Origin: Pseudodonghicola xiamenensis DSM 18339
Lineage (GTDB): Bacteria > Pseudomonadota > Alphaproteobacteria > Rhodobacterales > Rhodobacteraceae
Reading direction: 5' to 3'
DNA: 64,000 bases
Assembly: GCF_000429365.1 (NCBI RefSeq)
Contig: NZ_AUBS01000002.1
Coordinates: forward strand, 124,001-188,000
Shown: one piece after another, positions 1-64,000 of the stretch
Numbering within the stretch: the stretch's first letter is position 1
How the letters are laid out: every line of letters starts with the position of its first letter
Notes under the pieces: generated by a model
Told to the model about the DNA's origin: nothing
Databases searched by the model: none
The model's input: the letters and a program-made list of their open reading frames with translations, nothing else
Program-made: the position numbers and the translations under genes

Positions 1-584
1 CAAAGCCCGATCCGGCCTGACCAAACCATGCCATAGAAGGTCCAGCGCAGATCCTCGCTGCCTGCCAGGGCGACGGCCAGTTCCTTTTCCGACATCCCGG
101 CGTCGATCCCGAAGGCCGACAGAGCCAGATAATGTTCGAAGATCCCTTGCGAAAACAGTGTGGCGATGGCGATCATCTGCGCCGTTGTCTTCCACTTGGC
201 CAGTTTGGTAACCTTCAACGTGCCAGCGGTATCCCCCAGATATTCGCGCAGCCCGGTCACAAAGACCTCGCGAAACAGAATTACTGTGGCCGGCAGGACC
301 AGCCAGGGCGTCCAGTATTTCGTCGCATAGCCCACCAGGATCATCAGCGCGATCACCACCATCGCCTTGTCGGCGATCGGGTCGAGCATGGCACCGATCT
401 TGGTTTCCTGCTTCCACAACCGGGCCAGATAGCCATCGAACCAGTCGGTGATCGCAGCGCCGACAAAAAGCAGCAGCGCAAACCAGTCGGCATAGGGCCG
501 GCTGAAATAAAGAAACATCACGGCCAGACCTGGCGCCGCCAGAAGCCGCAGAAGCGTCAAGATATTTGGCACATTCCATCGCAT
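1..584 (-). CDS. pgsA: CDP-diacylglycerol--glycerol-3-phosphate 3-phosphatidyltransferase (partial, 3' end cut by window edge)
   Basis: This integral membrane enzyme makes phosphatidylglycerol phosphate from CDP-diacylglycerol and glycerol-3-phosphate, the committed step to PG and cardiolipin. The visible 194 residues start MRWNVPNILTLLRLLAAPGL. They contain the CDP-alcohol phosphotransferase signature DG-x2-AR-x8-G-x3-D-x3-D (DGYLAR ... GAMLDPIADK) at about residues 46-69, with hydrophobic membrane segments on both sides. The C-terminus lies beyond base 1. It is downstream of uvrC on the same strand after a 248-bp gap, a gene order common in Rhodobacterales. The ATG at 584 gives the usual family N-terminus, though no strong ribosome-binding site is visible before it. 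Confidence 0.93.
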   Translation of the reverse strand, partial: MRWNVPNILTLLRLLAAPGLAVMFLYFSRPYADWFALLLFVGAAITDWFDGYLARLWKQETKIGAMLDPIADKAMVVIALMILVGYATKYWTPWLVLPATVILFREVFVTGLREYLGDTAGTLKVTKLAKWKTTAQMIAIATLFSQGIFEHYLALSAFGIDAGMSEKELAVALAGSEDLRWTFYGMVWSGRIGL

Positions 585-832
585 GAGGCGGACCCTATAC
601 CCGGTCTTCGAAACTTGAAAGCCGGGCAATGGCGAATTTGTCGCGACGCATCCGCACGCCGTAACGCAGGCGGGACATTCACGGTTGCCAAGGCGCCTAT
701 AGCTGCCCCGGCGTCCACGCCGCAGGCCCGGGGCGACATCTCTGCGACGGCGACAGAGGGCTTCTTCCGCCCCAGATGCCGGGCCCAGCCATGCAGCACC
801 GGCAGCGCGAAAAACCGCGCCGATCCAGGCCC

Positions 833-2737
833 CTATCCCTTTTCGTGGAAATAGCCATAGATCATCTCTGCCAGCGCGTCCGAGATGCCTTCCACCGCCT
901 TGAGATCGGCCAGATTGGCACGGCTGACCGCCTTGGCGCTGCCGAAATGCGCCAGAAGCGCGCGCTTGCGGGTGGCCCCTACCCCGGCGATATCATCAAG
1001 CGGATTGGCACTCATCGACTTTGCGCGCTTGGCACGGTGGGTGCCGATGGCGAAGCGGTGCGCCTCGTCCCGCAGGCGCTGGACGAAATAGAGCACTGGA
1101 TCGTTGTGGCGCAGCGCAAAGGCGCTCTCACCAGGGCGGTGGAATTCCTCCTTGCCGGCGTCGCGGTCGATCCCCTTGGCGACGCCCACCATAGGAATAT
1201 CCTCGACCCCGTATTCTTCCATGATCTCATAGACCGCGCTGACCTGACCAGCCCCGCCGTCGATCAGCAGCAGATCGGGCCAAAGCCCCTTGTCACGATC
1301 CGGATCCTCTTTCAGCAGCCGGGTGAAACGGCGGGTCAGGACCTCTTTCATCATGCCGAAATCGTCACCCGGGGTCAGATCGTCACCGCGGATGTTGAAC
1401 TTGCGATACTGGTTCTTCATGAACCCCTCGGGCCCGGCGACGATCATCGCGCCCACCGCATTGGTGCCCTGGATGTGGGAGTTGTCATAGACCTCGATCC
1501 GCTGCGGCGCACCGTCGAGGCCGAAAGCCTCGGCCAGCCCCTGCAACAGCTTAGTCTGCGTCGCACTTTCCGACATCCGTCGCGCCAGGGATTCACGCGC
1601 ATTGCGCAGCGCGCCGGAGACCAGCTCCAGCTTTTCGCCGCGCTGAGGCACCAGGATTTCAACCTTGTGCCCCGCCTTTTCGCTCAGCGCCTCCACCATC
1701 AGGTCGGCGTTCTCGATCCCATCCGACAGGATCAACTGCCGGGGCGGCTCCTTATTGTCATAGAACTGGCCAAGGAAGGCCTCCATCACCTCGGCCGGCG
1801 ACACATCGGCGCCGACGCGGGGATAGAAATCCTTGTTGCCCCAGTTCTGATGCGCCCGGATGAAGAAGACCTGAACACAGGCCTGACCACTGTCCATATG
1901 CAGCGCGATCACATCGGCCTCGGCCACACCGCGCGGGTTGATCCCCTGTGCTGTCTGCACCGAGGTCAGCGCCCGGATCCGGTCACGCAGGCCGGCGGCG
2001 CGTTCGAATTCCATCGCGTCAGAGGCCGCCTGCATCTGCTCGGCCAGCTCCTCCTGCACCTTGGTCGACCGCCCCGACAGGAAGCGTTCGGCATCGCGCA
2101 CCGCTTCGGCGTATTCCTCCACGGAGATCTGGCCAGTGCAGGGGGCAGAGCAGCGCTTGATCTGATACAGCAGGCAGGGCCGGGTGCGACTGGAGAACAT
2201 CGCGTCCGAACAGTTGCGCAGCAGAAACGCCTTCTGCAACTGGTTCAGCACCCGGTTCACCGCGCCGGCACTGGCGAAGGGGCCGAAATAGCTGCCCTTT
2301 TCCTTGCGGGCACCACGATGCTTCTTGATCTGGGGAAAGTCGTGGTCCTTCGCCACCAGAATATTGGGAAAGCTTTTGTCATCGCGCAGCAGCACGTTGT
2401 ACTTCGGCTTGAGCTGCTTGATCAGGTTCTGTTCCAGCAGCAACGCCTCGGTCTCCGTCCGCGTTGTCAGGAACATCATCGAGACGGTTTCCCGGATCAT
2501 CCGGGCAATCCGCACGGTATGACCCGACGGGCGGGCGTAATTCGAAACCCGCGCCTTCAGGTTGCGCGCCTTGCCGACATAGAGCACCCGGTTCTGCGCA
2601 TCGAGCATGCGATAGACCCCGGGCGAACTGTCCAGGGTTTTCAGATACTCCTGAATGCACGCGTGCCCGGTCGGCCCGGCCGATGCCTTGTTCGCAGGCT
2701 GTTCTGATTCTGTTTCGCTGCCGATCTTTGCGCTCAT
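833..2737 (-). CDS. uvrC: Excinuclease ABC subunit C
   Basis: UvrC makes the dual incisions of nucleotide excision repair in the UvrB-DNA complex. At 634 aa it is slightly longer than E. coli UvrC because of an N-terminal extension of about 25 residues. The domains in order are: the GIY-YIG nuclease (GVY at 40-42, YVGKARNL at 53-60), a cysteine cluster (CSAPC, about 196-200), the UVR helical hairpin for UvrB contact (about 228-255), the RNase H-like 5' nuclease with VYDNSHIQG (about 416-424), and tandem helix-hairpin-helix motifs at the C-terminus ([15 protein letters not shown]). It starts at the ATG at 2737 beside an AT-rich intergenic region that probably holds its promoter. pgsA lies downstream. 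Confidence 0.98.
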
Positions 2738-3027
2738 GCCGCGACCCTATGATTCTCCCCGGTTGGCTGCAATCTCAGGGCGACTATTACAAGACTGAAC
2801 AAATCCACCAAACCTGTGGATAAGCCTGACTATAACTTCTGGGGATCTCAGAAATTCCCTTGAAACATGGGGATTTCCACGAATTGCCCAAAAATTAAAC
2901 ACAAACACAACCAATTGAAATTAAAAGAAACTTTTTGCGACCAAAGCCAAGTCAATGAAATCAAAGACCTTTTTGTAACGTGCATGTGACGCATCCGTTT
3001 CCAGTGCACAACTTCAAAGGAAGCGCG
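2738..3027. other. AT-rich intergenic region upstream of uvrC with one perfect DnaA-box match
   Basis: This gap lies between the 3' end of the SDR gene and the uvrC start. Bases 2840-2990 are strikingly A-rich on the + strand compared with the GC-rich surroundings. The 9-mer at 2815-2823 is the reverse complement of TTATCCACA, the consensus DnaA box. Two weaker partial matches (around 2801 and 2871) differ at three positions each. No ORF is convincing here. It most likely carries the uvrC promoter. Confidence 0.5.
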
Positions 3028-3804
3028 TCACTCCGGCCCAAGGATGTCCGGCGTCCGCCATCCCAGATGCTGGCCGCCATCGACGCAAAGCAATTGCCCG
3101 GTTACCGCCGGCGCATCGAGGAAATAGCCGAGGGCCGCGGTGATATCTGTCGGATTCGCCCCGCGCCCCAGCACCGTATTGGCGCGCTGCGCGGCAAAAT
3201 GATTGTCGCTCTGCCTGTGGCCTTGCAACGTCGGCCCCGGACCGATCGCATTGACCCGGATCGCCGGAGCGAGCGCCTGCGCGGTGGTCCGCGTCATCGC
3301 CCAAAGCCCCATCTTGGCGATGGTATAGGTCATGAATTCAGGTGTCAGCTTGAGCACCCGCTGGTCGATCATGTTGACGATCAGCCCCACGGCCTGGGGT
3401 TCCCCGGCCGCGTCGGTCCGGGCCTCAAGCCCCTGCGCCGCCATCGCCTGCGTCAACACGAACGGCGCGCGCAGGTTACTGTCCATATGGCGATCCCAGC
3501 TTGTCCGACTGGCGGTCTGCACCGTGTCGTATTCGAAGATCGACGCATTATTGATCAGGCAGGTGACCGGACCGCCGAGCGCCGCGACGGCGCGGGGAAA
3601 CAGCGCCTGGGTCTGATCCTCATCCAGCAGGTCGGCCTGCAGGGTGTCGGCCCGCCGGCCCAGGGCACGAATCGCTGCGGCCGTCTCTTCCGCGCCCTCG
3701 CGCGAGGTGGAATAATGCACCGCGACATCAAAACCGCGTCCGGCCAGATAAAGCGCCATCGCACGTCCCAGACGCGCCCCTGCTCCGGTCACCAAAGCAC
3801 GCAT
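3028..3804 (-). CDS. SDR family oxidoreductase, pteridine-reductase-like
   Basis: A 258-aa classical short-chain dehydrogenase. The N-terminal nucleotide-binding motif TGAGARLGRA (7-16) has the TGxxxRLG form typical of pteridine reductase/FolM-like SDRs and suggests NADPH use. LINNAS is the structural NNAG-type motif, and YTIAK supplies the catalytic Tyr-x3-Lys pair. The C-terminal GQLLCVDGGQHLGW also fits the pteridine reductase group. It lies 39 bp downstream of the antiporter gene on the same strand and may be the last gene of that operon. A role in reducing dihydropterin or dihydromonapterin is inferred from motif style only; another small-carbonyl substrate is possible. Confidence 0.75.
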   Translation of the reverse strand: MRALVTGAGARLGRAMALYLAGRGFDVAVHYSTSREGAEETAAAIRALGRRADTLQADLLDEDQTQALFPRAVAALGGPVTCLINNASIFEYDTVQTASRTSWDRHMDSNLRAPFVLTQAMAAQGLEARTDAAGEPQAVGLIVNMIDQRVLKLTPEFMTYTIAKMGLWAMTRTTAQALAPAIRVNAIGPGPTLQGHRQSDNHFAAQRANTVLGRGANPTDITAALGYFLDAPAVTGQLLCVDGGQHLGWRTPDILGPE

Positions 3805-3843
3805 GTGCCCCCCTTTTCCTCTCCGCCCGTGCCGCCGTGCGCC

Positions 3844-4803
3844 TTAGACCAGCACCGCCACCACATAAAGCCCGTAGAGAGCACAAAGCGCTATGCCCCA
3901 AAGCCGGGTGATATCGCGGCGCAAAAACACGAAGGGGATCAGCAGCAGCGATGCGGCCAACATCACCCAAAGGTCGAAATCCAGGAATTGCGGATCCACC
4001 GGGATCGGGCCGAACAGCGTCGCCACACCGATGATCGCCAGCAGGTTGAACATGTTCGACCCGATGACATTGCCCAGAGCCACATCCGCCTGTTTGCGCA
4101 ACGCCGCCATCACCGTCGTCGCCAACTCCGGCAACGAGGTTCCCACCGCCACCAGCGTCAGGCCGATCACCGTATCGCTGACCCCATAGGTATGTGCGAT
4201 GATCGACGCGTTGTCGACCAGCAGGCTGGCCCCCAGCGGCAGGCCGATCAGACCGAGAAGCAGATAAAGACCGATCCGCCACCAGGGCATGTTTGGATCG
4301 GCCTCTTCCAGACCTTCAAGAAGCTCCGTGTCGGCGGCCTCCCGACATTCCCGGCGGTGCCGCATCGCCTCGCGCATCTGATCCCAAAGCATCAGCCCCA
4401 GCGCCGCCAGCAGGATTATGCCTGCGGTCAGATCGAACTCTCCGCGATAGGCGAGCGAAATGAACAGCAGTGTCGACAGCAGCATATATATATAGGTCTT
4501 GTGACTGCTGCACTGGCTTGTGTGCATCGTTGCCATGATGGCCGGCAGCCCCAGGACAAGCAGGATATTTGCCGTGTTCGACCCCACCACATTGCCCAAT
4601 GCAATCCCGGGCGCATGATCGAGCACCGCCTTGATCGAGATCAGCAGCTCTGGCGCCGATGTGCCGAAGGCCACGATGGTCAAGCTGACGATCAGCGCCG
4701 GCACCCCCAGCCTGAGGCTCAGGTTCACCGCCCCGCGGACCAGCACATCCCCCGCCAGGAGCAGGATCACCAGCCCCAGCCCTGCAAGCAACCAAGCGAT
4801 CAT
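3844..4803 (-). CDS. Calcium/sodium antiporter (YrbG/CaxA family)
   Basis: A 319-aa inner-membrane cation antiporter of the Ca2+:cation antiporter superfamily. Both signature alpha-repeats are present in inverted halves: GTSAPEL (47-53) with GNVVGSN (70-76), and GTSLPEL (221-227) with GNVIGSN (244-250). These supply the acidic and polar ion-coordinating residues. About ten hydrophobic helices flank an acidic central loop (about 141-172). The segment after the first repeat (MHTSQCSSHKTYIYM, about 93-107) is unusually polar and is encoded by a locally AT-rich stretch with a TATATATATA run near 4484. The start overlaps the preceding small gene by 4 nt (ATGA), showing translational coupling. Confidence 0.93.
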   Translation of the reverse strand: MIAWLLAGLGLVILLLAGDVLVRGAVNLSLRLGVPALIVSLTIVAFGTSAPELLISIKAVLDHAPGIALGNVVGSNTANILLVLGLPAIMATMHTSQCSSHKTYIYMLLSTLLFISLAYRGEFDLTAGIILLAALGLMLWDQMREAMRHRRECREAADTELLEGLEEADPNMPWWRIGLYLLLGLIGLPLGASLLVDNASIIAHTYGVSDTVIGLTLVAVGTSLPELATTVMAALRKQADVALGNVIGSNMFNLLAIIGVATLFGPIPVDPQFLDFDLWVMLAASLLLIPFVFLRRDITRLWGIALCALYGLYVVAVLV

Positions 4804-4991
4804 CCTTGTCCCCTATGTCCGCAGTCGCAGCGCCCTTTGCCGATCCGGAACCGCCCGCAGCGCGGACAGCGCGCCGCATCCAGCCGTTTCGCGCCGGGAA
4901 AGCGGAACTTTCCGAACATGGCCAGCACGGCCATCGCCACGAGAAACAGCAAGACGATCTTTAAAATCACGTCAGAGGCCAAAACGCGCAT
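4800..4991 (-). CDS. Small membrane protein with zinc-ribbon-like cysteines
   Basis: A 63-aa protein with one N-terminal membrane helix (VILKIVLLFLVAMAVLAMF) followed by a basic linker and a CPRCG ... CDCG cysteine pair set at the C-terminus that could bind Zn2+. I chose the ATG at 4991 because GAGGAG lies 10 nt upstream; this start is inside the end of the S49 peptidase gene. A GTG at 4970, just after the peptidase stop, is an alternative. The 4-nt ATGA overlap with the antiporter and the run of consistent coding argue that it is real. Similar short proteins exist in Rhodobacteraceae as I recall; the function is unknown. Confidence 0.75.
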   Translation of the reverse strand: MRVLASDVILKIVLLFLVAMAVLAMFGKFRFPGAKRLDAARCPRCGRFRIGKGRCDCGHRGQG

Positions 4992-5769
4992 AGGCCGCGC
5001 GCTCCTCGATCCCGGCAAGGACATCCTGCGCGAATTCCATTCCGAAGCGCGACCAGATCGGTCGGCGCATCCCATATCGGCGAAACTGCACCTTGGAGCC
5101 GAAGCGCTCCTGCATTTTCGGTTTCAGATGGCCGATCCCCTCGATCAGCCCCAATTCAGTGGCCCGCCGCGCGAGCCAGACTTCCCCGGTGAAAAGATCG
5201 GTCGCCGCGTCCAGCTTGTCGCCGCGCCGCGCCGTCACATGGGCAATGAAATTCTCGTGCAACTCTTCAAGAAGCTCCTTCAGCCGCGCGACATCCTCGG
5301 GATTCTCCGGGCGGAAGGGATCGAGCATGGATTTCGACTTTCCGGCGGTATAGACACGCCGTTCCACCCCCTGGCGGGCCAGGAAGATATGCGCCCCGAA
5401 ACCGGACGAGATCACGCCGATCGAGCCCAGGATGGACGAGGCATCGGCCCAGATCTCATCGGCGGCAGAGGCGATCCAATATCCACCCGAAGCCGCGACA
5501 TCCTCGACAAAGACGAAAACCGGCACCTTGGTCTCTTCCGCCAGCCGCCTGATACGCGCGCCGATCAGAGAACTCTGCACCGGCGATCCGCCGGGGGAAT
5601 TCAGCTCGATCGCGACCGCCGCAGGCTTGCCACGACGAAAGGCCTTTTCCAGGAGCGGCGCCAGCGTTTCGTCATTGAGGGAATTACGTCCACCCAGACC
5701 GATCGTGCCGGTCAGGCGCACCACCGAAACGAGGGGCGGGTTCTTGATAAAGGGCAGACGCAGCTTCAT
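4972..5769 (-). CDS. S49 family serine peptidase (SppA/SohB-like)
   Basis: A 265-aa single-domain S49 peptidase. Members cleave residual signal peptides in or at the cytoplasmic membrane using a Ser-Lys dyad. DVAASGGYW places the nucleophile at Ser94. TAGKSKSMLDPF places the general base at Lys146, matching the 52-residue Ser-Lys spacing of single-domain SppA. ELNSPGGS (55-62) is the conserved oxyanion-region loop. The N-terminus has no clear signal anchor, so this short form may be peripheral or cytoplasmic. It is the first gene of a likely operon with the zinc-ribbon protein and the antiporter. Confidence 0.9.
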   Translation of the reverse strand: MKLRLPFIKNPPLVSVVRLTGTIGLGGRNSLNDETLAPLLEKAFRRGKPAAVAIELNSPGGSPVQSSLIGARIRRLAEETKVPVFVFVEDVAASGGYWIASAADEIWADASSILGSIGVISSGFGAHIFLARQGVERRVYTAGKSKSMLDPFRPENPEDVARLKELLEELHENFIAHVTARRGDKLDAATDLFTGEVWLARRATELGLIEGIGHLKPKMQERFGSKVQFRRYGMRRPIWSRFGMEFAQDVLAGIEERAAYARFGL

Positions 5770-5914
5770 GGAGCCGATGTAGAATGCCGGCTGCCGACAA
5801 ACAAGGTGCAGGGGTCACAGAAACACGCGGGCGTGAGGTTTTCGCCGCCGCGCCGCGCCCCGGATGCCACGACGATCAGCAAAGACTAGGACCGGCAAAG
5901 ACTGGCAAGAACGA

Positions 5915-6454
5915 TCAATCGCGCCCGGTGATCCGTTTCAACCAGCCTTTCTTCTCACCCTCCGCCGCCTCATCGGTCACCGCCTCATCGGCCACCTCGG
6001 CGCTCTCTTCCGGGCCTTCGATCTGCTCCTGCAGATTGCTGAAGAACTGATCCGCCATCTTCTTGGCGAACCCGTCGATCAGCCGGCTGCCAAGCTGCGC
6101 CAGCTTGCCGCCGACCTTGGCCTCGACCTCGTAATGCAAAAGCGTGCCGCCGGTCTCGGTCGGCTCCAGGGTGACCGTGGCCCCCCCCTTGGCAAACCCA
6201 GCGGCACCGCCCTTGCCCTCGCCGGTGATGGTAAGCCCCTTGCTCTCCACCATGTCGGACATGGTGACCTCGCCCTTGAAGGTGGCCTTCACCGGCCCGA
6301 CCTTCTGGGTCACCGTGGCGGTATAGCCCTCCTCCGGGTTGCCCTCCACTTCCGAGGCGCCGGGCACACAGGCCTTCAACACCTCCGGGTCCAGGATAGC
6401 GGCATAGACGGTGGCCGGATCGGCCTGGATTTCACGACTGTCGTTCAGTTGCAT
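5915..6454 (-). CDS. CoxG/SRPBCC family protein
   Basis: A 179-aa protein whose first 145 residues match the carbon monoxide dehydrogenase subunit G (CoxG) type of SRPBCC helix-grip fold: MQLNDSREI, VYAAILDPEVLKACVPG, and the later LIDGFAKKMADQFF helix. The last 35 residues are acidic, ending in a basic KKGWLKRITGRD. In CO dehydrogenase clusters CoxG helps anchor the enzyme to the membrane, but no cox genes are near, so the role here is open (lipid or hydrophobic ligand binding is plausible). It is divergent from the DMT exporter with 164 bp between them. Confidence 0.85.
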   Translation of the reverse strand: MQLNDSREIQADPATVYAAILDPEVLKACVPGASEVEGNPEEGYTATVTQKVGPVKATFKGEVTMSDMVESKGLTITGEGKGGAAGFAKGGATVTLEPTETGGTLLHYEVEAKVGGKLAQLGSRLIDGFAKKMADQFFSNLQEQIEGPEESAEVADEAVTDEAAEGEKKGWLKRITGRD

Positions 6455-6618
6455 GACCGAGCCCTCCCTGCTGGCTGCTCCGTTTTATCGCATCGCCCCG
6501 CCTGGGCCAAGATGTCGCAGATGAGCAGAACAAAACACCAGACCTGCAAAGCGCTCGGCCTGCCTTGCGGAAACGCCCCAGCATGCTACGCCGATGGCAA
6601 AGGTTTCCGAGGTCGCCC

Positions 6619-7599
6619 ATGTCAACCATCGCCCAACGCCATACATCCGCTGGTCTTCTGTTCATTCTGATCGGCGTGGTGGGTATCTCGATCAACGACC
6701 TGTTGATCAAGCAACTGTCCGGCGGCTACCCGCTGCATCAGGTGGTTCTGGCCCGATCCGCCATCGCCTTGGCCTTCATCCTCTTCATGGTTCGGGCCGA
6801 GGGCGGCCTCGGCATCCTCAAGACCCGGCAGCCGCTGCTGCATATGGCCCGCGGGCTGCTGGTGGTGATCGCCAACATGACCTATTTCGTGGCCCTCGCT
6901 GTGCTGCCGCTGGCGGATGCCACCGCGCTGTTCTTCGTCGCGCCCCTGTTCATCACCGCCCTGTCGATCCCGCTGCTGGGTGAAAAGGTCGGCGCCATGC
7001 GGATCGCGGCGGTAATGGCCGGCTTTGCCGGCGTGGTGATCATGCAACGCCCCTGGGCCGACAGCACGACACTGACCGCCAGCCGGCTGGTCATGGTGCT
7101 GCCGGTGCTTTCCGCCTTCGCCTATGCGCTGATGCAGATCCTGACCCGCAAGCTCGGCGCCACCACCAAGGCCTCGGCCATGGCGGTCTATATCCAGGCC
7201 ACGTTCATCCTGGTTTCCCTCAGCTTCTTCCTGCTGGCCGGAGACGGGCGCTTCGCCGACGGCAGTGATACACCCTCGGTGCAGTTCCTGCTGCGCGCCT
7301 GGGTCTGGCCCGCCCGTGACGATCTGCCCCTGCTCCTCGGCCTCGGCGCCCTGGCCGCGGTCTCCGGCTATTGCCTCAGCCAGGCCTACCGGCTGACCGA
7401 CGCGGCCACAGTCGCACCCTTCGAATATGTCGGCCTGCCGCTTTCGGTACTCTGGGGCTGGCTGTTCTGGGCCGAGTTCCCGGCGCGCGAGGTCTGGATG
7501 GGCATTGCCCTGATCGCCGGATCGGGCCTCTTTGTCTTCCTGCGCGAACAGCACAAGGCCCGCATCATTGCTCGCAGCGCCCCTCAACAACGGCTCTGA
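6619..7599 (+). CDS. EamA/DMT family transporter
   Basis: A 326-aa inner-membrane protein with about ten transmembrane helices arranged as two EamA repeats (roughly 10-140 and 155-300), the drug/metabolite transporter superfamily. I chose the ATG at 6619 (MSTIAQRHTSAG) because GAGGT lies just upstream and the first helix begins right after it; an upstream in-frame ATG would add 18 basic residues. The substrate cannot be read from sequence. A copy of the dispersed intergenic repeat follows at 7611. Confidence 0.9.
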   Translation: MSTIAQRHTSAGLLFILIGVVGISINDLLIKQLSGGYPLHQVVLARSAIALAFILFMVRAEGGLGILKTRQPLLHMARGLLVVIANMTYFVALAVLPLADATALFFVAPLFITALSIPLLGEKVGAMRIAAVMAGFAGVVIMQRPWADSTTLTASRLVMVLPVLSAFAYALMQILTRKLGATTKASAMAVYIQATFILVSLSFFLLAGDGRFADGSDTPSVQFLLRAWVWPARDDLPLLLGLGALAAVSGYCLSQAYRLTDAATVAPFEYVGLPLSVLWGWLFWAEFPAREVWMGIALIAGSGLFVFLREQHKARIIARSAPQQRL

Positions 7600-7610
7600 A
7601 AGACCGCGCC

Positions 7611-7644
7611 CCTTTTTCTGGCTCTAAATATCCCCGCCGGAGGC
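7611..7644 (+). repeat. Dispersed intergenic repeat, copy A
   Basis: The core TTTTTCTGGCT, then AAATATCCCC and GCCGGAGG, lies between the convergent DMT exporter and XRE-cupin genes. It is one of five related copies in this window (others near 21790, 45275, 52851 and 55967). Confidence 0.7.
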
Positions 7645-7676
7645 CCGCGCCGCCCGGCGCGACACGCGCCTGACGC

Positions 7677-8255
7677 TCAGAACGTCGGTGGCGTGCAGGC
7701 GCTGACCACAACGCATTTCTCCGGCCCCACCTGCTTGAACCGATGCGGCTTGCGGCTGTCGAAGTAATATGCGTCCCCAGGGCCGAGGATCTTGCGCTGA
7801 TCGCCCACCGTCACCTCGACCCGGCCCGAGATCACCACGCCGCCCTCCTCGGCCTCATGCCCATAAAGCTTGCGCCCGGTGTCGGCACCGATGTCATAAG
7901 TTTCCAGCAGGATCATCATCGCCTTGCCGTAAAGCGTGGCGCCCACCTGTTTGAACGACAGCTTGCCCTTGCCGATCTCCACCAGATCTTCGGCGGCGAA
8001 GAACACCGTCTGTTCCGCCTCCGGTTCAAAGGCGAAGAACTCCGACAGCCCCACGGGGATGCCGTCGAGGATCCGCTTCAGCGCGCCGACCGACGGGTTC
8101 ACCTTACCCGATTCGATCAACGAGATGGTGGAATTGGTCACCTCCACCTTCTTCGCCAGTGCCCGCTGCGACAGGCCCGCGCGTTCGCGCAACAACCGCA
8201 GCCGGCGACCGATGTCCAGATCGAGACTCTGCCCGGCGTCGTTGCTCATGTTCAT
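7677..8255 (-). CDS. XRE family regulator with C-terminal cupin domain
   Basis: A 192-aa transcription factor. Residues about 14-72 form a Cro/C1-type helix-turn-helix (LSQRALAKKVEVTNSTISLIESGKVNPS). Residues about 115-190 form a small-ligand cupin with GHEAEEGGVVISG, GPGDAYYFDS and KPHRF, which carry the usual metal-binding-type positions. This layout matches PuuR and related regulators of putrescine and GABA catabolism. It is divergent from gabT across 157 bp, so it most likely controls gabT-gabD in response to GABA or a related amine. It could start two codons later (MSNDAG). Confidence 0.9.
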   Translation of the reverse strand: MNMSNDAGQSLDLDIGRRLRLLRERAGLSQRALAKKVEVTNSTISLIESGKVNPSVGALKRILDGIPVGLSEFFAFEPEAEQTVFFAAEDLVEIGKGKLSFKQVGATLYGKAMMILLETYDIGADTGRKLYGHEAEEGGVVISGRVEVTVGDQRKILGPGDAYYFDSRKPHRFKQVGPEKCVVVSACTPPTF

Positions 8256-8412
8256 TATTCCACAACACTACTCACCTTACCCCATTAATATCAATCAGAT
8301 GCGCCCACCAAAAAACAGACTTTTTTTGCCATCTGGAAACACTAGGGTTGCTGCCTGTCCGGGGGCGCCCCGGGCCGGGGCCAAGACCCCGTTCATTCGA
8401 GAGGACATCAGG
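8256..8412. promoter_or_regulatory. Divergent promoter region of the XRE-cupin regulator and gabTD
   Basis: 157 bp with an AT-rich centre around 8280-8345, including a T7 run at 8323-8329, in contrast to the GC-rich coding flanks. It must hold both divergent promoters and probably the XRE-cupin operator. I could not identify a clear palindrome. A GAGAGG ribosome-binding site at 8399-8404 serves gabT. Confidence 0.5.
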
Positions 8413-9696
8413 ATGTCGAACGCAGACCTCGCCGCCCGCCGCGCGGCCGCAGTTGCCCGCGGCGTGGGCGTGCAGACCCAGATTTATGCCGAACGCGCCC
8501 AGAATGCGGAAGTCTGGGACATCGAAGGCAACCGCTATATCGACTTCGCCGCCGGTATCGCCGTGGTGAACACCGGCCACCGTCACCCCAAGGTGATGGC
8601 CGCGGTCGAAAAGCAACTGGGCAGCTTCACCCACACCTGCCACCAGATCCTGCCCTATGAGCCCTATGTGCGTCTAGCCGAACGGCTGAACGATCTGGTT
8701 CCGGGCGATTTCGCCAAGAAGACGGTCTTCGTCACCACCGGCGCCGAGGCGGTCGAGAACGCCATCAAGGTCGCCCGCGCCGCCACCGGGCGCAGCGCCA
8801 TCATCGCCTTTGGCGGAGGCTTCCATGGCCGTACCTTCATGGGGATGAGCCTGACCGGCAAGGTCGCGCCCTACAAGATCGGCTTTGGCGCGATGATGCC
8901 CGATGTCTATCACATCCCCTTCCCGGTCGAACTGCACGGCGGCACCGTCGCCGCGACGATGGAAACCATCGAACGGCTGTTCAAGGCCGATCTCGACCCC
9001 GCCCGCGTCGCCGGTATCATCATCGAGCCGGTGCAGGGCGAAGGCGGCTTCTATCCCGCGCCCGCCGAGCTGATGCGCGCCCTGCGCAAGCTCTGCGACA
9101 CCCATGGCATCGTGATGATCGCCGACGAGGTGCAGACCGGATTTGCCCGCACCGGCCATCTCTTCGCGATGGAAGGCTATGACGTCGCCGCCGATATCAC
9201 CACCATGGCCAAGGGACTGGGGGGCGGTCTGCCGATTTCCGCCGTCACCGGCCGGGCCGAGCTGATGGACGCAGCCATTCCGGGCGGTCTGGGGGGCACC
9301 TATGGCGGCAACCCGCTGGGCGTCGCCGCCGGCAATGCCGTGCTCGACGTGATCGAGGAGGAAGACCTCTGCGGCCGCGCCAATGAACTGGGCGCCCGTC
9401 TGCGTCAACGACTGGAAGCGATCCGCGAGACCACGCCGCAGATCATCGACGTGCGCGGCCCTGGGCTTATGGTGGCGGCCGAGTTCAACACCGCCGACGG
9501 CAGCAAACCCAGCCCCGAGTTCACCAATGCGGTGCGGATCGAGGCCGAGAAACGCGGGCTGATCCTGCTGACCTGCGGCGTCTATGGCAACGTCATCCGC
9601 TTCCTGGCACCGCTGACCATCCAGGACGAGGTCTTTGCCGAGGCACTCGACATCCTCGAAACCGCCATCGAAGCCGCCAAGGAGGCAGATGCATGA
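8413..9696 (+). CDS. gabT: 4-aminobutyrate--2-oxoglutarate transaminase
   Basis: A 427-aa class III PLP aminotransferase that converts GABA and 2-oxoglutarate to succinate semialdehyde and glutamate. The PLP-binding features are the TGAEAVENAIK phosphate loop, GGFHGRT, the Asp in IADEVQTGFARTG and the Schiff-base Lys267 in MAKGLGGGLP (E. coli GabT uses Lys268). I chose the ATG at 8413 because of the GAGAGG site upstream and alignment with the family N-terminus. Its stop overlaps gabD by 4 nt, so the two are cotranslated. A putrescine or 5-aminovalerate transaminase activity is also possible for this family, but the gabD partner favours GABA. Confidence 0.94.
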   Translation: MSNADLAARRAAAVARGVGVQTQIYAERAQNAEVWDIEGNRYIDFAAGIAVVNTGHRHPKVMAAVEKQLGSFTHTCHQILPYEPYVRLAERLNDLVPGDFAKKTVFVTTGAEAVENAIKVARAATGRSAIIAFGGGFHGRTFMGMSLTGKVAPYKIGFGAMMPDVYHIPFPVELHGGTVAATMETIERLFKADLDPARVAGIIIEPVQGEGGFYPAPAELMRALRKLCDTHGIVMIADEVQTGFARTGHLFAMEGYDVAADITTMAKGLGGGLPISAVTGRAELMDAAIPGGLGGTYGGNPLGVAAGNAVLDVIEEEDLCGRANELGARLRQRLEAIRETTPQIIDVRGPGLMVAAEFNTADGSKPSPEFTNAVRIEAEKRGLILLTCGVYGNVIRFLAPLTIQDEVFAEALDILETAIEAAKEADA

Positions 9697-11168
9697 CCGC
9701 GACCTTCCCAACCGCCCGCCCGTTGAAGGACCCGAGCCTGCTGGAAACCCGCGCCTATGTGAACGGTGAATGGATCGCGACGGAGAAAACCTTCGCGGTC
9801 CACGATCCAGCCACCGGCGCCTGCATCGCCCATGTCGCCGATCTTGGCGCCGCCGAGGCCGCCGCAGCGATCGACGCGGCCCATGCCGCACAACCCGCCT
9901 GGGAGGAGTGGACCGGCAAGGAACGCGCCACGGTCCTGCGCAAATGGTTCGACCTGATGATAGAGAACGCCGATGATCTGGCCAGCATCCTCTGCGCCGA
10001 AATGGGCAAGCCCTGGGCGGAATCGCGGGGCGAGATCCTCTATGGCGCCTCCTTCATCGAATGGTTCGCCGAAGAGGCCAAGCGCATCTATGGCGACGTG
10101 ATCCCTGGCCACCAGCGCGACAAGCGCATCGTGGTGCTGAAACAGCCCGTGGGGGTCGTGGGTTCGATCACACCGTGGAACTTCCCCAATGCGATGATCG
10201 CCCGCAAGGTCGCCCCGGCGCTGGCCGCCGGCTGTTCCTTCGTCGCCCGCCCTGCCGAGCTGACGCCGCTGTCGGCACTGGCGATGGCGGTGCTGGCCGA
10301 GCGCGCAGGTGTGCCCGCCGGCATCTTCAACGTGATCCCCGGCAGCGATGCGGCCGGCGTGGGGCAAGAGCTGTGCACCAACCCGAAGGTGTCGAAGATC
10401 ACCTTCACCGGATCGACCCGGGTGGGACAAATCTTGATGCAGCAATGCGCCCCCACCATCAAGAAGATGTCGCTGGAGCTGGGCGGAAATGCCCCCTTCA
10501 TCGTCTTTGACGATGCCGATCTGGATGCCGCAGTCGAGGGCGCCATGATCGCCAAGTACCGCAACAACGGCCAGACCTGCGTCTGCGCCAACCGGATCTA
10601 TGTGCAGGCCGGTGTCTATGACGCCTTCGCCGAAAAGCTGAAGGCCAAGGTCGGCACGCTGAAGCTGGGCAACGGCTTTGACGAGGGGGTGACCACCGGC
10701 CCGCTGATCTCTGAGGCGGCGCTTGCCAAGGTCGAACGCCATATTGCCGATGCGGTCGAAAAGGGTGCTGAAGTGATCGAGGGCGGCCAGCGGTCGAACC
10801 TGGGCGGCACCTATTTTCGGCCCACCGTCCTGATCGGCGCCAAGCCGGGCATGCAGGTGGCGAAAGAAGAAACCTTCGGCCCGCTCGCCCCGCTCTTCAA
10901 GTTCGAGGACGAGGCAGAGGTGATCGCCATGGCGAATGACAGCGACTTCGGTCTGGCCAGCTATTTCTACAGCCGCGACATGGCCCGGGTCTGGCGTGTC
11001 GCCGAGAAACTGGAAAGCGGCATGGTCGGCATCAACACCGGCCTGATCTCGACCGAGGTGGCGCCGTTCGGCGGCATCAAGCAATCGGGGCTGGGCCGCG
11101 AGGGATCGAAATACGGGATCGAGGATTACCTCGAGATCAAATACCTCTGCCTGGGCGAGATCGCCTGA
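9693..11168 (+). CDS. gabD: NAD(P)+-dependent succinate-semialdehyde dehydrogenase
   Basis: A 491-aa aldehyde dehydrogenase that oxidises succinate semialdehyde to succinate, completing the GABA shunt. Visible family motifs are PWNFPNAMIARK, FTGSTRVGQ, the general-base Glu in ELGGNAPF, and the nucleophile Cys296 in GQTCVCANR; the TCVC pair is typical of GabD. KEETFGPLAP near the C-terminus is also conserved. It overlaps gabT by 4 nt and is followed by a strong terminator at 11244. Confidence 0.96.
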   Translation: MTATFPTARPLKDPSLLETRAYVNGEWIATEKTFAVHDPATGACIAHVADLGAAEAAAAIDAAHAAQPAWEEWTGKERATVLRKWFDLMIENADDLASILCAEMGKPWAESRGEILYGASFIEWFAEEAKRIYGDVIPGHQRDKRIVVLKQPVGVVGSITPWNFPNAMIARKVAPALAAGCSFVARPAELTPLSALAMAVLAERAGVPAGIFNVIPGSDAAGVGQELCTNPKVSKITFTGSTRVGQILMQQCAPTIKKMSLELGGNAPFIVFDDADLDAAVEGAMIAKYRNNGQTCVCANRIYVQAGVYDAFAEKLKAKVGTLKLGNGFDEGVTTGPLISEAALAKVERHIADAVEKGAEVIEGGQRSNLGGTYFRPTVLIGAKPGMQVAKEETFGPLAPLFKFEDEAEVIAMANDSDFGLASYFYSRDMARVWRVAEKLESGMVGINTGLISTEVAPFGGIKQSGLGREGSKYGIEDYLEIKYLCLGEIA

Positions 11169-11243
11169 CACACCGACATACCGGCGGTTCACTCTCCCCT
11201 TCGGACCGCCGCACTCAGTCGATCCTCGCATGCTGAGATCGCC

Positions 11244-11272
11244 GCGCCCCCGACCATCGGGGGCGCGTTTTT
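11244..11272 (+). terminator. Rho-independent terminator after gabD
   Basis: The stem GCGCCCCCGA pairs with TCGGGGGCGC around a 3-nt loop and is followed by T5. It lies between convergent gabD and phaB. The T-run is only on the + side, so it serves gabD. Confidence 0.9.
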
Positions 11273-11283
11273 CATGTCCGAAC

Positions 11284-12006
11284 TTACGTCAGATACTGGC
11301 CGCCGTTCGCCGTCAGGGTCGAGCCGGTGATGAAGCCCGCGTCGTCCGAGGCCAGGAAGACCACGCAGCGCGCGATATCCTCGGGCTCGCCTAGGTGGCC
11401 CACCGGGATCTGGGCGGTGATGGCATCGCGGATCTTCTGTTCCACCGCCATGACCATATCGGTGGCGATATAGCCCGGGCAGATCGCGTTGATGGTGATC
11501 CCGGCGCGCGCGCCTTCCTGCGCCAGTGCCTTGACGAAGCCGATATCGCCGGCCTTGGCGGCGGAATAGTTCGCCTGCCCCGCCTGCCCCTTCTGCCCGT
11601 TGATCGACGAGATGCAGACCACCCGGCCGAACTTGCGTTCACGCATGCCGGCCCAGACGTTATGCGTCATGTTGAAGGCGCCGGTCAGGTTGGTGTCGAT
11701 CACCTCGCGCCATTGCTGCGGCGTCATCTTGTGAAAGAAGGCGTCGCGGGTGATGCCGGCGTTATTGACCAGCACCGAGACCGGGCCCAGCGCCGCCTCG
11801 ACCTCGGCCACGCCCTTGGCACAAGCCTCGTAATCCGCGACCGACCACTTGAAGGCCTGAATCCCGGTTTCCTCGGTAAAGGCCTTCGCCGCTTCGTCGT
11901 TGCCGGCATAATTCGCAGCGACGCTGTAGCCTGCCTCCTTCAACGCGATACTGGTCGCACGACCGATGCCCCGGGTCCCGCCAGTGACGATTGCAACTTT
12001 GGTCAT
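11284..12006 (-). CDS. phaB: Acetoacetyl-CoA reductase
   Basis: A 240-aa SDR that reduces acetoacetyl-CoA to (R)-3-hydroxybutyryl-CoA with NADPH, the monomer-forming step of polyhydroxybutyrate synthesis. TGGTRGIGRA (8-17) is the cofactor loop; NNAGITRDAFFHKM is diagnostic for PhaB versus general FabG; and Ser133/134, Tyr147 and Lys151 (ANYSAAKAG) form the active site. CPGYIATDMV is also typical. It lies 33 bp downstream of fabI. The usual partner phaA (thiolase) is not adjacent. Confidence 0.93.
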   Translation of the reverse strand: MTKVAIVTGGTRGIGRATSIALKEAGYSVAANYAGNDEAAKAFTEETGIQAFKWSVADYEACAKGVAEVEAALGPVSVLVNNAGITRDAFFHKMTPQQWREVIDTNLTGAFNMTHNVWAGMRERKFGRVVCISSINGQKGQAGQANYSAAKAGDIGFVKALAQEGARAGITINAICPGYIATDMVMAVEQKIRDAITAQIPVGHLGEPEDIARCVVFLASDDAGFITGSTLTANGGQYLT

Positions 12007-12039
12007 TGTCCTCTCCTTACAATGATCATGGCCTGCTGA

Positions 12040-12813
12040 TCAGGCCATGAGGTGAAAACTGTTGTCGGCGTAGATGACCGATCCGCTCATCGGACTGGCC
12101 GCTTCGCTGGCGAGGAAGGCCGCAATGCGCCCCACCTCTTCGATGGAAACGAGCTGATGCGACGGCGTGCGTTCCCGCACCCGGTCGATCAATTCGTCAA
12201 AATGGGCGATGCCCGATGCCGCGCGGGTCTTGATCGGCCCCGCCGAGAGCGCAAAGACACGGATATTGTCCTTCGCCAGATCGGCCGCGGCATAGCGCAC
12301 GCTGGCCTCCAGCGCCGCCTTTACCGGCCCCATCAGGTTGTAATCCTCGACCACCCGATCGGCGCCGAAATAGCTGACCGTCATCAAAGAACCGCCTTCC
12401 GCCATCAAGGGCCGGGAAAGCTTGGCCATACGCAGGAAGGAATGGCACGAGATATCCATCGCAAGAGCAAAGCCTTCGGCCGAAGAGTTCACAACACTTG
12501 TATGCAAATCCTCGCGCGGGGCGAATGCGATGGAATGAAGCAGGAAATCCAGCCGCCCCCAGGTCTTGTCTATCGCTTCGAACACGGTTTCCAGCTGACC
12601 CGGCTCGCGTACCTCGCAGGGCAGGAACAGCGGCACCGACAGCTCGTCAACCACCGGCTGGATAAAGGGTTTCGAGGTATCACTGCGATAGGTGATTGCC
12701 ACCTCAGCCCCCGCGCCGCAAAAGGCCCGGGCACAGCCCGCCGCGATGCTGTGCACATTTGCCACCCCGACCACCAGGCCGCGTTTACCAGCAAGATCGA
12801 CATGTTTTTGCAC
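12040..12813 (-). CDS. fabI: Enoyl-ACP reductase, FabI family
   Basis: A 257-aa divergent SDR that reduces the enoyl-ACP double bond with NAD(P)H in fatty acid synthesis. The FabI-type active site is intact: Tyr148 (SYFGADR) and Tyr158-x6-Lys165 (YNLMGPVKAALE), with SAGPIKTRAASGI following. The N-terminal loop GVANVHSIAAG matches FabI GxxxxxSxAxG. Its place between the hydratase-Pta gene and phaB, rather than in a fatty acid cluster, suggests it may be a paralogue acting on acyl-CoA or short-chain substrates; this is inference. A GAGGAG ribosome-binding site precedes the ATG at 12813. Confidence 0.9.
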   Translation of the reverse strand: MQKHVDLAGKRGLVVGVANVHSIAAGCARAFCGAGAEVAITYRSDTSKPFIQPVVDELSVPLFLPCEVREPGQLETVFEAIDKTWGRLDFLLHSIAFAPREDLHTSVVNSSAEGFALAMDISCHSFLRMAKLSRPLMAEGGSLMTVSYFGADRVVEDYNLMGPVKAALEASVRYAAADLAKDNIRVFALSAGPIKTRAASGIAHFDELIDRVRERTPSHQLVSIEEVGRIAAFLASEAASPMSGSVIYADNSFHLMA

Positions 12814-12854
12814 TTCTCAATCTCCTCTCGAAGGGAGTGAATGATGTCACCTCG

Positions 12855-14267
12855 TCACGCGACACGATCTACCGCAGCGCCCCTCCGGGCGGCGGCCAGC
12901 TTCGCCAAAGCGGCTGACGCGATCCGTGCGCTCATCGGATCGGCGCGGCTGGTCAAGACGATCGGCACCCGCGCCCCCAGAACCAGCCCCGCCGCCGTGG
13001 CATTTCCGAAATAGATCAATTGCTTGGCCAACATGTCACCGGCCTCGAGGTTCGGCACCAGAAGGATGTCCGCCTGCCCCGCCACGGACGAGGTGATCCG
13101 CTTGGTCGCTGCGGCCTCGGCATTGATGGCATTGTCGAAAGCCAAGGGCCCATCGACGATTGCGCCCGAGATCTGGCCACGTGCCGCCATCGCGGTCAGC
13201 GCTGCGGCGTCGATGGTCGCCGGCATCTGCGGGTTGACCGTTTCCACTGCCGCAAGCGCCGCAACCATGGGCCGCTCGACCCCCAGCAGATGCATCAGAT
13301 CGACGGCGTTCTGGCAGATATCCCGTTTGTGCTCCAGCGTCGGCAGGATATTGACGTTGGCATCCGTCACCATCACCAGCTTGGAATATGCCGGCACATC
13401 CATCGCGTAGACATGGCTGATCCGCCGACCTGTCCTGAGCCCCGATCCATGCGCCGTTACCGCGCCCAGCAACTCATCACTGCGGATCGAGCCCTTGACC
13501 AACATCGAAACCCGCCCCGACACCGCCAGATCGACCGCGCGGGAGGCGGCGGCATGGCTGTGGGGCACCGGTTCGATCTCGATCCCATCGAGCGACAGGC
13601 CGGTTTCCTCGGCCAGGGCACGGATCTTGGCCTCCGGACCGATCAGAAGCGGGTCGAGCAAGCCTGCGTCGCGCACCTCGATCGCGGCGCGCAGCGCGGC
13701 AACGGAACAGGGGTGCACTACCGCTGCCCTGACCAACGGCAAGGCGCGGGCTTCGTCGATGAAAGCCCCGTACCGGCTGGGGCGCCGGATGGTCACCTCG
13801 GGCAAGCTGGTGGCCGGCAGACTGACCGGCTCGTCCGGCGCCTTGACGGTGGCAAGCCCAGACAGAACATCCTTGCCGTTCTGATTGGTGCAGACCGTTT
13901 CCAACGTCACCCGACGGTCGCGTTCACGCTTTTCGATCACCCGCACCGTGGCAGTGATGGTATCCCCGGGAGAGACCGGCCGCAAAAAACGGATTTCCTG
14001 GCCCAGATAGATTGTCCCCGGCCCAGGCAACCGGGTCCCCAATACAGCTGAAACCAACGCGGCGGTCCACATGCCATGCGCGATCACATGACCAAAGATA
14101 CCCTTTTCGGCGAACACCGGATTGAGATGCGCCGGGTTGGTATCGCCCGACACGGTGGCGAAAAGCGTGATGTCATCCGGCCCGACCGTTCGCGTCAGGC
14201 TGGCGCTGTCATCGACCTCGAGCTGGTCGAAAACGCGGTTGGACAAGATTTCGGAGGGTAATGTCAT
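12855..14267 (-). CDS. Bifunctional enoyl-CoA hydratase (MaoC) / phosphate acetyltransferase
   Basis: A 470-aa fusion. Residues about 10-140 form a MaoC-like (R)-specific hydratase hot-dog domain with SGDTNPAHLNPVFA and GHVIAHGMW, the hydratase Asp/His region. Residues about 165-465 form a phosphate acetyl/butyryltransferase domain with VKGSIRSDELL, NILPTLEHKRDIC and the C-terminal region. I chose the ATG at 14267 since AGAGG lies 5 nt before it; an upstream in-frame ATG has no such site. The fusion is known from many Alphaproteobacteria, where acetate kinase (ackA) often neighbours it, but no ackA is present here. It is first in a likely operon with fabI and phaB, suggesting a link to acyl-CoA or PHB metabolism. 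Confidence 0.92.
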   Translation of the reverse strand: MTLPSEILSNRVFDQLEVDDSASLTRTVGPDDITLFATVSGDTNPAHLNPVFAEKGIFGHVIAHGMWTAALVSAVLGTRLPGPGTIYLGQEIRFLRPVSPGDTITATVRVIEKRERDRRVTLETVCTNQNGKDVLSGLATVKAPDEPVSLPATSLPEVTIRRPSRYGAFIDEARALPLVRAAVVHPCSVAALRAAIEVRDAGLLDPLLIGPEAKIRALAEETGLSLDGIEIEPVPHSHAAASRAVDLAVSGRVSMLVKGSIRSDELLGAVTAHGSGLRTGRRISHVYAMDVPAYSKLVMVTDANVNILPTLEHKRDICQNAVDLMHLLGVERPMVAALAAVETVNPQMPATIDAAALTAMAARGQISGAIVDGPLAFDNAINAEAAATKRITSSVAGQADILLVPNLEAGDMLAKQLIYFGNATAAGLVLGARVPIVLTSRADPMSARIASAALAKLAAARRGAAVDRVA

Positions 14268-14721
14268 CGGAACCTCTTTCATGTTTCCGCCAGCCCCCGG
14301 CCCCTCCCCGAGCTCTCCAAACCATCTGGCGGCCTCTAAACCGGCATAGATACCGCCTGTGACATCCAGTTGAACATTCACCCGGCCCCTCCCCTTCCGC
14401 GACGAAGGCAGCTCACCTTATAGTTGAATTCAACTTTTCCCTGCCCGAAAGGCAGAAGCAACCGCCAAAGAAGTTTGGATTTTCCCGATTTCCACCATTC
14501 GCCCAATCGCCCGTTTCTCAGGCGGCTCTGCCCGGTTCGGCATCGCCTTTCCAAGAAAGCGAACGGCCCGGACCTCGGAATCGTGATCGAGGTCATGCTA
14601 TCGCGGACCGGAATAGGGTTGATCATCCCCCAAAAATCACGAGGTTGGACCCTTGGGCCGCTTCCCGGAACGCAGCTGAGCACCCGGAGGCTGAATTACC
14701 TTTCGACCAGCCGGATGCAGG
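14268..14721. other. 454-bp intergenic region with a 14-bp palindrome
   Basis: Divergent region between the hydratase-Pta operon and the DedA-PAP2 gene. The only clear element is a perfect palindrome AGTTGAATTCAACT at 14422-14435. A run of AT-rich sequence surrounds it (14415-14490). No open frame here has credible coding character. Confidence 0.5.
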
Positions 14722-16698
14722 ATGCACGACCTCCTCTCTCACCTCTTGCCCACCTTGGACTCCTTCGGAATCTGGTCCTACTGGATCATCGGCCTTTTCT
14801 CCTTTCTCGAGGGCTGGTGGGTCAGCGGTGCCATTGCCCCAGGCACCCTGGTGGTGGATGCAGGGGGCGCGCTGGTACGCCTTGGGCACCTCGATTTCTT
14901 CGATCTGGTCTGGTTCGTCGCCATCGGCGCGATCCTCGGCGGAGAAGCGAGCTGGCATTCCGGCAAATGGCTGGGCGGACGGATCCGCATGCCACAAAAC
15001 AAGAGGTTCCTGCGCGCACAGGATCTCGTGCGGCGCCGGGGCCCCTTCGCCGTGGTGCTCGGGCGGTTTCTCGGCCCCATCGCCGGGCTGGCCGCCCTGG
15101 CCGCCGCCCTGTCCGGGATGAGCCGGCGCCAGTTCGTCATCTGGAACATCGTCAGCAGCTTTCTGTATGCGCTGACCCATGTCATGATCGGCTATGCGGC
15201 GGGTGAGTTTCTGGCGCGGCTGTCGCCCTATCTGCCGAGGCTGGCCCTGCCGTTGGGACTGCTGGCGGCGGTGATCGCGATCACCTGGATCATCACCCGG
15301 CAGATACAGCGCGGCATGCCCGCATTGCGCGCCGGGTTTTCCGCGCTGCGCAACCGGGCCGAGACCTGGCCCCCGGCAGCAAGAGCGGCAGCCCGTCACC
15401 CCCGCGCGGCCCGCTTTCTGGCGCGGCGCTTCGATCCGGGCCAGGGCGGCGGACTTCTTACCAGCGCGGTCGTCGTTCTTGTCGCCTATCTGACAGGACT
15501 TCTCATTGACGGTGCCCTGGATCTGAAGCTGGTGCCGGATACTGTCGCTCTCGATCAGCGCACCGCCAACCTGGCCCATGCCTACTGGTCGCCCGGATGG
15601 CTGCGCGCCGCCGGCTGGTTCACCCAGGCAGGCCATGCCCCCGTCGCCACCCTGGCGGCCCTGGGCTGCATCCTGGGCTTTGCCGCCTTCGGCCGCCGCG
15701 CCGCGGCCCTGGGGCTGGCCGTCGCGGTGGTCGGCAACGCGATCACGGTAACAGCGCTGAAGCTTCTTGTCGGGCGCGCGCGCCCCGAGCTGTCCTATTT
15801 CCTTGAGACCTCCAATAGCTTCCCCTCCGGCCATGCCGCGATCTCGGTCGCGTTTTACGGCACATTGGCCCTGATGCTCTGGCGTGAACGGATCATTGGC
15901 CCCACCACGGCACTGATCGCCGGCGTCGGCATGGCAACCAGCCTTGGCCTGACCCGCATCTATCTGGTCGAACACTATCTTTCCGATGTTCTCAACGGCT
16001 GGGTCGTTGGCGGCATCTGGCTGGTCATCGGCCTGGGCCTCGCCGAAGGCATGCGCCAGAAGGCCGCCCCGCCGCCGCGCATACGCCGTCTCGCCGGTCT
16101 CTGCGCGGCGCTGATCTGCTTTTGTGGTGCAGGTTGGCTGGCACTCTATCACACCAAGAGCCCCGCAGAGCGTGTGGCAATCGCCGCGACCATCGTCCCG
16201 GATTTGTCGGATGACACTGCCATCGCCGCCCTTCCGACCGAGGTGGTCTCACTGGACGGCAGCCGCCGCGCGCCCGTGGGCCTGTTGGTGGCAGGAGCCA
16301 CCGCGTCCGACCTCGGGACGATCCTGACAGCCGCCGGCTGGAGCGAGGTTCCACCGCCCTCCCTCCTGTCGGTCCTTACGGCCATCCGCTCCGACCTGGA
16401 GGGCCTGCACCCGGGGCCCTCGGCCACCGCGCCGCTCGCCTTTTACAGGGCCTCGCCTGCAGAGGTCACGCTGCGGGACAACCGGCTGGACAGCCTGTTG
16501 CGCGTCTGGACAATCGGGACCACCCCCACGGGCAGGCCGCTGCTGGCACTGGCCTTCGGCCCGGAGGGCAACACTCCGACCTGGCAGGAGGATCACGTCA
16601 TTGAAGCAGTCTGTACAGTGCTGCGCAGCGCCGATCAGGGCCAGGACATCCAGTTGTGGGCCCTGCCCCCGGGGCTGACGCCTGCCGCGACCAACTAG
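14722..16698 (+). CDS. DedA-PAP2-LssY fusion membrane protein (putative lipid phosphatase)
   Basis: A 658-aa three-part membrane protein. Residues about 1-190 form a DedA/VTT domain (Glu30 in the first helix, GRFLGP at 114-119). Residues about 245-440 form a PAP2 acid phosphatase with all three motifs: K347-x6-RP (354-355), SGH (369-371) and TR-x5-H-x3-D (T411-D422, with Thr replacing the usual Ser). Residues about 470-658 form a hydrophilic LssY-C-like domain after a last helix. PAP2 enzymes dephosphorylate lipid phosphates such as undecaprenyl pyrophosphate or phosphatidate, and DedA proteins are linked to undecaprenyl phosphate or lipid flipping. The pairing suggests one protein that dephosphorylates and recycles a lipid carrier. 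The substrate is inferred. No strong ribosome-binding site precedes the ATG. Confidence 0.9.
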   Translation: MHDLLSHLLPTLDSFGIWSYWIIGLFSFLEGWWVSGAIAPGTLVVDAGGALVRLGHLDFFDLVWFVAIGAILGGEASWHSGKWLGGRIRMPQNKRFLRAQDLVRRRGPFAVVLGRFLGPIAGLAALAAALSGMSRRQFVIWNIVSSFLYALTHVMIGYAAGEFLARLSPYLPRLALPLGLLAAVIAITWIITRQIQRGMPALRAGFSALRNRAETWPPAARAAARHPRAARFLARRFDPGQGGGLLTSAVVVLVAYLTGLLIDGALDLKLVPDTVALDQRTANLAHAYWSPGWLRAAGWFTQAGHAPVATLAALGCILGFAAFGRRAAALGLAVAVVGNAITVTALKLLVGRARPELSYFLETSNSFPSGHAAISVAFYGTLALMLWRERIIGPTTALIAGVGMATSLGLTRIYLVEHYLSDVLNGWVVGGIWLVIGLGLAEGMRQKAAPPPRIRRLAGLCAALICFCGAGWLALYHTKSPAERVAIAATIVPDLSDDTAIAALPTEVVSLDGSRRAPVGLLVAGATASDLGTILTAAGWSEVPPPSLLSVLTAIRSDLEGLHPGPSATAPLAFYRASPAEVTLRDNRLDSLLRVWTIGTTPTGRPLLALAFGPEGNTPTWQEDHVIEAVCTVLRSADQGQDIQLWALPPGLTPAATN

Positions 16699-16896
16699 CG
16701 CGAGAAACGGCAGAAAACCCCCGATCAGGGGCAAAACCGCAAAGAGGGCAGCATAGCCCGCTCGCCAATTGAGCCCATGGGTTCATCGCCGCGAGGCGCA
16801 TGGCACACAGTCACGTTCAGATGCAAATATCTTAGGGAACATGCTGACGGGTAAGCTGGAACAACCGCCAATTTACTTAATCTTTTCAGATGTAAG

Positions 16897-16973
16897 TGGC
16901 GGACCGAGGAGGATTCGAACCCCCGACCCCTTGATTCGTAGTCAAGTACTCTATCCAGCTGAGCTATCGGTCC
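16897..16973 (-). tRNA. tRNA-Arg (anticodon ACG)
   Basis: The 77-nt gene folds as a full cloverleaf on the - strand. The acceptor stem GGACCGA pairs with TCGGTCC; the D arm contains AGCTCAGCTGGAT; the anticodon stem CTTGA/TCAAG carries the loop CTACGAA, giving anticodon ACG (A34 to inosine, reading CGU/CGC/CGA). The T arm contains GGTTCGAATCC. The 3' CCA is encoded. An apparent peptide in the opposite direction (IRTPDPLIRSQVL) is the familiar artefact of translating a tRNA. Confidence 0.97.
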
Positions 16974-17080
16974 ACTGGGGGAGCATCTACAGTTCCCAAT
17001 CGGGGTTTGCAACACCCATTTTGATGTTTTTTCACAGTGGCGTCACATAAAGTCAGATTGCGCCGCGCCGGCCCGATGGA

Positions 17081-18481
17081 TCAGCCCGTCACCACCTCAA
17101 GCGCGGTCATGGAACGCGGCAGGCGGATGATGAAAACGGTCCCCTCCGGCCCGGTTTCCGCCAGCTCAAGCGTGCCACCATGGCCGCGCACCAGCTCTGC
17201 CGAAATCGCCAGACCCAACCCCGAACCACCGGCCCGCGCCCCGCCCCGAAACGGGGTAAAAAGATTTTCCCGTGCCTTGGCTGGCAGCCCCGGCCCGGTA
17301 TCGGCGACCTCGATCCACCAGCTATCGTTGTCTTCCCGCGCGGTTACCGTCACCCGTCCCGGACGGTGGCTCGCCTCCAGTGCCTGACGTGCATTCCGCA
17401 CGAGGTTCATAATCACCCGGAACAGCTGTTCGGGGTCTGCCCTGAGCTCCAGCCCTTCGGGCACGCGGTTTTCCAACGTCACCTCAGGCCCGCTCAAGGC
17501 CAGCCTTTCGCTGTCGATCACATCGCCGGTGATACTGACTAGGGAAACCATCCTAAGCGCTGGCGGCGGCTCCTCCGCCCGCCCGAAGGCCAGCGTGCTT
17601 TCGCACAGCGACACCGCCCGCGAGATCGAATTCACCAGCTTCGGCGCCAGCCGACGCACGCTGGGATCCTCGCTGGCCTCGATCCGGTCGGTGATCAGCT
17701 GCGCGCTGGTCAGGATGTTGCGCAGATCGTGGCTGACCTTGGCCACCGCACCGCCAAGCTGGGCCATACGCTCACGCTGTTTCAGAAACTGGGTCAATTC
17801 GGTCTGAAGCTGCAATAACGCTTCCTCGGCCTCACGCAACTCCATCACTCCCGCCGATGGGCGGATGATTCCCCGCGCATCCTCCGGCGCGGCGGCATAG
17901 CGTTTCATGTAGCCCACGACCCCCTTGATCGGGCGCACCAGCACGATTCGCACCGCCACGAACAGCAGCAGCGCCGTGACGATCGAGATCACCGCCGACA
18001 ACACCAGGATACGCAAGCCATAGTCAATCATGGCCGTACGCAGCGGTGCCGTTGCGATCGTGACCTCGATCAGCAGACCTGCGTCCTGGGTCGGCGCGCC
18101 GATCACCCGGACAATCTGATTCTCAGGCGTGAACAACCGCCTGATGGCATCACGGATCAGAATCGCCGCCCCGGCATCGCGCAGATCATAGGTATTCGCG
18201 ATCGGCTCGGGGATCGGCGAGGACAGCATGAGCTGGCGCATCTCGTTCCGGCGCAGAACCACGTTGAACACCTGTGCGTTGCGCAACAGCTCTTTCTCAA
18301 GGTCGCTATCCAGCATGTCATCGGCCAGCAACGCCATCGAGGCGATCTGCGCCCGTTCCAGCCGGTCATGCAGATAATCGACCCTGTAACGCGCGATCGA
18401 GGGCACAAAGATCAACACTTCGGCCAACATGACGAAGACCGTGGTCAGGATCAGAAATCGCCCCGAAAGCGTATTCAACAT
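17081..18481 (-). CDS. Sensor histidine kinase (orphan)
   Basis: A 466-aa membrane sensor kinase. It has TM1 at about 10-30, a periplasmic domain of about 125 residues, TM2 at about 158-180, a HAMP-like linker, a HisKA dimerisation helix with the phospho-acceptor His251 (KVSHDLRNILTSAQL), and an HATPase with N box (NLVRNARQALEA), G1 (DTGPGLP) and G2 (GGSGLGLAI). No response regulator is adjacent; the phosphotransfer partner must be elsewhere. It starts 15 bp after the flavoprotein gene, so it is probably the third gene of that operon, and may sense a redox or membrane signal connected with it. The signal is unknown. Confidence 0.92.
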   Translation of the reverse strand: MLNTLSGRFLILTTVFVMLAEVLIFVPSIARYRVDYLHDRLERAQIASMALLADDMLDSDLEKELLRNAQVFNVVLRRNEMRQLMLSSPIPEPIANTYDLRDAGAAILIRDAIRRLFTPENQIVRVIGAPTQDAGLLIEVTIATAPLRTAMIDYGLRILVLSAVISIVTALLLFVAVRIVLVRPIKGVVGYMKRYAAAPEDARGIIRPSAGVMELREAEEALLQLQTELTQFLKQRERMAQLGGAVAKVSHDLRNILTSAQLITDRIEASEDPSVRRLAPKLVNSISRAVSLCESTLAFGRAEEPPPALRMVSLVSITGDVIDSERLALSGPEVTLENRVPEGLELRADPEQLFRVIMNLVRNARQALEASHRPGRVTVTAREDNDSWWIEVADTGPGLPAKARENLFTPFRGGARAGGSGLGLAISAELVRGHGGTLELAETGPEGTVFIIRLPRSMTALEVVTG

Positions 18482-18496
18482 CGAACCCTATCCCGG

Positions 18497-19867
18497 TCAG
18501 GGCAGGTGTCGCTGTACCGCCCGGACCATTCGTTTGACCGCCTGACTATCAAACAGCCTGCCCGAGAAATAGGCCCCCGCCAGCCGTTTGTTAAGTTCAC
18601 CCAACGTCGGATAAGGCAAGACGGCATTGGCAATCGCACTTATTTTCAGGCGATTGGCCATCACCAGGGCCCACAGGCCGATCAGGTCGCCGGCGCCATC
18701 GCCCAGAATCGAAACGCCCACCGGACGGCCACGCACCACCATCAGCTTGGCGAATCCTTCGGTTCGCGCCTCGGTCACCGCGCGATCGTTGTCGGCGTAA
18801 TCGGTGCGAAAGACCTCCAGCCGGTCGCCATAACGGACACGCGCCTCAGCCTCGGTCAGGCCGATCTGGGCAAGCTCGGGATCCGTATAGGTGACCCTGG
18901 GGATATGATCGCCGCGCGCCCTGGCCGGCAGAGCGAAAAGGGCCGATCGCAGAATGATTCCCGCGTGATAGCCTGCCAGATGGGTGAATTGCCCCTGCCC
19001 CGCGACATCCCCCGCGGCGTAAACCCGGCGATTCGTCGTGCGCAGCCGCACGTCGGTACGCAGACCGGTCTCTGTCGCCTCGATCCCCGCGGTCTCGAGA
19101 TTGAGCCGCGCCAGATCGGCCCGCCGCCCCAAGGCCAGCAACAGGTGGCTGCCGCTGACCTGCCGGCCATGATCGAGATCGAGCCGGACCGCCCCGGCGC
19201 CCCCGGCGACGGCGACAAGCCGGGCGGCCTCGATGATCTCCACCCCCTCGGCGCGCAAACGATCCAGCACCGGCGCGACCAGATCGGGGTCCTCGCGCGC
19301 CAGGGCCCGACCTGCGTCAATCAGCGTCACCCGGGCGCCGAGCCGAACATGCGCCTGCGCCATCTCCACCCCCACGGGACCAGCCCCGGCGATCAGCAGA
19401 TGATCCGGACAGGCTCGCAGATCGAACAGTGATTCGGTGGTCAGAAAGGGGACCTCCGTCAGCCCCGGGAGCGGCGGCACCACCGGGACCGACCCAGTGG
19501 CGATCACCACCCGGCGGGCCCGGATCACCACACCGTCGACCTCGACCTCCCTGGGCGAGGTGAAACGCCCGATGCCGCGGATCACCAGAACCCCCAGCCC
19601 TTCGAACCGCGCCTGACTGTCATGCGGGGCAATGGCGGCAATCGCCCGGGCCGCCTGCTGCATCGCCTCGGCATAGGTCTCGCCCCGCCGCGCCGCCGCC
19701 AGCAACGCCTTGGAGGGCACACAGCCGGTATTCAGGCAATCGCCCCCCATTCGGTGGGCTTCAAGCATCACCACCCGCGCGCCCATCTGCGCCGCTCCCG
19801 CCGCGACCGATAGCCCAGCAGCACCGGCACCGATGACCAGAATATCGGGTGTGAGAGGCGCCGCCAT
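18497..19867 (-). CDS. Pyridine nucleotide-disulfide oxidoreductase (mercuric reductase/lipoamide dehydrogenase type)
   Basis: A 456-aa flavoprotein. It has an FAD-binding GAGAAGLSVAAG (13-24), a redox-active disulfide Cys44-x4-Cys49 in GGDCLNTGCVPSK, an NAD(P)-binding GAGPVGVEMAQ, a second FAD motif ending in VYAAGDVAGQ, and a C-terminal dimerisation domain. The usual His-x4-Glu base motif is replaced by YPTLGE near the C-terminus, which separates it from true lipoamide dehydrogenases. I chose the ATG at 19867, 2 nt after the TVP38 stop. Pairing with a TVP38/TMEM64 membrane protein is a recurring arrangement in bacteria; the substrate is unknown. No merP/merT or E2 genes are near. Confidence 0.9.
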   Translation of the reverse strand: MAAPLTPDILVIGAGAAGLSVAAGAAQMGARVVMLEAHRMGGDCLNTGCVPSKALLAAARRGETYAEAMQQAARAIAAIAPHDSQARFEGLGVLVIRGIGRFTSPREVEVDGVVIRARRVVIATGSVPVVPPLPGLTEVPFLTTESLFDLRACPDHLLIAGAGPVGVEMAQAHVRLGARVTLIDAGRALAREDPDLVAPVLDRLRAEGVEIIEAARLVAVAGGAGAVRLDLDHGRQVSGSHLLLALGRRADLARLNLETAGIEATETGLRTDVRLRTTNRRVYAAGDVAGQGQFTHLAGYHAGIILRSALFALPARARGDHIPRVTYTDPELAQIGLTEAEARVRYGDRLEVFRTDYADNDRAVTEARTEGFAKLMVVRGRPVGVSILGDGAGDLIGLWALVMANRLKISAIANAVLPYPTLGELNKRLAGAYFSGRLFDSQAVKRMVRAVQRHLP

Positions 19868-19869
19868 GA

Positions 19870-20613
19870 TCAGCCCGCCACGCCACGCCGCAGCCGCTTC
19901 AACGCGACCGGCAGAGCCGCCAGGACGCATAGCGCCAGAATCGGCCCCAGTACATAGGGTTGCCAGATCAGCGACAGATCGGGACTGCCGCCACGCGCAA
20001 AGATGGCCCCGACACCGACACCGATCCAGGTGAAGACCAGCGCCCCGGGAATGATTCCCACCGCCGTGGTCCAGAAAAACCGGCCAAAGCGCACCCCCGC
20101 CAGCGCCGGCAGCAGATTGGCCAGGAAGAAAGGCATCACAGGCACCAGCCGCAACAGCAACAGCACGTTGATTTCATGATCACGCAGCGCCGCGCGCCAG
20201 CGGGCAAGCCGCCCCTCGGACAGCGCCATACGCGCCGCAAGCGCCTCTCCCGCACCCCAGCGGGCAACCAGGAAGATCACCGAGGCGCCAAGCGTCGCGC
20301 CGAGAATATTCAGCGCGACCCCGGGCAGAAGACCGAACAGGAAGCCACCGGTGACCGAGACCACCGCCGCCCCCGGCAGCGACAGCGCCACCACCAGCAC
20401 ATAAACAGCGACAAAGCCCAGGGCCATCAGCCCCATGTGATCGTCGCGAAAGGCCAGCAAGACGGAACGATTGTCGCGCAGGGTCTCGAAACTCAGTGTA
20501 TCGCCCAGCGTCAACGCCCCCCAAAGCCCGCCGGCCAGCAAGGCCACCAGGGGGATCAGGCGCAGCACGCGGCGCAACGGCCGCGCCTCGGGAGAAGGGT
20601 TCGACACGCTCAT
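19870..20613 (-). CDS. TVP38/TMEM64 family membrane protein
   Basis: A 247-aa VTT (SNARE-associated) domain membrane protein with about five or six helices. The conserved core is the ALSLPGAAVVSVTGGFLFG segment (about 76-95), followed by LLLRLVPVMPFFLANLLPALAGV (about 150-172), which resembles the reentrant loops of DedA/TVP38 proteins. It is the first gene of the operon with the disulfide flavoprotein and the sensor kinase. These proteins are associated with lipid scrambling or membrane homeostasis; a specific role cannot be read from sequence. Confidence 0.9.
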   Translation of the reverse strand: MSVSNPSPEARPLRRVLRLIPLVALLAGGLWGALTLGDTLSFETLRDNRSVLLAFRDDHMGLMALGFVAVYVLVVALSLPGAAVVSVTGGFLFGLLPGVALNILGATLGASVIFLVARWGAGEALAARMALSEGRLARWRAALRDHEINVLLLLRLVPVMPFFLANLLPALAGVRFGRFFWTTAVGIIPGALVFTWIGVGVGAIFARGGSPDLSLIWQPYVLGPILALCVLAALPVALKRLRRGVAG

Positions 20614-20804
20614 GGATATAAAGATGCGCAGGTTGCGACGAAAACGACAGCCCCTTCACGCCAGGGTGATGATCGCGCCTTCCATCGTGAGAAATGCCCC
20701 CCGATTTCGCGACCAGCCCGGGATTTCGCCGCCCGGCACAGGCAAAGAGGGGAAAATTGTTGCAGTTTCCCTACGGTTTTCACCCGAATCCCTCTGCTCA
20801 GGGT

Positions 20805-20833
20805 TTGACTTGGAGAGAATCCCGCCGTAAAGG
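20805..20833 (+). promoter_or_regulatory. Putative sigma-70-type promoter of rpmH-rnpA-yidD
   Basis: TTGACT (20805-20810), a 17-bp spacer and TAAAGG (20828-20833), about 70 bp upstream of rpmH. The -35 is 5/6 to consensus and the -10 is weak. Confidence 0.5.
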
Positions 20834-20901
20834 ACGGGCCTCGAATAACAGACGGGAGGCGAATCCGCGCCGCACCCGACCGCTAGATTGGAGACGGAGC
20901 G

Positions 20902-21036
20902 ATGAAACGCACCTTTCAACCCTCGAACCTGGTTCGCAAGCGCCGCCACGGTTTCCGCGCCCGCATGGCCACCAAGGCCGGCCGCAAGGTCCTGAACGCG
21001 CGCCGCGCCCGCGGCCGCAAGTCGCTGAGCGCATAA
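20902..21036 (+). CDS. rpmH: 50S ribosomal protein L34
   Basis: 44-aa, highly basic L34 with the canonical [20 protein letters not shown] start and the [16 protein letters not shown]-terminus. It is a component of the large ribosomal subunit. GGAG lies upstream (around 20891-20897). It heads the rpmH-rnpA-yidD block. Confidence 0.99.
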
Positions 21037-21060
21037 CCCAGCCGCCCTGGGTACAGACTC

Positions 21061-21501
21061 ATGACACCGCCGGAGGCCCCCGAAGCAACTACGGGGATAC
21101 AGCCCCCGGCGGTTTCATCATGCCCCAAGGCCCAAAAGCACCGGCTTCAGGTGCTCAGGAAACGCGCCGATTTCCTGGCCGCTGCCCGCGCTCGCCGGCA
21201 GGCGACCAAGGGGATGGTGGTGCAGGCACGTCGCCGTCCCGAGGGGCACACGGCCCTGGGCGTGCGAATTGGCTATACCTGTTCGAAGAAGATCGGCAAC
21301 GCCGTGGCGCGGAACCGCGCCAAGAGGCGACTGCGCGCCGTGGCGCGCGAGCTGATGCCGGCACTTGGCGTCGAGGGCTGGGATTACGTGCTGATCGGAC
21401 GGCGCGAGGACACCATCGCGCGATCCTATGACGCGCTGCTGAACGATCTGAAATATGCGATGAAGAAGCTTCACGCAGATCGTTCCACGCCCCGCGCATG
21501 A
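21061..21501 (+). CDS. rnpA: Ribonuclease P protein component
   Basis: A 146-aa basic protein that binds the RNase P RNA and helps it recognise pre-tRNA 5' leaders. The RNR motif is present as [10 protein letters not shown] (about 84-93), preceded by [13 protein letters not shown]. The first 25 residues ([18 protein letters not shown]) are a Pro-rich extension, typical of Rhodobacteraceae RnpA and longer than the roughly 120-aa norm. No clear ribosome-binding site precedes the ATG at 21061, only 24 nt after rpmH. Its end overlaps yidD by 4 nt. Confidence 0.95.
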
Positions 21502-21746
21502 CCCCGCTCGCCCATATCGCCGCCCTGCCCGTCCGCGCCTATCGGCTGATCTTCAGCCCTTGGGTCGGGCATAATTGCCGGTATCAGCCGACCTGCAGCG
21601 CCTATGCGCTGGAGGCACTGGAGAAACATGGCGCGATCAAGGGAAGCTGGCTGGCGCTGCGACGCATCGGCCGATGCCATCCCTTCGGCAGCTCAGGCTA
21701 TGATCCGGTGCCCGAGCCGAAGCAGAGGCCCAACCGGAAAATCTGA
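21498..21746 (+). CDS. yidD: Membrane protein insertion efficiency factor YidD
   Basis: An 82-aa protein of the YidD family with its signature [15 protein letters not shown] and RIGRCHPFG...GYDPVP. It has an N-terminal amphipathic helix and conserved cysteines, and is thought to assist YidC/Sec insertion at the inner membrane. It is translationally coupled to rnpA by an ATGA overlap. yidC, which normally follows, is absent: the next gene is a convergent pxpA. Confidence 0.96.
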
Positions 21747-21789
21747 CGAAAGTTCTGATGCCGGCGCATCGCGCCCATCGCCGTCACTG

Positions 21790-21846
21790 GGGCCCTGCCC
21801 CCGTCTCCTTCGGAGCCTCCCCCGGGATATTTCCAGCCAGAAAAAG
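21790..21846 (-). repeat. Dispersed intergenic repeat, copy B
   Basis: On the - strand it reads TTTTTCTGGCT, then GGAAATATCCCGGGGGAGG, then GGAGACGGGGGCAGGGCCCC, the last part forming a GC hairpin. It lies between convergent yidD and pxpA. Confidence 0.75.
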
Positions 21847-21874
21847 CCCGGGGAGGTTTATCGCCCCAGTGGAG

Positions 21875-22648
21875 TTAGCCGCGCCGGCCCTCAAAGGGGA
21901 GAATGGCGATGCCGGCGGCCTGCAGGTTGTCACGCACCGCGCCGGCCAAAGCGACCGCTTCGGCGGTATCGCCATGCAGGCAGATACTGTCGATGGCTGC
22001 CGGCAGCCGCTTGCCGCTTTCGGTCACGATCGCGCCCTCTTCCACCATCTGGCGAATTCGCGGCCCGGCCAGCGCCGGATCGTGGATCACCGCGCCGGGC
22101 AACCGCCGATCGACCAGCGTTCCGTCATCGTTATAGGCGCGGTCGGCGAAGATCTCTCCGGCCCAGCGTGCGCCAAGCGAGCGGGCGGCGCGCTCCTGCG
22201 CCGTGGTGGCGAGCACCAGCAGGATAATGTCGGGATCAACGGAGAGGGCGGCCTGGTAGCAGGCGCGCGCCAATGTCTCGTCCTCGGAGGCCATGTTGGC
22301 GAGCGCACCGTGCAGCTTGAGGTGACGCAGGGGCGCACCGGCGGCGCGCGCCATCGCCTGCGCCGCGCCAAGCTGATACCGCACCGCATTGGCCAGGCTG
22401 TCCTGCGGCACCTGCATCCGATGGCGTCCGAAGCCCTGCAGATCGGCAAAGCCCGGATGAGCGCCGAGGCCCACGCCATTGGCCGCCGCCTGCGCCATGG
22501 TGCGGGCCATCACATCGGGGTCGCCGGCGTGAAAGCCGCAGGCGATATTGGCCGAGCTCACCACCCGCAGCAGCGCCGCGTCGTCGCCCATCGTCCAGGC
22601 GCCGAAACTTTCCCCCATATCTGCGTTGAGATCGACGGATCGGCTCAT
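21875..22648 (-). CDS. pxpA: 5-oxoprolinase subunit PxpA (LamB/YcsF family)
   Basis: A 257-aa LamB/YcsF protein with the signature VDLNADMGESFGAW at the N-terminus, SANIACGFHAGDPDVM, GAHPGFADLQGFGR and LKLHGALANM. With PxpB and PxpC it forms an ATP-dependent 5-oxoprolinase that opens 5-oxoproline to glutamate. I chose the ATG at 22648, which has AGAGGA upstream. pxpB and pxpC are not adjacent, so the partners must lie elsewhere, or the protein acts in a different setting. It is divergent from tpa. Confidence 0.92.
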   Translation of the reverse strand: MSRSVDLNADMGESFGAWTMGDDAALLRVVSSANIACGFHAGDPDVMARTMAQAAANGVGLGAHPGFADLQGFGRHRMQVPQDSLANAVRYQLGAAQAMARAAGAPLRHLKLHGALANMASEDETLARACYQAALSVDPDIILLVLATTAQERAARSLGARWAGEIFADRAYNDDGTLVDRRLPGAVIHDPALAGPRIRQMVEEGAIVTESGKRLPAAIDSICLHGDTAEAVALAGAVRDNLQAAGIAILPFEGRRG

Positions 22649-23125
22649 GTCAGTGTCCTCTTTCTGCGCGGGGCCGCCCCCGCCGATCGGGTCATATCCC
22701 AACGGACCGGGAATGTCGCGCAGTTCAGCCCCCATCAGGTCACGCAACAGTCTGCCCCGGCAAGCGAAAGCGGGAATGCCTGACGATTTGCGCATTTTCA
22801 AGGTAGCAGCTCTTGAACCGACCGGATGCGAGACCCGGGTCCCTCCCCCGGATCGCGTATCCTATCCGGATGACCCTGATCTCTTGCGCTTTTCGCAAGC
22901 CTTCCATGGGCTTTGTGCCGCGGACCTACCGCGACGATTTCCGCGCCCAGCCCGGAGACCCGGGCCGAGACAAAGCCCGCGGCAGCCTGGACTTATCACA
23001 TCCCCCGATCTGGACCTACGGAACGCTGGATTTTTGGCGTTTGTGAGAGGTAGCCGCACCCGCCGCCCCGGACTCACCGGGGTTTCGGTGCATCGGTGCT
23101 CTGCCGACATTCGAAAGGATCTGCC
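22649..23125. other. 477-bp divergent region between pxpA and tpa
   Basis: No credible gene. The pxpA-proximal half has no element I recognise. The tpa-proximal half carries the TauR-like direct repeats annotated separately (22987-23019) and a third weaker copy, CTGGATTTTT, at 23026. Confidence 0.6.
22987..23019 (+). promoter_or_regulatory. TauR-like direct repeats upstream of tpa
   Basis: CTGGACTTAT at 22987-22996 and CTGGACCTAC at 23010-23019, 23 bp apart and reading toward tpa. They are 9/10 matches to the direct repeats reported for Rhodobacter capsulatus TauR (CTGGACYTAA, as I recall it). The spacing is about two helical turns, as expected for MocR-type regulators. They lie 107-139 bp before the tpa start codon, suiting an activator site. 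Confidence 0.7.
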
Positions 23126-24511
23126 ATGGACGGCGTATTCAATGAAAACGACATCAGCCACATCGTGGACGCCGACAAGGCCCACGTCTGGCACCATCTG
23201 ACCCAGCACAAGGCCTTCGAGACCGGCGACCCCCGCATCATCCTCGAAGGCAAGGGCATGCGCGTCTGGGACCAGAAGGGCAAGGAATACCTCGATGCCG
23301 TGTCCGGCGGGGTCTGGACCGTCAACGTCGGCTATGGCCGCGAATCCATCGCCAAGGCGGTCTATGACCAGCTCATCAAACTGTGCTATTTCGCGCAATC
23401 CGCCGGTTCGATCCCCGGGTCGCTGTTCTCGGAAAAGCTGATCTCGAAGATGCCCGGGATGAGCCGCGTCTATTATTGCAACTCCGGCTCGGAAGCGAAC
23501 GAGAAGGTGTTCAAGATGGTGCGCCAGATCGCGCACAAGAAATACGGCGGCAAGAAACACAAGATCCTGTTCCGCGACCGCGACTATCATGGCGGGACGC
23601 TGGCCACCATGTCGGCCGGCGGCCAGGAGGAACGCGTGGCGCAATACGGCCCGCTGGCGCCGGGGTTCGTCAAGGTTCCGCATTGCATGGAATACCGCGC
23701 CCAGTGGGATCTGAGCGGCGAGGCCTATGGCCAGCGCGCGGCCGATGCCATCGAAGAGGTGATCCTGGCCGAGGGCCCGGAGACCGTCGGCGCCATCTGC
23801 CTTGAGCCGGTAACCGCCGGTGGTGGTGTCATCACGCCCCCCCCGGGCTATTGGGAACGGGTGCAGGAGATCTGCAAGAAATACGACGTGCTGCTGCATA
23901 TCGACGAAGTCGTCTGCGGCATCGGCCGCACCGGCACCTGGTTCGGTTACCAGCAATATGGCATCAAGCCCGATTTCGTGACCATGGCCAAGGGTGTCGC
24001 CTCGGGCTATGCGGCGATCGCCTGCATGGTGACCACCGAGGAAGTCTTTGACATGTTCAAGGACGACGCCAGCGATCCGATGAACTATTTCCGCGACATC
24101 TCGACCTTCGGCGGCTGCGCGGCCGGCCCGGCGGCGGCGCTGGAGAACATGCGCATCATCGAGGACGAGAACCTCTTGGACAACTGCACCGCCATGGGCG
24201 AGCGGATGATGGGCAACCTTGAGGCGCTGATGGAAAAGCACAAGGTTATCGGCGATGTCCGCGGCAAGGGGCTGTTCCTGGGCGCCGAACTGGTCGCCGA
24301 CCGTGGCACCAAGGAAGCGGTCGACGAAAAGCTGGTCGGTCAGGTCGTTGCCGAATGCGGCGCCCAGGGCGTGCTGATCGGGGCCACCAACCGGTCGATC
24401 CCCGGGCTGAACAACGTTCTGTGCTTCTCGCCGGCGCTGATCGCCACCGCCGACGATATCGACCAGATCACCGACACCGTCGACCGCGCCCTGACCAAGG
24501 CCTTCGGCTGA
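23126..24511 (+). CDS. tpa: Taurine--pyruvate aminotransferase
   Basis: A 461-aa class III PLP aminotransferase closely resembling Tpa, which turns taurine and pyruvate into sulfoacetaldehyde and alanine. Features are the N-terminal NENDISHIVDADKAHVWHHL, PLP phosphate contacts in NSGSEANEK, the Asp in HIDEVVCGIGRTG and the Schiff-base Lys289 in MAKGVASGYAA. The TGTWFGYQQYGIKPDFV segment also fits Tpa. AAAGGA precedes the ATG at 23126. TauR-type direct repeats lie upstream. The next pathway enzyme, sulfoacetaldehyde acetyltransferase (Xsc), is not in the window. Another omega-amino acid:pyruvate transaminase is the main alternative. Confidence 0.88.
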   Translation: MDGVFNENDISHIVDADKAHVWHHLTQHKAFETGDPRIILEGKGMRVWDQKGKEYLDAVSGGVWTVNVGYGRESIAKAVYDQLIKLCYFAQSAGSIPGSLFSEKLISKMPGMSRVYYCNSGSEANEKVFKMVRQIAHKKYGGKKHKILFRDRDYHGGTLATMSAGGQEERVAQYGPLAPGFVKVPHCMEYRAQWDLSGEAYGQRAADAIEEVILAEGPETVGAICLEPVTAGGGVITPPPGYWERVQEICKKYDVLLHIDEVVCGIGRTGTWFGYQQYGIKPDFVTMAKGVASGYAAIACMVTTEEVFDMFKDDASDPMNYFRDISTFGGCAAGPAAALENMRIIEDENLLDNCTAMGERMMGNLEALMEKHKVIGDVRGKGLFLGAELVADRGTKEAVDEKLVGQVVAECGAQGVLIGATNRSIPGLNNVLCFSPALIATADDIDQITDTVDRALTKAFG

Positions 24512-24565
24512 CCCCCGGTGCGGGACATCCCCACATCCCCGCAATTTCTGCGGTCAGAGCATTGT

Positions 24566-24595
24566 AAGCCGGGCCCCACAAGGCCCGGCTTTTTT
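24566..24595 (+). terminator. Rho-independent terminator after tpa
   Basis: The stem AAGCCGGGCC pairs with GGCCCGGCTT around a 6-nt loop and is followed by a T-run to 24595. Confidence 0.92.
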
Positions 24596-24672
24596 GCGCC
24601 TTAAAGGGCGCCAAGACCGCCTGCGGGCATTCCGTCCGACAGGCTTGCAACAGGATAGGAAGGACCCCCAAC

Positions 24673-26091
24673 ATGAGTTCTGAGCTTTGGGCCTGGACCG
24701 CCAGCGAACTGGCCGACGCGATCAGTGCCGGCCGCATCAGCAGCGTCGAGGCGACCGAAAGCGCGCTGGCGCGGATGGAGGCGGTGAACGGCCCGATCAA
24801 CGCTGTGGTCGACCCGCTGCCCGAGCAGGCGATGGAGGCCGCCCGCGCCGCCGATGCCGAGCTGAAGACCTCGGGCCCGCGCGGGCCGCTGCACGGCGTG
24901 CCGATCACGGTGAAGATCAACGTCGACTACAAGGGCCGCGCCACCACCAACGGGGTGGTCGCCTACAAGGATCTGATCGCCCCCGAGGACGGCTCGGTGG
25001 TCAGGAACCTCAGGGCCTCGGGCGCGGTGATCATCGGGCGAACCAATACGCCCTGCTATTCGATGCGCGGCTGCACCAGCAACGATCTGCACGGCCATAC
25101 CTATAACCCGCATGACAAGACGCTGACCCCCGGCGGGTCGTCCGGCGGCGCTGGATCGGCCACCGCGGCGGGCATCGGCGCCATGGGTCATGGCAACGAC
25201 ATCGGCGGATCGGTGCGCTATCCGGCCTATTGCTGCGGCATCTACGGGCTGCGCCCGACCGCAGGCATCACCGCCGCTTACAACCCCAGCCAATTGGCCG
25301 AACGACCGATCGTGTCGCAGATGTCCTCGGTCCAAGGGCCGCTGGCGCGCTCGGTCGAAGATATCCGCATCACCATGCAGGCGCTGGCCCAGCCCGATCC
25401 GCGCGATATCTGGCAAGTGCCGCTGAGCACCATGTTCGACGCACCGCTGGAACACCGGCCCTGCAAGGTCGCCATGCTGGCCGAGACGGATGAAAGCCAG
25501 GTCGACCCCGAGGTCACCGCCGCGATCCGCCAGGCCGGCGCCATCCTGGCCGAGGCCGGCTATCAGGTCGAAGAGGTTCAGACGCCCTCGTTCCACGAGG
25601 CGATGATGTTCTGGCGGCTGATCCTCGGTAACGAGATGCGCGGCGGGCTCTATCAACTCATGCTGAAGAACGGCGACGAGAAGCTGAAGAAATCCATGGC
25701 GCTGATGCTGGAGGGTATCCCGGAGATCGAGGGGCGGGAGGAATTCCTGCAGGCCTTCGCCAAACGCTCCACCCTGCTCAGGCAATGGCAGATGTTCTTC
25801 GTCGATTATCCCATCGTGCTGACGGCGATGACCTGGATCAAACCCTATCTGGACGATCTGGATGTGATCGACGGCACCGACTCCGATTGGTTCTTCCGCG
25901 CCCACGGGCCGATGATGGGCACGCCGACGCTGGGGCTGCCCGGTCTGTCGGTGCCGGTGGGGACCGTGCCGGGCGTGCCGATGGGAGTTCAGCTGATCTC
26001 GGACCGCTACGGCGATCGCCGCCTGCTCGAGGCCGGTGCAGTGCTGGAACGTGCCATCGGGGCGACCCTGCCGATCGACCCGCGCGGCTGA
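24673..26091 (+). CDS. Amidase (amidase signature family)
   Basis: A 472-aa amidase-signature hydrolase, cytoplasmic, that hydrolyses a carboxamide. The Ser-cisSer-Lys triad is visible as Lys81 (VPITVKINV), Ser156 (TPGGSSGGAGSA) and Ser180 (GNDIGGSVRYPA), with spacings matching the family. The C-terminal GLPGLSVPVG...GVQLISDRYGDRRLLEAG is also typical. gatC/gatB are absent and the sequence is a stand-alone amidase, so a role in Gln-tRNA formation is unlikely. The substrate cannot be read. It has its own start after the tpa terminator. Confidence 0.9.
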   Translation: MSSELWAWTASELADAISAGRISSVEATESALARMEAVNGPINAVVDPLPEQAMEAARAADAELKTSGPRGPLHGVPITVKINVDYKGRATTNGVVAYKDLIAPEDGSVVRNLRASGAVIIGRTNTPCYSMRGCTSNDLHGHTYNPHDKTLTPGGSSGGAGSATAAGIGAMGHGNDIGGSVRYPAYCCGIYGLRPTAGITAAYNPSQLAERPIVSQMSSVQGPLARSVEDIRITMQALAQPDPRDIWQVPLSTMFDAPLEHRPCKVAMLAETDESQVDPEVTAAIRQAGAILAEAGYQVEEVQTPSFHEAMMFWRLILGNEMRGGLYQLMLKNGDEKLKKSMALMLEGIPEIEGREEFLQAFAKRSTLLRQWQMFFVDYPIVLTAMTWIKPYLDDLDVIDGTDSDWFFRAHGPMMGTPTLGLPGLSVPVGTVPGVPMGVQLISDRYGDRRLLEAGAVLERAIGATLPIDPRG

Positions 26092-26301
26092 TTGACGGCC
26101 CCAAAAGGGAACTTCCCCAAACCGCGACGTGACCGGCAGCAAACCACAGGTGCAAGACCAACCGCTTGCTGCCGGCGCGAACCGATCAGAGGTGCGCAGT
26201 TGCCTCGAACGGTCGGGATCGCTCACGGATTTCCCGATCAGAGAGCGGCGGCTGCGGACCAAAGAACGGCCCGCACCCCCAATATCCTTCCTGCCGCCCC
26301 C

Positions 26302-26649
26302 TCAGGGGCGCAGTTCTTTCCCGCCATGGGCAAGCAGAAGCTCAACGATGTCGTCGTTGCGATTTGCCTTGGCGCGCACAAGCGGGGAATAGCCTTCGAA
26401 ATCCAGTGCATTGACGTCGGCCCCATTATCCAGAAGGAACTGGGCGATCTCGATGTTGCCGACCATGCTTGCAAGATGCAAAGGCGTATAGCCGCCCGAC
26501 ACGGAGGTGATCAGAGCCGGATCATTCTTCATCACCTGAAGCGCCTGATCGTTCGTACCCGACCAGATCAGGTCATTCAGTGCTGCATCTCCGGCCAGAG
26601 CGGGCCCGCAAAGGCTCGCAGCGATCAGGACGGCGGAAAGAAGTCTCAT
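26302..26649 (-). CDS. Small secreted ankyrin-repeat protein
   Basis: A 115-aa protein. Residues 1-19 are a signal peptide (MRLLSAVLIAASLCGPALA) with AxA cleavage. The rest forms two or three ankyrin repeats, best seen in GGYTPLHLASMVGNIEIAQFLLDNGADVNA and a following DFEGYSPLVRAKANRNDDIVELLLAHG. It should be periplasmic and act by protein-protein contact; the partner is unknown. I chose the ATG at 26649; a TTG four codons upstream is less likely. An imperfect inverted repeat begins at the start codon and extends into the upstream region. Confidence 0.85.
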   Translation of the reverse strand: MRLLSAVLIAASLCGPALAGDAALNDLIWSGTNDQALQVMKNDPALITSVSGGYTPLHLASMVGNIEIAQFLLDNGADVNALDFEGYSPLVRAKANRNDDIVELLLAHGGKELRP

Positions 26650-26978
26650 CGTAAATTCCAATATCAGTGTCTCGTCCGCGCCCCATATCCTGCGAGGGCA
26701 CGAAGTAACATATTTAAAAGTATTGGAAATTTACGTGATCGCTCAATTTTGGCATGACCGGCGCATTTCCGCCAAGGGGAACGCGCCCGCGCAGTCGGCG
26801 GACGCATCTTCCTCTGTCGGAGTGACCTCAGGCGGCGGCTTTCAGCCGTCTCCCGTCCAGAGCCGCCCACGAGAGGACACCCGGCGTCAACAGTATCGCT
26901 CAGCGGGGGGATGCAACACGTCGCCTCGCCAACCGAGCGGATTTGTTCGAAGAGCCGAGCCTCAGAAGTCACCCAACC
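26650..26978. other. 329-bp intergenic region with an inverted repeat
   Basis: The region between the ankyrin gene and the HAD phosphatase 3' end, both on the - strand. It contains arms CGTAAATTCCAATA (26650-26663) and TATTGGAAATTTACG (26721-26735), which are complementary except for one inserted base, 57 bp apart. An AT-rich stretch (26705-26760) probably holds the ankyrin gene promoter. No gene is supported. Confidence 0.55.
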
Positions 26979-27425
26979 TCAGAAATCCCCGGGGGCGCAT
27001 TGCAGGCAGACAAGGCCGGCGTTGCGCCAGAACTCCACCACCGCGCTGCGGTCATCGACCACCAGCCAGGGGGTGAACCCATCCGCGCGCATCTTGTCCA
27101 GAAGATGCGATTTCACATCCGGATCGGACCAGGTGTCCGCCCCCTCCGGGCGCAGATAGATGCCATCATAGGCAAGACCGGCGCGCGCCAGCCAATCCTC
27201 GGTCCGATGCTGCCAGCCCGCCGGTCGGCCGGAGCACAGCACGATCCCCTCGCCCGACTGCCGCAGCCGGTTCAGCAGCCGCGCCACCGGTTCGATCACC
27301 GCCGTGTCGTGCATGGCGTCGTGAAACGCGTCCCAATGCTTGTCCTCGCCGTGGACCAGATGGCCCAGCCGGTCGGCATCAAATCGCGCCAGGGTGCCAT
27401 CAATATCGAAAACCACGCATTCCAT
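26979..27425 (-). CDS. HAD family phosphatase resembling the 3'-phosphatase domain of polynucleotide kinase
   Basis: A 148-aa compact HAD hydrolase. Motif I is VFDIDGTLA with nucleophile Asp7 and Asp9; motif II is VLCSGRPAGW; and the C-terminal VVDDRSAVVEFWRNAGLVCLQCAPGDF carries the acidic motif and strongly recalls the end of T4 Pnk, which removes 3'-phosphates from nucleic acids and nucleotides. It is the last gene of the six-gene transporter operon, 14 bp after the histidine phosphatase. AAGGAA precedes the ATG. In this context it may dephosphorylate an imported nucleotide or sugar phosphate; the exact substrate is inference. Confidence 0.85.
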   Translation of the reverse strand: MECVVFDIDGTLARFDADRLGHLVHGEDKHWDAFHDAMHDTAVIEPVARLLNRLRQSGEGIVLCSGRPAGWQHRTEDWLARAGLAYDGIYLRPEGADTWSDPDVKSHLLDKMRADGFTPWLVVDDRSAVVEFWRNAGLVCLQCAPGDF

Positions 27426-27439
27426 TATCGTTCCTTTCG

Positions 27440-28000
27440 TCAGTCTTTCGCGCCGGCAGCCTGCCAGACGCGATCCCCCCAGCCGCCTGTGGCTGGGGTA
27501 AAGAGGATGGGCGTCGCATTGGCCGCGCGCGCCCCGTGTTCACTGCCACCGGTCAGCCGGCGCACAGCGCGGATGGTGCCGGAATGAGCCACCAGAACCG
27601 GCAACCCTTCACGTGGATCACTCAGCGCGCCAACCAGGGCGGCATGTACCCGCGCCAACATGTCGGCCCAGGCCTCGCCCGCCTCGGGCGTGTCTTCGCG
27701 GCGGATCATCTCGGCCTGTGGCCGCCCCTCCAGCGCCCCCCAATCGCGTTCACGCAGCCCCTCGACGACCAGAGCCACCCGCCCCGGAAACCCCAGCGCG
27801 GCAGTTTCGCGCGCCCGGTCCTGCGGGCTGACGAAGACCAGCGGCTCCGCCGGCCAGACCAGCCGCGCCAGCGCCGCCGCCTCGGCCCGCCCCTTGTCGG
27901 TCAATTGCGCCTCGATCCGGCCGGCGATCAGACCGGCGCAGTTGGCGTCGGTCTCACCATGGCGGATAAGGATGAAGGCTCGATCAGGCAGCGGCGTCAT
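27440..28000 (-). CDS. Histidine phosphatase family protein
   Basis: A 186-aa branch-1 histidine phosphatase (phosphoglycerate mutase-like fold). The catalytic RHG is LIRHGETDAN with His14, and the second His is in VLVAHSGTIRAV (about 138-149); the acid Glu is in ERDWGALEGR. It removes phosphate from a small phospho-compound in the cytoplasm. Its start overlaps the MBL-fold gene by 4 nt (ATGA), placing it firmly in the ABC-transporter operon. Substrates in this family vary widely (phosphosugars, alpha-ribazole phosphate, others). Confidence 0.92.
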   Translation of the reverse strand: MTPLPDRAFILIRHGETDANCAGLIAGRIEAQLTDKGRAEAAALARLVWPAEPLVFVSPQDRARETAALGFPGRVALVVEGLRERDWGALEGRPQAEMIRREDTPEAGEAWADMLARVHAALVGALSDPREGLPVLVAHSGTIRAVRRLTGGSEHGARAANATPILFTPATGGWGDRVWQAAGAKD

Positions 28001-29067
28001 AGGGTGATCTTTTCGTGAAAGAAGACATCGGCGCCGGTGCGGTCGACCACCAGATACTCCTCGGGCAGAGTACAGAACAGCGGCGCATAGCGTTTCGCCC
28101 CCAGCCGCCGCACCAGCCCGAGCTGATCGCGCAACGGCGGGTGGACGTTCCAGCGGGTGAAATGGCCACCCGGATGGGCACAGATGGCACGGGCGTGTGC
28201 CGTCATATGGCCGGTGAAGACCACATGGAAATCCTGGCCCAGCCTCCCGGCGTCGCGGGCGGCCTTTACCAGCGTCCAGGCCATGCCGCCATCCGCGTTG
28301 GGGGTATCGCAGATCAGGAACCGCGCCGCCGGGTCGAAGGGCTTGTCCAACAGCGGCCGGATCGCGCCGGCGCTGTCGGCGATGCCCGCCGCAGGCCCCG
28401 CCGCCAGCGCCTGGGCGACGAAATCGCGGCAGGTGTCGTCCAGCCGCACGTCGCCCTGATCCATCAGGTGCAGCGCCAGCTCTCCTGCCCGGCCCGAGGG
28501 CGGCACCGGCAACAGCACGGTGCCCGGCAGCCAGCGCAGCAGCGCGTTCAGATCGGCCTTGCGCCGGTCCTGCGTCACATCGTCCAAGTGATAGGAGGCG
28601 TCGATCAGCGCGGTTTCCGCCGCCGGCGGCTCGTCAAAGCCGAACCAATGGGATTCCTCCGACCAGTCGCCGGAATAGAACAGCCCGCCGCCCAGATCGA
28701 AATGGAACCAGACCCCGCCCAGAGCATGGCCGTTGCGGCCCGTCGTCAGCCGTACGCCCTCGATCTCGATCTGTCCGCGCACCGGAATTTCGTGCACTTC
28801 CGCCCCCGGCGGCAACGACCGCGCGGTGATCGCAGTGGTATAGATCGGCAGGCCGGCGCCGATTGCATGGGCAGCACCACCGATATGATCGACGTGATCA
28901 TGGGTGATGAAGACGGCATCGGCCCCCTCCAGCCAGGCCGGATCGAAGGGAGAGCTCGCCTCGGGGCCATGGCCGCAATCCAGCAACCAGACGCGGCCCC
29001 GATGGGTCAGCCGCAGACAGGCCGGCCCCTTGTCGCCGACGCCCGAAAGAACCTCTATCTCAGCCAT
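27997..29067 (-). CDS. MBL-fold metallohydrolase
   Basis: A 356-aa metallo-beta-lactamase-fold hydrolase. The metal motif HDHVDH is at residues 56-61, with a later GRNGHALGG and YSGDWSEES giving further His/Asp ligands. The C-terminal half (FTGHMTAHARAI, then VRRLGAKRYAPLFC) faintly recalls beta-CASP or ribonuclease-like MBL proteins, but this is not firm. It differs in length from PhnP (about 250 aa). I chose the ATG at 29067, which overlaps the ATPase gene by 8 nt. Operon context suggests phosphodiesterase action on an imported organophosphate; this is inferred. Confidence 0.88.
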   Translation of the reverse strand: MAEIEVLSGVGDKGPACLRLTHRGRVWLLDCGHGPEASSPFDPAWLEGADAVFITHDHVDHIGGAAHAIGAGLPIYTTAITARSLPPGAEVHEIPVRGQIEIEGVRLTTGRNGHALGGVWFHFDLGGGLFYSGDWSEESHWFGFDEPPAAETALIDASYHLDDVTQDRRKADLNALLRWLPGTVLLPVPPSGRAGELALHLMDQGDVRLDDTCRDFVAQALAAGPAAGIADSAGAIRPLLDKPFDPAARFLICDTPNADGGMAWTLVKAARDAGRLGQDFHVVFTGHMTAHARAICAHPGGHFTRWNVHPPLRDQLGLVRRLGAKRYAPLFCTLPEEYLVVDRTGADVFFHEKITL

Positions 29068-30118
29068 GGGCCACCTCCGCGGCAAAGCCCCAGGGCCGCC
29101 CGATCGTCAGGCCGAGCGAGGCGCCCTGACGCACCCGCGCGGTGCTGAAGGCCACCAGATCGAGCCCGCCTTCGGCAATCAGCCGCAGCCGGAACCGCCC
29201 GCCCAGATAGGTGCATTGGCGCACCTCGGCACGCAGCGCGCCCTCATCACCCAGAGTGATATCCTCCGGTCGGATGCATAGCCGATCCGGCCCTGCCACC
29301 CGGGCGCGGGCGGACACCTCCTGCCCCAGCAGTCGCACCGTAACGTCGCCAGTGTCTGAAGGACCGCAAGGCTCCACCGGCACCACGGCCCCGTCACCGA
29401 CGAAGCCCGCGACAAAGGCGTCGGCGGGTTCACTATAGAGAACCTCGGGCGTGGCGAATTGCCGGATCCGGCCGCCATCCATCACCGCCACCCGGTCGGC
29501 CATCGCCATCGCCTCGGTCTGGTCATGCGTGACATAGACCATGGTGGCGCCGGTGCGTTGGTGAAAGGCGGCGAACGCTTCCTGCATCGTGGCGCGCAGC
29601 GACAGGTCGAGGTTGGCGAGCGGTTCGTCCAGCAGCACGGCAGAAGGATCGGCGACCAGGCTGCGCGCCAGGGCGACCCGCTGCCGCTGTCCACCCGACA
29701 GCGCCGCCGGCATCCGGTCGGCATAATCGGTGAGCCCGGTCATCTCCAGCGCGGCGGCGACGCGCGTGCGACGCTCTGCCCTGGAAAACCCGCGCACCTC
29801 CAACGGATAGGCGACGTTGCGCGCCACGCTCATATGCGGCCAAAGCGCATAGGACTGGAACACGATGCCCATGTTCCGCTCTTCCGGCGGCAGAAGCTTG
29901 CCGCTCCGGGCGGAGGCGACGAGTGTCCCGTCAACCGCGATCTCGCCTTCGGTCGGCGCCTCGAAACCCGCCAACAGGCGCAGCAGCGTGGTCTTGCCGC
30001 AACCCGAGGGACCGAGGAGCGCGACGAATTCGCCATCGTCAAACGTGGCGGACACCTCGGTCAGCGCCACATGGCTGTCAAAGCGCTTGCCGAGTGCGGT
30101 CAATGTCAGTTCTGCCAT
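29060..30118 (-). CDS. ABC transporter ATP-binding protein (FbpC/PotA type)
   Basis: A 352-aa ATPase. Walker A is GPSGCGKT (36-43), the Q-loop lies in VFQSYALWPHM, the signature is LSGGQRQRVALARSL, Walker B is VLLDEPLANLD and the switch His is in VTHDQTEAMAMADR. Residues about 245-352 form a TOBE-like C-terminal domain as in iron(III), spermidine and hexose-phosphate importers. It energises the fused permease just upstream, which it overlaps by 13 nt. The start ATG at 30118 gives the standard MAELTLTALGKRF N-terminus. Confidence 0.95.
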   Translation of the reverse strand: MAELTLTALGKRFDSHVALTEVSATFDDGEFVALLGPSGCGKTTLLRLLAGFEAPTEGEIAVDGTLVASARSGKLLPPEERNMGIVFQSYALWPHMSVARNVAYPLEVRGFSRAERRTRVAAALEMTGLTDYADRMPAALSGGQRQRVALARSLVADPSAVLLDEPLANLDLSLRATMQEAFAAFHQRTGATMVYVTHDQTEAMAMADRVAVMDGGRIRQFATPEVLYSEPADAFVAGFVGDGAVVPVEPCGPSDTGDVTVRLLGQEVSARARVAGPDRLCIRPEDITLGDEGALRAEVRQCTYLGGRFRLRLIAEGGLDLVAFSTARVRQGASLGLTIGRPWGFAAEVAHG

Positions 30119-31815
30119 GGCACAACTCCCTTGGGCAGGCGGCGGGAAGCGAGCTGGATCGCGCCCATCAGTACGATCACCACCCCCACCACCGCGACGG
30201 AGACAGCCGAGGCCATCACCGTCTCGCCACTGTCTTCGAGGTTGAAGATCACCACCCCCAGCGTCTCGGTCCCCGAGGACCAGAGAAGCGCGGAAACGGT
30301 CAATTCGTTGAAAGCGGTCAGAAAGACCAGGATCGCCCCGGCCGCCGCCGCCGGCGCGGTGAGCGGCAGGATGATCGTCCGCAGCCGCCGGCCCAGGCTG
30401 GCGCCGGCCGATTGCGCCGCCTCCTCCATCGCCGGATCGAGCTGCGCCAGCGCCGATTGCACCGGGCGCAGCATCACGGTGAAGAACCGCGCGATATAGG
30501 CGATGAAGATGATCCAGATGGTGCCGTAAAGCGTCAAATCGGTAAGCGGCAGATTGATGAACAGAAGAATGCAAGCGATCGCCAGCACCACGCCCGGCAG
30601 CGCATAGGGCAGATCGACCAGCAGGTCGAAAGTGCGGCTCAGCCGGTTGGGGCGGCGCAGCATCACCCAGGCCAGGGGCAGGCTGATCGCCATCAGCACC
30701 ACCGCCGCGCCAGTGGCCAGCAGGAAGGAATTGCCAAAGGCCCGCGCGGTCACCGGTTGGCGGAACAGCGCCTCGTACCAGCCGCCAAGGCTGATCGTCT
30801 GCCAATTCAGCGGCACCCCATAGGCTGGCACCAGAGAGGTGGCGGCCAGCGCCAGGAGCGGCAACACCAGAATGGCGAAGATCACCAGCCACAGCGCCAG
30901 TTCCACCGGCAGCCGCAGGTGCCTGAGGCTGACCTCGAGCGGGCGGTTGGCCAGACCGATCAGCCCATAGGCACGCCGCCGCAGGAACAGCCGGTTCAAA
31001 AGCACCCCGGCCAGTGCCACGACGCCGATCAGCAACGCCAGAACCGCCACTTCGGTCAGTACCGAAGTGCCCAACCCCGCCAGCCGCTGATAAATCAGCG
31101 TCGGCAGGGTGGAATACCCCGCCGGTATCCCCAGCATCGCCGGGATGCCGAAATTGCCAAGCGCGGTGACAAAGGCCATGGCGGTGCCGGCTGCAAGGCT
31201 CGGCACGCTCAGAGGCAACACCACCTGCCACCAGAGCCTGAGCCCACGGGCACCGGAAATCCGCGCCGCCTCGACCGCCTCGGGCGGGATGGCCCGCAAT
31301 CCGGCGCGCAGGGTCAGGAATACGATGGAGGTATGTTGAATGCCCAGCAGCACGGCGATCCCCAGCGGCGAATGCAGCGGCTGCGGCGAACCGAGCGGCG
31401 GCGCCAGACCGATGGTCTTCAGCAGCACGGACGACGGCCCCATCACCTGGGTCCAGGCCAGGGCGGTGATCTGCGGCGGGATCATCATCGGGATCATCAG
31501 GCAGAAAACCAGCGCCCCCTTGGCCCGGATATCGGTCAGCGCCACCAGAAAGGCGAAAGCACCGCCCAGAATCACCGAGATCACCGTCCCCACCCCGGCA
31601 GTGAAGATCGAATGCCACAGCGCCGACAGCGTGGTCGACTGCGCCAGAACCTCGGCCACAGGCGCCAGACTGAAACCCGCGGGGCCAGAGACGCCTTCGA
31701 CCAGCAGACGAACGACAGGCGCCAGCGTCAGCAGGATCGCCAGCCCCATCAAGGCGGAAAGCAGCCAGTCGCCCGACCGGCTGCCCCCCATGTTCGTTGC
31801 CATCTTCGGCGTCAT
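30106..31815 (-). CDS. ABC transporter permease, fused double-domain (FbpB type)
   Basis: A 569-aa inner-membrane protein with about twelve helices and two binding-protein-dependent permease units (residues about 70-280 and 340-560). Each carries an EAA-like loop: EAARISGARGLRLWWQVVLPLS in the first and EEAAQSAGASLGRRLRTIILPL in the second. This layout is shared by FbpB-type iron(III) and AfuB-type hexose-phosphate importers. Its ATG overlaps the stop of the binding-protein gene by 4 nt. It forms the membrane pore of the importer. Confidence 0.94.
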   Translation of the reverse strand: MTPKMATNMGGSRSGDWLLSALMGLAILLTLAPVVRLLVEGVSGPAGFSLAPVAEVLAQSTTLSALWHSIFTAGVGTVISVILGGAFAFLVALTDIRAKGALVFCLMIPMMIPPQITALAWTQVMGPSSVLLKTIGLAPPLGSPQPLHSPLGIAVLLGIQHTSIVFLTLRAGLRAIPPEAVEAARISGARGLRLWWQVVLPLSVPSLAAGTAMAFVTALGNFGIPAMLGIPAGYSTLPTLIYQRLAGLGTSVLTEVAVLALLIGVVALAGVLLNRLFLRRRAYGLIGLANRPLEVSLRHLRLPVELALWLVIFAILVLPLLALAATSLVPAYGVPLNWQTISLGGWYEALFRQPVTARAFGNSFLLATGAAVVLMAISLPLAWVMLRRPNRLSRTFDLLVDLPYALPGVVLAIACILLFINLPLTDLTLYGTIWIIFIAYIARFFTVMLRPVQSALAQLDPAMEEAAQSAGASLGRRLRTIILPLTAPAAAAGAILVFLTAFNELTVSALLWSSGTETLGVVIFNLEDSGETVMASAVSVAVVGVVIVLMGAIQLASRRLPKGVVPWQN

Positions 31816-32780
31816 TTCACACCGAAGATCTCAGCAAAGCGGGTCTTGTTCGCTTCGGCGTTTTTCAGCGCAGCAGCCGGATCGAAGGCCATCAGCTTGA
31901 TCTCTTCACGCGCTGGGAAACCTTCAGGCATGCCGGTATCGGGCCGTGCCGGGATATATCCCATATCGACAACCAGTTTCTGGCCCGTCTCGCTCAGCAC
32001 GAAGTCGACGAATTTCTCAGCCGCCGGCACGTTCTTCGCCGTCGACAGGATCGCCACCGGCTCGGTCACATAAGAGACTCCCTCGGCCGGAAAGACGAAT
32101 TTGACCGGCGAGCCCTTGGCCATGTTCCGGATCGCCAGGAAATCGACAACCATGCCATAGGGTTTTTCGCCCGAGGCAACTGCCTTGAAAGTGCCGCCAT
32201 TGCCACCCTCGGCCCGCGCATGTTCGGCTGCCAGCTTTTCATAGAAATCCCAACCCAGCGCCGGATTGCCGGTCAGCGTGGCCAGATGAATCAGCGCCGC
32301 GCCGGAATAGAGCGGCGACGGCATCGCGATCATGTTGTCCATCCCGTCGCCCGCCAGATCGGCCCAGGCCAGCGGCGCCTTGGCGGCCCCGGTGTTATAG
32401 ACGATGCCGGTGGTGATCACCTTGGTCGAATAATAATAGCCGTCCGCACTGTAGAGCGCCGGGTCATAGGCCACGGCCTCGGGCGACTTGTAGGCCAGCA
32501 GTTCGCCCTTCTGCGCCATGCCTTCCATGGTCACGGAATCGGCGATCAGCAGCACGTCGGGCTGCGGTGCGCCGGCCTCGATCTCGGCGGTCAGGCGGGC
32601 CATCAGCTTGGTGGTGCCGTCGCGCACCCAATCAACCTTGATGCCGGGGTTGGCCGCCTCGAAGGCATCGACGGTCTGCTGGGCATCCGCATTGGGCTGC
32701 GAGGTATAGAGGGTCAGGGTTTCAGCCTGGGCACCGAAGGGCACGGCCAGGGCGAGAAGGGCGGCAAAGCGCAGTTTCAT
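31812..32780 (-). CDS. ABC transporter periplasmic substrate-binding protein (iron(III)/organophosphate type)
   Basis: A 322-aa binding protein with a Sec signal peptide (MKLRFAALLALAVPFGAQA, cleavage after AQA). The mature start ETLTLYTSQPNADAQQ matches the FbpA/AfuA/aminoethylphosphonate-binding family of type II SBPs. The conserved paired tyrosines expected of true ferric-binding FbpA are not clearly in place, so iron is doubtful. It is the first gene of the operon, with AGGAG upstream, a Pho-box-like element at 32865 and a palindrome at 32806. I infer that it binds a phosphorylated organic compound. Confidence 0.9.
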   Translation of the reverse strand: MKLRFAALLALAVPFGAQAETLTLYTSQPNADAQQTVDAFEAANPGIKVDWVRDGTTKLMARLTAEIEAGAPQPDVLLIADSVTMEGMAQKGELLAYKSPEAVAYDPALYSADGYYYSTKVITTGIVYNTGAAKAPLAWADLAGDGMDNMIAMPSPLYSGAALIHLATLTGNPALGWDFYEKLAAEHARAEGGNGGTFKAVASGEKPYGMVVDFLAIRNMAKGSPVKFVFPAEGVSYVTEPVAILSTAKNVPAAEKFVDFVLSETGQKLVVDMGYIPARPDTGMPEGFPAREEIKLMAFDPAAALKNAEANKTRFAEIFGVK

Positions 32781-32805
32781 CAGGGGCTCCTATGGTCCAA
32801 TCTGC

Positions 32806-32819
32806 CTTTCGTTCGAAAG
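32806..32819. promoter_or_regulatory. Palindrome, putative DeoR operator (transporter side)
   Basis: CTTTCG-TT-CGAAAG, a perfect inverted repeat 26 bp before the binding-protein start codon and downstream of the putative -10. A related CTTTCGAAGG sits at 32958-32967 next to the deoR-type gene start. Shared half-sites in a divergent promoter suggest binding by the neighbouring DeoR protein. Confidence 0.5.
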
Positions 32820-32850
32820 CCAAGATGCGGCCTCCGGCGAATGGCCCCCG

Positions 32851-32882
32851 GCTATAGACGCCGCATGACAGCTTCGTGACAC
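32851..32882 (-). promoter_or_regulatory. Pho box and -10 element of the transporter operon
   Basis: On the - strand the units GTGTCAC and CTGTCAT are separated by 4 bp (GAAG), matching the PhoB-binding direct repeat (CTGTCAT, 11-bp period). The second unit is exact. Eight bp further is TATAGC (plus-strand 32851-32856), a plausible -10, in the arrangement expected where PhoB replaces the -35. The start codon is 85 bp from the box. Confidence 0.65.
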
Positions 32883-32957
32883 TCGGCAAAAAACAGCAAA
32901 AATAAATTCCTTTGCAGAAATGGAGCGTCAGGCTAGGCAAGGGATTGGCGAAAACCA

Positions 32958-32967
32958 CTTTCGAAGG
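32958..32967. promoter_or_regulatory. Second CTTTCG-containing element (regulator side)
   Basis: CTTTCGAAGG overlaps the ribosome-binding region of the DeoR-type gene and shares the CTTTCG half-site with the palindrome at 32806. It is possibly an autoregulatory site. Confidence 0.4.
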
Positions 32968-32975
32968 AAAATAGA

Positions 32976-33743
32976 ATGTCCGCCCCGGACCTGGCCCGCC
33001 GCCGCGACCGAATCGTCAATCTCCTGTCGATCCACGGCAGCCTGTCGGCCGCCGATCTAGCCGGGCGGCTGGCAGTTTCGGTGCAGACCATCCGCACCGA
33101 CCTGCGCGAACTGGACGAACAGGGCGTGGTGCGCCGCCGCCATGGCGAGGCGAGCCTGAACCGGGGCACAGAAAACATCGGCTATCAACCGCGCCTTGCC
33201 ATCGCGCGGGACGAAAAGGGGCGGATCGGCCAGGCAGTCGCCAGGCTGATCCCCGACGGCGCGCGCGTCGCGCTCGGCACCGGCACCACGGTCGAAGAGG
33301 TCGCCCGCGCCCTGATCGGGCGGGAAAACCTGCTGGTGGCGACCAACAACATCCACGCCGTACTGGCCCTGCGGGCGGCACCAGGCGTCACCGTGCATCT
33401 GGCCGGGGGCAAGGTCCGGCTGCGCGACCTCGATATCATCGGCGCCGAAAGTCAGGAATTCTTCGGCCAGTTCCGGCTGGATGTCGCCGTCTTCAGCTGC
33501 GGCGCCCTGTCGCCCGAGGGTGAGGTGATGGATTTCACCCCCGAGGAAATCCGCGCCCGCCGCGCCATCGCCGCCTGCGCCGCGCGCACCGTTCTGATCC
33601 TCGACAGCACCAAGATCGACCGCCCGGCGCCGCTGAGGCACGGGCACCTTCAGGACTATGACGTGGTGGTTCACGGCGGCACCCTGCCCGAAGACACCGC
33701 CGCCGCCTGCGCCGCTGCCGATTGCCGGCTTATTGCGGTCTGA
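32976..33743 (+). CDS. DeoR/GlpR family transcriptional regulator
   Basis: A 255-aa repressor. The N-terminal winged HTH (RRRDRIVNLLSIHGSLSAADLAGRLAVSVQTIRTDLRELDEQGVVRRRHG) is standard DeoR. The C-terminal DeoRC sensor has GTGTTVEEVARAL, the phosphosugar-binding loop, and VATNNIHAVLAL. DeoR-type sensors typically bind phosphorylated sugars, which fits the phosphatase-rich operon it faces. It is divergent from the transporter operon (195 bp between starts) and probably represses it. AAGGA precedes the ATG. Confidence 0.92.
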   Translation: MSAPDLARRRDRIVNLLSIHGSLSAADLAGRLAVSVQTIRTDLRELDEQGVVRRRHGEASLNRGTENIGYQPRLAIARDEKGRIGQAVARLIPDGARVALGTGTTVEEVARALIGRENLLVATNNIHAVLALRAAPGVTVHLAGGKVRLRDLDIIGAESQEFFGQFRLDVAVFSCGALSPEGEVMDFTPEEIRARRAIAACAARTVLILDSTKIDRPAPLRHGHLQDYDVVVHGGTLPEDTAAACAAADCRLIAV

Positions 33744-33797
33744 CACCCGGCCCGTGCCCGCCCGTCCGCGCCGGCCCGGCCCCAGCGCCTCCCTCAG

Positions 33798-33826
33798 GTT
33801 TCACCGATCTGTCACCAAGACGTCAT
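33798..33826 (+). promoter_or_regulatory. Pho-box-like triple repeat upstream of the 5'-nucleotidase
   Basis: Three 7-bp units with 4-bp spacers: GTTTCAC (33798), CTGTCAC (33809) and ACGTCAT (33820). The period is exactly 11 bp, as in PhoB sites. The middle unit is 6/7 to CTGTCAT and the others 4-5/7. It lies 58-87 bp before the start codon. Confidence 0.6.
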
Positions 33827-33884
33827 GCCAGCGTCGCGCCACCGCAGCAGAGCCACCCGGACACATTTCCTCCAGGAGGTTTCC

Positions 33885-35882
33885 ATGCCCCGTCTTACCC
33901 GCCGCGGCTTTCTGGCCCGCAGCTCCGCACTGGCCGCTGCCGCCGCCGTCTCTCCCGCCATCGTCATCCGTGCCAATGCCGCCCCCGGCGCCGGCGAACT
34001 GGCGATGGTCGCGGTCCAGCCGAACCCCCGCGGCAGCTTTGAAAAGCTCTATCTTCTGAAGGGCGATCCGCTGTCCGGCCCGATCACCACGATCCTGACC
34101 GAAGACGGCGCCACCGAACCCGCCCGCAGCCTGCCCGAGGGCAGCCGTCGGGTGTTGCGGCTGATGCATTTCAACGACATGCACAATCACATGACCGATC
34201 TCGACGGCAAGCGCGGCGATACCCACCGCATGGCGCAGATGGTGCAACTGGTGAAAGCCGCCAAGGCGCAGGCCGGCGACGATGAAATCGTACTGCTCCT
34301 CTCCGGCGGCGACGATCACACCGGTTCGGTCTTTGACGAGCTGATGGGTTGGACCCCGGAAGACTTCGTCGCCGATGCCGGCTATCGTGCCGCCTCTGCC
34401 GCCGGTGTCGATCTCGCCGTTCTGGGCAACCATGAATTCGACCGTGGCGCCGCCCAGCTCAAGATCGGGCTCGACCGCGATGCCGCCTTCCCGGTGCTGT
34501 CGGCCAATGTGAACAACTCGGCCCATATCGCGCGGGACGTCGATTACACCCCCGCCGCCGTGGCCGAGGTGAAGGGGCTCAGGATCGGCTTCATCGGCCT
34601 GACCACCGCCATCGACACCCGGGTCGGCATGGAAAGCGACCCCACCCTGGCCGTCGCCAGCCCGGTGGAAAGCGCCGCCAACCTCTACAAGGCGGTCGAG
34701 GCGGTCTCGGACGTGGTGGTGATCCTGTCGCACTGCGGTTACGGCCGCGGCATGCACCAATCCGGCAAGGCCGGCACCGCCCGGCTGATCGGCGAAGGCG
34801 ATTTCGACATCGCCGACGCCATCGGCCCGATGGCCAGCAAACCCGTGGTGCTGATCGGTGGCCATTCGCACACCCAGCTCAATACCGACGGCATTGACGC
34901 CGACAATATGGTGGCCGGGCTGTTGCTGACCCAGGCCAAAGCCAATGGCCAGTTCCTTGGCGATATCGTGATGTCAGTGGCCCCGGGTCAGGGCCGCGAT
35001 CAGTGGTTCTCCAACGTCTCGCTGCACCCGATCAAGCGCCGCGACGACCGGCTGAAACCGGAGGACGAGAAATTCGCCAACGCCGAGCATGATGGCGATT
35101 TCGATGCCGGTTTCGAGGCGCAAGTGATGGCGCCGATGATCGCGGCGCTCGACGCCAAACTGTCCGAGGTGATCGCCCAGGTCGCCGACGACACCCTGGT
35201 CTCCACCCCGCGCACCATTGCCGACCGCTATGTCGGCGAGGCCGCCATCGGCAACCTGATGAACGACACTCTGGTCAAACGCTCGGCCAGCTTTCCAGGT
35301 GGAGCGGTCGATTTCTCGCTGTTCAACGCCACCGGGCTGGCCCGCGGCATCGCCAAGGGGCCGCTGACCTTCCGCGAATGGTTCGACGTGATGCCCTATG
35401 CCGATGTGATCGACGTCGCCACCCTGACCGGCGCCCAGATCCGCGACATGCTGAATTCGAACGCCAAGCGCATCCTGCGCCCGGAAGAGGTCTCCGGCAC
35501 CGATCTGTCCGAATTCGTCTCACGCGGGTTCCTGCATTTCTCCTCCGGCATCCGTTACCGGATCGCACTGGGTGGCTCTGCGGCCGAGGCGCAGGCGGTC
35601 GACATCACGCTGAACGGCCAGCCGGTGGAAGAGGTGCTGGAGAAACCCTTCACCATGGCCTTCAACAGCTATATCTCGCTCGGCGCCTTTGGTGAGACCT
35701 GGAACGGCAAGCCGATCGGCGGCGGCGTGGCAGGCGATATTCCCAGCTTCGACGTGCGTACCCTGCCCTGGAGCCACACCGGCCTCGTCTATCGTAACGA
35801 GCTGATCGCGGCGCTGCGCGAGATCGGCACCATTTCGGACCAGACCGGCATCATCCTAGACGGTCGTGTCACCGTCGCCTGA
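33885..35882 (+). CDS. Periplasmic bifunctional metallophosphatase/5'-nucleotidase
   Basis: A 665-aa UshA/CpdB-like enzyme that dephosphorylates nucleotides or 2',3'-cyclic nucleotides outside the cytoplasm. A Tat-type signal (RRGFLARSSALAAAAAVSPA) is at 6-25. The metallophosphoesterase domain has HFNDMHNH (95-102), a GGDDHTG metal site, GNHEFD (181-186) and GGHSHTQL. The C-terminal 5'-nucleotidase domain spans about 390-630. I chose the ATG at 33885, which follows a perfect AGGAGG. A triple Pho-box-like element is upstream, so phosphate starvation control is likely. It follows the DeoR gene on the same strand and complements the divergent importer by releasing phosphate or nucleosides in the periplasm. 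Confidence 0.92.
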   Translation: MPRLTRRGFLARSSALAAAAAVSPAIVIRANAAPGAGELAMVAVQPNPRGSFEKLYLLKGDPLSGPITTILTEDGATEPARSLPEGSRRVLRLMHFNDMHNHMTDLDGKRGDTHRMAQMVQLVKAAKAQAGDDEIVLLLSGGDDHTGSVFDELMGWTPEDFVADAGYRAASAAGVDLAVLGNHEFDRGAAQLKIGLDRDAAFPVLSANVNNSAHIARDVDYTPAAVAEVKGLRIGFIGLTTAIDTRVGMESDPTLAVASPVESAANLYKAVEAVSDVVVILSHCGYGRGMHQSGKAGTARLIGEGDFDIADAIGPMASKPVVLIGGHSHTQLNTDGIDADNMVAGLLLTQAKANGQFLGDIVMSVAPGQGRDQWFSNVSLHPIKRRDDRLKPEDEKFANAEHDGDFDAGFEAQVMAPMIAALDAKLSEVIAQVADDTLVSTPRTIADRYVGEAAIGNLMNDTLVKRSASFPGGAVDFSLFNATGLARGIAKGPLTFREWFDVMPYADVIDVATLTGAQIRDMLNSNAKRILRPEEVSGTDLSEFVSRGFLHFSSGIRYRIALGGSAAEAQAVDITLNGQPVEEVLEKPFTMAFNSYISLGAFGETWNGKPIGGGVAGDIPSFDVRTLPWSHTGLVYRNELIAALREIGTISDQTGIILDGRVTVA

Positions 35883-35896
35883 GCGGATCAAACCCG

Positions 35897-35930
35897 GAAC
35901 GGGGCGCAACCGGCCCCGTTCACTGTTTTC
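35897..35930 (+). terminator. Terminator after the 5'-nucleotidase
   Basis: The stem GAACGGGGC pairs with GCCCCGTTC around a 7-nt loop, followed by a T-rich ACTGTTTTC tail. The stem is strong and the tail modest. Confidence 0.75.
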
Positions 35931-35999
35931 TGTCGACCTTGATCCGACGAGGCGGTCCGCTACGCTCTGCCCCCATGTCAGGGGCAGAGCATAGCGGGG

Positions 36000-37052
36000 T
36001 CACATCACAAGCTGGAACATCAGTCCCGCCAGAACCGCACCCACCAGCCCCAACCCCAGATAAAGCGCAAAAACCCGCGGCTTGACCAGCGACCAGACCG
36101 CAGCCATCGCCGGGATCGAGCTGACCGCACCGGCGATCATGAAGGCCATCGCCGACCCGACACTCATCCCCTGCCCGATCAAGCCGGCCAACAGCGGCGG
36201 CGCCACATAGGAGTTCAGATAGGCCGGCATCCCCACCAGTGCCGCGATAGCGATCGACCCGACGCCTTCGCCGCCGACAAGTTGCGCGATCAGGTCGGCG
36301 GGAACGTAGCGCACCAGAAGCGCCTCCAGCACATAGGCCAGCGCCAGCCATTTCAGCAAGAACAGCCCGTTGGTGAAAACCTCTTTGCGGAAGATTTCCC
36401 GCCGGGGAATTTCGCTCCAGAACCGCCAAACCGGCTTGTCATGTTCCTTCGGGCCGCCGCAGCCGCAACAGCTTTTGCGCTGCACCTGCTTCAACGGTTC
36501 TGACAAGGCCCCGCCCCGCGCCAGAGCCTTGACGGCAAGGCCCCCGAACAGGCCCAGCGCCACCGCCGCCACCGCCTTGGCCAGCGCAAACGGCCAACCC
36601 AGCGCCCCGGCAGTGATCAACAGCGTCGGCGGATCAATCAGCGGAGACGACAGCCAAAAGGCCATCACCGCCGACAACGGCGCCCCCAGAGCCAGCAGCC
36701 CCGCGATGAAGGGAATCACCTGACAGGAACAAAACGGCGCCAACCCGCCCAGAAGGGCCGCGAAAAAGATCATCCGCATCTCTCGCCCTTCAAAGGCCCG
36801 GGCCACCAGCGCTTCGGCCCCCGACGCCTTGAGATAGGCCAGCAGCAGCACCGCGATCACGATATATTTTGCAGTCTGAGCCAGTGCAGCCCCTGCAAAC
36901 AGCCCCACTGGCCCCAGATTTTCCGGATCCAGCACCGCCACCGCCAGCAGCAGCAGCACAATCATCGCCCAGGGCGATTTCAGCCCTTGCAGCATCGCCC
37001 GCAGACGAGACCGCCCGGCCGCCACTGGCCGGATTTGAGTCGCTTCAACCAT
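36000..37052 (-). CDS. Permease of the YraQ/UPF0718 family (ArsP-like)
   Basis: A 350-aa membrane protein with about eight to ten helices. The first half has FCSCQVIPFIAGLLALGAP, matching the conserved CSC-x-VIP loop of this family, and the second half has the related GMPAYLNSYVAPPLL. A cytoplasmic loop (RKSCCGCGGPKEHDK, about 193-207) is Cys-rich and may bind a thiophilic metal. Relatives include the organoarsenical exporter ArsP and Cu/Zn-linked permeases. It overlaps the ArsR regulator by 8 nt, so metal- or metalloid-induced expression is likely. The substrate is inferred. Confidence 0.85.
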   Translation of the reverse strand: MVEATQIRPVAAGRSRLRAMLQGLKSPWAMIVLLLLAVAVLDPENLGPVGLFAGAALAQTAKYIVIAVLLLAYLKASGAEALVARAFEGREMRMIFFAALLGGLAPFCSCQVIPFIAGLLALGAPLSAVMAFWLSSPLIDPPTLLITAGALGWPFALAKAVAAVALGLFGGLAVKALARGGALSEPLKQVQRKSCCGCGGPKEHDKPVWRFWSEIPRREIFRKEVFTNGLFLLKWLALAYVLEALLVRYVPADLIAQLVGGEGVGSIAIAALVGMPAYLNSYVAPPLLAGLIGQGMSVGSAMAFMIAGAVSSIPAMAAVWSLVKPRVFALYLGLGLVGAVLAGLMFQLVM

Positions 37053-37353
37053 CCGTTTTCCCTCCGTCTTCCAGATCGGCGCAACATTCGCTCAGAATAA
37101 AATCGGCCAGTTCCCGCAGCCGTTCGTAATGCGCCCGGTTGATCACCTGGCGCCCCTGCTTTTCCTGCTCCACCACGCCCCCAGCAGCGAGCACCTTCAG
37201 GTGATGCGCAAGCGTCGAAGGCGCGATGCCGGTTCGGTCCTGAATGTCTCCGACGGTCAGCCCGGCACCGCCGGCCCGAACCAGAACGCGCAACACCTGC
37301 AATCGCGAATCCGCCCCCATCGCCGCAAACCCCTGGGCCATTTCTGCCAGCAT
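37045..37353 (-). CDS. ArsR family metalloregulator
   Basis: A 102-aa winged HTH repressor (LTVGDIQDRTGIAPSTLAHHLKVLAAGGVVEQEKQGRQVINRA). It ends in FILSECCADL; the C-terminal Cys pair may be the metal- or metalloid-sensing site, as in ArsR types that lack the ELCVCDL motif. I chose the ATG at 37353 with GGAGGT 7 nt upstream; the TTG five codons before overlaps that site. It heads a two-gene operon with the permease. Confidence 0.92.
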   Translation of the reverse strand: MLAEMAQGFAAMGADSRLQVLRVLVRAGGAGLTVGDIQDRTGIAPSTLAHHLKVLAAGGVVEQEKQGRQVINRAHYERLRELADFILSECCADLEDGGKTDG

Positions 37354-37370
37354 TGCCTGCACCTCCAAAC

Positions 37371-37413
37371 ATAACTATAAAACTAGTTATATCGAATCAT
37401 TAAAAACTGTCAA
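37371..37413 (-). promoter_or_regulatory. Promoter and ArsR-type operator
   Basis: On the - strand TTGACA (37408-37413), a 16-bp spacer and TATAAC (37386-37391) form a near-consensus promoter. The inverted repeat ATAACTA (37371-37377) / TAGTTAT (37384-37390) with a 6-bp spacer overlaps the -10, the expected position for an ArsR repressor. Confidence 0.75.
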
Positions 37414-37552
37414 CTCCCCCAGGCTGTGTAGATCGCCCCGGGCACGCGTTCACCGCCCCACCCCGGTGCAAGAATAGGTGGCAAAGATGCGGCTTTGGCG
37501 ACGAGAACGGACAGTTTTAGATTGAGGATGGCAGACGGTTCTGGCGCCCCCC

Positions 37553-37584
37553 TTAAGTCCAGTTTACAGCCAACTTAAGTCCAA
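37553..37584 (-). promoter_or_regulatory. TauR-like direct repeats in the promoter of the MocR gene
   Basis: On the - strand CTGGACTTAA (37553-37562) and TTGGACTTAA (37575-37584), 22 bp apart. The first is an exact match to the TauR repeat as I recall it, the second 9/10. They lie 15-46 bp upstream of the MocR start codon and are in the same family as the repeats before tpa. Their closeness to the start suggests autorepression. Confidence 0.7.
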
Positions 37585-37598
37585 CTTATGCTGATCTC

Positions 37599-39062
37599 AT
37601 GCCCATCGCCGTCGAAACCTTTTTCCTCAGCCCCGACGCGCCCGGCACCCTGCAGGCGCAGGTGCAGCAGATGATTGCCGAAGGCATCCTGTCGGGCCGC
37701 TTTCACGCAGGGGAAAAGCTGCCCTCCTCGCGTCGTCTGGCAGCACATCTGGGCGTCAGCCGGATCACTGTGACGCTGGCCTATACCGAACTGGTGGCCA
37801 ACGATTATCTCAGCGCCCGGGGGCGCTCGGGTTACTATGTCTCGGACACCGCCCCGGTGCCGCCGGTCTATTCGCCGCAACCACGCAACGCCGACCGGGT
37901 GGATTGGTCGCATGCCCTGGTTCAGCGCTTCACCGGCGGCGACACCCCGGTCAAGCCGAAGGACTGGCGCAGCTTCCGCTATCCCTTCATCTACGGGCAG
38001 ACCGATCCGACGCTGTTCGATCATGCCAATTGGCGGCAATGCGCGATGCGGGCGCTGGGGCAGAAGGATTTCGCCGCGCTGACGGATGATTACAACGACC
38101 GCGACGATCCGCTGCTGGTCGAATACATCGCCCGTCACACATTGCCCCGGCGCGGCATCTCGGCCCGACCGGAAGAGATATTGATCACGCTGGGTGCCCA
38201 GAATGCCCTCTGGCTGACCTCTCGCATGCTCCTGAACCAGCGCCGGCAGGCGGTGATCGAAGATCCCTCCTATCCCGCCCAGCGCGATCTGCTGACCCAT
38301 TCGGGCTGCCGGCTGATGCCGGTGCGGGTCGATGCCGACGGCTTGCCCCCCGAGGCGATCCCCGAAGGCACCGAAGTGATCTTCACCACCCCCAGCCACC
38401 AATGCCCGACCACCGCCACCATGCCACTGGCACGGCGCCAGGCGCTGCTCGCCCGCGCTCGCACGCTCGACGCGCTGGTGATCGAGGACGATTATGAATT
38501 CGAAATGGCCTTTCTGGCGCGCCCATCTCCCGCGCTGAAATCGCTCGATGAAGACGGGCGGGTGATCTATGTCGGCAGCTTCTCGAAGTCACTGTTTCCA
38601 GGGCTGCGGCTGGGCTACATGGTCGGTTCGGAACCCTTCATCCGTGAGGCGCGCGCCCTGCGCGCCGCCATGCTGCGCCACCCGCCCGGCCACATCCAGC
38701 GCACTGCCGCCTATTTCCTGTCGCTCGGCCATTACGACAGTCAGATCCGGCGAATGAGCCAGGCCCTGCACGACCGTCGCCGAGAGATGGAACAGGCGAT
38801 CTCCACCCAGGGGCTGACCATTGCCGGACGGGGCGTCTATGGCGGCTCATCTCTCTGGATGCAGACGCCCGAAGGTGTCGACAGCGGCCGGCTCGCGGCC
38901 CGGCTGCTGGATGAAAGCGTCTATATCGAACCCGGCGCCCCGTTCTTTGCCGGACCGGAGCGGCCAAGGGGTTATTACCGGCTGGGCTATTCCTCGATCC
39001 CCACGGCACGGATCTCCGAAGGTATCGCCCGGATCGCCGCAGCCGGACGCGCCCTGCTCTAG
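37599..39062 (+). CDS. tauR: MocR-type (GntR/aminotransferase) regulator, probable TauR
   Basis: A 487-aa MocR regulator. Residues about 15-80 form a GntR winged HTH (LPSSRRLAAHLGVSRITVTLAYTEL). Residues about 125-487 form a fold-type-I aminotransferase-like PLP domain with EDPSYP, IEDDYEFE and the Lys in YVGSFSKSLFPGLRLGY. Such proteins bind PLP plus an amino-compound effector. Direct repeats matching TauR sites lie both at its own promoter and before tpa, so I assign TauR, activator of taurine use. In R. capsulatus tauR is next to tpa, while here it is 14.5 kb away. No ribosome-binding site is seen before the ATG, so translation may be leaderless. Confidence 0.8.
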   Translation: MPIAVETFFLSPDAPGTLQAQVQQMIAEGILSGRFHAGEKLPSSRRLAAHLGVSRITVTLAYTELVANDYLSARGRSGYYVSDTAPVPPVYSPQPRNADRVDWSHALVQRFTGGDTPVKPKDWRSFRYPFIYGQTDPTLFDHANWRQCAMRALGQKDFAALTDDYNDRDDPLLVEYIARHTLPRRGISARPEEILITLGAQNALWLTSRMLLNQRRQAVIEDPSYPAQRDLLTHSGCRLMPVRVDADGLPPEAIPEGTEVIFTTPSHQCPTTATMPLARRQALLARARTLDALVIEDDYEFEMAFLARPSPALKSLDEDGRVIYVGSFSKSLFPGLRLGYMVGSEPFIREARALRAAMLRHPPGHIQRTAAYFLSLGHYDSQIRRMSQALHDRRREMEQAISTQGLTIAGRGVYGGSSLWMQTPEGVDSGRLAARLLDESVYIEPGAPFFAGPERPRGYYRLGYSSIPTARISEGIARIAAAGRALL

Positions 39063-39111
39063 CCCGGCGTCGCTGACCGCTGGGGCAACAGTCTCAGAAT
39101 GGCCGGGCGAC

Positions 39112-39151
39112 AAACGGAAAAGCGCAGGACACCAGCACGGTGCCCTGCGCT
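39112..39151 (-). terminator. Terminator of dapA
   Basis: On the - strand the stem AGCGCAGGGCACC pairs with GGTGTCCTGCGCT (one G-T wobble) around a 5-nt loop and is followed by TTTTCCG. It lies between the convergent MocR gene and dapA. Confidence 0.75.
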
Positions 39152-39203
39152 CTCGAATTCTACGCAACAGCACGCGCGCCGCCCTGGCGCGCCCGCCCCG
39201 GGA

Positions 39204-40076
39204 TCAAAGAATGCCCGCGTGCTTCATCGCGGCGTCGATCGCGGCCTTGGTGCTGTCTTCCAGCCCGGTCAGCGGCGAGCGGACTTCGTCACTGCACATG
39301 TCCAGTTTCGACAGGGCGTATTTCGCGCCGACCAGCCCCGGTTCGATGAAGATCGCCTCGTGCAGCGGCATCAGCTTGTCCTGATAGTCGAGCGCAAGCT
39401 TGTAATCGCCGGCGAGCGTCGCTGTCTGGAATTCGGCGCAGAGCTTCGGTGCCACATTGGCGGTGACCGAGATGCAGCCGACGCCGCCATGGGCGTTGAA
39501 GCCCAGAGCGGTGGCATCTTCGCCCGACAGTTGGATGAAATCGGCGCCGCAGGTCATGCGTTGCTGGCTCACCCGCTCCAGCTTGCCGGTGGCGTCCTTG
39601 ACGCCGACGATGCGCGGCAGTTTCGCCAGTTGCCCCATGGTGGCAGGCGTCATGTCGACGGCCGAACGACCGGGGATATTGTAGATGATGATCGGGATCT
39701 CGGCGCAATCGTGCAGCGCGGTGAAATGGCCGATCATGCCGCGCTGGGTCGGCTTGTTGTAATAGGGCGTCACCACCAGTGCCGCATCGGCACCGGCGAA
39801 GGCGGCGAATTGCACAAAGCGAATCGCCTCGACCGTGTTGTTCGACCCGGCGCCAGCAACCACCGGCACCCGGCCGGCGGCGGCCTTGACCACCTCGGCG
39901 ATGACCGTCTCGTGTTCGTCATGGCTGAGCGTCGGGCTTTCACCAGTGGTGCCGACCGGCACCAGACCGGTGGTTCCTTCGGATATCTGCCATTCGACCA
40001 GACGTTTAAGTGCATCCAGGTCCAGCTCGCCGTTGCGGAACGGGGTGACGAGGGCTGTCATTGAGCCTTTGAACAT
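39204..40076 (-). CDS. dapA: 4-hydroxy-tetrahydrodipicolinate synthase
   Basis: A 290-aa TIM-barrel aldolase that condenses pyruvate with aspartate semialdehyde, the first step of the DAP/lysine branch. The Schiff-base Lys160 is in VGVKDATG; the proton-relay residues are Thr44 (GTTGE), Tyr106 (PYYNKP) and Tyr132 (IIYNIPGR). The length matches the family. I chose the ATG at 40076 ([13 protein letters not shown]) with AGGAG 8 nt upstream; an earlier in-frame ATG would add 60 unrelated residues. It is divergent from the lytic transglycosylase gene, so two cell-wall functions share this promoter region. Confidence 0.96.
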
Positions 40077-40236
40077 GGAGGTGCTCCTTAAAGCGTGTCG
40101 GGCGGGGCTCCACCCGCCATCAAATCTGGTGATTGCGGGCTGCAGTCCGCCGAACCGAACCGTTTTCCGCGATTGTGTGTTGATCCCCGCTCTGCGCGGA
40201 TTATCGTCAAAGGCTCTAGCCACGGTTATATGAGAA

Positions 40237-42243
40237 ATGCAAGGGATGTCGCACAAGCGGGCGGTCTCGCCTCACCTGATCCGGATGCTCTTCGCGGGGC
40301 TGGCGCTGGCGCTTCTGGCGCTTGCCCCCATCGCCCGGGCCGCCGCCCCCGAGGGCCTGACCAAAGGGCTTGAGGCGATGCGTGCCGGCGACTGGGATCA
40401 GGCGCTGGCGGTGTCTGGCGCGCGCGGCTCGATCTCGCGCGATATCGTCGTCTGGCACTGGCTCCGTGCCGGCAAGGGCACTGCCGGGGATGTGCAGGTA
40501 TTTCTGGCGCGCCGACCGGATTGGCCCGGGCTCGACTGGCTGCGCCGCAAGAGCGAGGCAGCCTTCGACGACGCACCGACCGATCAGGTGCTGTCCTTCT
40601 TCGCCAATCACCCGCCGCAAACCGCCGAAGGGGCCCTGGTTCTGGCCAAGGCCCAGGCGGCGCGGGGGCATCTCGGCGATGCGGAAGCCGGGCTGGTTCT
40701 GGCTTGGCGCACCCTGCCGATGGGCGCCGGTCTGCAGGCGATCTATCTCGACCGGCACCGCAAGCTTCTGGCCCCTCACCACCAGGCCCGGCTCGACCGG
40801 ATGATCTGGGACAGCAATTTCGCCAGCGCCCGGCAGATGCTGCCGTTGGTTTCAGACGACCAGCGCGCCTTGGCCGAAGCCCGGATCGCCCTGCTTGAGA
40901 TGTCGCCCGGCGTCGACGGGTTGATCGCGAAGCTCCCCGACCGGCTGCAGGAGGATCCGGGCCTGTCCTATGCGCGATTTGTCTGGCGCCACCGCAAGGG
41001 GCGCAGCGACGATGCCATCGCCCTGCTACTGGCCCATTCCCAAAGCGCCGCCGATCTCGGAGAGCCCGCCGCCTGGGCGCAGCGCCGCCGCTGGCTGGCG
41101 CGCGAACAACTCCGCGCCGGCAACGGAGAACAAGCCTATAAGATCGCCGCGTTCCATCAGCTCACCCCGGAGGCCGGGTATGACTATGCCGATCTGGAAT
41201 GGCTCGCCGGCTATGCCGCATTGACCCGCCTGCACGATCCGAAGACCGCGATCCGGCATTTCCGCAATTTCGACGCGTCTGTCGCCACGCCGATCTCGAA
41301 GGGACGCGCGGGCTATTGGCTGGGCCGCGCCTATGCGGCACAGGGAGATACCGACAACGCCTATGCCGCCTATGCGATGGCCGCCGGGCAGCAGACCTCG
41401 TTCTACGGTCTGTTGGCAGCAGAGCGGATTGGCCGCCCCTTCGACCCGGCGCTGGTCACCCCCGCCCCGCCGCCAGACTGGCACAAGGCCGGTTTTCTGA
41501 CCTCCAGCGTCACCCAGGCGGGGCTGATGCTGCTTGACGCCGACGAAGTCGACCTGGGCGAACGTTTTCTGACCCATCTGGTCGAAAGCCTCGATCCGCA
41601 GCAGGCGGCCCAGATGGGGGCGATGGCGCTCGACATGGGCCGGCCGCATCTGGCGGTGATGATCGCCAAACGCGTCGCCTCTCGCGGGATCGTGCTGGAG
41701 GGGGTTTATTACCCGCTACACCCGGTTGCCGATCTCGAGTTGCCGATGGCCAAGGAAATGACACTGGCGATCGCCCGGCGGGAAAGCGAATTCGACCCCA
41801 CGGTGATCAGCGGCGCCGGCGCGCGCGGGCTGATGCAGGTGATGCCCGCCACCGCCAAGCTGGTGGCCGGACAGCTCGGCCTTCTGGGCGGGCACAGCAC
41901 CGACCGGCTGACCAGCGACTGGAGCTATAACGCCAAGCTCGGCGCCAATTACCTGGCGAAACTGGCGGGAGATTTCGACGGCAACGTCGTGTTGATGGCT
42001 GCTGGATATAACGCCGGGCCGCGCCGCCCGGCGCAATGGATCGAGGATTTCGGCGATCCGCGGACCTCCGGCACCGATATCGTCGACTGGATCGAAAACA
42101 TCCCCTTCGACGAGACCCGCAATTACGTCATGCGAGTCACCGAAAGCCTGCCCGTCTATCGCGCCCGGCTGGGGATGACGCCGCTGCCGATCCCGTTTTC
42201 GCAGGAGCTTGCCGGCTCAACCCTTCACGCGTTCGCGCCATAG
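40237..42243 (+). CDS. Soluble lytic murein transglycosylase (Slt70-like)
   Basis: A 668-aa periplasmic enzyme that cleaves peptidoglycan glycan strands, forming 1,6-anhydromuramic ends. It has a signal peptide (hydrophobic 17-33, ending ARA), a long alpha-superhelical U-shaped region (about 40-480, several TPR-like segments) and a C-terminal SLT domain. The catalytic Glu516 lies in RRESEFDP, followed by [14 protein letters not shown] and [10 protein letters not shown]. The start may be the ATG at 40237 or the one at 40246. The 3' end overlaps the convergent DMT gene by 27 bp. Confidence 0.94.
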
Positions 42244-43092
42244 GGTGAACAGCCCCGCTGCCACAATCAGCGCAGCGCCGATCAGGATGTTGTTGCGCAG
42301 CACCTCGCCGAACACCGTCATCCCCAGGATCGACGCCCAGATCAGGTGGAAATAGGCGAAGGGCTGCACCGCCCCGGCCTCGGCCACCTCATAGCATTTG
42401 ATCAACAGCCAATGGCCCAGCGCCCCCATCACACAAAGCAGCGACATCCAGGCCCAGTCGGGACGGGTCATCGGCTCCCAGAACCAGATACCAATCGCCG
42501 ACATCATCACCGCCCCGGCCACCCCGGTCCAGAAAAAGCTGGTGGCCGCCGTATCGCGCCGCGCCACATAGCGGGTCAAAAGCCCGTAAAGCGCGAACAT
42601 CAGCGCCGAGATCAGCGGGATGATCGCCGCCAGATTGAAGACGCCGACGCCCGGTTGCAGGATGATCATCACCCCGACAAGCCCGATGCCGATCGCCACC
42701 CAGCGCCGCCAGCCAACGCTTTCACCCAGAACCGGCCCCGACAGGGCAGCCACCAGCAGCGGGTAACAGATGAAGACCGCCTGGCTCTGGATCAGCCCTA
42801 GAACGGTGAAGCCATAGATCGCGACACAGACCTCGCCGGCCAGCAGAAGCCCACGAAAGATCTGCAGAAATGGTTGCTCGGTCCGCGTCGTCGCCCGCAG
42901 CCCGCCGCGCGACCGGGCGGCCAGAAAGATGACGAAGGCAGCAAAGAACCAATAGCGGATCATCACCACCATCCAGGTGTTGTAAGCCCCCGCTAGATGG
43001 CGCGAAATCCCGTCCTGCAGGGCAAAGACGATGGTCGATCCCACCATCAGCAGAATGCCCAGACGCACGTTGTTGCGTTGCGCCCCGATCAT
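42217..43092 (-). CDS. EamA/DMT family transporter
   Basis: A 291-aa membrane protein with about ten helices in two EamA halves (about 10-135 and 150-285), a drug/metabolite exporter. It is translationally coupled to mnmD by a 4-nt overlap, but no functional link is evident. The substrate is unknown. It is the second DMT protein in the window and is only distantly similar to the first. Confidence 0.9.
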   Translation of the reverse strand: MIGAQRNNVRLGILLMVGSTIVFALQDGISRHLAGAYNTWMVVMIRYWFFAAFVIFLAARSRGGLRATTRTEQPFLQIFRGLLLAGEVCVAIYGFTVLGLIQSQAVFICYPLLVAALSGPVLGESVGWRRWVAIGIGLVGVMIILQPGVGVFNLAAIIPLISALMFALYGLLTRYVARRDTAATSFFWTGVAGAVMMSAIGIWFWEPMTRPDWAWMSLLCVMGALGHWLLIKCYEVAEAGAVQPFAYFHLIWASILGMTVFGEVLRNNILIGAALIVAAGLFTLWRERVKG

Positions 43093-43760
43093 TCCGGCAT
43101 CCTCGCCCGTGTCATATGCCGCTTGCGCCCGAAGCCCGGCGCGCGTTCCACCGCGAAGCCGGCAGCCTCCAGCCCGCGACGCACGAAACCGGCGGCGGTA
43201 TAGGTCGCGGCCATGCCGCCCGGAGCGGTGTGGCCGGCCACCTCCGCCAGTAGATCGTCGCCCCAGAGTTCGGGATTCTTGGCCGGCGCGAAACCGTCAA
43301 GGAACCAGGCATCCGCGTGGCCTTGCCATGCGGGCAGGGTGACGCGGGCATCGCCCTCGATCATTTCGAAATGCAGCGTGTCCAGCTCCACACGGCCGGT
43401 CCCCGGCCAAACCGCCAGGAACCGCGCCGCCCAGGGGGCGAGGTCGGGAAAGGCCTCCAGCGCCTGCGCCATGTCCACAGGCGCCATCGGAAAGGCCTCG
43501 AAGGTGGTGAAGTTGAGTGCACCCGGCTGACCGCTCTGCTCCCACAACGCCCAGGCCGACAGCAGGTTCAGCCCGGTGCCGAAGCCCAGTTCGGCAATCC
43601 GGAAACCGGGGCGAAACCGCACCGGCAGATCGTTGCCGGCCAGGAAGACATGCCGCGTCTCCGCCATCCCATTTTCCAGCGAGAAATAAGGGTCGTCGAA
43701 TCGCGTCGAGACCGGCACGCCGCCGTCGCGCCATATGAGTTCCGCCCGCTGGTCGGCCAT
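43089..43760 (-). CDS. mnmD: tRNA (5-methylaminomethyl-2-thiouridine)(34)-methyltransferase MnmD
   Basis: A 223-aa SAM-dependent methyltransferase corresponding to the N-terminal half of E. coli MnmC. It has the DDPYFSLENGMAETRHVFLAGNDL N-terminus, SAM-binding ELGFGTGLNLLSAW, FLDGFAPAKNPELW and the C-terminal GFGRKRHMTRARM. It methylates nm5s2U34 to mnm5s2U34 in Glu, Lys and other tRNAs. I chose the ATG at 43760 because the upstream extension is Pro/Arg-rich and not conserved. A DAO-type flavoprotein that could supply the MnmC oxidase half is divergent, 56 bp away. Confidence 0.93.
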   Translation of the reverse strand: MADQRAELIWRDGGVPVSTRFDDPYFSLENGMAETRHVFLAGNDLPVRFRPGFRIAELGFGTGLNLLSAWALWEQSGQPGALNFTTFEAFPMAPVDMAQALEAFPDLAPWAARFLAVWPGTGRVELDTLHFEMIEGDARVTLPAWQGHADAWFLDGFAPAKNPELWGDDLLAEVAGHTAPGGMAATYTAAGFVRRGLEAAGFAVERAPGFGRKRHMTRARMPE

Positions 43761-43816
43761 TCGAATTTTCCGTAAGACAGTCAAGAACGGCGCGACATTG
43801 AAGAAAGGCGGCGACG

Positions 43817-44860
43817 ATGGCAATGGCGGATGTGACGATCTTCGGCGCGGGGGCCTTCGGGCTGGCAACCGCCTGGGCCTGTGCTCGGCGCGGGGCAAAG
43901 GTGCGGGTGATCGATCCCTTCGGTCCCGGCGCCGGCGCCTCCGGCGGACTGGTCGGCGCCCTCGCCCCCCATGTGCCCGAGAATTGGAACGACAAGAAGG
44001 CGTTCCAGCTCGACAGCCTGCTGATGGCCGAAGACTTCTGGACTGGGGTCGAGGCGACGGGCGGCACCAGCACCGGCTATGGCCGCACCGGCCGGCTGCA
44101 GCCGATCGCCGACGCGCGTGCGCTGGAGCTGGCCCGCGCCCGCGAGATCACCGCGACCGAACTGTGGCAGGATCGCGCCACCTGGACCGTGCGCCCGACG
44201 GAGGACTTCGGCCCCTGGGCACCGCCATCGCCCACGGGCCTCGTAATCCACGATACCCTCAGCGCCCGCATGCACCCACGCCGCGCCTGCGCCGCGCTGG
44301 TCGCGGCGCTCAAGGCCAAGGGGGCCGAGATCGTGACCGAAGGCGCGGGAGAGGGTCAGGTGCTCCACGCCACCGGCGCCGCCGGCCTGGCGGAACTTTC
44401 CGCCCATTTCGGCAAGGTGGTGGGCAATGCGGTCAAGGGACAGGCGGCACTCCTCGCCTATGACGCCGGCCCCAAGGCGCCGCAACTTTTCGCCGATACG
44501 GTCCATATCGTGCCCCATGCCGATGGCACCCTGGCGATCGGCTCTACCAGCGAGCGGGACTTCGACGATGCGACCGCGACCGACACCCAGCTTGACACGG
44601 TGATCGCCCGCGCCATCGCCGCCATGCCGGTGCTCGCCGATGTGCCGGTGATCGAACGCTGGGCCGGGCTGCGCCCCCGCAGCAAGTCGCGTGCGCCGAT
44701 GCTGGGCGCGCATCCGCTGCACCCAGGCCAATTCATCGCCAATGGCGGTTTCAAGATCGGCTTTGGCATGGCCCCCAAGGTGGCCGAGGTAATGGCCGAT
44801 CTGATGCTCGACGGGCGCGATGCCATCCCCGACGCCTTCCGACCAGAGGCCTCGCTGTGA
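43817..44860 (+). CDS. FAD-dependent oxidoreductase, probable MnmC oxidase-domain homologue
   Basis: A 347-aa DAO-fold flavoprotein with FAD-binding FGAGAFGLATAWACARRG near the N-terminus and GASGGLVGALAPHVPENW, a form seen in MnmC(o) domains. The C-terminal FIANGGFKIGFGMAPKVAEVMADLML is the second FAD-contact region. Divergence from mnmD suggests that it removes the carboxymethyl group of cmnm5s2U34 before MnmD acts, as the C-terminal half of MnmC does. A plain D-amino acid or sarcosine oxidase-like activity is the alternative. It overlaps the VOC gene by 4 nt. Confidence 0.82.
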   Translation: MAMADVTIFGAGAFGLATAWACARRGAKVRVIDPFGPGAGASGGLVGALAPHVPENWNDKKAFQLDSLLMAEDFWTGVEATGGTSTGYGRTGRLQPIADARALELARAREITATELWQDRATWTVRPTEDFGPWAPPSPTGLVIHDTLSARMHPRRACAALVAALKAKGAEIVTEGAGEGQVLHATGAAGLAELSAHFGKVVGNAVKGQAALLAYDAGPKAPQLFADTVHIVPHADGTLAIGSTSERDFDDATATDTQLDTVIARAIAAMPVLADVPVIERWAGLRPRSKSRAPMLGAHPLHPGQFIANGGFKIGFGMAPKVAEVMADLMLDGRDAIPDAFRPEASL

Positions 44861-45261
44861 CCACCCCCCGCCTCACCGCGCTCGACCATCTGGTCCTGAC
44901 AGTGACGGATATCGACACGACGGTCGACTTCTATACTGATGCACTCGGCATGCGGATCGAGGTTTTTCATCCCGCCGACGGCAGCCGCCGCACCGCGCTG
45001 ATCTTCGGGCACCAGAAGATCAACCTGCACCCCGCCGCCGCCCCCTTCGATCCGAAGGCCGCCCAGCCCGGCCCCGGAACGGCAGACCTCTGTTTCCTGA
45101 CCGAGACACCGCTTACCGACTGGCAGGCCCATCTCGCCGCCCGCGGCATCCCGATCGAAGAGGGCCCTGTCCGCCGCACCGGCGCCAACGGCCCGATCCT
45201 GTCGCTCTACATCCGCGACCCCGACGGCAATCTGATCGAGATCGCGACGCCGATCATCTGA
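44857..45261 (+). CDS. VOC (glyoxalase-fold) family protein
   Basis: A 134-aa vicinal oxygen chelate protein with two beta-alpha-beta-beta-beta units. LDHLVLTVTDIDTTVDFYTDALGMR carries the first metal His, and SLYIRDPDGNLIEI the last acidic ligand (Glu). It starts with GTG overlapping the stop of the FAD oxidase gene (GTGA). Relatives include glyoxalase I, fosfomycin resistance and dioxygenase proteins; the activity here is unknown. Confidence 0.9.
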   Translation: MTTPRLTALDHLVLTVTDIDTTVDFYTDALGMRIEVFHPADGSRRTALIFGHQKINLHPAAAPFDPKAAQPGPGTADLCFLTETPLTDWQAHLAARGIPIEEGPVRRTGANGPILSLYIRDPDGNLIEIATPII

Positions 45262-45274
45262 CCTCGCGCCCCTC

Positions 45275-45324
45275 CTTCGATCTGGTCCAAATATCCTGGG
45301 GGTCCGGGGGCAAAGCCCCCGGCG
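45275..45324 (+). repeat. Dispersed intergenic repeat, copy C
   Basis: TTCGATCTGG, then TCCAAATATCCTGGGGG, then the hairpin CCGGGGGCAAAGCCCCCGG. It is a degenerate 5' part with a strong 3' stem-loop, between the convergent VOC and FMN reductase genes. Confidence 0.75.
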
Positions 45325-45336
45325 TGCGGGGCAGGC

Positions 45337-45879
45337 TCAGCCCCTGATCTCGGCGCGCAGCTTCTGCATCAGCTTCTCCAGCGTCGCGGCATAGCGATCG
45401 CTGATCAACCGGCCCTCGGCATCGAACTGATTGCGACAATCGGCGACATGCAGCTCCGGCCCGGTCAGCAGACGAGGCTGGAACGGGGTGAGAAAACCAC
45501 GCAGCACCATCTGCGACCGCTCGCCACCGGCGCGCCCTTCGGCCGAGGACATCACCGCCACTGGCGTGTCGATCCAGGGATTATTCGCCGTCCGGCTGAC
45601 CCAGTCGAGCGCATTCTTCAGCACTCCCGAGGGACCCTTGTTATATTCCGGAGTGGAAATCACCACCGCATCGGCCGCAGCAATCTGATCGGCCAGCCGC
45701 TGCACCACATCGGGAATGCCCGCGCTCTGCTCAAGATCGCCATCATAGAGCGGCAGCGCCAGATCGGCCTCGATAAAATCGGCCGGACCGAAGGCCCTCG
45801 CAGCCTCGCGGATCAACATGCGATTGGTCGACTCGCGGCGGAGCGCGCCGGCGAGACCCAGAAGGGTAAGAGCAGTCAT
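45337..45879 (-). CDS. NADPH-dependent FMN reductase family protein
   Basis: A 180-aa flavodoxin-like protein. It has LAGALRRESTNRMLIREAAR at the N-terminus for FMN phosphate binding, and STPEYNKGPSGVLKNALDWVSR, the diagnostic segment of the ChrR/YieF/azoreductase-like group. It reduces quinones, chromate or free FMN using NAD(P)H. The actual substrate is unknown. It stands alone on the - strand. Confidence 0.92.
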   Translation of the reverse strand: MTALTLLGLAGALRRESTNRMLIREAARAFGPADFIEADLALPLYDGDLEQSAGIPDVVQRLADQIAAADAVVISTPEYNKGPSGVLKNALDWVSRTANNPWIDTPVAVMSSAEGRAGGERSQMVLRGFLTPFQPRLLTGPELHVADCRNQFDAEGRLISDRYAATLEKLMQKLRAEIRG

Positions 45880-45994
45880 TCAGATTCAATCCTTATCGCA
45901 TTAAGCTATCGGACCCAGCCTAGACCGCCCCGCCGCCCGGCGCCACCGTGGCGCCGGGCCAGCCCGTCTTACCTGGTCACCTTGCGGCCCCAGC

Positions 45995-46657
45995 TCATTT
46001 GGTCGGGATCATCACGATTTCGACCCGACGGTTCCGGGCCTTGCCCTCGGCCGTCAGGTTCGAGGCGACCGGCTGTTCCTCGCCGCGCCCGATGGTGGTG
46101 AGGCGGGTGTAGGAGATGCCATCGGCTTGCAGGATATCGGCCACGGCACTTGCCCGGCGGCGCGACAGGCCAACGTTATAGGCCGCGTCGCCATCGCTGT
46201 CGGTGTGCCCGATCACCTGCACCAGCATGTCGGGATAGCGTTGCAGATGCTGGGCGACCGTATCCAGATCGGCCCGCAGCGCCGGACGCACGGTGAAACT
46301 GTCGGTGGCAAAGGTGATGTCGTTGGGCAGGGTCAACACCAACTGGTTGCCGGTATTGACGACGGTGATGCCGTCGCTGGCGAGCTGCTGACGCAGCTCC
46401 GCCGCCTGCTTGTCGAGCGACTGGCCAACGGCCGCCCCCAGAATGGTGCCCACAGCGGCTCCGCCCAACACGGCGGTGGTCTTGTGCGAGGAATTCGACA
46501 CCGCACCGATCCCCGCCCCCAGCAGGCCGCCGATCAGCGCCCCGTTCTTGGTCTTGGCATTGGGATCGTTCGAGCTGAGCAATTGCGTGTCGGTACAGGC
46601 GCCCAGCAGGACGGCGGCACAAAGCGTTACCGCGGTGGAGGTCTTCAGGAAGGTCAT
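45995..46657 (-). CDS. OmpA family lipoprotein (YiaD-like)
   Basis: A 220-aa lipoprotein with lipobox LLGAC (signal peptidase II site near Cys21). A glycine-zipper segment follows (GALIGGLLGAGIGAVSN ... GGAAVGTILGAAVG, about 41-80). The C-terminal OmpA domain (about 110-218) binds peptidoglycan, with GHTDSDGDAAYNVGLSRRRA and the RNRRVEIVM end. It should link the outer membrane to the cell wall. I chose the ATG at 46657 because it places the signal peptide first. Confidence 0.93.
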   Translation of the reverse strand: MTFLKTSTAVTLCAAVLLGACTDTQLLSSNDPNAKTKNGALIGGLLGAGIGAVSNSSHKTTAVLGGAAVGTILGAAVGQSLDKQAAELRQQLASDGITVVNTGNQLVLTLPNDITFATDSFTVRPALRADLDTVAQHLQRYPDMLVQVIGHTDSDGDAAYNVGLSRRRASAVADILQADGISYTRLTTIGRGEEQPVASNLTAEGKARNRRVEIVMIPTK

Positions 46658-46814
46658 CAGCTTGCCTCTTGTGGTCTTATCCCGTCCAGGCGGGATATTG
46701 CAGGCAATATCGAGCCTCGGACCGGCTCTCTCAAGCACTGAGCGGATGATTTCGGCGAAATGCCGCCCATGTGATCATGCGCCCAGAGCCCGGCGGGCGG
46801 GGTCGGCGGCACGA

Positions 46815-47504
46815 TCAGGGGCTGAAGATGTAATTCCAGTCCTCCTGTTCGCGCCAGAGCTTGCGCAGCGCCGCCGCCTCCCCGGCAAAGCTCTGATCCA
46901 GAAGGTCGGCCCCCAGCATCCGGTCGGTGCGAAAATGGCGAAAGCCGCCGCGCAACTCGCACCAGCCGGCCAGAAGGGTGCACTCGACGTGATAGATCAG
47001 CCCCAGCGGCCGCAGCACCCGGGTGGTCTGCTGCCCCTCCTTGTCGACATAGGTCAGCCTGAGCTTGCGCGCCCCGCGCACCGCCCGGCGCAACAGCGCG
47101 GTCGAGACGCAGGCCAGTTCCGGATCGTCCTGCGGCGCGCCCCAGGGCGCCACCTGCAGCCAGTCGGCCGCGTCATGAACATTGGCAATCTTGCGGCTGA
47201 CCCTGGCCGCGGCCTGTTGCAGGGCCCCGTCACCGGTACGGATCAACATGGCCAGGCCGACATGCAGCGCCTCGATCTCCTCCTCGTCAAAATTCAGCGG
47301 CGGCAGATCGTATCCCTTGCGCAGCATATACCCCACGCCGGCCTCGCCCTCGACCGGGGTGCGCATCGCCTGAAGCGCCGCGATGTCGCGATAGACCGTG
47401 CGTTTGGACACTTCGAGCTTGTCGGCCAGATCCTCGGCCCGGATCGGCACACGGGCGGCGCGCAAGATCTGGATGATTTCGAACAAGCGGTTGCTGCGGG
47501 GCAT
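46815..47504 (-). CDS. YafY-type transcriptional regulator with HTH and WYL domains
   Basis: A 229-aa regulator. The N-terminal HTH_11 (SNRLFEIIQILRAARVPIRAEDLADKLEVSKRTVYRDIAALQ) is followed by a WYL-type sensor domain (about 135-200) with RVLRPLGLIYHVECTLLAGWCELRGGFRHFRTDRM. These proteins bind ligands or nucleotides through WYL. I chose the ATG at 47504 at the start of the HTH. It is divergent from a small gene, with two TGTCAG inverted repeats between them. Confidence 0.93.
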   Translation of the reverse strand: MPRSNRLFEIIQILRAARVPIRAEDLADKLEVSKRTVYRDIAALQAMRTPVEGEAGVGYMLRKGYDLPPLNFDEEEIEALHVGLAMLIRTGDGALQQAAARVSRKIANVHDAADWLQVAPWGAPQDDPELACVSTALLRRAVRGARKLRLTYVDKEGQQTTRVLRPLGLIYHVECTLLAGWCELRGGFRHFRTDRMLGADLLDQSFAGEAAALRKLWREQEDWNYIFSP

Positions 47505-47533
47505 TGCGAAAGGTCCATGCAGGTCTGTCGGCG

Positions 47534-47582
47534 TGTCAGTCTGCTGACATCCTAGCATGGCCCACTGACAACATGCTGTCAG
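47534..47582. promoter_or_regulatory. Two TGTCAG inverted repeats, putative WYL-regulator operators
   Basis: TGTCAG-TCTG-CTGACA (47534-47549) and CTGACA-ACATGC-TGTCAG (47565-47582) lie between the divergent regulator and small gene. Four copies of one hexamer in 49 bp point to cooperative regulator binding. Confidence 0.6.
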
Positions 47583-47624
47583 CAGCGATCGGGTTTTCTC
47601 GGCTCAACAGACAGGAGAAAACCG

Positions 47625-47873
47625 ATGTGTTCTTATGATTGGATCGTGATGATCACCCTCGGGCTCGACCGTTGGGAACAGGAACGGCGCCCCAGCCCGC
47701 ACGAGATCGAGCTGCGCGTGATCCGCAAGCTGCATGAGGCGCGCAAGGCGACCGAGCTCCCGTCAGGACCCAAGGGCTGGCGGCGCTGGCTGCGATGGCG
47801 GGATCAGCCGGCGGCTTGTCCCCGCCCCTCGTCACGGGCCACGCCACGGTCATCCTCCCGCGCGGCCTCATAG
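47625..47873 (+). CDS. Small hypothetical protein divergent from the WYL regulator
   Basis: An 82-aa frame starting MCSYDWIVMITLGLDRWEQE, with a well-placed AGGAG 7 nt before the ATG and operator-like repeats upstream. The N-terminal 60 residues are rich in charged and aromatic residues. The last 20 residues (PRPSSRATPRSSSRAAS) are low complexity and run over the 3' end of the convergent AraC-Ogt gene. I do not recognise a family. The translation signals and divergent operator make it likely to be expressed and controlled by the neighbouring regulator. Confidence 0.55.
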   Translation: MCSYDWIVMITLGLDRWEQERRPSPHEIELRVIRKLHEARKATELPSGPKGWRRWLRWRDQPAACPRPSSRATPRSSSRAAS

Positions 47874-48724
47874 GCCAGCATGACGCGCTTGACCGGCAGC
47901 CCCCAGTGATAGCCGCCAAGCCCGCCGGATTTGCGCAAGGCCCGATGGCAGGGGATCAGCCACCCCACCGGGTTACGCCCGACCGCCGTTCCCACCGCGC
48001 GCACCGCGCGCGGCGCGCCGATCGACTGGGCGATCTCGGAATAGGTGGTGACATGGCCCGAGGGGATGCGCAGCAGCGCTTCCCAGACCTTGATCTGCAG
48101 CGGCGAGCCGATCATGTGCAGCGCGGTTTCCCCCTTTTGCTCAAACGCGGCCTCGACCAGCGGGCGCAACCGGCCAGCATCCTCGACGAACTCCGCCTCT
48201 GGCCAGCGACCGCGCAAATCGGCCATCGCTGCCTCCGGCCCGGTCTCGGCGGCGAAGGCCAGACCGCACAGGCCCTTTTCGGTTCCCATCGCCAACGCCG
48301 GGCCGAAGGGGCTATCGAACCAGCCCCAAAAGATCGTCAGCCCGGCCCCGTGGCGGGCGTATTCCCCGGGGCTCATCGCCTCCCACCTGAGAAACAGGTC
48401 GTGCAGCCTCCCGCCGCCCGACAGCCCCACCGCATGTGCCGTCTCCAGCGTCGTAAACCGTTCCCGCAGCAGCGATTTTGCCTGCCCCAGCCGCAGATAT
48501 TGTTCGAATTTCTTCGGCGACACCCCCGCCCAGCGCGAAAACAGCCGCTGGAAATGCGCCGGGCTCATCGACACCTGCGCGGCGAGCTCCTCCAGCGACA
48601 GGGCTTCTCCACCGGCTTGCTGAGTACGGTCGATCAGCTCGATCGCCCGGCGCATCACATTGAAATGATAGCTCTGCTCTCCCATCTCGCCGCCCCGCCC
48701 GATCGCTGTCTGAACGCTCATCAT
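47804..48724 (-). CDS. AraC-type HTH / methylated-DNA--protein-cysteine methyltransferase fusion (Ada-like)
   Basis: A 306-aa protein. Residues about 15-110 form an AraC HTH (SLEELAAQVSMSPAHFQRLFSRWAGVSPKKFEQYLR). Residues about 140-290 form an O6-methylguanine-DNA methyltransferase with SPLQIKVWEALLRIPSGHVTTYSEIA and the acceptor Cys in IPCHRAL. The Ada N-terminal zinc phosphotriester domain is absent, so methyl-sensing must differ from E. coli Ada. I chose the ATG at 48724, with GGGAG upstream. It directly reverses O6-alkylguanine and probably regulates alkylation repair genes. Confidence 0.93.
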   Translation of the reverse strand: MMSVQTAIGRGGEMGEQSYHFNVMRRAIELIDRTQQAGGEALSLEELAAQVSMSPAHFQRLFSRWAGVSPKKFEQYLRLGQAKSLLRERFTTLETAHAVGLSGGGRLHDLFLRWEAMSPGEYARHGAGLTIFWGWFDSPFGPALAMGTEKGLCGLAFAAETGPEAAMADLRGRWPEAEFVEDAGRLRPLVEAAFEQKGETALHMIGSPLQIKVWEALLRIPSGHVTTYSEIAQSIGAPRAVRAVGTAVGRNPVGWLIPCHRALRKSGGLGGYHWGLPVKRVMLAYEAAREDDRGVARDEGRGQAAG

Positions 48725-48838
48725 CCGCTCCCTTTCTCTCGCGGAATAAGGTAGGGCCTGCCCGAAGACGAAGCGACCCGAATATTGCGCATTGGCCCGC
48801 GAAGGCCGATACCATGCGGACGCGAAAGATAGGGATAT

Positions 48839-49735
48839 ATGGCGATGACAATCCTGATGGCCGCGGTCGATGCCGCAGGGCACAGCCTGCACGATACCGC
48901 CGGCGCGGCGATTCTGCCGTGGTGGAGCGTGACCAAGACGGCGATTGCCGCGCTTGTGCTGCGCGACGCCGAACGCGGACTGATCGCATTGGACACACTG
49001 CTGCCCGGTCGCCCCTATACCCCGCGCCAGCTTTTGCAACACCGTGCCGGCCTGGGCGATTACGCCAGCCTGCCCTCCTATCGAGCGGCGGCGGCAACCG
49101 ACGAAGAGCCCTGGCCGGTGGACGAGCTGCTGCGACAGGCCGGTGCCAAGACATTACGCTATATCCCCGGCGCCGGCTGGGCCTATTCCAACATCGGCTA
49201 TCTGCTGCTGCGACAGATGCTGGAACAAACCCACGAGGCACAGCTGTCCACGCTGATACGGGACAGCATCCTGGCGCCGCTGGGTCTCAACGCCCGGCTG
49301 GCCAAGACCCGCGCTGATTTCACCGCCCTGCACTGGCCGGCGGCGCAGCATTATCACCCCGGCTGGGTCTATCACGGCTGCCTGATCGGCACGGCGCGCG
49401 AAGCAGCGCTGATGATGCAGATGATCCTGCAAGGCGACCTGCTGTCACCGGACATGCGTGCCCTGATGCGCACACCGGCAATGGAGGGCCCCGCCATCCC
49501 CGGCCGCCCCTGGAGCGCGACCGGCTATGGCATGGGGCTGATGCTGGGGGCGGCACCCGGGGTCGGCGCTGCCCTGGGCCACAGCGGCAGTGGGCCCTTC
49601 GCCGCGAATTACGTCGGCTGTTTTCCCGACAAGCTGCCCGGGGTGACACTGGCGGCCTTCTGTGACGGCCCCGACAGCGCCCCGGCCGAGCAGGCCGCCA
49701 TCGCCCTGGCCGATAAGGTCGCGACCACGGTGTGA
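48839..49735 (+). CDS. Serine hydrolase, beta-lactamase (class C-like) family
   Basis: A 298-aa serine hydrolase. SVTK (Ser30-x-x-Lys33) is the nucleophile motif, YSN in GWAYSNIGY the second motif, and HSGSG the third-motif equivalent. Two features argue against true beta-lactamase: the lack of a signal peptide and the short N-terminus before the SxxK motif. It may be an esterase or D-aminopeptidase-like enzyme. It is divergent from the AraC-Ogt gene. The start could be the second ATG at 48845. Confidence 0.85.
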   Translation: MAMTILMAAVDAAGHSLHDTAGAAILPWWSVTKTAIAALVLRDAERGLIALDTLLPGRPYTPRQLLQHRAGLGDYASLPSYRAAAATDEEPWPVDELLRQAGAKTLRYIPGAGWAYSNIGYLLLRQMLEQTHEAQLSTLIRDSILAPLGLNARLAKTRADFTALHWPAAQHYHPGWVYHGCLIGTAREAALMMQMILQGDLLSPDMRALMRTPAMEGPAIPGRPWSATGYGMGLMLGAAPGVGAALGHSGSGPFAANYVGCFPDKLPGVTLAAFCDGPDSAPAEQAAIALADKVATTV

Positions 49736-49745
49736 TCCCCCGCCG

Positions 49746-50492
49746 CTACTGCCATGAGGCGAGACAGCGATAAAGCGCTCTGCGCCAGGCGGGGCGGCGA
49801 CGCACCTCTTCGACCAGGCGCTCCCTGACTCCGGCGAAAACTTCATGGGCGTTCTCGGTGATGATCTCACCATGCGCCATCAGAATGCGTTCAAACGGCC
49901 ATGCGGCAATGGCCTCCATTCCCGCCTGCGCGGCCTCGGCGTCATCGGTATACATGCGGAATTCGGGCGACGGCAGCGGCCGACCCAGGATGCGCCCGGC
50001 CCGCGCAGCTGCCCGGGCAAGCCCCCCAGACATTGTGGTCTTGGTGACATTCTCCACCAGATCAGCCAAAATCAGCGTCCTGCTGGCCCGATGAAAGAAC
50101 GCAACTTCCGAGAAAAACAGATTGCCCCGGGTCAGATGCTGGTCCAGCACCGGCGCCCAATCCGGATGCGGCGCATCGCCAAGCGTGCCGGCATATACCA
50201 GTCCGGGCAACCGCTCAGGCAAGCCGGGGCTGGCCCAGATCTGCGCTCCGGGAAAGGTGGCGGCCATGCCCGGCAATCCCTGATTATGGATCTTGTTGGG
50301 CGAAATCAGATGCCGCACCGGCCCCAGCGCCCGCAGCGCCCCAAGCAAGGACGGGGAAGGCAAGAGCGGGGAAATCACCGCGCAGCCGCCGCCGGGCAGC
50401 GCCACCACGCTCATCCTGGTCATCAACCGGGCGCCATAAAAGCGCACCTCGCCCTCGGCATAGCTCAGCCCCTGGCCGATCTCGGTCAACAT
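49746..50492 (-). CDS. DUF4336 family (MBL-like) protein
   Basis: A 248-aa protein resembling the DUF4336 group, a degenerate MBL fold. It has GQGLSYAEGEVRFYGARLMTRMSVVAL at the start, PVRHLISPNKIHNQGL replacing the normal HxHxDH, and FERILMAHGEII near the C-terminus. The classical zinc motif is not intact, so enzymatic activity is uncertain. The stop lies 10 bp from the convergent serine hydrolase. Confidence 0.8.
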   Translation of the reverse strand: MLTEIGQGLSYAEGEVRFYGARLMTRMSVVALPGGGCAVISPLLPSPSLLGALRALGPVRHLISPNKIHNQGLPGMAATFPGAQIWASPGLPERLPGLVYAGTLGDAPHPDWAPVLDQHLTRGNLFFSEVAFFHRASRTLILADLVENVTKTTMSGGLARAAARAGRILGRPLPSPEFRMYTDDAEAAQAGMEAIAAWPFERILMAHGEIITENAHEVFAGVRERLVEEVRRRPAWRRALYRCLASWQ

Positions 50493-50606
50493 ATCCGCCC
50501 CTCCGCCGCCGGACTTGCCGGCAACAGTGCCAGCCCGTCGCCCCGGGCACAATCGCCCCACGCTTTCACGTTGCACGATGCCGCGACCCACGGCATTAAG
50601 TTCCAG

Positions 50607-51251
50607 ATGGCAAAGCAGCTCGATTATCATACGATCCGCGAGATCTTCACCCGGTTCCAGGCCCGGGAACCCGAACCCAAGGGCGAATTGGAACATGTCA
50701 ACGCCTATACCCTGCTGGTCGCGGTGGCGCTGTCGGCACAGGCGACCGATGCCGGGGTGAACAAGGCCACGCGAAACCTGTTCCCGATCGCCGACACGCC
50801 GCAAAAGATGCTCGAGCTGGGCGAAGATCGGCTGATCGAGCAGATCAAGACGATCGGGCTTTACCGCAACAAGGCCAGGAACGTGATGAAGCTGTCGAAG
50901 ATCCTCGTCGAGGACTATGACGGCATCGTCCCCAACTCCCGCGCCGCGCTGCAATCGCTGCCCGGCGTGGGGCGCAAGACCGCCAATGTGGTGCTGAACA
51001 TGTGGTGGCACTATCCGGCACAGGCGGTCGATACCCATATCTTCCGGGTCGGCAACCGCAGCGGCATCTGCCCGGGCAAGACTGTCGATGTGGTAGAACG
51101 CGCCATCGAAGACAATGTGCCGGTGGATTTCCAACAGCACGCCCATCACTGGCTGATCCTGCATGGCCGCTATCACTGCAAGGCGCGCAAACCGCTTTGT
51201 GGCACCTGCCTGATCCGCGATCTCTGCCAATTCGAGGACAAGAACCTATGA
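50607..51251 (+). CDS. nth: Endonuclease III
   Basis: A 214-aa DNA glycosylase/AP lyase that removes oxidised pyrimidines. LPGVGRKTANVVL is the helix-hairpin-helix with catalytic Lys124, and VDTHIFRV gives Asp142 (E. coli 120 and 138). The 4Fe-4S ligands are at the C-terminus (C-x6-C-x2-C-x5-C in CKARKPLCGTCLIRDLC). I chose the ATG at 50607 for family length. It overlaps the PfkB kinase gene by 4 nt. Confidence 0.97.
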   Translation: MAKQLDYHTIREIFTRFQAREPEPKGELEHVNAYTLLVAVALSAQATDAGVNKATRNLFPIADTPQKMLELGEDRLIEQIKTIGLYRNKARNVMKLSKILVEDYDGIVPNSRAALQSLPGVGRKTANVVLNMWWHYPAQAVDTHIFRVGNRSGICPGKTVDVVERAIEDNVPVDFQQHAHHWLILHGRYHCKARKPLCGTCLIRDLCQFEDKNL

Positions 51252-52237
51252 CCACCTATCAACTCGTCGGCATCGGTAATGCCATCGTCGACGTGATCAG
51301 CCAGGCTGACGACAGCTTTCTCGACCATATGGGCATCGAGAAGAGCATCATGCAGCTTGTCGAGCGCGACCGCGCCGAACTGCTTTACGGCGCCATGACC
51401 AACCGGCTGCAGACGCCCGGTGGATCAGTCGCCAATACCATCGCCGGCGCCGGCGCACTGGGGCTGAAGACCGCCTTCATCGGCCGGGTCCGCGACGACC
51501 CGCTGGGACGGTTCTATGCCGATGCGATGGCCGATCAGAGCGTCGATTTCGTCAACCCGCCGGTGGCCGAGGGCGAACTGCCGACCTCGCGCTCGATGAT
51601 CTTCGTCTCGCCCGACGGCGAACGCTCGATGAACACCTATCTGGGAATTTCCTCGGAACTCAGCTCGGACGACGTGCCAGCCGAGGTCGCGGGCCAGGCG
51701 CAGCTGATGTTCCTCGAAGGCTATCTCTTCGACAAGGACAAGGGAAAGGACGCCTTCCTGCAGGCCGCGAAAGAGTGCCACAAGGGCGGCGGCAAGATCG
51801 GCATCGCCATCTCCGATCCCTTCTGCGTCGACCGTCACCGCAGTGACTTCCTGTCTCTGATCGAACATCAGATGGATTTCGTCATCGGCAACGAGGCTGA
51901 AATCCAGTCGCTGTTCCAGACCGATCACCTGGACGACGCGCTGATGATGACCGCAGCCCTCTGCCCGCTGGTGGTCTGCACCCGCTCCGGCGACGGGGTC
52001 ACGGTGATGGAGGGCACCAGCCGCACCGACATCCCGGTCGAAAGGATCACTCCCGTGGATGCCACCGGCGCCGGCGATCAGTTCGCCGCAGGCTTCCTCT
52101 ATGGCCTGGCGACAGGGCGCGATCTGGAAACCTGTGCCAGGATCGGCAATATCTGCGCCCGCGAGGTGATCGCCCACATCGGGCCGCGGCCGGAGGCCGA
52201 TGTCTCTGCCCTGCTGAAAGACGCGGGCCTGCTCTGA
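51248..52237 (+). CDS. PfkB family carbohydrate kinase (adenosine kinase-like)
   Basis: A 329-aa ribokinase-fold kinase. It has VGIGNAIVDVI at the N-terminus, TPGGSVANTIAGAGALG for sugar binding, and the anion hole DATGAGDQFAAGFLYG with the base Asp. It resembles the adenosine kinase group widespread in Alphaproteobacteria, which phosphorylates adenosine or another nucleoside using ATP; other sugars are possible. It is in an overlapping cluster with nth (4 nt) and the GNAT gene (1 nt, TGATG). Confidence 0.92.
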   Translation: MTTYQLVGIGNAIVDVISQADDSFLDHMGIEKSIMQLVERDRAELLYGAMTNRLQTPGGSVANTIAGAGALGLKTAFIGRVRDDPLGRFYADAMADQSVDFVNPPVAEGELPTSRSMIFVSPDGERSMNTYLGISSELSSDDVPAEVAGQAQLMFLEGYLFDKDKGKDAFLQAAKECHKGGGKIGIAISDPFCVDRHRSDFLSLIEHQMDFVIGNEAEIQSLFQTDHLDDALMMTAALCPLVVCTRSGDGVTVMEGTSRTDIPVERITPVDATGAGDQFAAGFLYGLATGRDLETCARIGNICAREVIAHIGPRPEADVSALLKDAGLL

Positions 52238-52836
52238 TGGCGCTGGCGCCGGGTTTTTACGATCTGCCTCCGGGCACATTGGCGACAGTGGTGACGCATC
52301 TGGAAATGCGCGCCCCTGCCGTCCCACGCCCGGCGCCCCTGCCCGACGGCGTCACCCTGCGGCGCGTCAGGTCCCCCGGGACCGACTGGTATCGCGACCT
52401 CTACACCCGGGTCGGCGCCGACTGGCTCTGGTTCTCGCGCCTGCGGATGCAGAGGGCAGAGCTGACCGCCATCCTGACCGATCCCGGCGTCGAGATCTGG
52501 GTGCTGGAAAAGGACGGCCGCGCCGAAGGGCTGCTGGAACTCGACTTCCGGCAGGAAGGTGATTGCGAACTGGCCTTCTTCGGCCTGACCGGCACACTGA
52601 TCGGCTCCGGCGCCGGTCGCTTCCTGATGAACCAGGCCATCGCCCGCGCCTGGGCCCGCCCGATCACGCGCTTCCACGTCCACACCTGCACGCTCGACAG
52701 CCCTGCCGCACTCGGCTTCTACCGCCGCAGCGGCTTTACCCCCACAGGACAGCAGATCGAAATCGCCACCGATCCGCGCCTGACCGGCGATCTGCCGCGC
52801 GATGCGGGCGCCCATATCCCTCTCTACGAAGACTGA
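52237..52836 (+). CDS. GNAT family N-acetyltransferase
   Basis: A 199-aa acetyltransferase. The central acetyl-CoA region is LAFFGLTGTLIGSGAGRFLMNQAIARAW (about 108-136), with TCTLDSPAALGFYRRSGF as motif B. The ATG shares a base with the kinase stop codon. The substrate is unknown. Confidence 0.9.
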   Translation: MALAPGFYDLPPGTLATVVTHLEMRAPAVPRPAPLPDGVTLRRVRSPGTDWYRDLYTRVGADWLWFSRLRMQRAELTAILTDPGVEIWVLEKDGRAEGLLELDFRQEGDCELAFFGLTGTLIGSGAGRFLMNQAIARAWARPITRFHVHTCTLDSPAALGFYRRSGFTPTGQQIEIATDPRLTGDLPRDAGAHIPLYED

Positions 52837-52850
52837 CCCCGGGGCTCCGG

Positions 52851-52899
52851 CCCTTTTCTGGCCTTTTTCTGGCTGAAAGTATCCCCGCCGGAGGCTCCC
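52851..52899 (+). repeat. Dispersed intergenic repeat, copy D
   Basis: TTTTTCTGGCT, then GAAAGTATCCCC and GCCGGAGGC, between the convergent GNAT gene and the small lipoprotein gene. It shares the CCCCGCCGGAGG ending with copy A. Confidence 0.7.
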
Positions 52900-52931
52900 A
52901 CAGCCGATGCCCCTCCAAGGGGTCCAAGATA

Positions 52932-53129
52932 TCACAGATGCAGGCCCAGCCCCATCCCCCCTGACCCGACGCGCACATTCATCGGCCCGCAACTTTGACC
53001 CACGGACATATGCGAATGGGTGCCGCTGCTGCCGATCCCGACGCCGGCATTCACATTCGGGTGATCGTTGCAGCCGCTGCATCCGGCAAGCGCCAGCATG
53101 GCAGCCAGCAAGACAAGACAAAGACGCAT
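52932..53129 (-). CDS. Small lipoprotein
   Basis: A 65-aa precursor with a lipoprotein signal (MRLCLVLLAAMLALAGC, lipobox LAGC, Cys17). The mature part is Gly/Ser/His-rich with a second Cys and an HPNVNAGVGIGSSGTHSHMSVG core. It resembles small Rhodobacteraceae lipoproteins of unknown function. I chose the ATG at 53129, with AAGGA upstream. It lies 55 bp after rppH on the same strand. Confidence 0.8.
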   Translation of the reverse strand: MRLCLVLLAAMLALAGCSGCNDHPNVNAGVGIGSSGTHSHMSVGQSCGPMNVRVGSGGMGLGLHL

Positions 53130-53184
53130 CCCCTGTTCCTTCTCTCGACAGGCGGGGAAGATCATACCCACGCCCGGCTGCCAG

Positions 53185-53673
53185 TCAAAGCCCCAGATAG
53201 GGGGCGAATTCCGCCACCACCCGCTCATAGACCGCGCGCTTGAACGGCACGATACGATCGACCAGATGCACCGGCTCCTGCCAGCGCCAGGTGCTGAACT
53301 CCGGGTGCTCGGTGGCGATATCGACCTGATCGTCGGTCCCGAGAAACCGCATCAGGAACCATTTCTGCTCCTGCCCGCGATAGCGCCCCTTCCAGATACG
53401 CGGCACCAGATCATGCGGCAGGTCATAGGGCAGCCACGAGGCAGTCTCGGCCACGATCTGCACCAGATCGGCGGTCACCCCGGTTTCCTCCCAAAGCTCG
53501 CGCAGCGCTGCCGCATCCGGGGCCTCTCCCTTATCGACGCCGCCTTGCGGCATCTGCCAGGCATCCTCGTTGCGGTCGTTGCGCTGACCGACGAAAACAT
53601 TCCCTTCGGCGTTCAACAACATCACGCCGACGCAGGGCCGATAGGGCAGCCTGGCGATCTCTTCGGGGGTCAT
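53185..53673 (-). CDS. rppH: RNA pyrophosphohydrolase (Nudix)
   Basis: A 162-aa Nudix hydrolase that removes pyrophosphate from the 5' end of primary transcripts and so triggers mRNA decay. The Nudix box is [23 protein letters not shown], preceded by the typical [10 protein letters not shown] and [10 protein letters not shown] chose the ATG at 53673, with AGGAG upstream. It could in principle act on diadenosine polyphosphates, as relatives do. Confidence 0.96.
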
Positions 53674-53755
53674 GGGCCCGCTCCTTTCGCTGTGCCCCTT
53701 CTGTCTAGCGCCTGCATCGGCGGGTGCAAGCCAGTGACGCAGGGTTCCGGCGTGA

Positions 53756-55828
<2,073 letters not shown>

Positions 55829-55922
55829 TCCACACGGGACGGGAAGGTCCTGGTCGAGGCGCGGGGCCCCTGGCCATCGCCTTGGCCCAGGCGCCTCCCC
55901 GGGGCTACGCCCGGTCGCGGCT

Positions 55923-55947
55923 GAAAACAGTCCACTGGACTGTTTTC
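55923..55947. repeat. 25-nt perfect palindrome
   Basis: Arms GAAAACAGTCCA and TGGACTGTTTTC around a central C, 94 bp after the fadH stop codon. It is followed by copy E of the dispersed repeat. It could form a strong hairpin in either transcript. Confidence 0.8.
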
Positions 55948-55966
55948 CGGGCGCCGCTCACCCCCC

Positions 55967-56026
55967 CTTTTTCTGGCTGCAAATATCCCGGGGGAACGGC
56001 CGCAGGCCGTGGGGGCAGAGCCCCCT
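55967..56026 (+). repeat. Dispersed intergenic repeat, copy E
   Basis: TTTTTCTGGCT, then GCAAATATCCCGGGGGA, then a CGGCCGCAGGCCG hairpin and a GGGGGCAGAGCCCCC hairpin, between convergent fadH and the ABM gene. It is the fullest copy. Confidence 0.8.
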
Positions 56027-56372
56027 ACTCTCCATGTGCCGCCCGGCTGTCCCCGGGGGCCTCAGCCCGCTCGGTCATGCCATAATCGCGCAACACATGG
56101 GCGACCCGCAGCCGATAGTCGCGAAATAGCCCACCCCGCCCCTTCGCCTGCGCCGCGCGATGCGCCGCCAGCGCCCGCCAGCGTTCCACCGCCTCCTCAT
56201 CCTTCCAGAAGGACAGCGACAAGAGCTTGCCGGGCCGGGTCAGGCTTTCGAACCGCTCGACCGAGATGAAGCCCTCGATCGCCTCGGCCAGGGGGCGCAT
56301 CTCGGCGGCGATGTCCAGATAGGCGGGCGTCGCGCCCTCCATCGGTTCCACTTCGAAAATCACTGCGATCAT
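56025..56372 (-). CDS. Antibiotic biosynthesis monooxygenase (ABM) domain protein
   Basis: A 115-aa ABM-like dimeric alpha-beta barrel. MIAVIFEVEPMEG, YLDIAAEMRPLAEAIEGFISVERFES and LSLSFWKDEEAVERWR follow the family pattern. Members act as cofactor-independent monooxygenases or simply as small-ligand binders. Its start overlaps the NIPSNAP-like gene by 4 nt, so the two are coexpressed and may form a mixed barrel. Confidence 0.9.
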   Translation of the reverse strand: MIAVIFEVEPMEGATPAYLDIAAEMRPLAEAIEGFISVERFESLTRPGKLLSLSFWKDEEAVERWRALAAHRAAQAKGRGGLFRDYRLRVAHVLRDYGMTERAEAPGDSRAAHGE

Positions 56373-56686
56373 GATGCCCCTCCTCCCGAGGCCAGTTTCA
56401 GAAAAGTCCGCTCCTCACGCAGAATAAACCGCTCCTTCTGCGCGAAAAGATAATTCTCCCGCCCCAGCGGATCGGCGGCCAGCCGGGCGCGATAGGCCTC
56501 ATAGACGGCCAGGCTCTCGATATTGTAGATGCCATAGGCCAGCGTGCTCGACCCCTCGTGCGGGGCGAAATAGCCGATCAGATCGGCACCGTTGCGCGGG
56601 ATCGCCCGCCCCCAGGTGCGGGCGTACTGGCGGAACTGGTCGTGTTTGTTGGGGTCGATCTGATAGCGGATCACGCAGGTCAGCAT
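56369..56686 (-). CDS. NIPSNAP family protein
   Basis: A 105-aa dimeric alpha-beta barrel protein with MLTCVIRYQIDPNKHDQFRQYARTW and LAVYEAYRARLAADP, characteristic of NIPSNAP/EthD-like barrels. AAGGAG precedes the ATG at 56686. It is divergent from an ArsR-type regulator (72 bp apart), which probably controls it and the ABM gene. Confidence 0.88.
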   Translation of the reverse strand: MLTCVIRYQIDPNKHDQFRQYARTWGRAIPRNGADLIGYFAPHEGSSTLAYGIYNIESLAVYEAYRARLAADPLGRENYLFAQKERFILREERTFLKLASGGGAS

Positions 56687-56758
56687 GGGCTTTCTCCTTG
56701 GTCTGAAGCCCCCTTCTAACCGCTTGCGCCGCGTCAATGCTTCGCCCATGATCGAAGC

Positions 56759-57463
56759 ATGAAGGAAGGACCAGATATCGCCCGCATCGCCGCGCTGATC
56801 GGCGACCCGGCCCGCGCCAACATCCTCACCGCGTTGATGAGCGGCAAGGCCCTGACCGCCAGCGAACTGGCGGCGGAGGCAGGCGTCGGCCTGCCCACCG
56901 CCTCGTCGCATCTGCGCAAGCTGGAAGAGGGTGGGCTGATTGCCCTGCGCAAATCGGGCCGCCACCGCTATTTCACCCTCTCGGGCGGCGAGGTCGCCCG
57001 GGTGCTCGAGGCGCTGATGGGGCTCGCCGCTGGCCATGGCCACGTGCGCAGCCGCACCGGCCCGAAGGATAACGCGCTGCGCCGTGCCCGGGTCTGTTAC
57101 AACCACCTTGCCGGCGAGATGGGGGTGGAGATGTATCAAGCGATGCGCGCCCGCGGTTTCGTGACTGACGAAGGCGGTACCCTGACACTGACCCAAGCGG
57201 GAGAACGCTTCATCACCGGGCTGGGTGTCGATCTGGCCACCCTGCCGCGCAGCCGCGCACCGCTTTGCCGGGAATGCCTGGACTGGAGCGCGCGGCAATC
57301 GCATCTGGCCGGTCAGCTAGGCCGGGCACTGTTCGCGCAATTCATCGCCAATGGCTGGGCGCGGCGCACCGAGGGCAGCCGCGCGATCCGCTTCACCCCG
57401 GTTGGAGAAACCGCCTTCGCCCGCGCCTTTGGCCGTGACGGCGCCACGGTCAGCACTGGCTGA
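56759..57463 (+). CDS. ArsR-type winged HTH regulator with C-terminal extension
   Basis: A 234-aa regulator. The HTH occupies about 5-85 (LTASELAAEAGVGLPTASSHLRKLEEGGLIALRKSGRHRYFTL). A longer C-terminal region (about 100-230) includes CRECLDWSARQSHLAGQLG, giving a CxxC pair near residue 170. It is more than twice the length of a simple ArsR. It is divergent from the NIPSNAP-ABM pair; the ligand is unknown. Confidence 0.9.
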   Translation: MKEGPDIARIAALIGDPARANILTALMSGKALTASELAAEAGVGLPTASSHLRKLEEGGLIALRKSGRHRYFTLSGGEVARVLEALMGLAAGHGHVRSRTGPKDNALRRARVCYNHLAGEMGVEMYQAMRARGFVTDEGGTLTLTQAGERFITGLGVDLATLPRSRAPLCRECLDWSARQSHLAGQLGRALFAQFIANGWARRTEGSRAIRFTPVGETAFARAFGRDGATVSTG

Positions 57464-57605
57464 GCCGCCAGCGCCCCACGCCAAACGTCGTTTCCACGTC
57501 ATAAACGATACCCGTTAAAATCCCGAGAATATCCCATCCCTGCCCCGATCTTGCCCAGATTGGTCGCGATAACCGGTTGAAAGACAAGACACCGAGGATC
57601 GTGGG

Positions 57606-58511
57606 ATGGACCGACTGACCGAAATGGAAGCCTTCGCCAATGTGGTGGATCAGGGCGGCTTCACCGATGCGGCCAAGAAAATGGGGATCTCCAAATCCGC
57701 CGTGTCCAAACATGTCTCCAGCCTCGAAGCCCGGCTGGGCGCGCGATTGCTGAACCGCACCACCCGCCGGGTCAGCCCGACCGAGATCGGCCTGGCCTAT
57801 TACGATCGCGCCCGCCGGGTGCTGAACGACGCCGGAGAGGCCGACGCGCTGGTCACGTCGATGCAATCGGCGCCCTCAGGGCTGCTCAGGATTTCGGTCG
57901 CGACCGATTTCGGGGTGAACCTGCTGTCGCCGATCCTGTCGAACTTCCTGTCGGATTTCCCCGACATCACCGTCAACATGGTGCTGAACAACCGTTACGT
58001 CGAACTGATCAGCGAAGGTTTCGACATGGCGATCCGGATCGGAGAGCTTGAAGACAGTACCCTGCGCGCCCGCAAGCTGACCGAAACCACCAAACGGCTG
58101 ATCGCCAGCCCGGACTATATCCAGAAATTCGGTCGGCCGCAGAAGATCGACGATCTGAACGAACACAAGCTATTGCATTATTCCAACCAGTCCAGCGGCA
58201 ACGTCTGGAAGCTGACCGCCCCCTCGGGCGAGAAGCGCCAGGTACGGACCTCTGGCTGGCTGTCGGTGAATGATGGCCAATCCCTGCTGAACGCTGCGAT
58301 CTCCGGGCTCGGCATCGCGTACCTGCCCAGCTATCTCTACGCCCACGCGATGAAGGACGGGCAAGTCGAGGATGCGATGCCCTCGCTCCCTCAGGAGACT
58401 CAGGGCATCTATGCCGTCTACCCGCCGGGCCGCTTCACCCAGCCCAAGGTCCGCGCCTTCATTGATTTTCTGGTCCATGCCTTTGCCGAAAAAGGCCCGA
58501 CCGACTGGTAA
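57606..58511 (+). CDS. LysR family transcriptional regulator
   Basis: A 301-aa LTTR. The N-terminal winged HTH (DQGGFTDAAKKMGISKSAVSKHVSSLEARLGARLLNRTTRRVS) is followed by the PBP2-type effector domain, about 90-295, with LLRISVATDFGVNLLSPIL. It resembles the CrgA-like group. No divergent target is adjacent, so its regulon is unknown. A strong terminator follows. Confidence 0.93.
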   Translation: MDRLTEMEAFANVVDQGGFTDAAKKMGISKSAVSKHVSSLEARLGARLLNRTTRRVSPTEIGLAYYDRARRVLNDAGEADALVTSMQSAPSGLLRISVATDFGVNLLSPILSNFLSDFPDITVNMVLNNRYVELISEGFDMAIRIGELEDSTLRARKLTETTKRLIASPDYIQKFGRPQKIDDLNEHKLLHYSNQSSGNVWKLTAPSGEKRQVRTSGWLSVNDGQSLLNAAISGLGIAYLPSYLYAHAMKDGQVEDAMPSLPQETQGIYAVYPPGRFTQPKVRAFIDFLVHAFAEKGPTDW

Positions 58512-58550
58512 TTGCCTGAGCCGAAATCTGTTTCCCTTGGCGTCCAGCCT

Positions 58551-58597
58551 GCCCCTGTGGCCGATCCGTCTCAAGATCGCTCACGGGGGCTTTTTTT
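58551..58597 (+). terminator. Rho-independent terminator after the first LysR gene
   Basis: A long stem, GCCCCTGTG pairing with CACGGGGGC (one wobble) and an inner CGAT/ATCG, followed by T7. It lies between convergent LysR genes. Confidence 0.88.
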
Positions 58598-58665
58598 ATG
58601 CTCGGCACGAACAGCGGCCCAATACCTCCTCCGTCGGACATTCTTCAGGTCAGCCGCCTCCGGCC

Positions 58666-59529
58666 TCAGCGGCTTTGCGCAATCTGCCCCTCAGCCGCGA
58701 GCGACCATACCCGCCTGGCGCGACGGGATGCCCTCGGTGCACAAAACAGCGAAAGCCTATAGCCCAGCCCCCCAGTGTCCGACCGGGTGGCCAACCGCCC
58801 CGCCGCGACATCGGCCTCGATCAAGGAAGCAGGCAGAACCCCACGCCCGCGCCCGGCGATGCAATGCGCCCGGATATCGGCGGCCATCCCATGCGGCACC
58901 TCCTCCGTAACCGGCAGATCGGAACGGCAAGCCTGCCAGATCCGGCCGATATAGGTCAGCGGGTGCGACACATGCAGCGGCAATGCGGCCTCTCCGGCCC
59001 CGATCGGTTCAACGATCACCAATTGCTCTGTCGCGATATCAGCACAGCGAAAGACGGCGAAATCATCATCTATCGGCACCTGCGGGTGACGGGTGACAAT
59101 GGCGAGATCGACCTCGGATTGCGTCAACATCCGCGCTGCCATGTCGTGATTGGCGATCCGCGGCGCGAAATAGACACCGGGCAACGCCTGCGACAGCCGT
59201 TCCTTGAACTCCGGAAAGATCGTGACAGTTGCGCTGTGCGGCATGACGATGGACACCCCGCCCTCGTTCGGGCTCCAGGGGGTCGAGGCGCCGCGAAACA
59301 TGTCGATCTCGGCCAGGATCTGGCGCGCCCTCGGCACGAAGTCCTCGCCGGCCTCGGTCAGCCGGATCGGCCGGCTGCGGCGGTCGATCAGAAGCCGGCC
59401 GAGGTATTCCTCCAGCGCCCGCAACCGTTTGCTCAGGTTCGATTGGGTGGTGTTTCGCTGCGCGGCGGCCAGCGTCAGGTTCAGCCGTTCCGCCACACAG
59501 AGGAAATCCCGCAATTGTTCGATATTCAT
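58666..59529 (-). CDS. LysR family transcriptional regulator
   Basis: A 287-aa LTTR with HTH at about 1-60 (MNIEQLRDFLCVAERLNLTLAAAQRNTTQSNLSKRLRALEEYLG) and an effector domain from about 90. I chose the ATG at 59529 (MNIEQL) over an upstream in-frame ATG. It lies 63 bp downstream of the beta-lactamase on the same strand, so it could be cotranscribed; AmpR-like control of the beta-lactamase is possible but unproven, as AmpR normally lies divergent. Confidence 0.92.
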   Translation of the reverse strand: MNIEQLRDFLCVAERLNLTLAAAQRNTTQSNLSKRLRALEEYLGRLLIDRRSRPIRLTEAGEDFVPRARQILAEIDMFRGASTPWSPNEGGVSIVMPHSATVTIFPEFKERLSQALPGVYFAPRIANHDMAARMLTQSEVDLAIVTRHPQVPIDDDFAVFRCADIATEQLVIVEPIGAGEAALPLHVSHPLTYIGRIWQACRSDLPVTEEVPHGMAADIRAHCIAGRGRGVLPASLIEADVAAGRLATRSDTGGLGYRLSLFCAPRASRRARRVWSLAAEGQIAQSR

Positions 59530-59592
59530 GGCCCCGCCATTCCCTGCCCGGGGCAAGAAGGCATCCCCGACCGGCGCAGTGTCAAGGCGGAC

Positions 59593-60405
59593 TCAGTTCA
59601 GCGCACCATCCGGCCCGAACAGCGCCATCACCAGACCGCTGCGCGCAATCCCCCCCGGAAAGCCCGAGGTCGGACGGGTGTCGAAGCGGACAAGGCGCGC
59701 GAAGACCACCCGGCGAGACCCGTTGTCGGCCCAGCCGACATACCAGCCGAACGGCTGCCCCCGCAACAACTGGCCGGCCTTGTCAAAGGGCAGCCCGGCG
59801 CCGGTCTTGCCATAAAGGTGCCAGCCGCCCGGCTGATCACCATTGTCCATCAGCAGCCAGGTCTGATCGACAGCGAAGGCCGAGACCGGCAATTGTCCCT
59901 CGATCATGCGGGTGAGGAACGCGACCTGCTCGGCGGGAGAAATCTGCAACGACGAACTCAGCCACGCGCGGGTCAGGCCATTCGCCTTTCCCGCATCGCC
60001 CGAGACATCCATATTCCCATAGTCGAAGGCCGCGACATAGGCGGCGAAACGGTCAGCGCCGAGTTGCTCGGTCATCCGCTGCGAATACCACACCACCGAA
60101 TCGCGCATCCAGCTTTTCGGAGTGGTCACCTGCCGCCAGACCGGGTTCCAATCCGCATAGCCCGGCTTGAACGGCCATTCCGGCGCGTCCGGCGAGGTCA
60201 GGATCCCGGCGTCGAACCCCATCAGGCTGATCGCGACCTTGAAGGTCGATGCCGATGAGATCCTGTCATCGCATTGCCCCTGACGCACCAGAGGGGCAGA
60301 GACGCCAACCTCCTGCACCAGGGTGCAGATCACCCGCTCTCCGGCGGCGGCGCCCCCCGTGACGGCCAGAAACGCCGCCATGAAGATAAAGATTATCCTG
60401 CCCAT
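59593..60405 (-). CDS. Class D (OXA-type) beta-lactamase
   Basis: A 270-aa periplasmic serine beta-lactamase. It has a signal peptide (about 1-21), the nucleophile motif S53-T-F-K56, the S103-V-V second motif, Y129-G-N131 and K200-T-G202. W148 in AWLSSSLQISPAEQVAFL matches the conserved Trp of class D enzymes that shields the carbamylated Lys. All catalytic elements are intact, so hydrolysis of penicillins is likely; the spectrum cannot be read. AAGGAG precedes the ATG at 60405. No transposon or integron signatures flank it, so it looks intrinsic. Confidence 0.94.
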   Translation of the reverse strand: MGRIIFIFMAAFLAVTGGAAAGERVICTLVQEVGVSAPLVRQGQCDDRISSASTFKVAISLMGFDAGILTSPDAPEWPFKPGYADWNPVWRQVTTPKSWMRDSVVWYSQRMTEQLGADRFAAYVAAFDYGNMDVSGDAGKANGLTRAWLSSSLQISPAEQVAFLTRMIEGQLPVSAFAVDQTWLLMDNGDQPGGWHLYGKTGAGLPFDKAGQLLRGQPFGWYVGWADNGSRRVVFARLVRFDTRPTSGFPGGIARSGLVMALFGPDGALN

Positions 60406-60528
60406 TGATGTCTCCTTGCCTGCCCCCCGCGATAGCGCGCGGCGCGGCCCGAAGTCCAAGTCATGTTTCGACTGATCGTGCCGCAATATGGAATGGAACG
60501 ACGCGGCCGATATCAGGCAGCAGGCGGG

Positions 60529-61485
60529 TCAGCCCGCCGGCAGCAAAACCGCCTCGACCCGGCGGTTTTGTTCGCGCCCCTCGGGGGTGAGGTTCGAGGC
60601 GCGCGGCGCCAGATAGCCGACCCCTTCGGCACCGATTCGCGCCGGCTCGGCGCCATAGGCGGTGATCAGCCGGTCGCGCACGGCCCCGGCCCGTTGCCGC
60701 GACAGCGTCAGATTACCTTCGAGCGCACCGACGCTGTCAGTGTGACCGACCAGCACGATCCGATAGCCGCCATTGGCCTTGAGAAAAGCCGCCAGCTTTT
60801 CCAGCGAGGCATAGGGCCCCGCCCCAAGCGTGCCGGCGCCAGTGCCGAAATCCAGATCCGAGAGCACGATATGCCCCTCAGACACCAGTTGATCTGTCAG
60901 TGCCTCCCCCGTGGCTGCGGCAATGACCGGCGCTGAGGTGGAAGCGGCGGGAGCCGGGGCAGTTCCCTCCTCTTCCTGGGCAGCGGGGCTGACATGAATT
61001 TCCTGAATATAGGCGCTGCTGCCGGTGCGGCTGATCAGCAGACTCAGCGCCTCATCAGCACCGCGAATGGCCGAGACGAAACGGTAGTTGCCCAGATCGA
61101 CATGCATCTGCGGTGCCTCGGCCACATCGGTGCCGAAGCGGAAATCGAAGCCACCGCAATCGCGCGCGGCGCAATCAAAGATCACCAAATAGCCCGCCGC
61201 CCTGAGCTGATCGCGCAGCGGGTCCAGCAGCTGCAGCGGCGTCGCGGCGCTGCCGTCGATCCGCCAGGTCCGGCGCGCCACCCGGCCCTCGAAACCGCGG
61301 GCCGGCACCTCTGCCCCGTCAAAGCCAGCCACCGGCAGATCATAACCGCCCAGCGGCACGATCCGTTCCGACAGCAGCCGCGCCGCCGCCGGCATCTCCA
61401 GAGCGGAGGCATTGCCTGACCACAGAACGGGCGCCGCCATCAGCAGCGCCCGGGCCCCGATCTTCCACCATCCGCTCCGGAGCAT
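60529..61485 (-). CDS. OmpA domain-containing protein
   Basis: A 318-aa exported protein (signal about 1-28, ending ASA). A unique N-terminal domain (30-170) with two cysteines (FDCAARDCGGFDF) precedes an Ala/Pro linker and a C-terminal OmpA domain (about 200-316) with LVGHTDSVGALEGNLTLSRQRA and the EQNRRVEAVLL end. It probably tethers the outer membrane to peptidoglycan. It starts 3 bp after the peroxidase-like gene stop and belongs to the operon that begins at the MoCF-domain gene. Confidence 0.92.
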   Translation of the reverse strand: MLRSGWWKIGARALLMAAPVLWSGNASALEMPAAARLLSERIVPLGGYDLPVAGFDGAEVPARGFEGRVARRTWRIDGSAATPLQLLDPLRDQLRAAGYLVIFDCAARDCGGFDFRFGTDVAEAPQMHVDLGNYRFVSAIRGADEALSLLISRTGSSAYIQEIHVSPAAQEEEGTAPAPAASTSAPVIAAATGEALTDQLVSEGHIVLSDLDFGTGAGTLGAGPYASLEKLAAFLKANGGYRIVLVGHTDSVGALEGNLTLSRQRAGAVRDRLITAYGAEPARIGAEGVGYLAPRASNLTPEGREQNRRVEAVLLPAG

Positions 61486-61488
61486 TCG

Positions 61489-62061
61489 TTACCTGTACAT
61501 CCCGTGATATTCGTCGTTGGGCCACATCCCGGTGGCGCTGGCCACCCGGTTGGTCATGTTGAAGAAGCCCGCGACATTGGCGATATCCCAGATATCGCGA
61601 TCACTGAACCCGGCCTCGCGCAGCGCCTGCCGGTCGGCCTCGACGATGGTATAGCTGGCCATGGTCGCCTTTTCGGCGAACTCCAGCATCGCGCGCTGTC
61701 GATCATCCAGCGGCGCCACGCGATAGTTCATCACCAGCATCTCGCCCAGCATCGGATTGCCCGACAACTCACGCACGGCAGCACCATGGGCGACCTGGCA
61801 ATAAAAGCAGCGGTTGATCGACGAAACCACCACCGCGATCATCTCGCGTTCGAGCTTGCTCAGCCCGCTGGGAGCCAGCATCAGATCGTTGTACATCGCC
61901 GAAAAGACGTTCAGCTTGTCGATGTCGAAGGCATTGGCCTTCAGGACATTCGGCACCAGCCCCAGCTTGTCCTGGCAGATGTCGAAGTATTTCTGTGTCG
62001 CCTCGGGCAGCGGGTCGACCATCGGCAGGTCAAGCGCGGTGGCGGCTCTCTCTTCAGTCAC
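61489..62061 (-). CDS. Peroxidase-related (carboxymuconolactone decarboxylase/AhpD-like) protein
   Basis: A 190-aa AhpD-fold protein. The redox motif SINRCFYCQVAHG (CxxC with a downstream His) is typical of the alkylhydroperoxidase core. It probably uses the cysteines for peroxide reduction. I chose a GTG start at 62061, with GGAGG 9 nt upstream; a TTG two codons earlier is too close to that site. It overlaps the GNAT gene by 8 nt. Confidence 0.9.
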   Translation of the reverse strand: MTEERAATALDLPMVDPLPEATQKYFDICQDKLGLVPNVLKANAFDIDKLNVFSAMYNDLMLAPSGLSKLEREMIAVVVSSINRCFYCQVAHGAAVRELSGNPMLGEMLVMNYRVAPLDDRQRAMLEFAEKATMASYTIVEADRQALREAGFSDRDIWDIANVAGFFNMTNRVASATGMWPNDEYHGMYR

Positions 62062-62803
62062 TTGCAATCTCCTCCTTTTGCAAGATGCGGTAGTGGTAGG
62101 CCCCCACTACAGACATTCCGAGAGAGGAATACAAGGCATTCGCCCCGACATTCGCACGGGTACAGACCACCGAAAGCGTATGGGCGCCATTGGCCCGCGC
62201 CCAGAAGGCGGCGCCGCGCATCATCCATCTGGCCAGCCCCTGCTTGCGCTGATGCGGCAGTATTTCCAGCGCGTGCAACATGGCAATGCCGTCGTGGATC
62301 GCCACGAAGGCCGCGCCGCCCGGCTTGTCATTGAAGCGGGCCAGCAGCCCGGTCTTGGGGCCCTGCGCCCGCTCCATCACCGCCAGCCGCGCCGGGCCGA
62401 CCCCACCCTCGGCCCAGATCTCGCGCATGATCTCCAAGGGCTCCCAGACCTGCAATACGGTGACCCGGGGCACAGGAATATCCGTCAACGTCTCGACCGG
62501 CGCGGCATAGGCCTGAACCGGATCCATCACCTGATAGCCGCGCGCCGCCAGCATCTGATCGAGCATCTCGTCGCCCGGACGGATCATGAACAAGAGGCGC
62601 TGATCCAAAGCCCGCATGCCTTCTTCGGCGCGCGCGATATCGGCCTCGGTCACCGGCCCCATGGCCGAGGTCGCCGAGACCCGGCTGCCGCCGCCCAGCC
62701 CCTGCCGCAGCAGCCAGGGGCCATCGTGGATATAGCGCGCCGCCGGCCAGGTGCCGTCGACAGTGGCGAAAAGCCAAGGCGCCACGGCCTCAGCCGCCGC
62801 CAT
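62054..62803 (-). CDS. GNAT family N-acetyltransferase
   Basis: A 249-aa protein with the acetyltransferase domain in its second half. The acetyl-CoA loop is MLHALEILPHQRKQGLARWMMRGAAFWA (about 178-205), followed by VCTRANVGANALYSSLGMSVVGAYHYR. The N-terminal half is specific to this family. The ATG shares one base with the stop of the MoCF-domain gene; a GTG one codon earlier is possible. Substrate unknown. Confidence 0.9.
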   Translation of the reverse strand: MAAAEAVAPWLFATVDGTWPAARYIHDGPWLLRQGLGGGSRVSATSAMGPVTEADIARAEEGMRALDQRLLFMIRPGDEMLDQMLAARGYQVMDPVQAYAAPVETLTDIPVPRVTVLQVWEPLEIMREIWAEGGVGPARLAVMERAQGPKTGLLARFNDKPGGAAFVAIHDGIAMLHALEILPHQRKQGLARWMMRGAAFWARANGAHTLSVVCTRANVGANALYSSLGMSVVGAYHYRILQKEEIASD

Positions 62804-63525
62804 CACAGACCGACCTCGCGCGCCAGACGGGTCATCGCGGCGTCGATCTGCGGGCCTTCGGTGCCGCGGATGACAATATTGGTGCCATAGACCCCGTCCT
62901 TCTGGAACGGGTAGGAGCCGATGGAGAGATCGGGGAAATCGGCGGCGAGCGCTGCCAGCGGTGTGGCGATCTCGCCCTCGCCGCGCAGCAGGCGCAGGCT
63001 TTGCGACAACAGCGGCGCGCCGCCGGTCAGATGCGGCAATACGCTGGCAACCATCGCCTCGAACACCGTCGGCACGCCAGCCATCACATGGACGTTGCCG
63101 ATGGTGAACCCCGGCGCGGTCGACACCGGATTGTCGATCAGCGCGGCACCGTCCGGGATCCGCGCCATGCGCAGGCGGGCCTCGTTCAACTCCGCCCCGG
63201 TCTTGGCATAATGGGCGGCCAGCAGCGCACGGGCATCGTCGCGCACCGAAATCGGCGTATCGAAGGCGGCGGCGATACTGTCGGCGGTGATGTCGTCATG
63301 CGTCGGCCCAATGCCACCGCTGGTGAAGACATGATCATAGGCCGCGGACAGCGCGAGCACGGCGGCGACGATGGTGTCGCGCTCATCGCCCACGACGCGA
63401 ACTTCCTTCAGGTCTATGCCCTGCCTGGTCAGCTCCCCGGCGAGGAAATACATGTTGGAATCGCGGGTCCGCCCCGAAAGGATCTCGTCCCCGATCACAA
63501 GCATGGCTGCGGTTGGATTGCCCAT
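62803..63525 (-). CDS. Competence/damage-inducible protein A-like MoCF-domain protein (CinA N-terminal type)
   Basis: A 240-aa protein consisting of the molybdopterin-binding (MoCF) fold: AAMLVIGDEILSGRTRDSN at the N-terminus, TSGGIGPTHDDIT, and a GNVHVMAGVPTVFEAMV segment. The nicotinamide-nucleotide amidase (CinA C-terminal) domain is absent, so it is likely a nucleotide pyrophosphatase-like enzyme. It is first in an operon with the GNAT, peroxidase and OmpA genes. The ATG at 63525 fits the family start. Confidence 0.93.
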   Translation of the reverse strand: MGNPTAAMLVIGDEILSGRTRDSNMYFLAGELTRQGIDLKEVRVVGDERDTIVAAVLALSAAYDHVFTSGGIGPTHDDITADSIAAAFDTPISVRDDARALLAAHYAKTGAELNEARLRMARIPDGAALIDNPVSTAPGFTIGNVHVMAGVPTVFEAMVASVLPHLTGGAPLLSQSLRLLRGEGEIATPLAALAADFPDLSIGSYPFQKDGVYGTNIVIRGTEGPQIDAAMTRLAREVGL

Positions 63526-63586
63526 GGTATCCGTCCCTTGCTGCGCGGTCTTGAAGGGCCGCGCCGGCAGGTATAGGCCGGGTTTC

Positions 63587-64000
63587 ATGCGCTTTCCAAC
63601 CCCTCTCGTCCCCGCCCGGCTGATCCGACGTTACAAACGGTTCCTGGCCGACTGCCGACTGGAGGACGGGCGCGAGGTGACCGCCCATTGCGCCAACCCC
63701 GGGTCGATGATGGGTCTGGCGGAGCCGGAGATGAAAATCTGGCTGGAGCCCAACGACGACCCGAAGAAAAAGCTGAAATACGGCTGGCGATTGGTCGATC
63801 ACGAGAACGGCCATTTCACCGGCGTCGATACCTCGGTCCCCAATCGCGCCCTGAAGGCGGCCCTTGAGGCAGGCGAGGTTCCTGGCCTTGAGGCCCCTGT
63901 GGTACGGCCGGAAGTGAAATACGGCGAAAACAGCCGGGTAGATTTCCTGCTGTCCGGCGCCGGGCAGGACACCTATGTCGAGGTCAAATCGGTGACGCTG
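63587..64000 (+). CDS. sfsA: Sugar fermentation stimulation protein homologue (partial, cut by window end)
   Basis: The first 138 codons of SfsA, starting MRFPTPLVPARLIRRYKRFL. HCANPGSMMGL and the acidic VDFLLSG...YVEVKSVTL match the family, which carries a restriction-endonuclease-like core and binds DNA. The C-terminal part lies past base 64000. It is divergent from the MoCF-domain gene by 61 bp. The molecular role is not well defined. Confidence 0.94.
   Translation, partial: MRFPTPLVPARLIRRYKRFLADCRLEDGREVTAHCANPGSMMGLAEPEMKIWLEPNDDPKKKLKYGWRLVDHENGHFTGVDTSVPNRALKAALEAGEVPGLEAPVVRPEVKYGENSRVDFLLSGAGQDTYVEVKSVTL

Follow-up and report, generated by a model that had tools for sequence, protein, structure and literature searches.

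Pho boxes of the pstS, ugpB and phn kind (E. coli and Sinorhizobium type) are built of 7-nt direct repeats near CTGTCAT with an 11-bp period, are oriented to the gene, and stand in place of the −35 element. Among ABC transporters for phosphorus compounds, AepX of P. putida, from the 2-aminoethylphosphonate (2-AEP) systems, is PhoBR-dependent (PMC8316502), and AfuA of the hexose-phosphate transporter AfuABC coordinates its sugar through His205, Asp206 and Glu229 (PMC4546632). Here, we analyze a site in a 64,000-nt stretch of Pseudodonghicola xiamenensis DSM 18339 (hereafter the window) that precedes a six-gene transporter-phosphatase operon and shares each of these box features. The candidate departs from those boxes in that its spacer contains GC and its −10 is followed by a palindrome for a regulator, and it consists of a single dyad (two half-sites) in contrast to the three or four half-sites at pst.

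From the sequence, we consider it very probable that this Pho box is functional: PhoB-P at the half-sites would replace the −35 element, the operon would be transcribed from TATAGC, and the DeoR-family regulator would repress the same promoter via CTTTCGTTCGAAAG. On this reading, the Pho regulon of Rhodobacteraceae and Rhizobiales includes a conserved transporter-phosphatase operon that is so far uncharacterised. That speaks for an organic phosphorus compound as substrate where annotation suggests iron or 2-AEP, and the paired PhoB and DeoR sites make a testable two-input promoter. No description of the operon was found in the literature by title or opening abstract, a search that does not prove absence.

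Table 1. Genes and sites of the locus, in window positions
Feature	Position	Strand	Remarks
HAD phosphatase gene	26979..27425	-	PNKP-phosphatase-like
Histidine phosphatase (branch 1) gene	27440..28000	-	
Metallo-beta-lactamase / beta-CASP-fold predicted phosphodiesterase gene	27997..29067	-	
ABC ATPase gene	29060..30118	-	
ABC permease gene	30106..31815	-	two fused BPD_transp_1 domains
Substrate-binding protein (SBP) gene	31812..32780	-	first of the operon; AfuA/PhnS/FbpA-like fold
Palindrome CTTTCGTTCGAAAG	32806..32819		predicted DeoR operator, downstream of the −10
−10-like hexamer TATAGC	32856-32851	-	8 nt past the box; TAG register at box end +11 conserved
Pho box	32865..32882	-	half-sites GTGTCAC and CTGTCAT, 11-bp period
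CTTTCGAAGG	32958..32967		adjoins DeoR start codon; related sequence TTCGNTCGAA in several relatives
DeoR/GlpR-family regulator gene	32976..33743	+	divergent
Pho-like array GTTTCAC-CGAT-CTGTCAC-CAAG-ACGTCAT	33798..33826	+	weaker; before the UshA-like gene
UshA-like 5'-nucleotidase family gene	33885..35882	+	twin-arginine-type signal

Box sequence and promoter geometry

The box lies inside a 195-bp gap, with the SBP gene on one side and the DeoR-family gene on the other. Direct reading of the bases gives GTGTCAC-GAAG-CTGTCAT on the minus strand from 32882 to 32865; an earlier note on this DNA had claimed this sequence, strand and exact 11-bp period, all of them correctly, and the TATAGC it placed 8 nt after the box is exact in both position and sequence, with GCGGCGTC separating the two. 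The note had further proposed the geometry in which PhoB replaces the −35 element. This holds up as well: no −35 hexamer is present 15–19 nt from the −10 (the best agreement with TTGACA is 3/6), and the −10 stands in the register seen in pstS promoters. The paired repeats are those by which a Pho box is recognized, although the first half-site is weak and the spacer GAAG contains GC, and a box in the −35 position at a fixed short distance from the −10 is the arrangement of a PhoB-activated promoter.

The genome encodes PhoB, with a gene adjoining pst-phoU that scores 352 bits against a curated cut-off of 296. The TIGR00975 pstS model has no match in this genome, so the pst operon was located via phoB. 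Promoters of pstS in the family carry a triple repeat CTGTCATAAAACTGTTACACAACTGTCAC together with what looks like a fourth half-site and a TAG resembling a −10, and their distance to the −10 equals that of the candidate. In the pstS promoters L115–L144 the array is rigid, with three half-sites, a degenerate fourth (AAAAGCATNGC) and TAG 10 nt on.

The gap also holds a putative promoter for the opposite strand, a sigma-70-like GTGACA-16-AAAAAT (32876-32903, plus strand; 9/12 matches, shuffles 0.1) that overlaps the box, and although direct repeats are directional, binding to them could act both ways. The box might on these grounds mainly serve or repress the divergent DeoR gene, with PhoB blocking the overlapping plus-strand promoter. 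However, the SBP gene is favored by the orientation and −10 spacing, both of which are conserved at loci that lack a divergent DeoR gene, and the DeoR strand scores close to zero, which makes this a highly improbable account of the site.

Matrix score and conservation

By consensus counting the candidate is unexceptional. The plain consensus with up to three mismatches matches five times in the window against 3.0 expected, and genome-wide some 29 sites, the majority of them intragenic, equal or beat the candidate; counting against the E. coli consensus as sole criterion was set aside as not decisive. The degenerate pattern STGTCAY-N4-CTGTCAY has the candidate as its sole match in the 4.73-Mb assembly. 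Because consensus counting does not single out the site, we built a matrix from family pstS promoters (21 promoters, 42 dyads), excluding SBP promoters from training. The earlier note had suggested scoring the site with a PhoB matrix against intergenic background, and with the pstS-trained matrix the candidate passes: it scores 16.4 bits, a value reached at 5 of 927,286 positions, and ranks third among 239 sampled promoter-side segments, in a 464-kb background (400 kb of contig 1 plus the window, with crude gene calls) that is less than the whole genome.

This score is on par with those of Pho genes in the same genome, as expected of a Pho box: 17.4 bits for ugpB, 17.9 for phnC and 15.1 for phnG. 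One of the two segments that outrank the candidate precedes a UgpB-like gene (388 bits, cut-off 411). Since the phnC, phnG and UgpB-like promoters score high, the matrix finds known kinds of Pho genes outside its training set. At C1:179192 and C1:112581 this genome (G000) has other high-scoring Pho-like sites; the genes they precede, for an NAD-dependent epimerase and a PAS histidine kinase, are possible further Pho genes judging by these upstream sites.

Tandem half-sites are typical of the OmpR/PhoB family, and the genome encodes about ten full-length PhoB-like response regulators, both of which would suit a reader of the 11-bp repeat other than PhoB. Against this, the half-sites fit a matrix trained on pstS that also recovers the genome's own ugpB, phnC and phnG, and the phosphatases of the operon are consistent with phosphate control. 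Another regulator of this family is thus very unlikely to be what binds here.

Orthologous SBP promoters carry a significant box on the gene strand in 24 of 30 cases, and on the reverse strand in one; some distant homologs (L148, L150, L049 and L091) have no significant box on the gene strand. Over 19 promoters, best scores average 15.0, compared with 4.7 for the reversed matrix, and none of 1000 column permutations matches it, with the reservation that orthologs are a statistically dependent sample and that the shuffle control is first-order resampling. A 4-nt gap between half-sites scores 13.0, and all other gaps at most 6.3. Of 26 orthologous promoters, 21 have the 'TA' of the −10 at box end +11/+12, and 27 of 30 pstS promoters show the same register, measured from the fourth half-site. 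Box sequence and distance to the ATG vary among genera, and in an eight-sequence alignment spanning seven genera the columns without variation lie chiefly in the box (TGTCA and the second half-site), in the TAG and in two TTCG-type regulator sites, including CTTTCG-N2-CGAAA. Among named relatives Pseudodonghicola flavimaris is nearest, with 92% identity in the binding protein. A record titled Nocardioides marinus (L036) holds a roseobacter-type operon with an 80% identical binding protein, and is probably mislabelled or contaminated.

The Pho box is conserved across Rhodobacteraceae and Rhizobiales, and so looks real. That it is a chance repeat in an AT-rich intergenic region, with the operon under DeoR alone, is hardly credible: consensus matches with three mismatches occur in the window about as often as expected and better ones lie inside genes, but the independent matrix ranks the site high, strand, period and −10 distance are conserved across families, and Rhizobium loci without a DeoR gene or palindrome retain the box. 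The case for the site is carried by its score with the independent matrix, its location between genes and its conservation across species. Together, the matrix score, conserved strand, 4-nt gap and −10 register make the activator reading well supported at the level of sequence, in agreement with the earlier note's assignment of the site to the transporter operon.

Predicted DeoR-family control and the neighboring nucleotidase gene

The divergent gene encodes the helix-turn-helix and sensor domains of a DeoR-family regulator, and its sequence, with a conserved adjacent palindrome, is that of a predicted DeoR-family repressor. The palindrome TTTCG-N2-CGAAA is found 16–38 nt upstream of the SBP start codon in every one of the 15 examined loci whose divergent DeoR gene is closely related, and in none of nine examined loci that lack such a gene. 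Among those nine, the Marinomonas locus (L049) has a DeoR that is less closely related, and half-sites only. In its A/T-centred form the palindrome is unique in the genome. A probable second, autoregulatory DeoR site adjoins the regulator's own start codon.

In each of these 15 loci the palindrome comes after the −10, suggesting PhoB activation combined with DeoR repression, and the best reading appears to be one promoter under both. Under phosphate starvation, phosphorylated PhoB bound to the tandem pair of half-sites would stand in for a −35 element and recruit sigma-70 RNA polymerase to TATAGC as the −10. Transcription would start near 32844 and extend through all six genes, from SBP to HAD phosphatase. 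DeoR would repress from its operator, about 25–40 nt downstream of the start, until it meets its phosphorylated ligand. High expression would then depend on phosphate shortage and substrate at once, an AND logic that we infer from the arrangement of sites.

Downstream of the DeoR-family gene, the array before the UshA-like gene is probably a second Pho array. It scores 12.3 and 12.2 bits, and four repeats stand at the equivalent place in the sister species (L114:5953-5992). The UshA-like protein contains the Pfam domains 5_nucleotid_C and Metallophos; the NCBIfam UshA model gives 105 bits against a cut-off of 600. A UshA-like gene beside the operon was not found in other genera within the locus DNA examined. 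Farther on (36000-37368, minus strand) lies an ArsP-type permease gene, Cu/Zn efflux-like, adjoined by an ArsR-family regulator gene.

Operon products and comparison with known transporters

Most Rhodobacteraceae loci that have the DeoR gene preserve the order SBP, permease, ATPase, metallo-beta-lactamase protein, histidine phosphatase, HAD phosphatase; after the transporter, Rhizobium has an endonuclease/phosphatase-family gene and Phyllobacterium a SurE gene. The binding protein was modelled by structure prediction with a pLDDT of 90. The metallo-beta-lactamase protein (356 aa) has a predicted compact beta-CASP fold, and HxHxDH, H114, D134, D156, H287 and H309 are invariant, so that predicted fold and catalytic motifs both identify it as a beta-CASP metallo-beta-lactamase. 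Taken together, the binding-protein fold, the beta-CASP protein, the phosphatases and the Rhizobium and Phyllobacterium neighbors favor import of organic phosphate, perhaps a phosphodiester. More tentatively, and with somewhat less than an even chance of being right, the locus may represent an undescribed alphaproteobacterial organophosphate scavenging system that combines gating by PhoB and a substrate-sensing DeoR, import of a phosphodiester or nucleotide-like compound, an intracellular beta-CASP phosphodiesterase with two phosphatases and, in this genus, a Pho-controlled periplasmic nucleotidase.

The closest solved folds to the binding protein are AfuA and the G6P-binding VcA0625 (8x1a), with TM 0.80-0.81 at ~22% identity. 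Identity with AfuA was rejected: the residues aligned to its sugar-coordinating triad are Val, Asp and Val, with only Asp206 kept in this pairwise, low-identity alignment. Pho control of AfuABC is not described in the portion of PMC4546632 consulted, whereas the operon here has a Pho box. The binding protein shares its superfamily with those of PhnSTUV, AepSTU and AepXVW (PMC8316502), and among NCBIfam models PhnS2, PhnU2 and PhnT2 fit the three transporter subunits best. A 2-AEP transporter was nevertheless rejected, as the scores (120 of 393, 161 of 593 and 312 of 458 bits) fall far under the curated cut-offs; the operon also carries phosphatases in the place of phosphonate enzymes.

The E. 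coli ugp system (PMC4415409) is an organophosphate ABC transporter with Pho boxes and a second regulatory input, as is predicted for the operon here, and the ugpB gene of this genome has a high-scoring site too. The second input is cAMP-CRP in E. coli ugp and a predicted site for the divergent DeoR-family repressor in this locus. With CPSF-73, TTHA0252 and RNase J the operon's beta-CASP protein shares the predicted fold and invariant motifs, but it is smaller than those nucleases and encoded in a putatively Pho-controlled transporter operon. As a Pho box the candidate is ordinary and belongs to a well-known kind; the operon it would control is moderately interesting.
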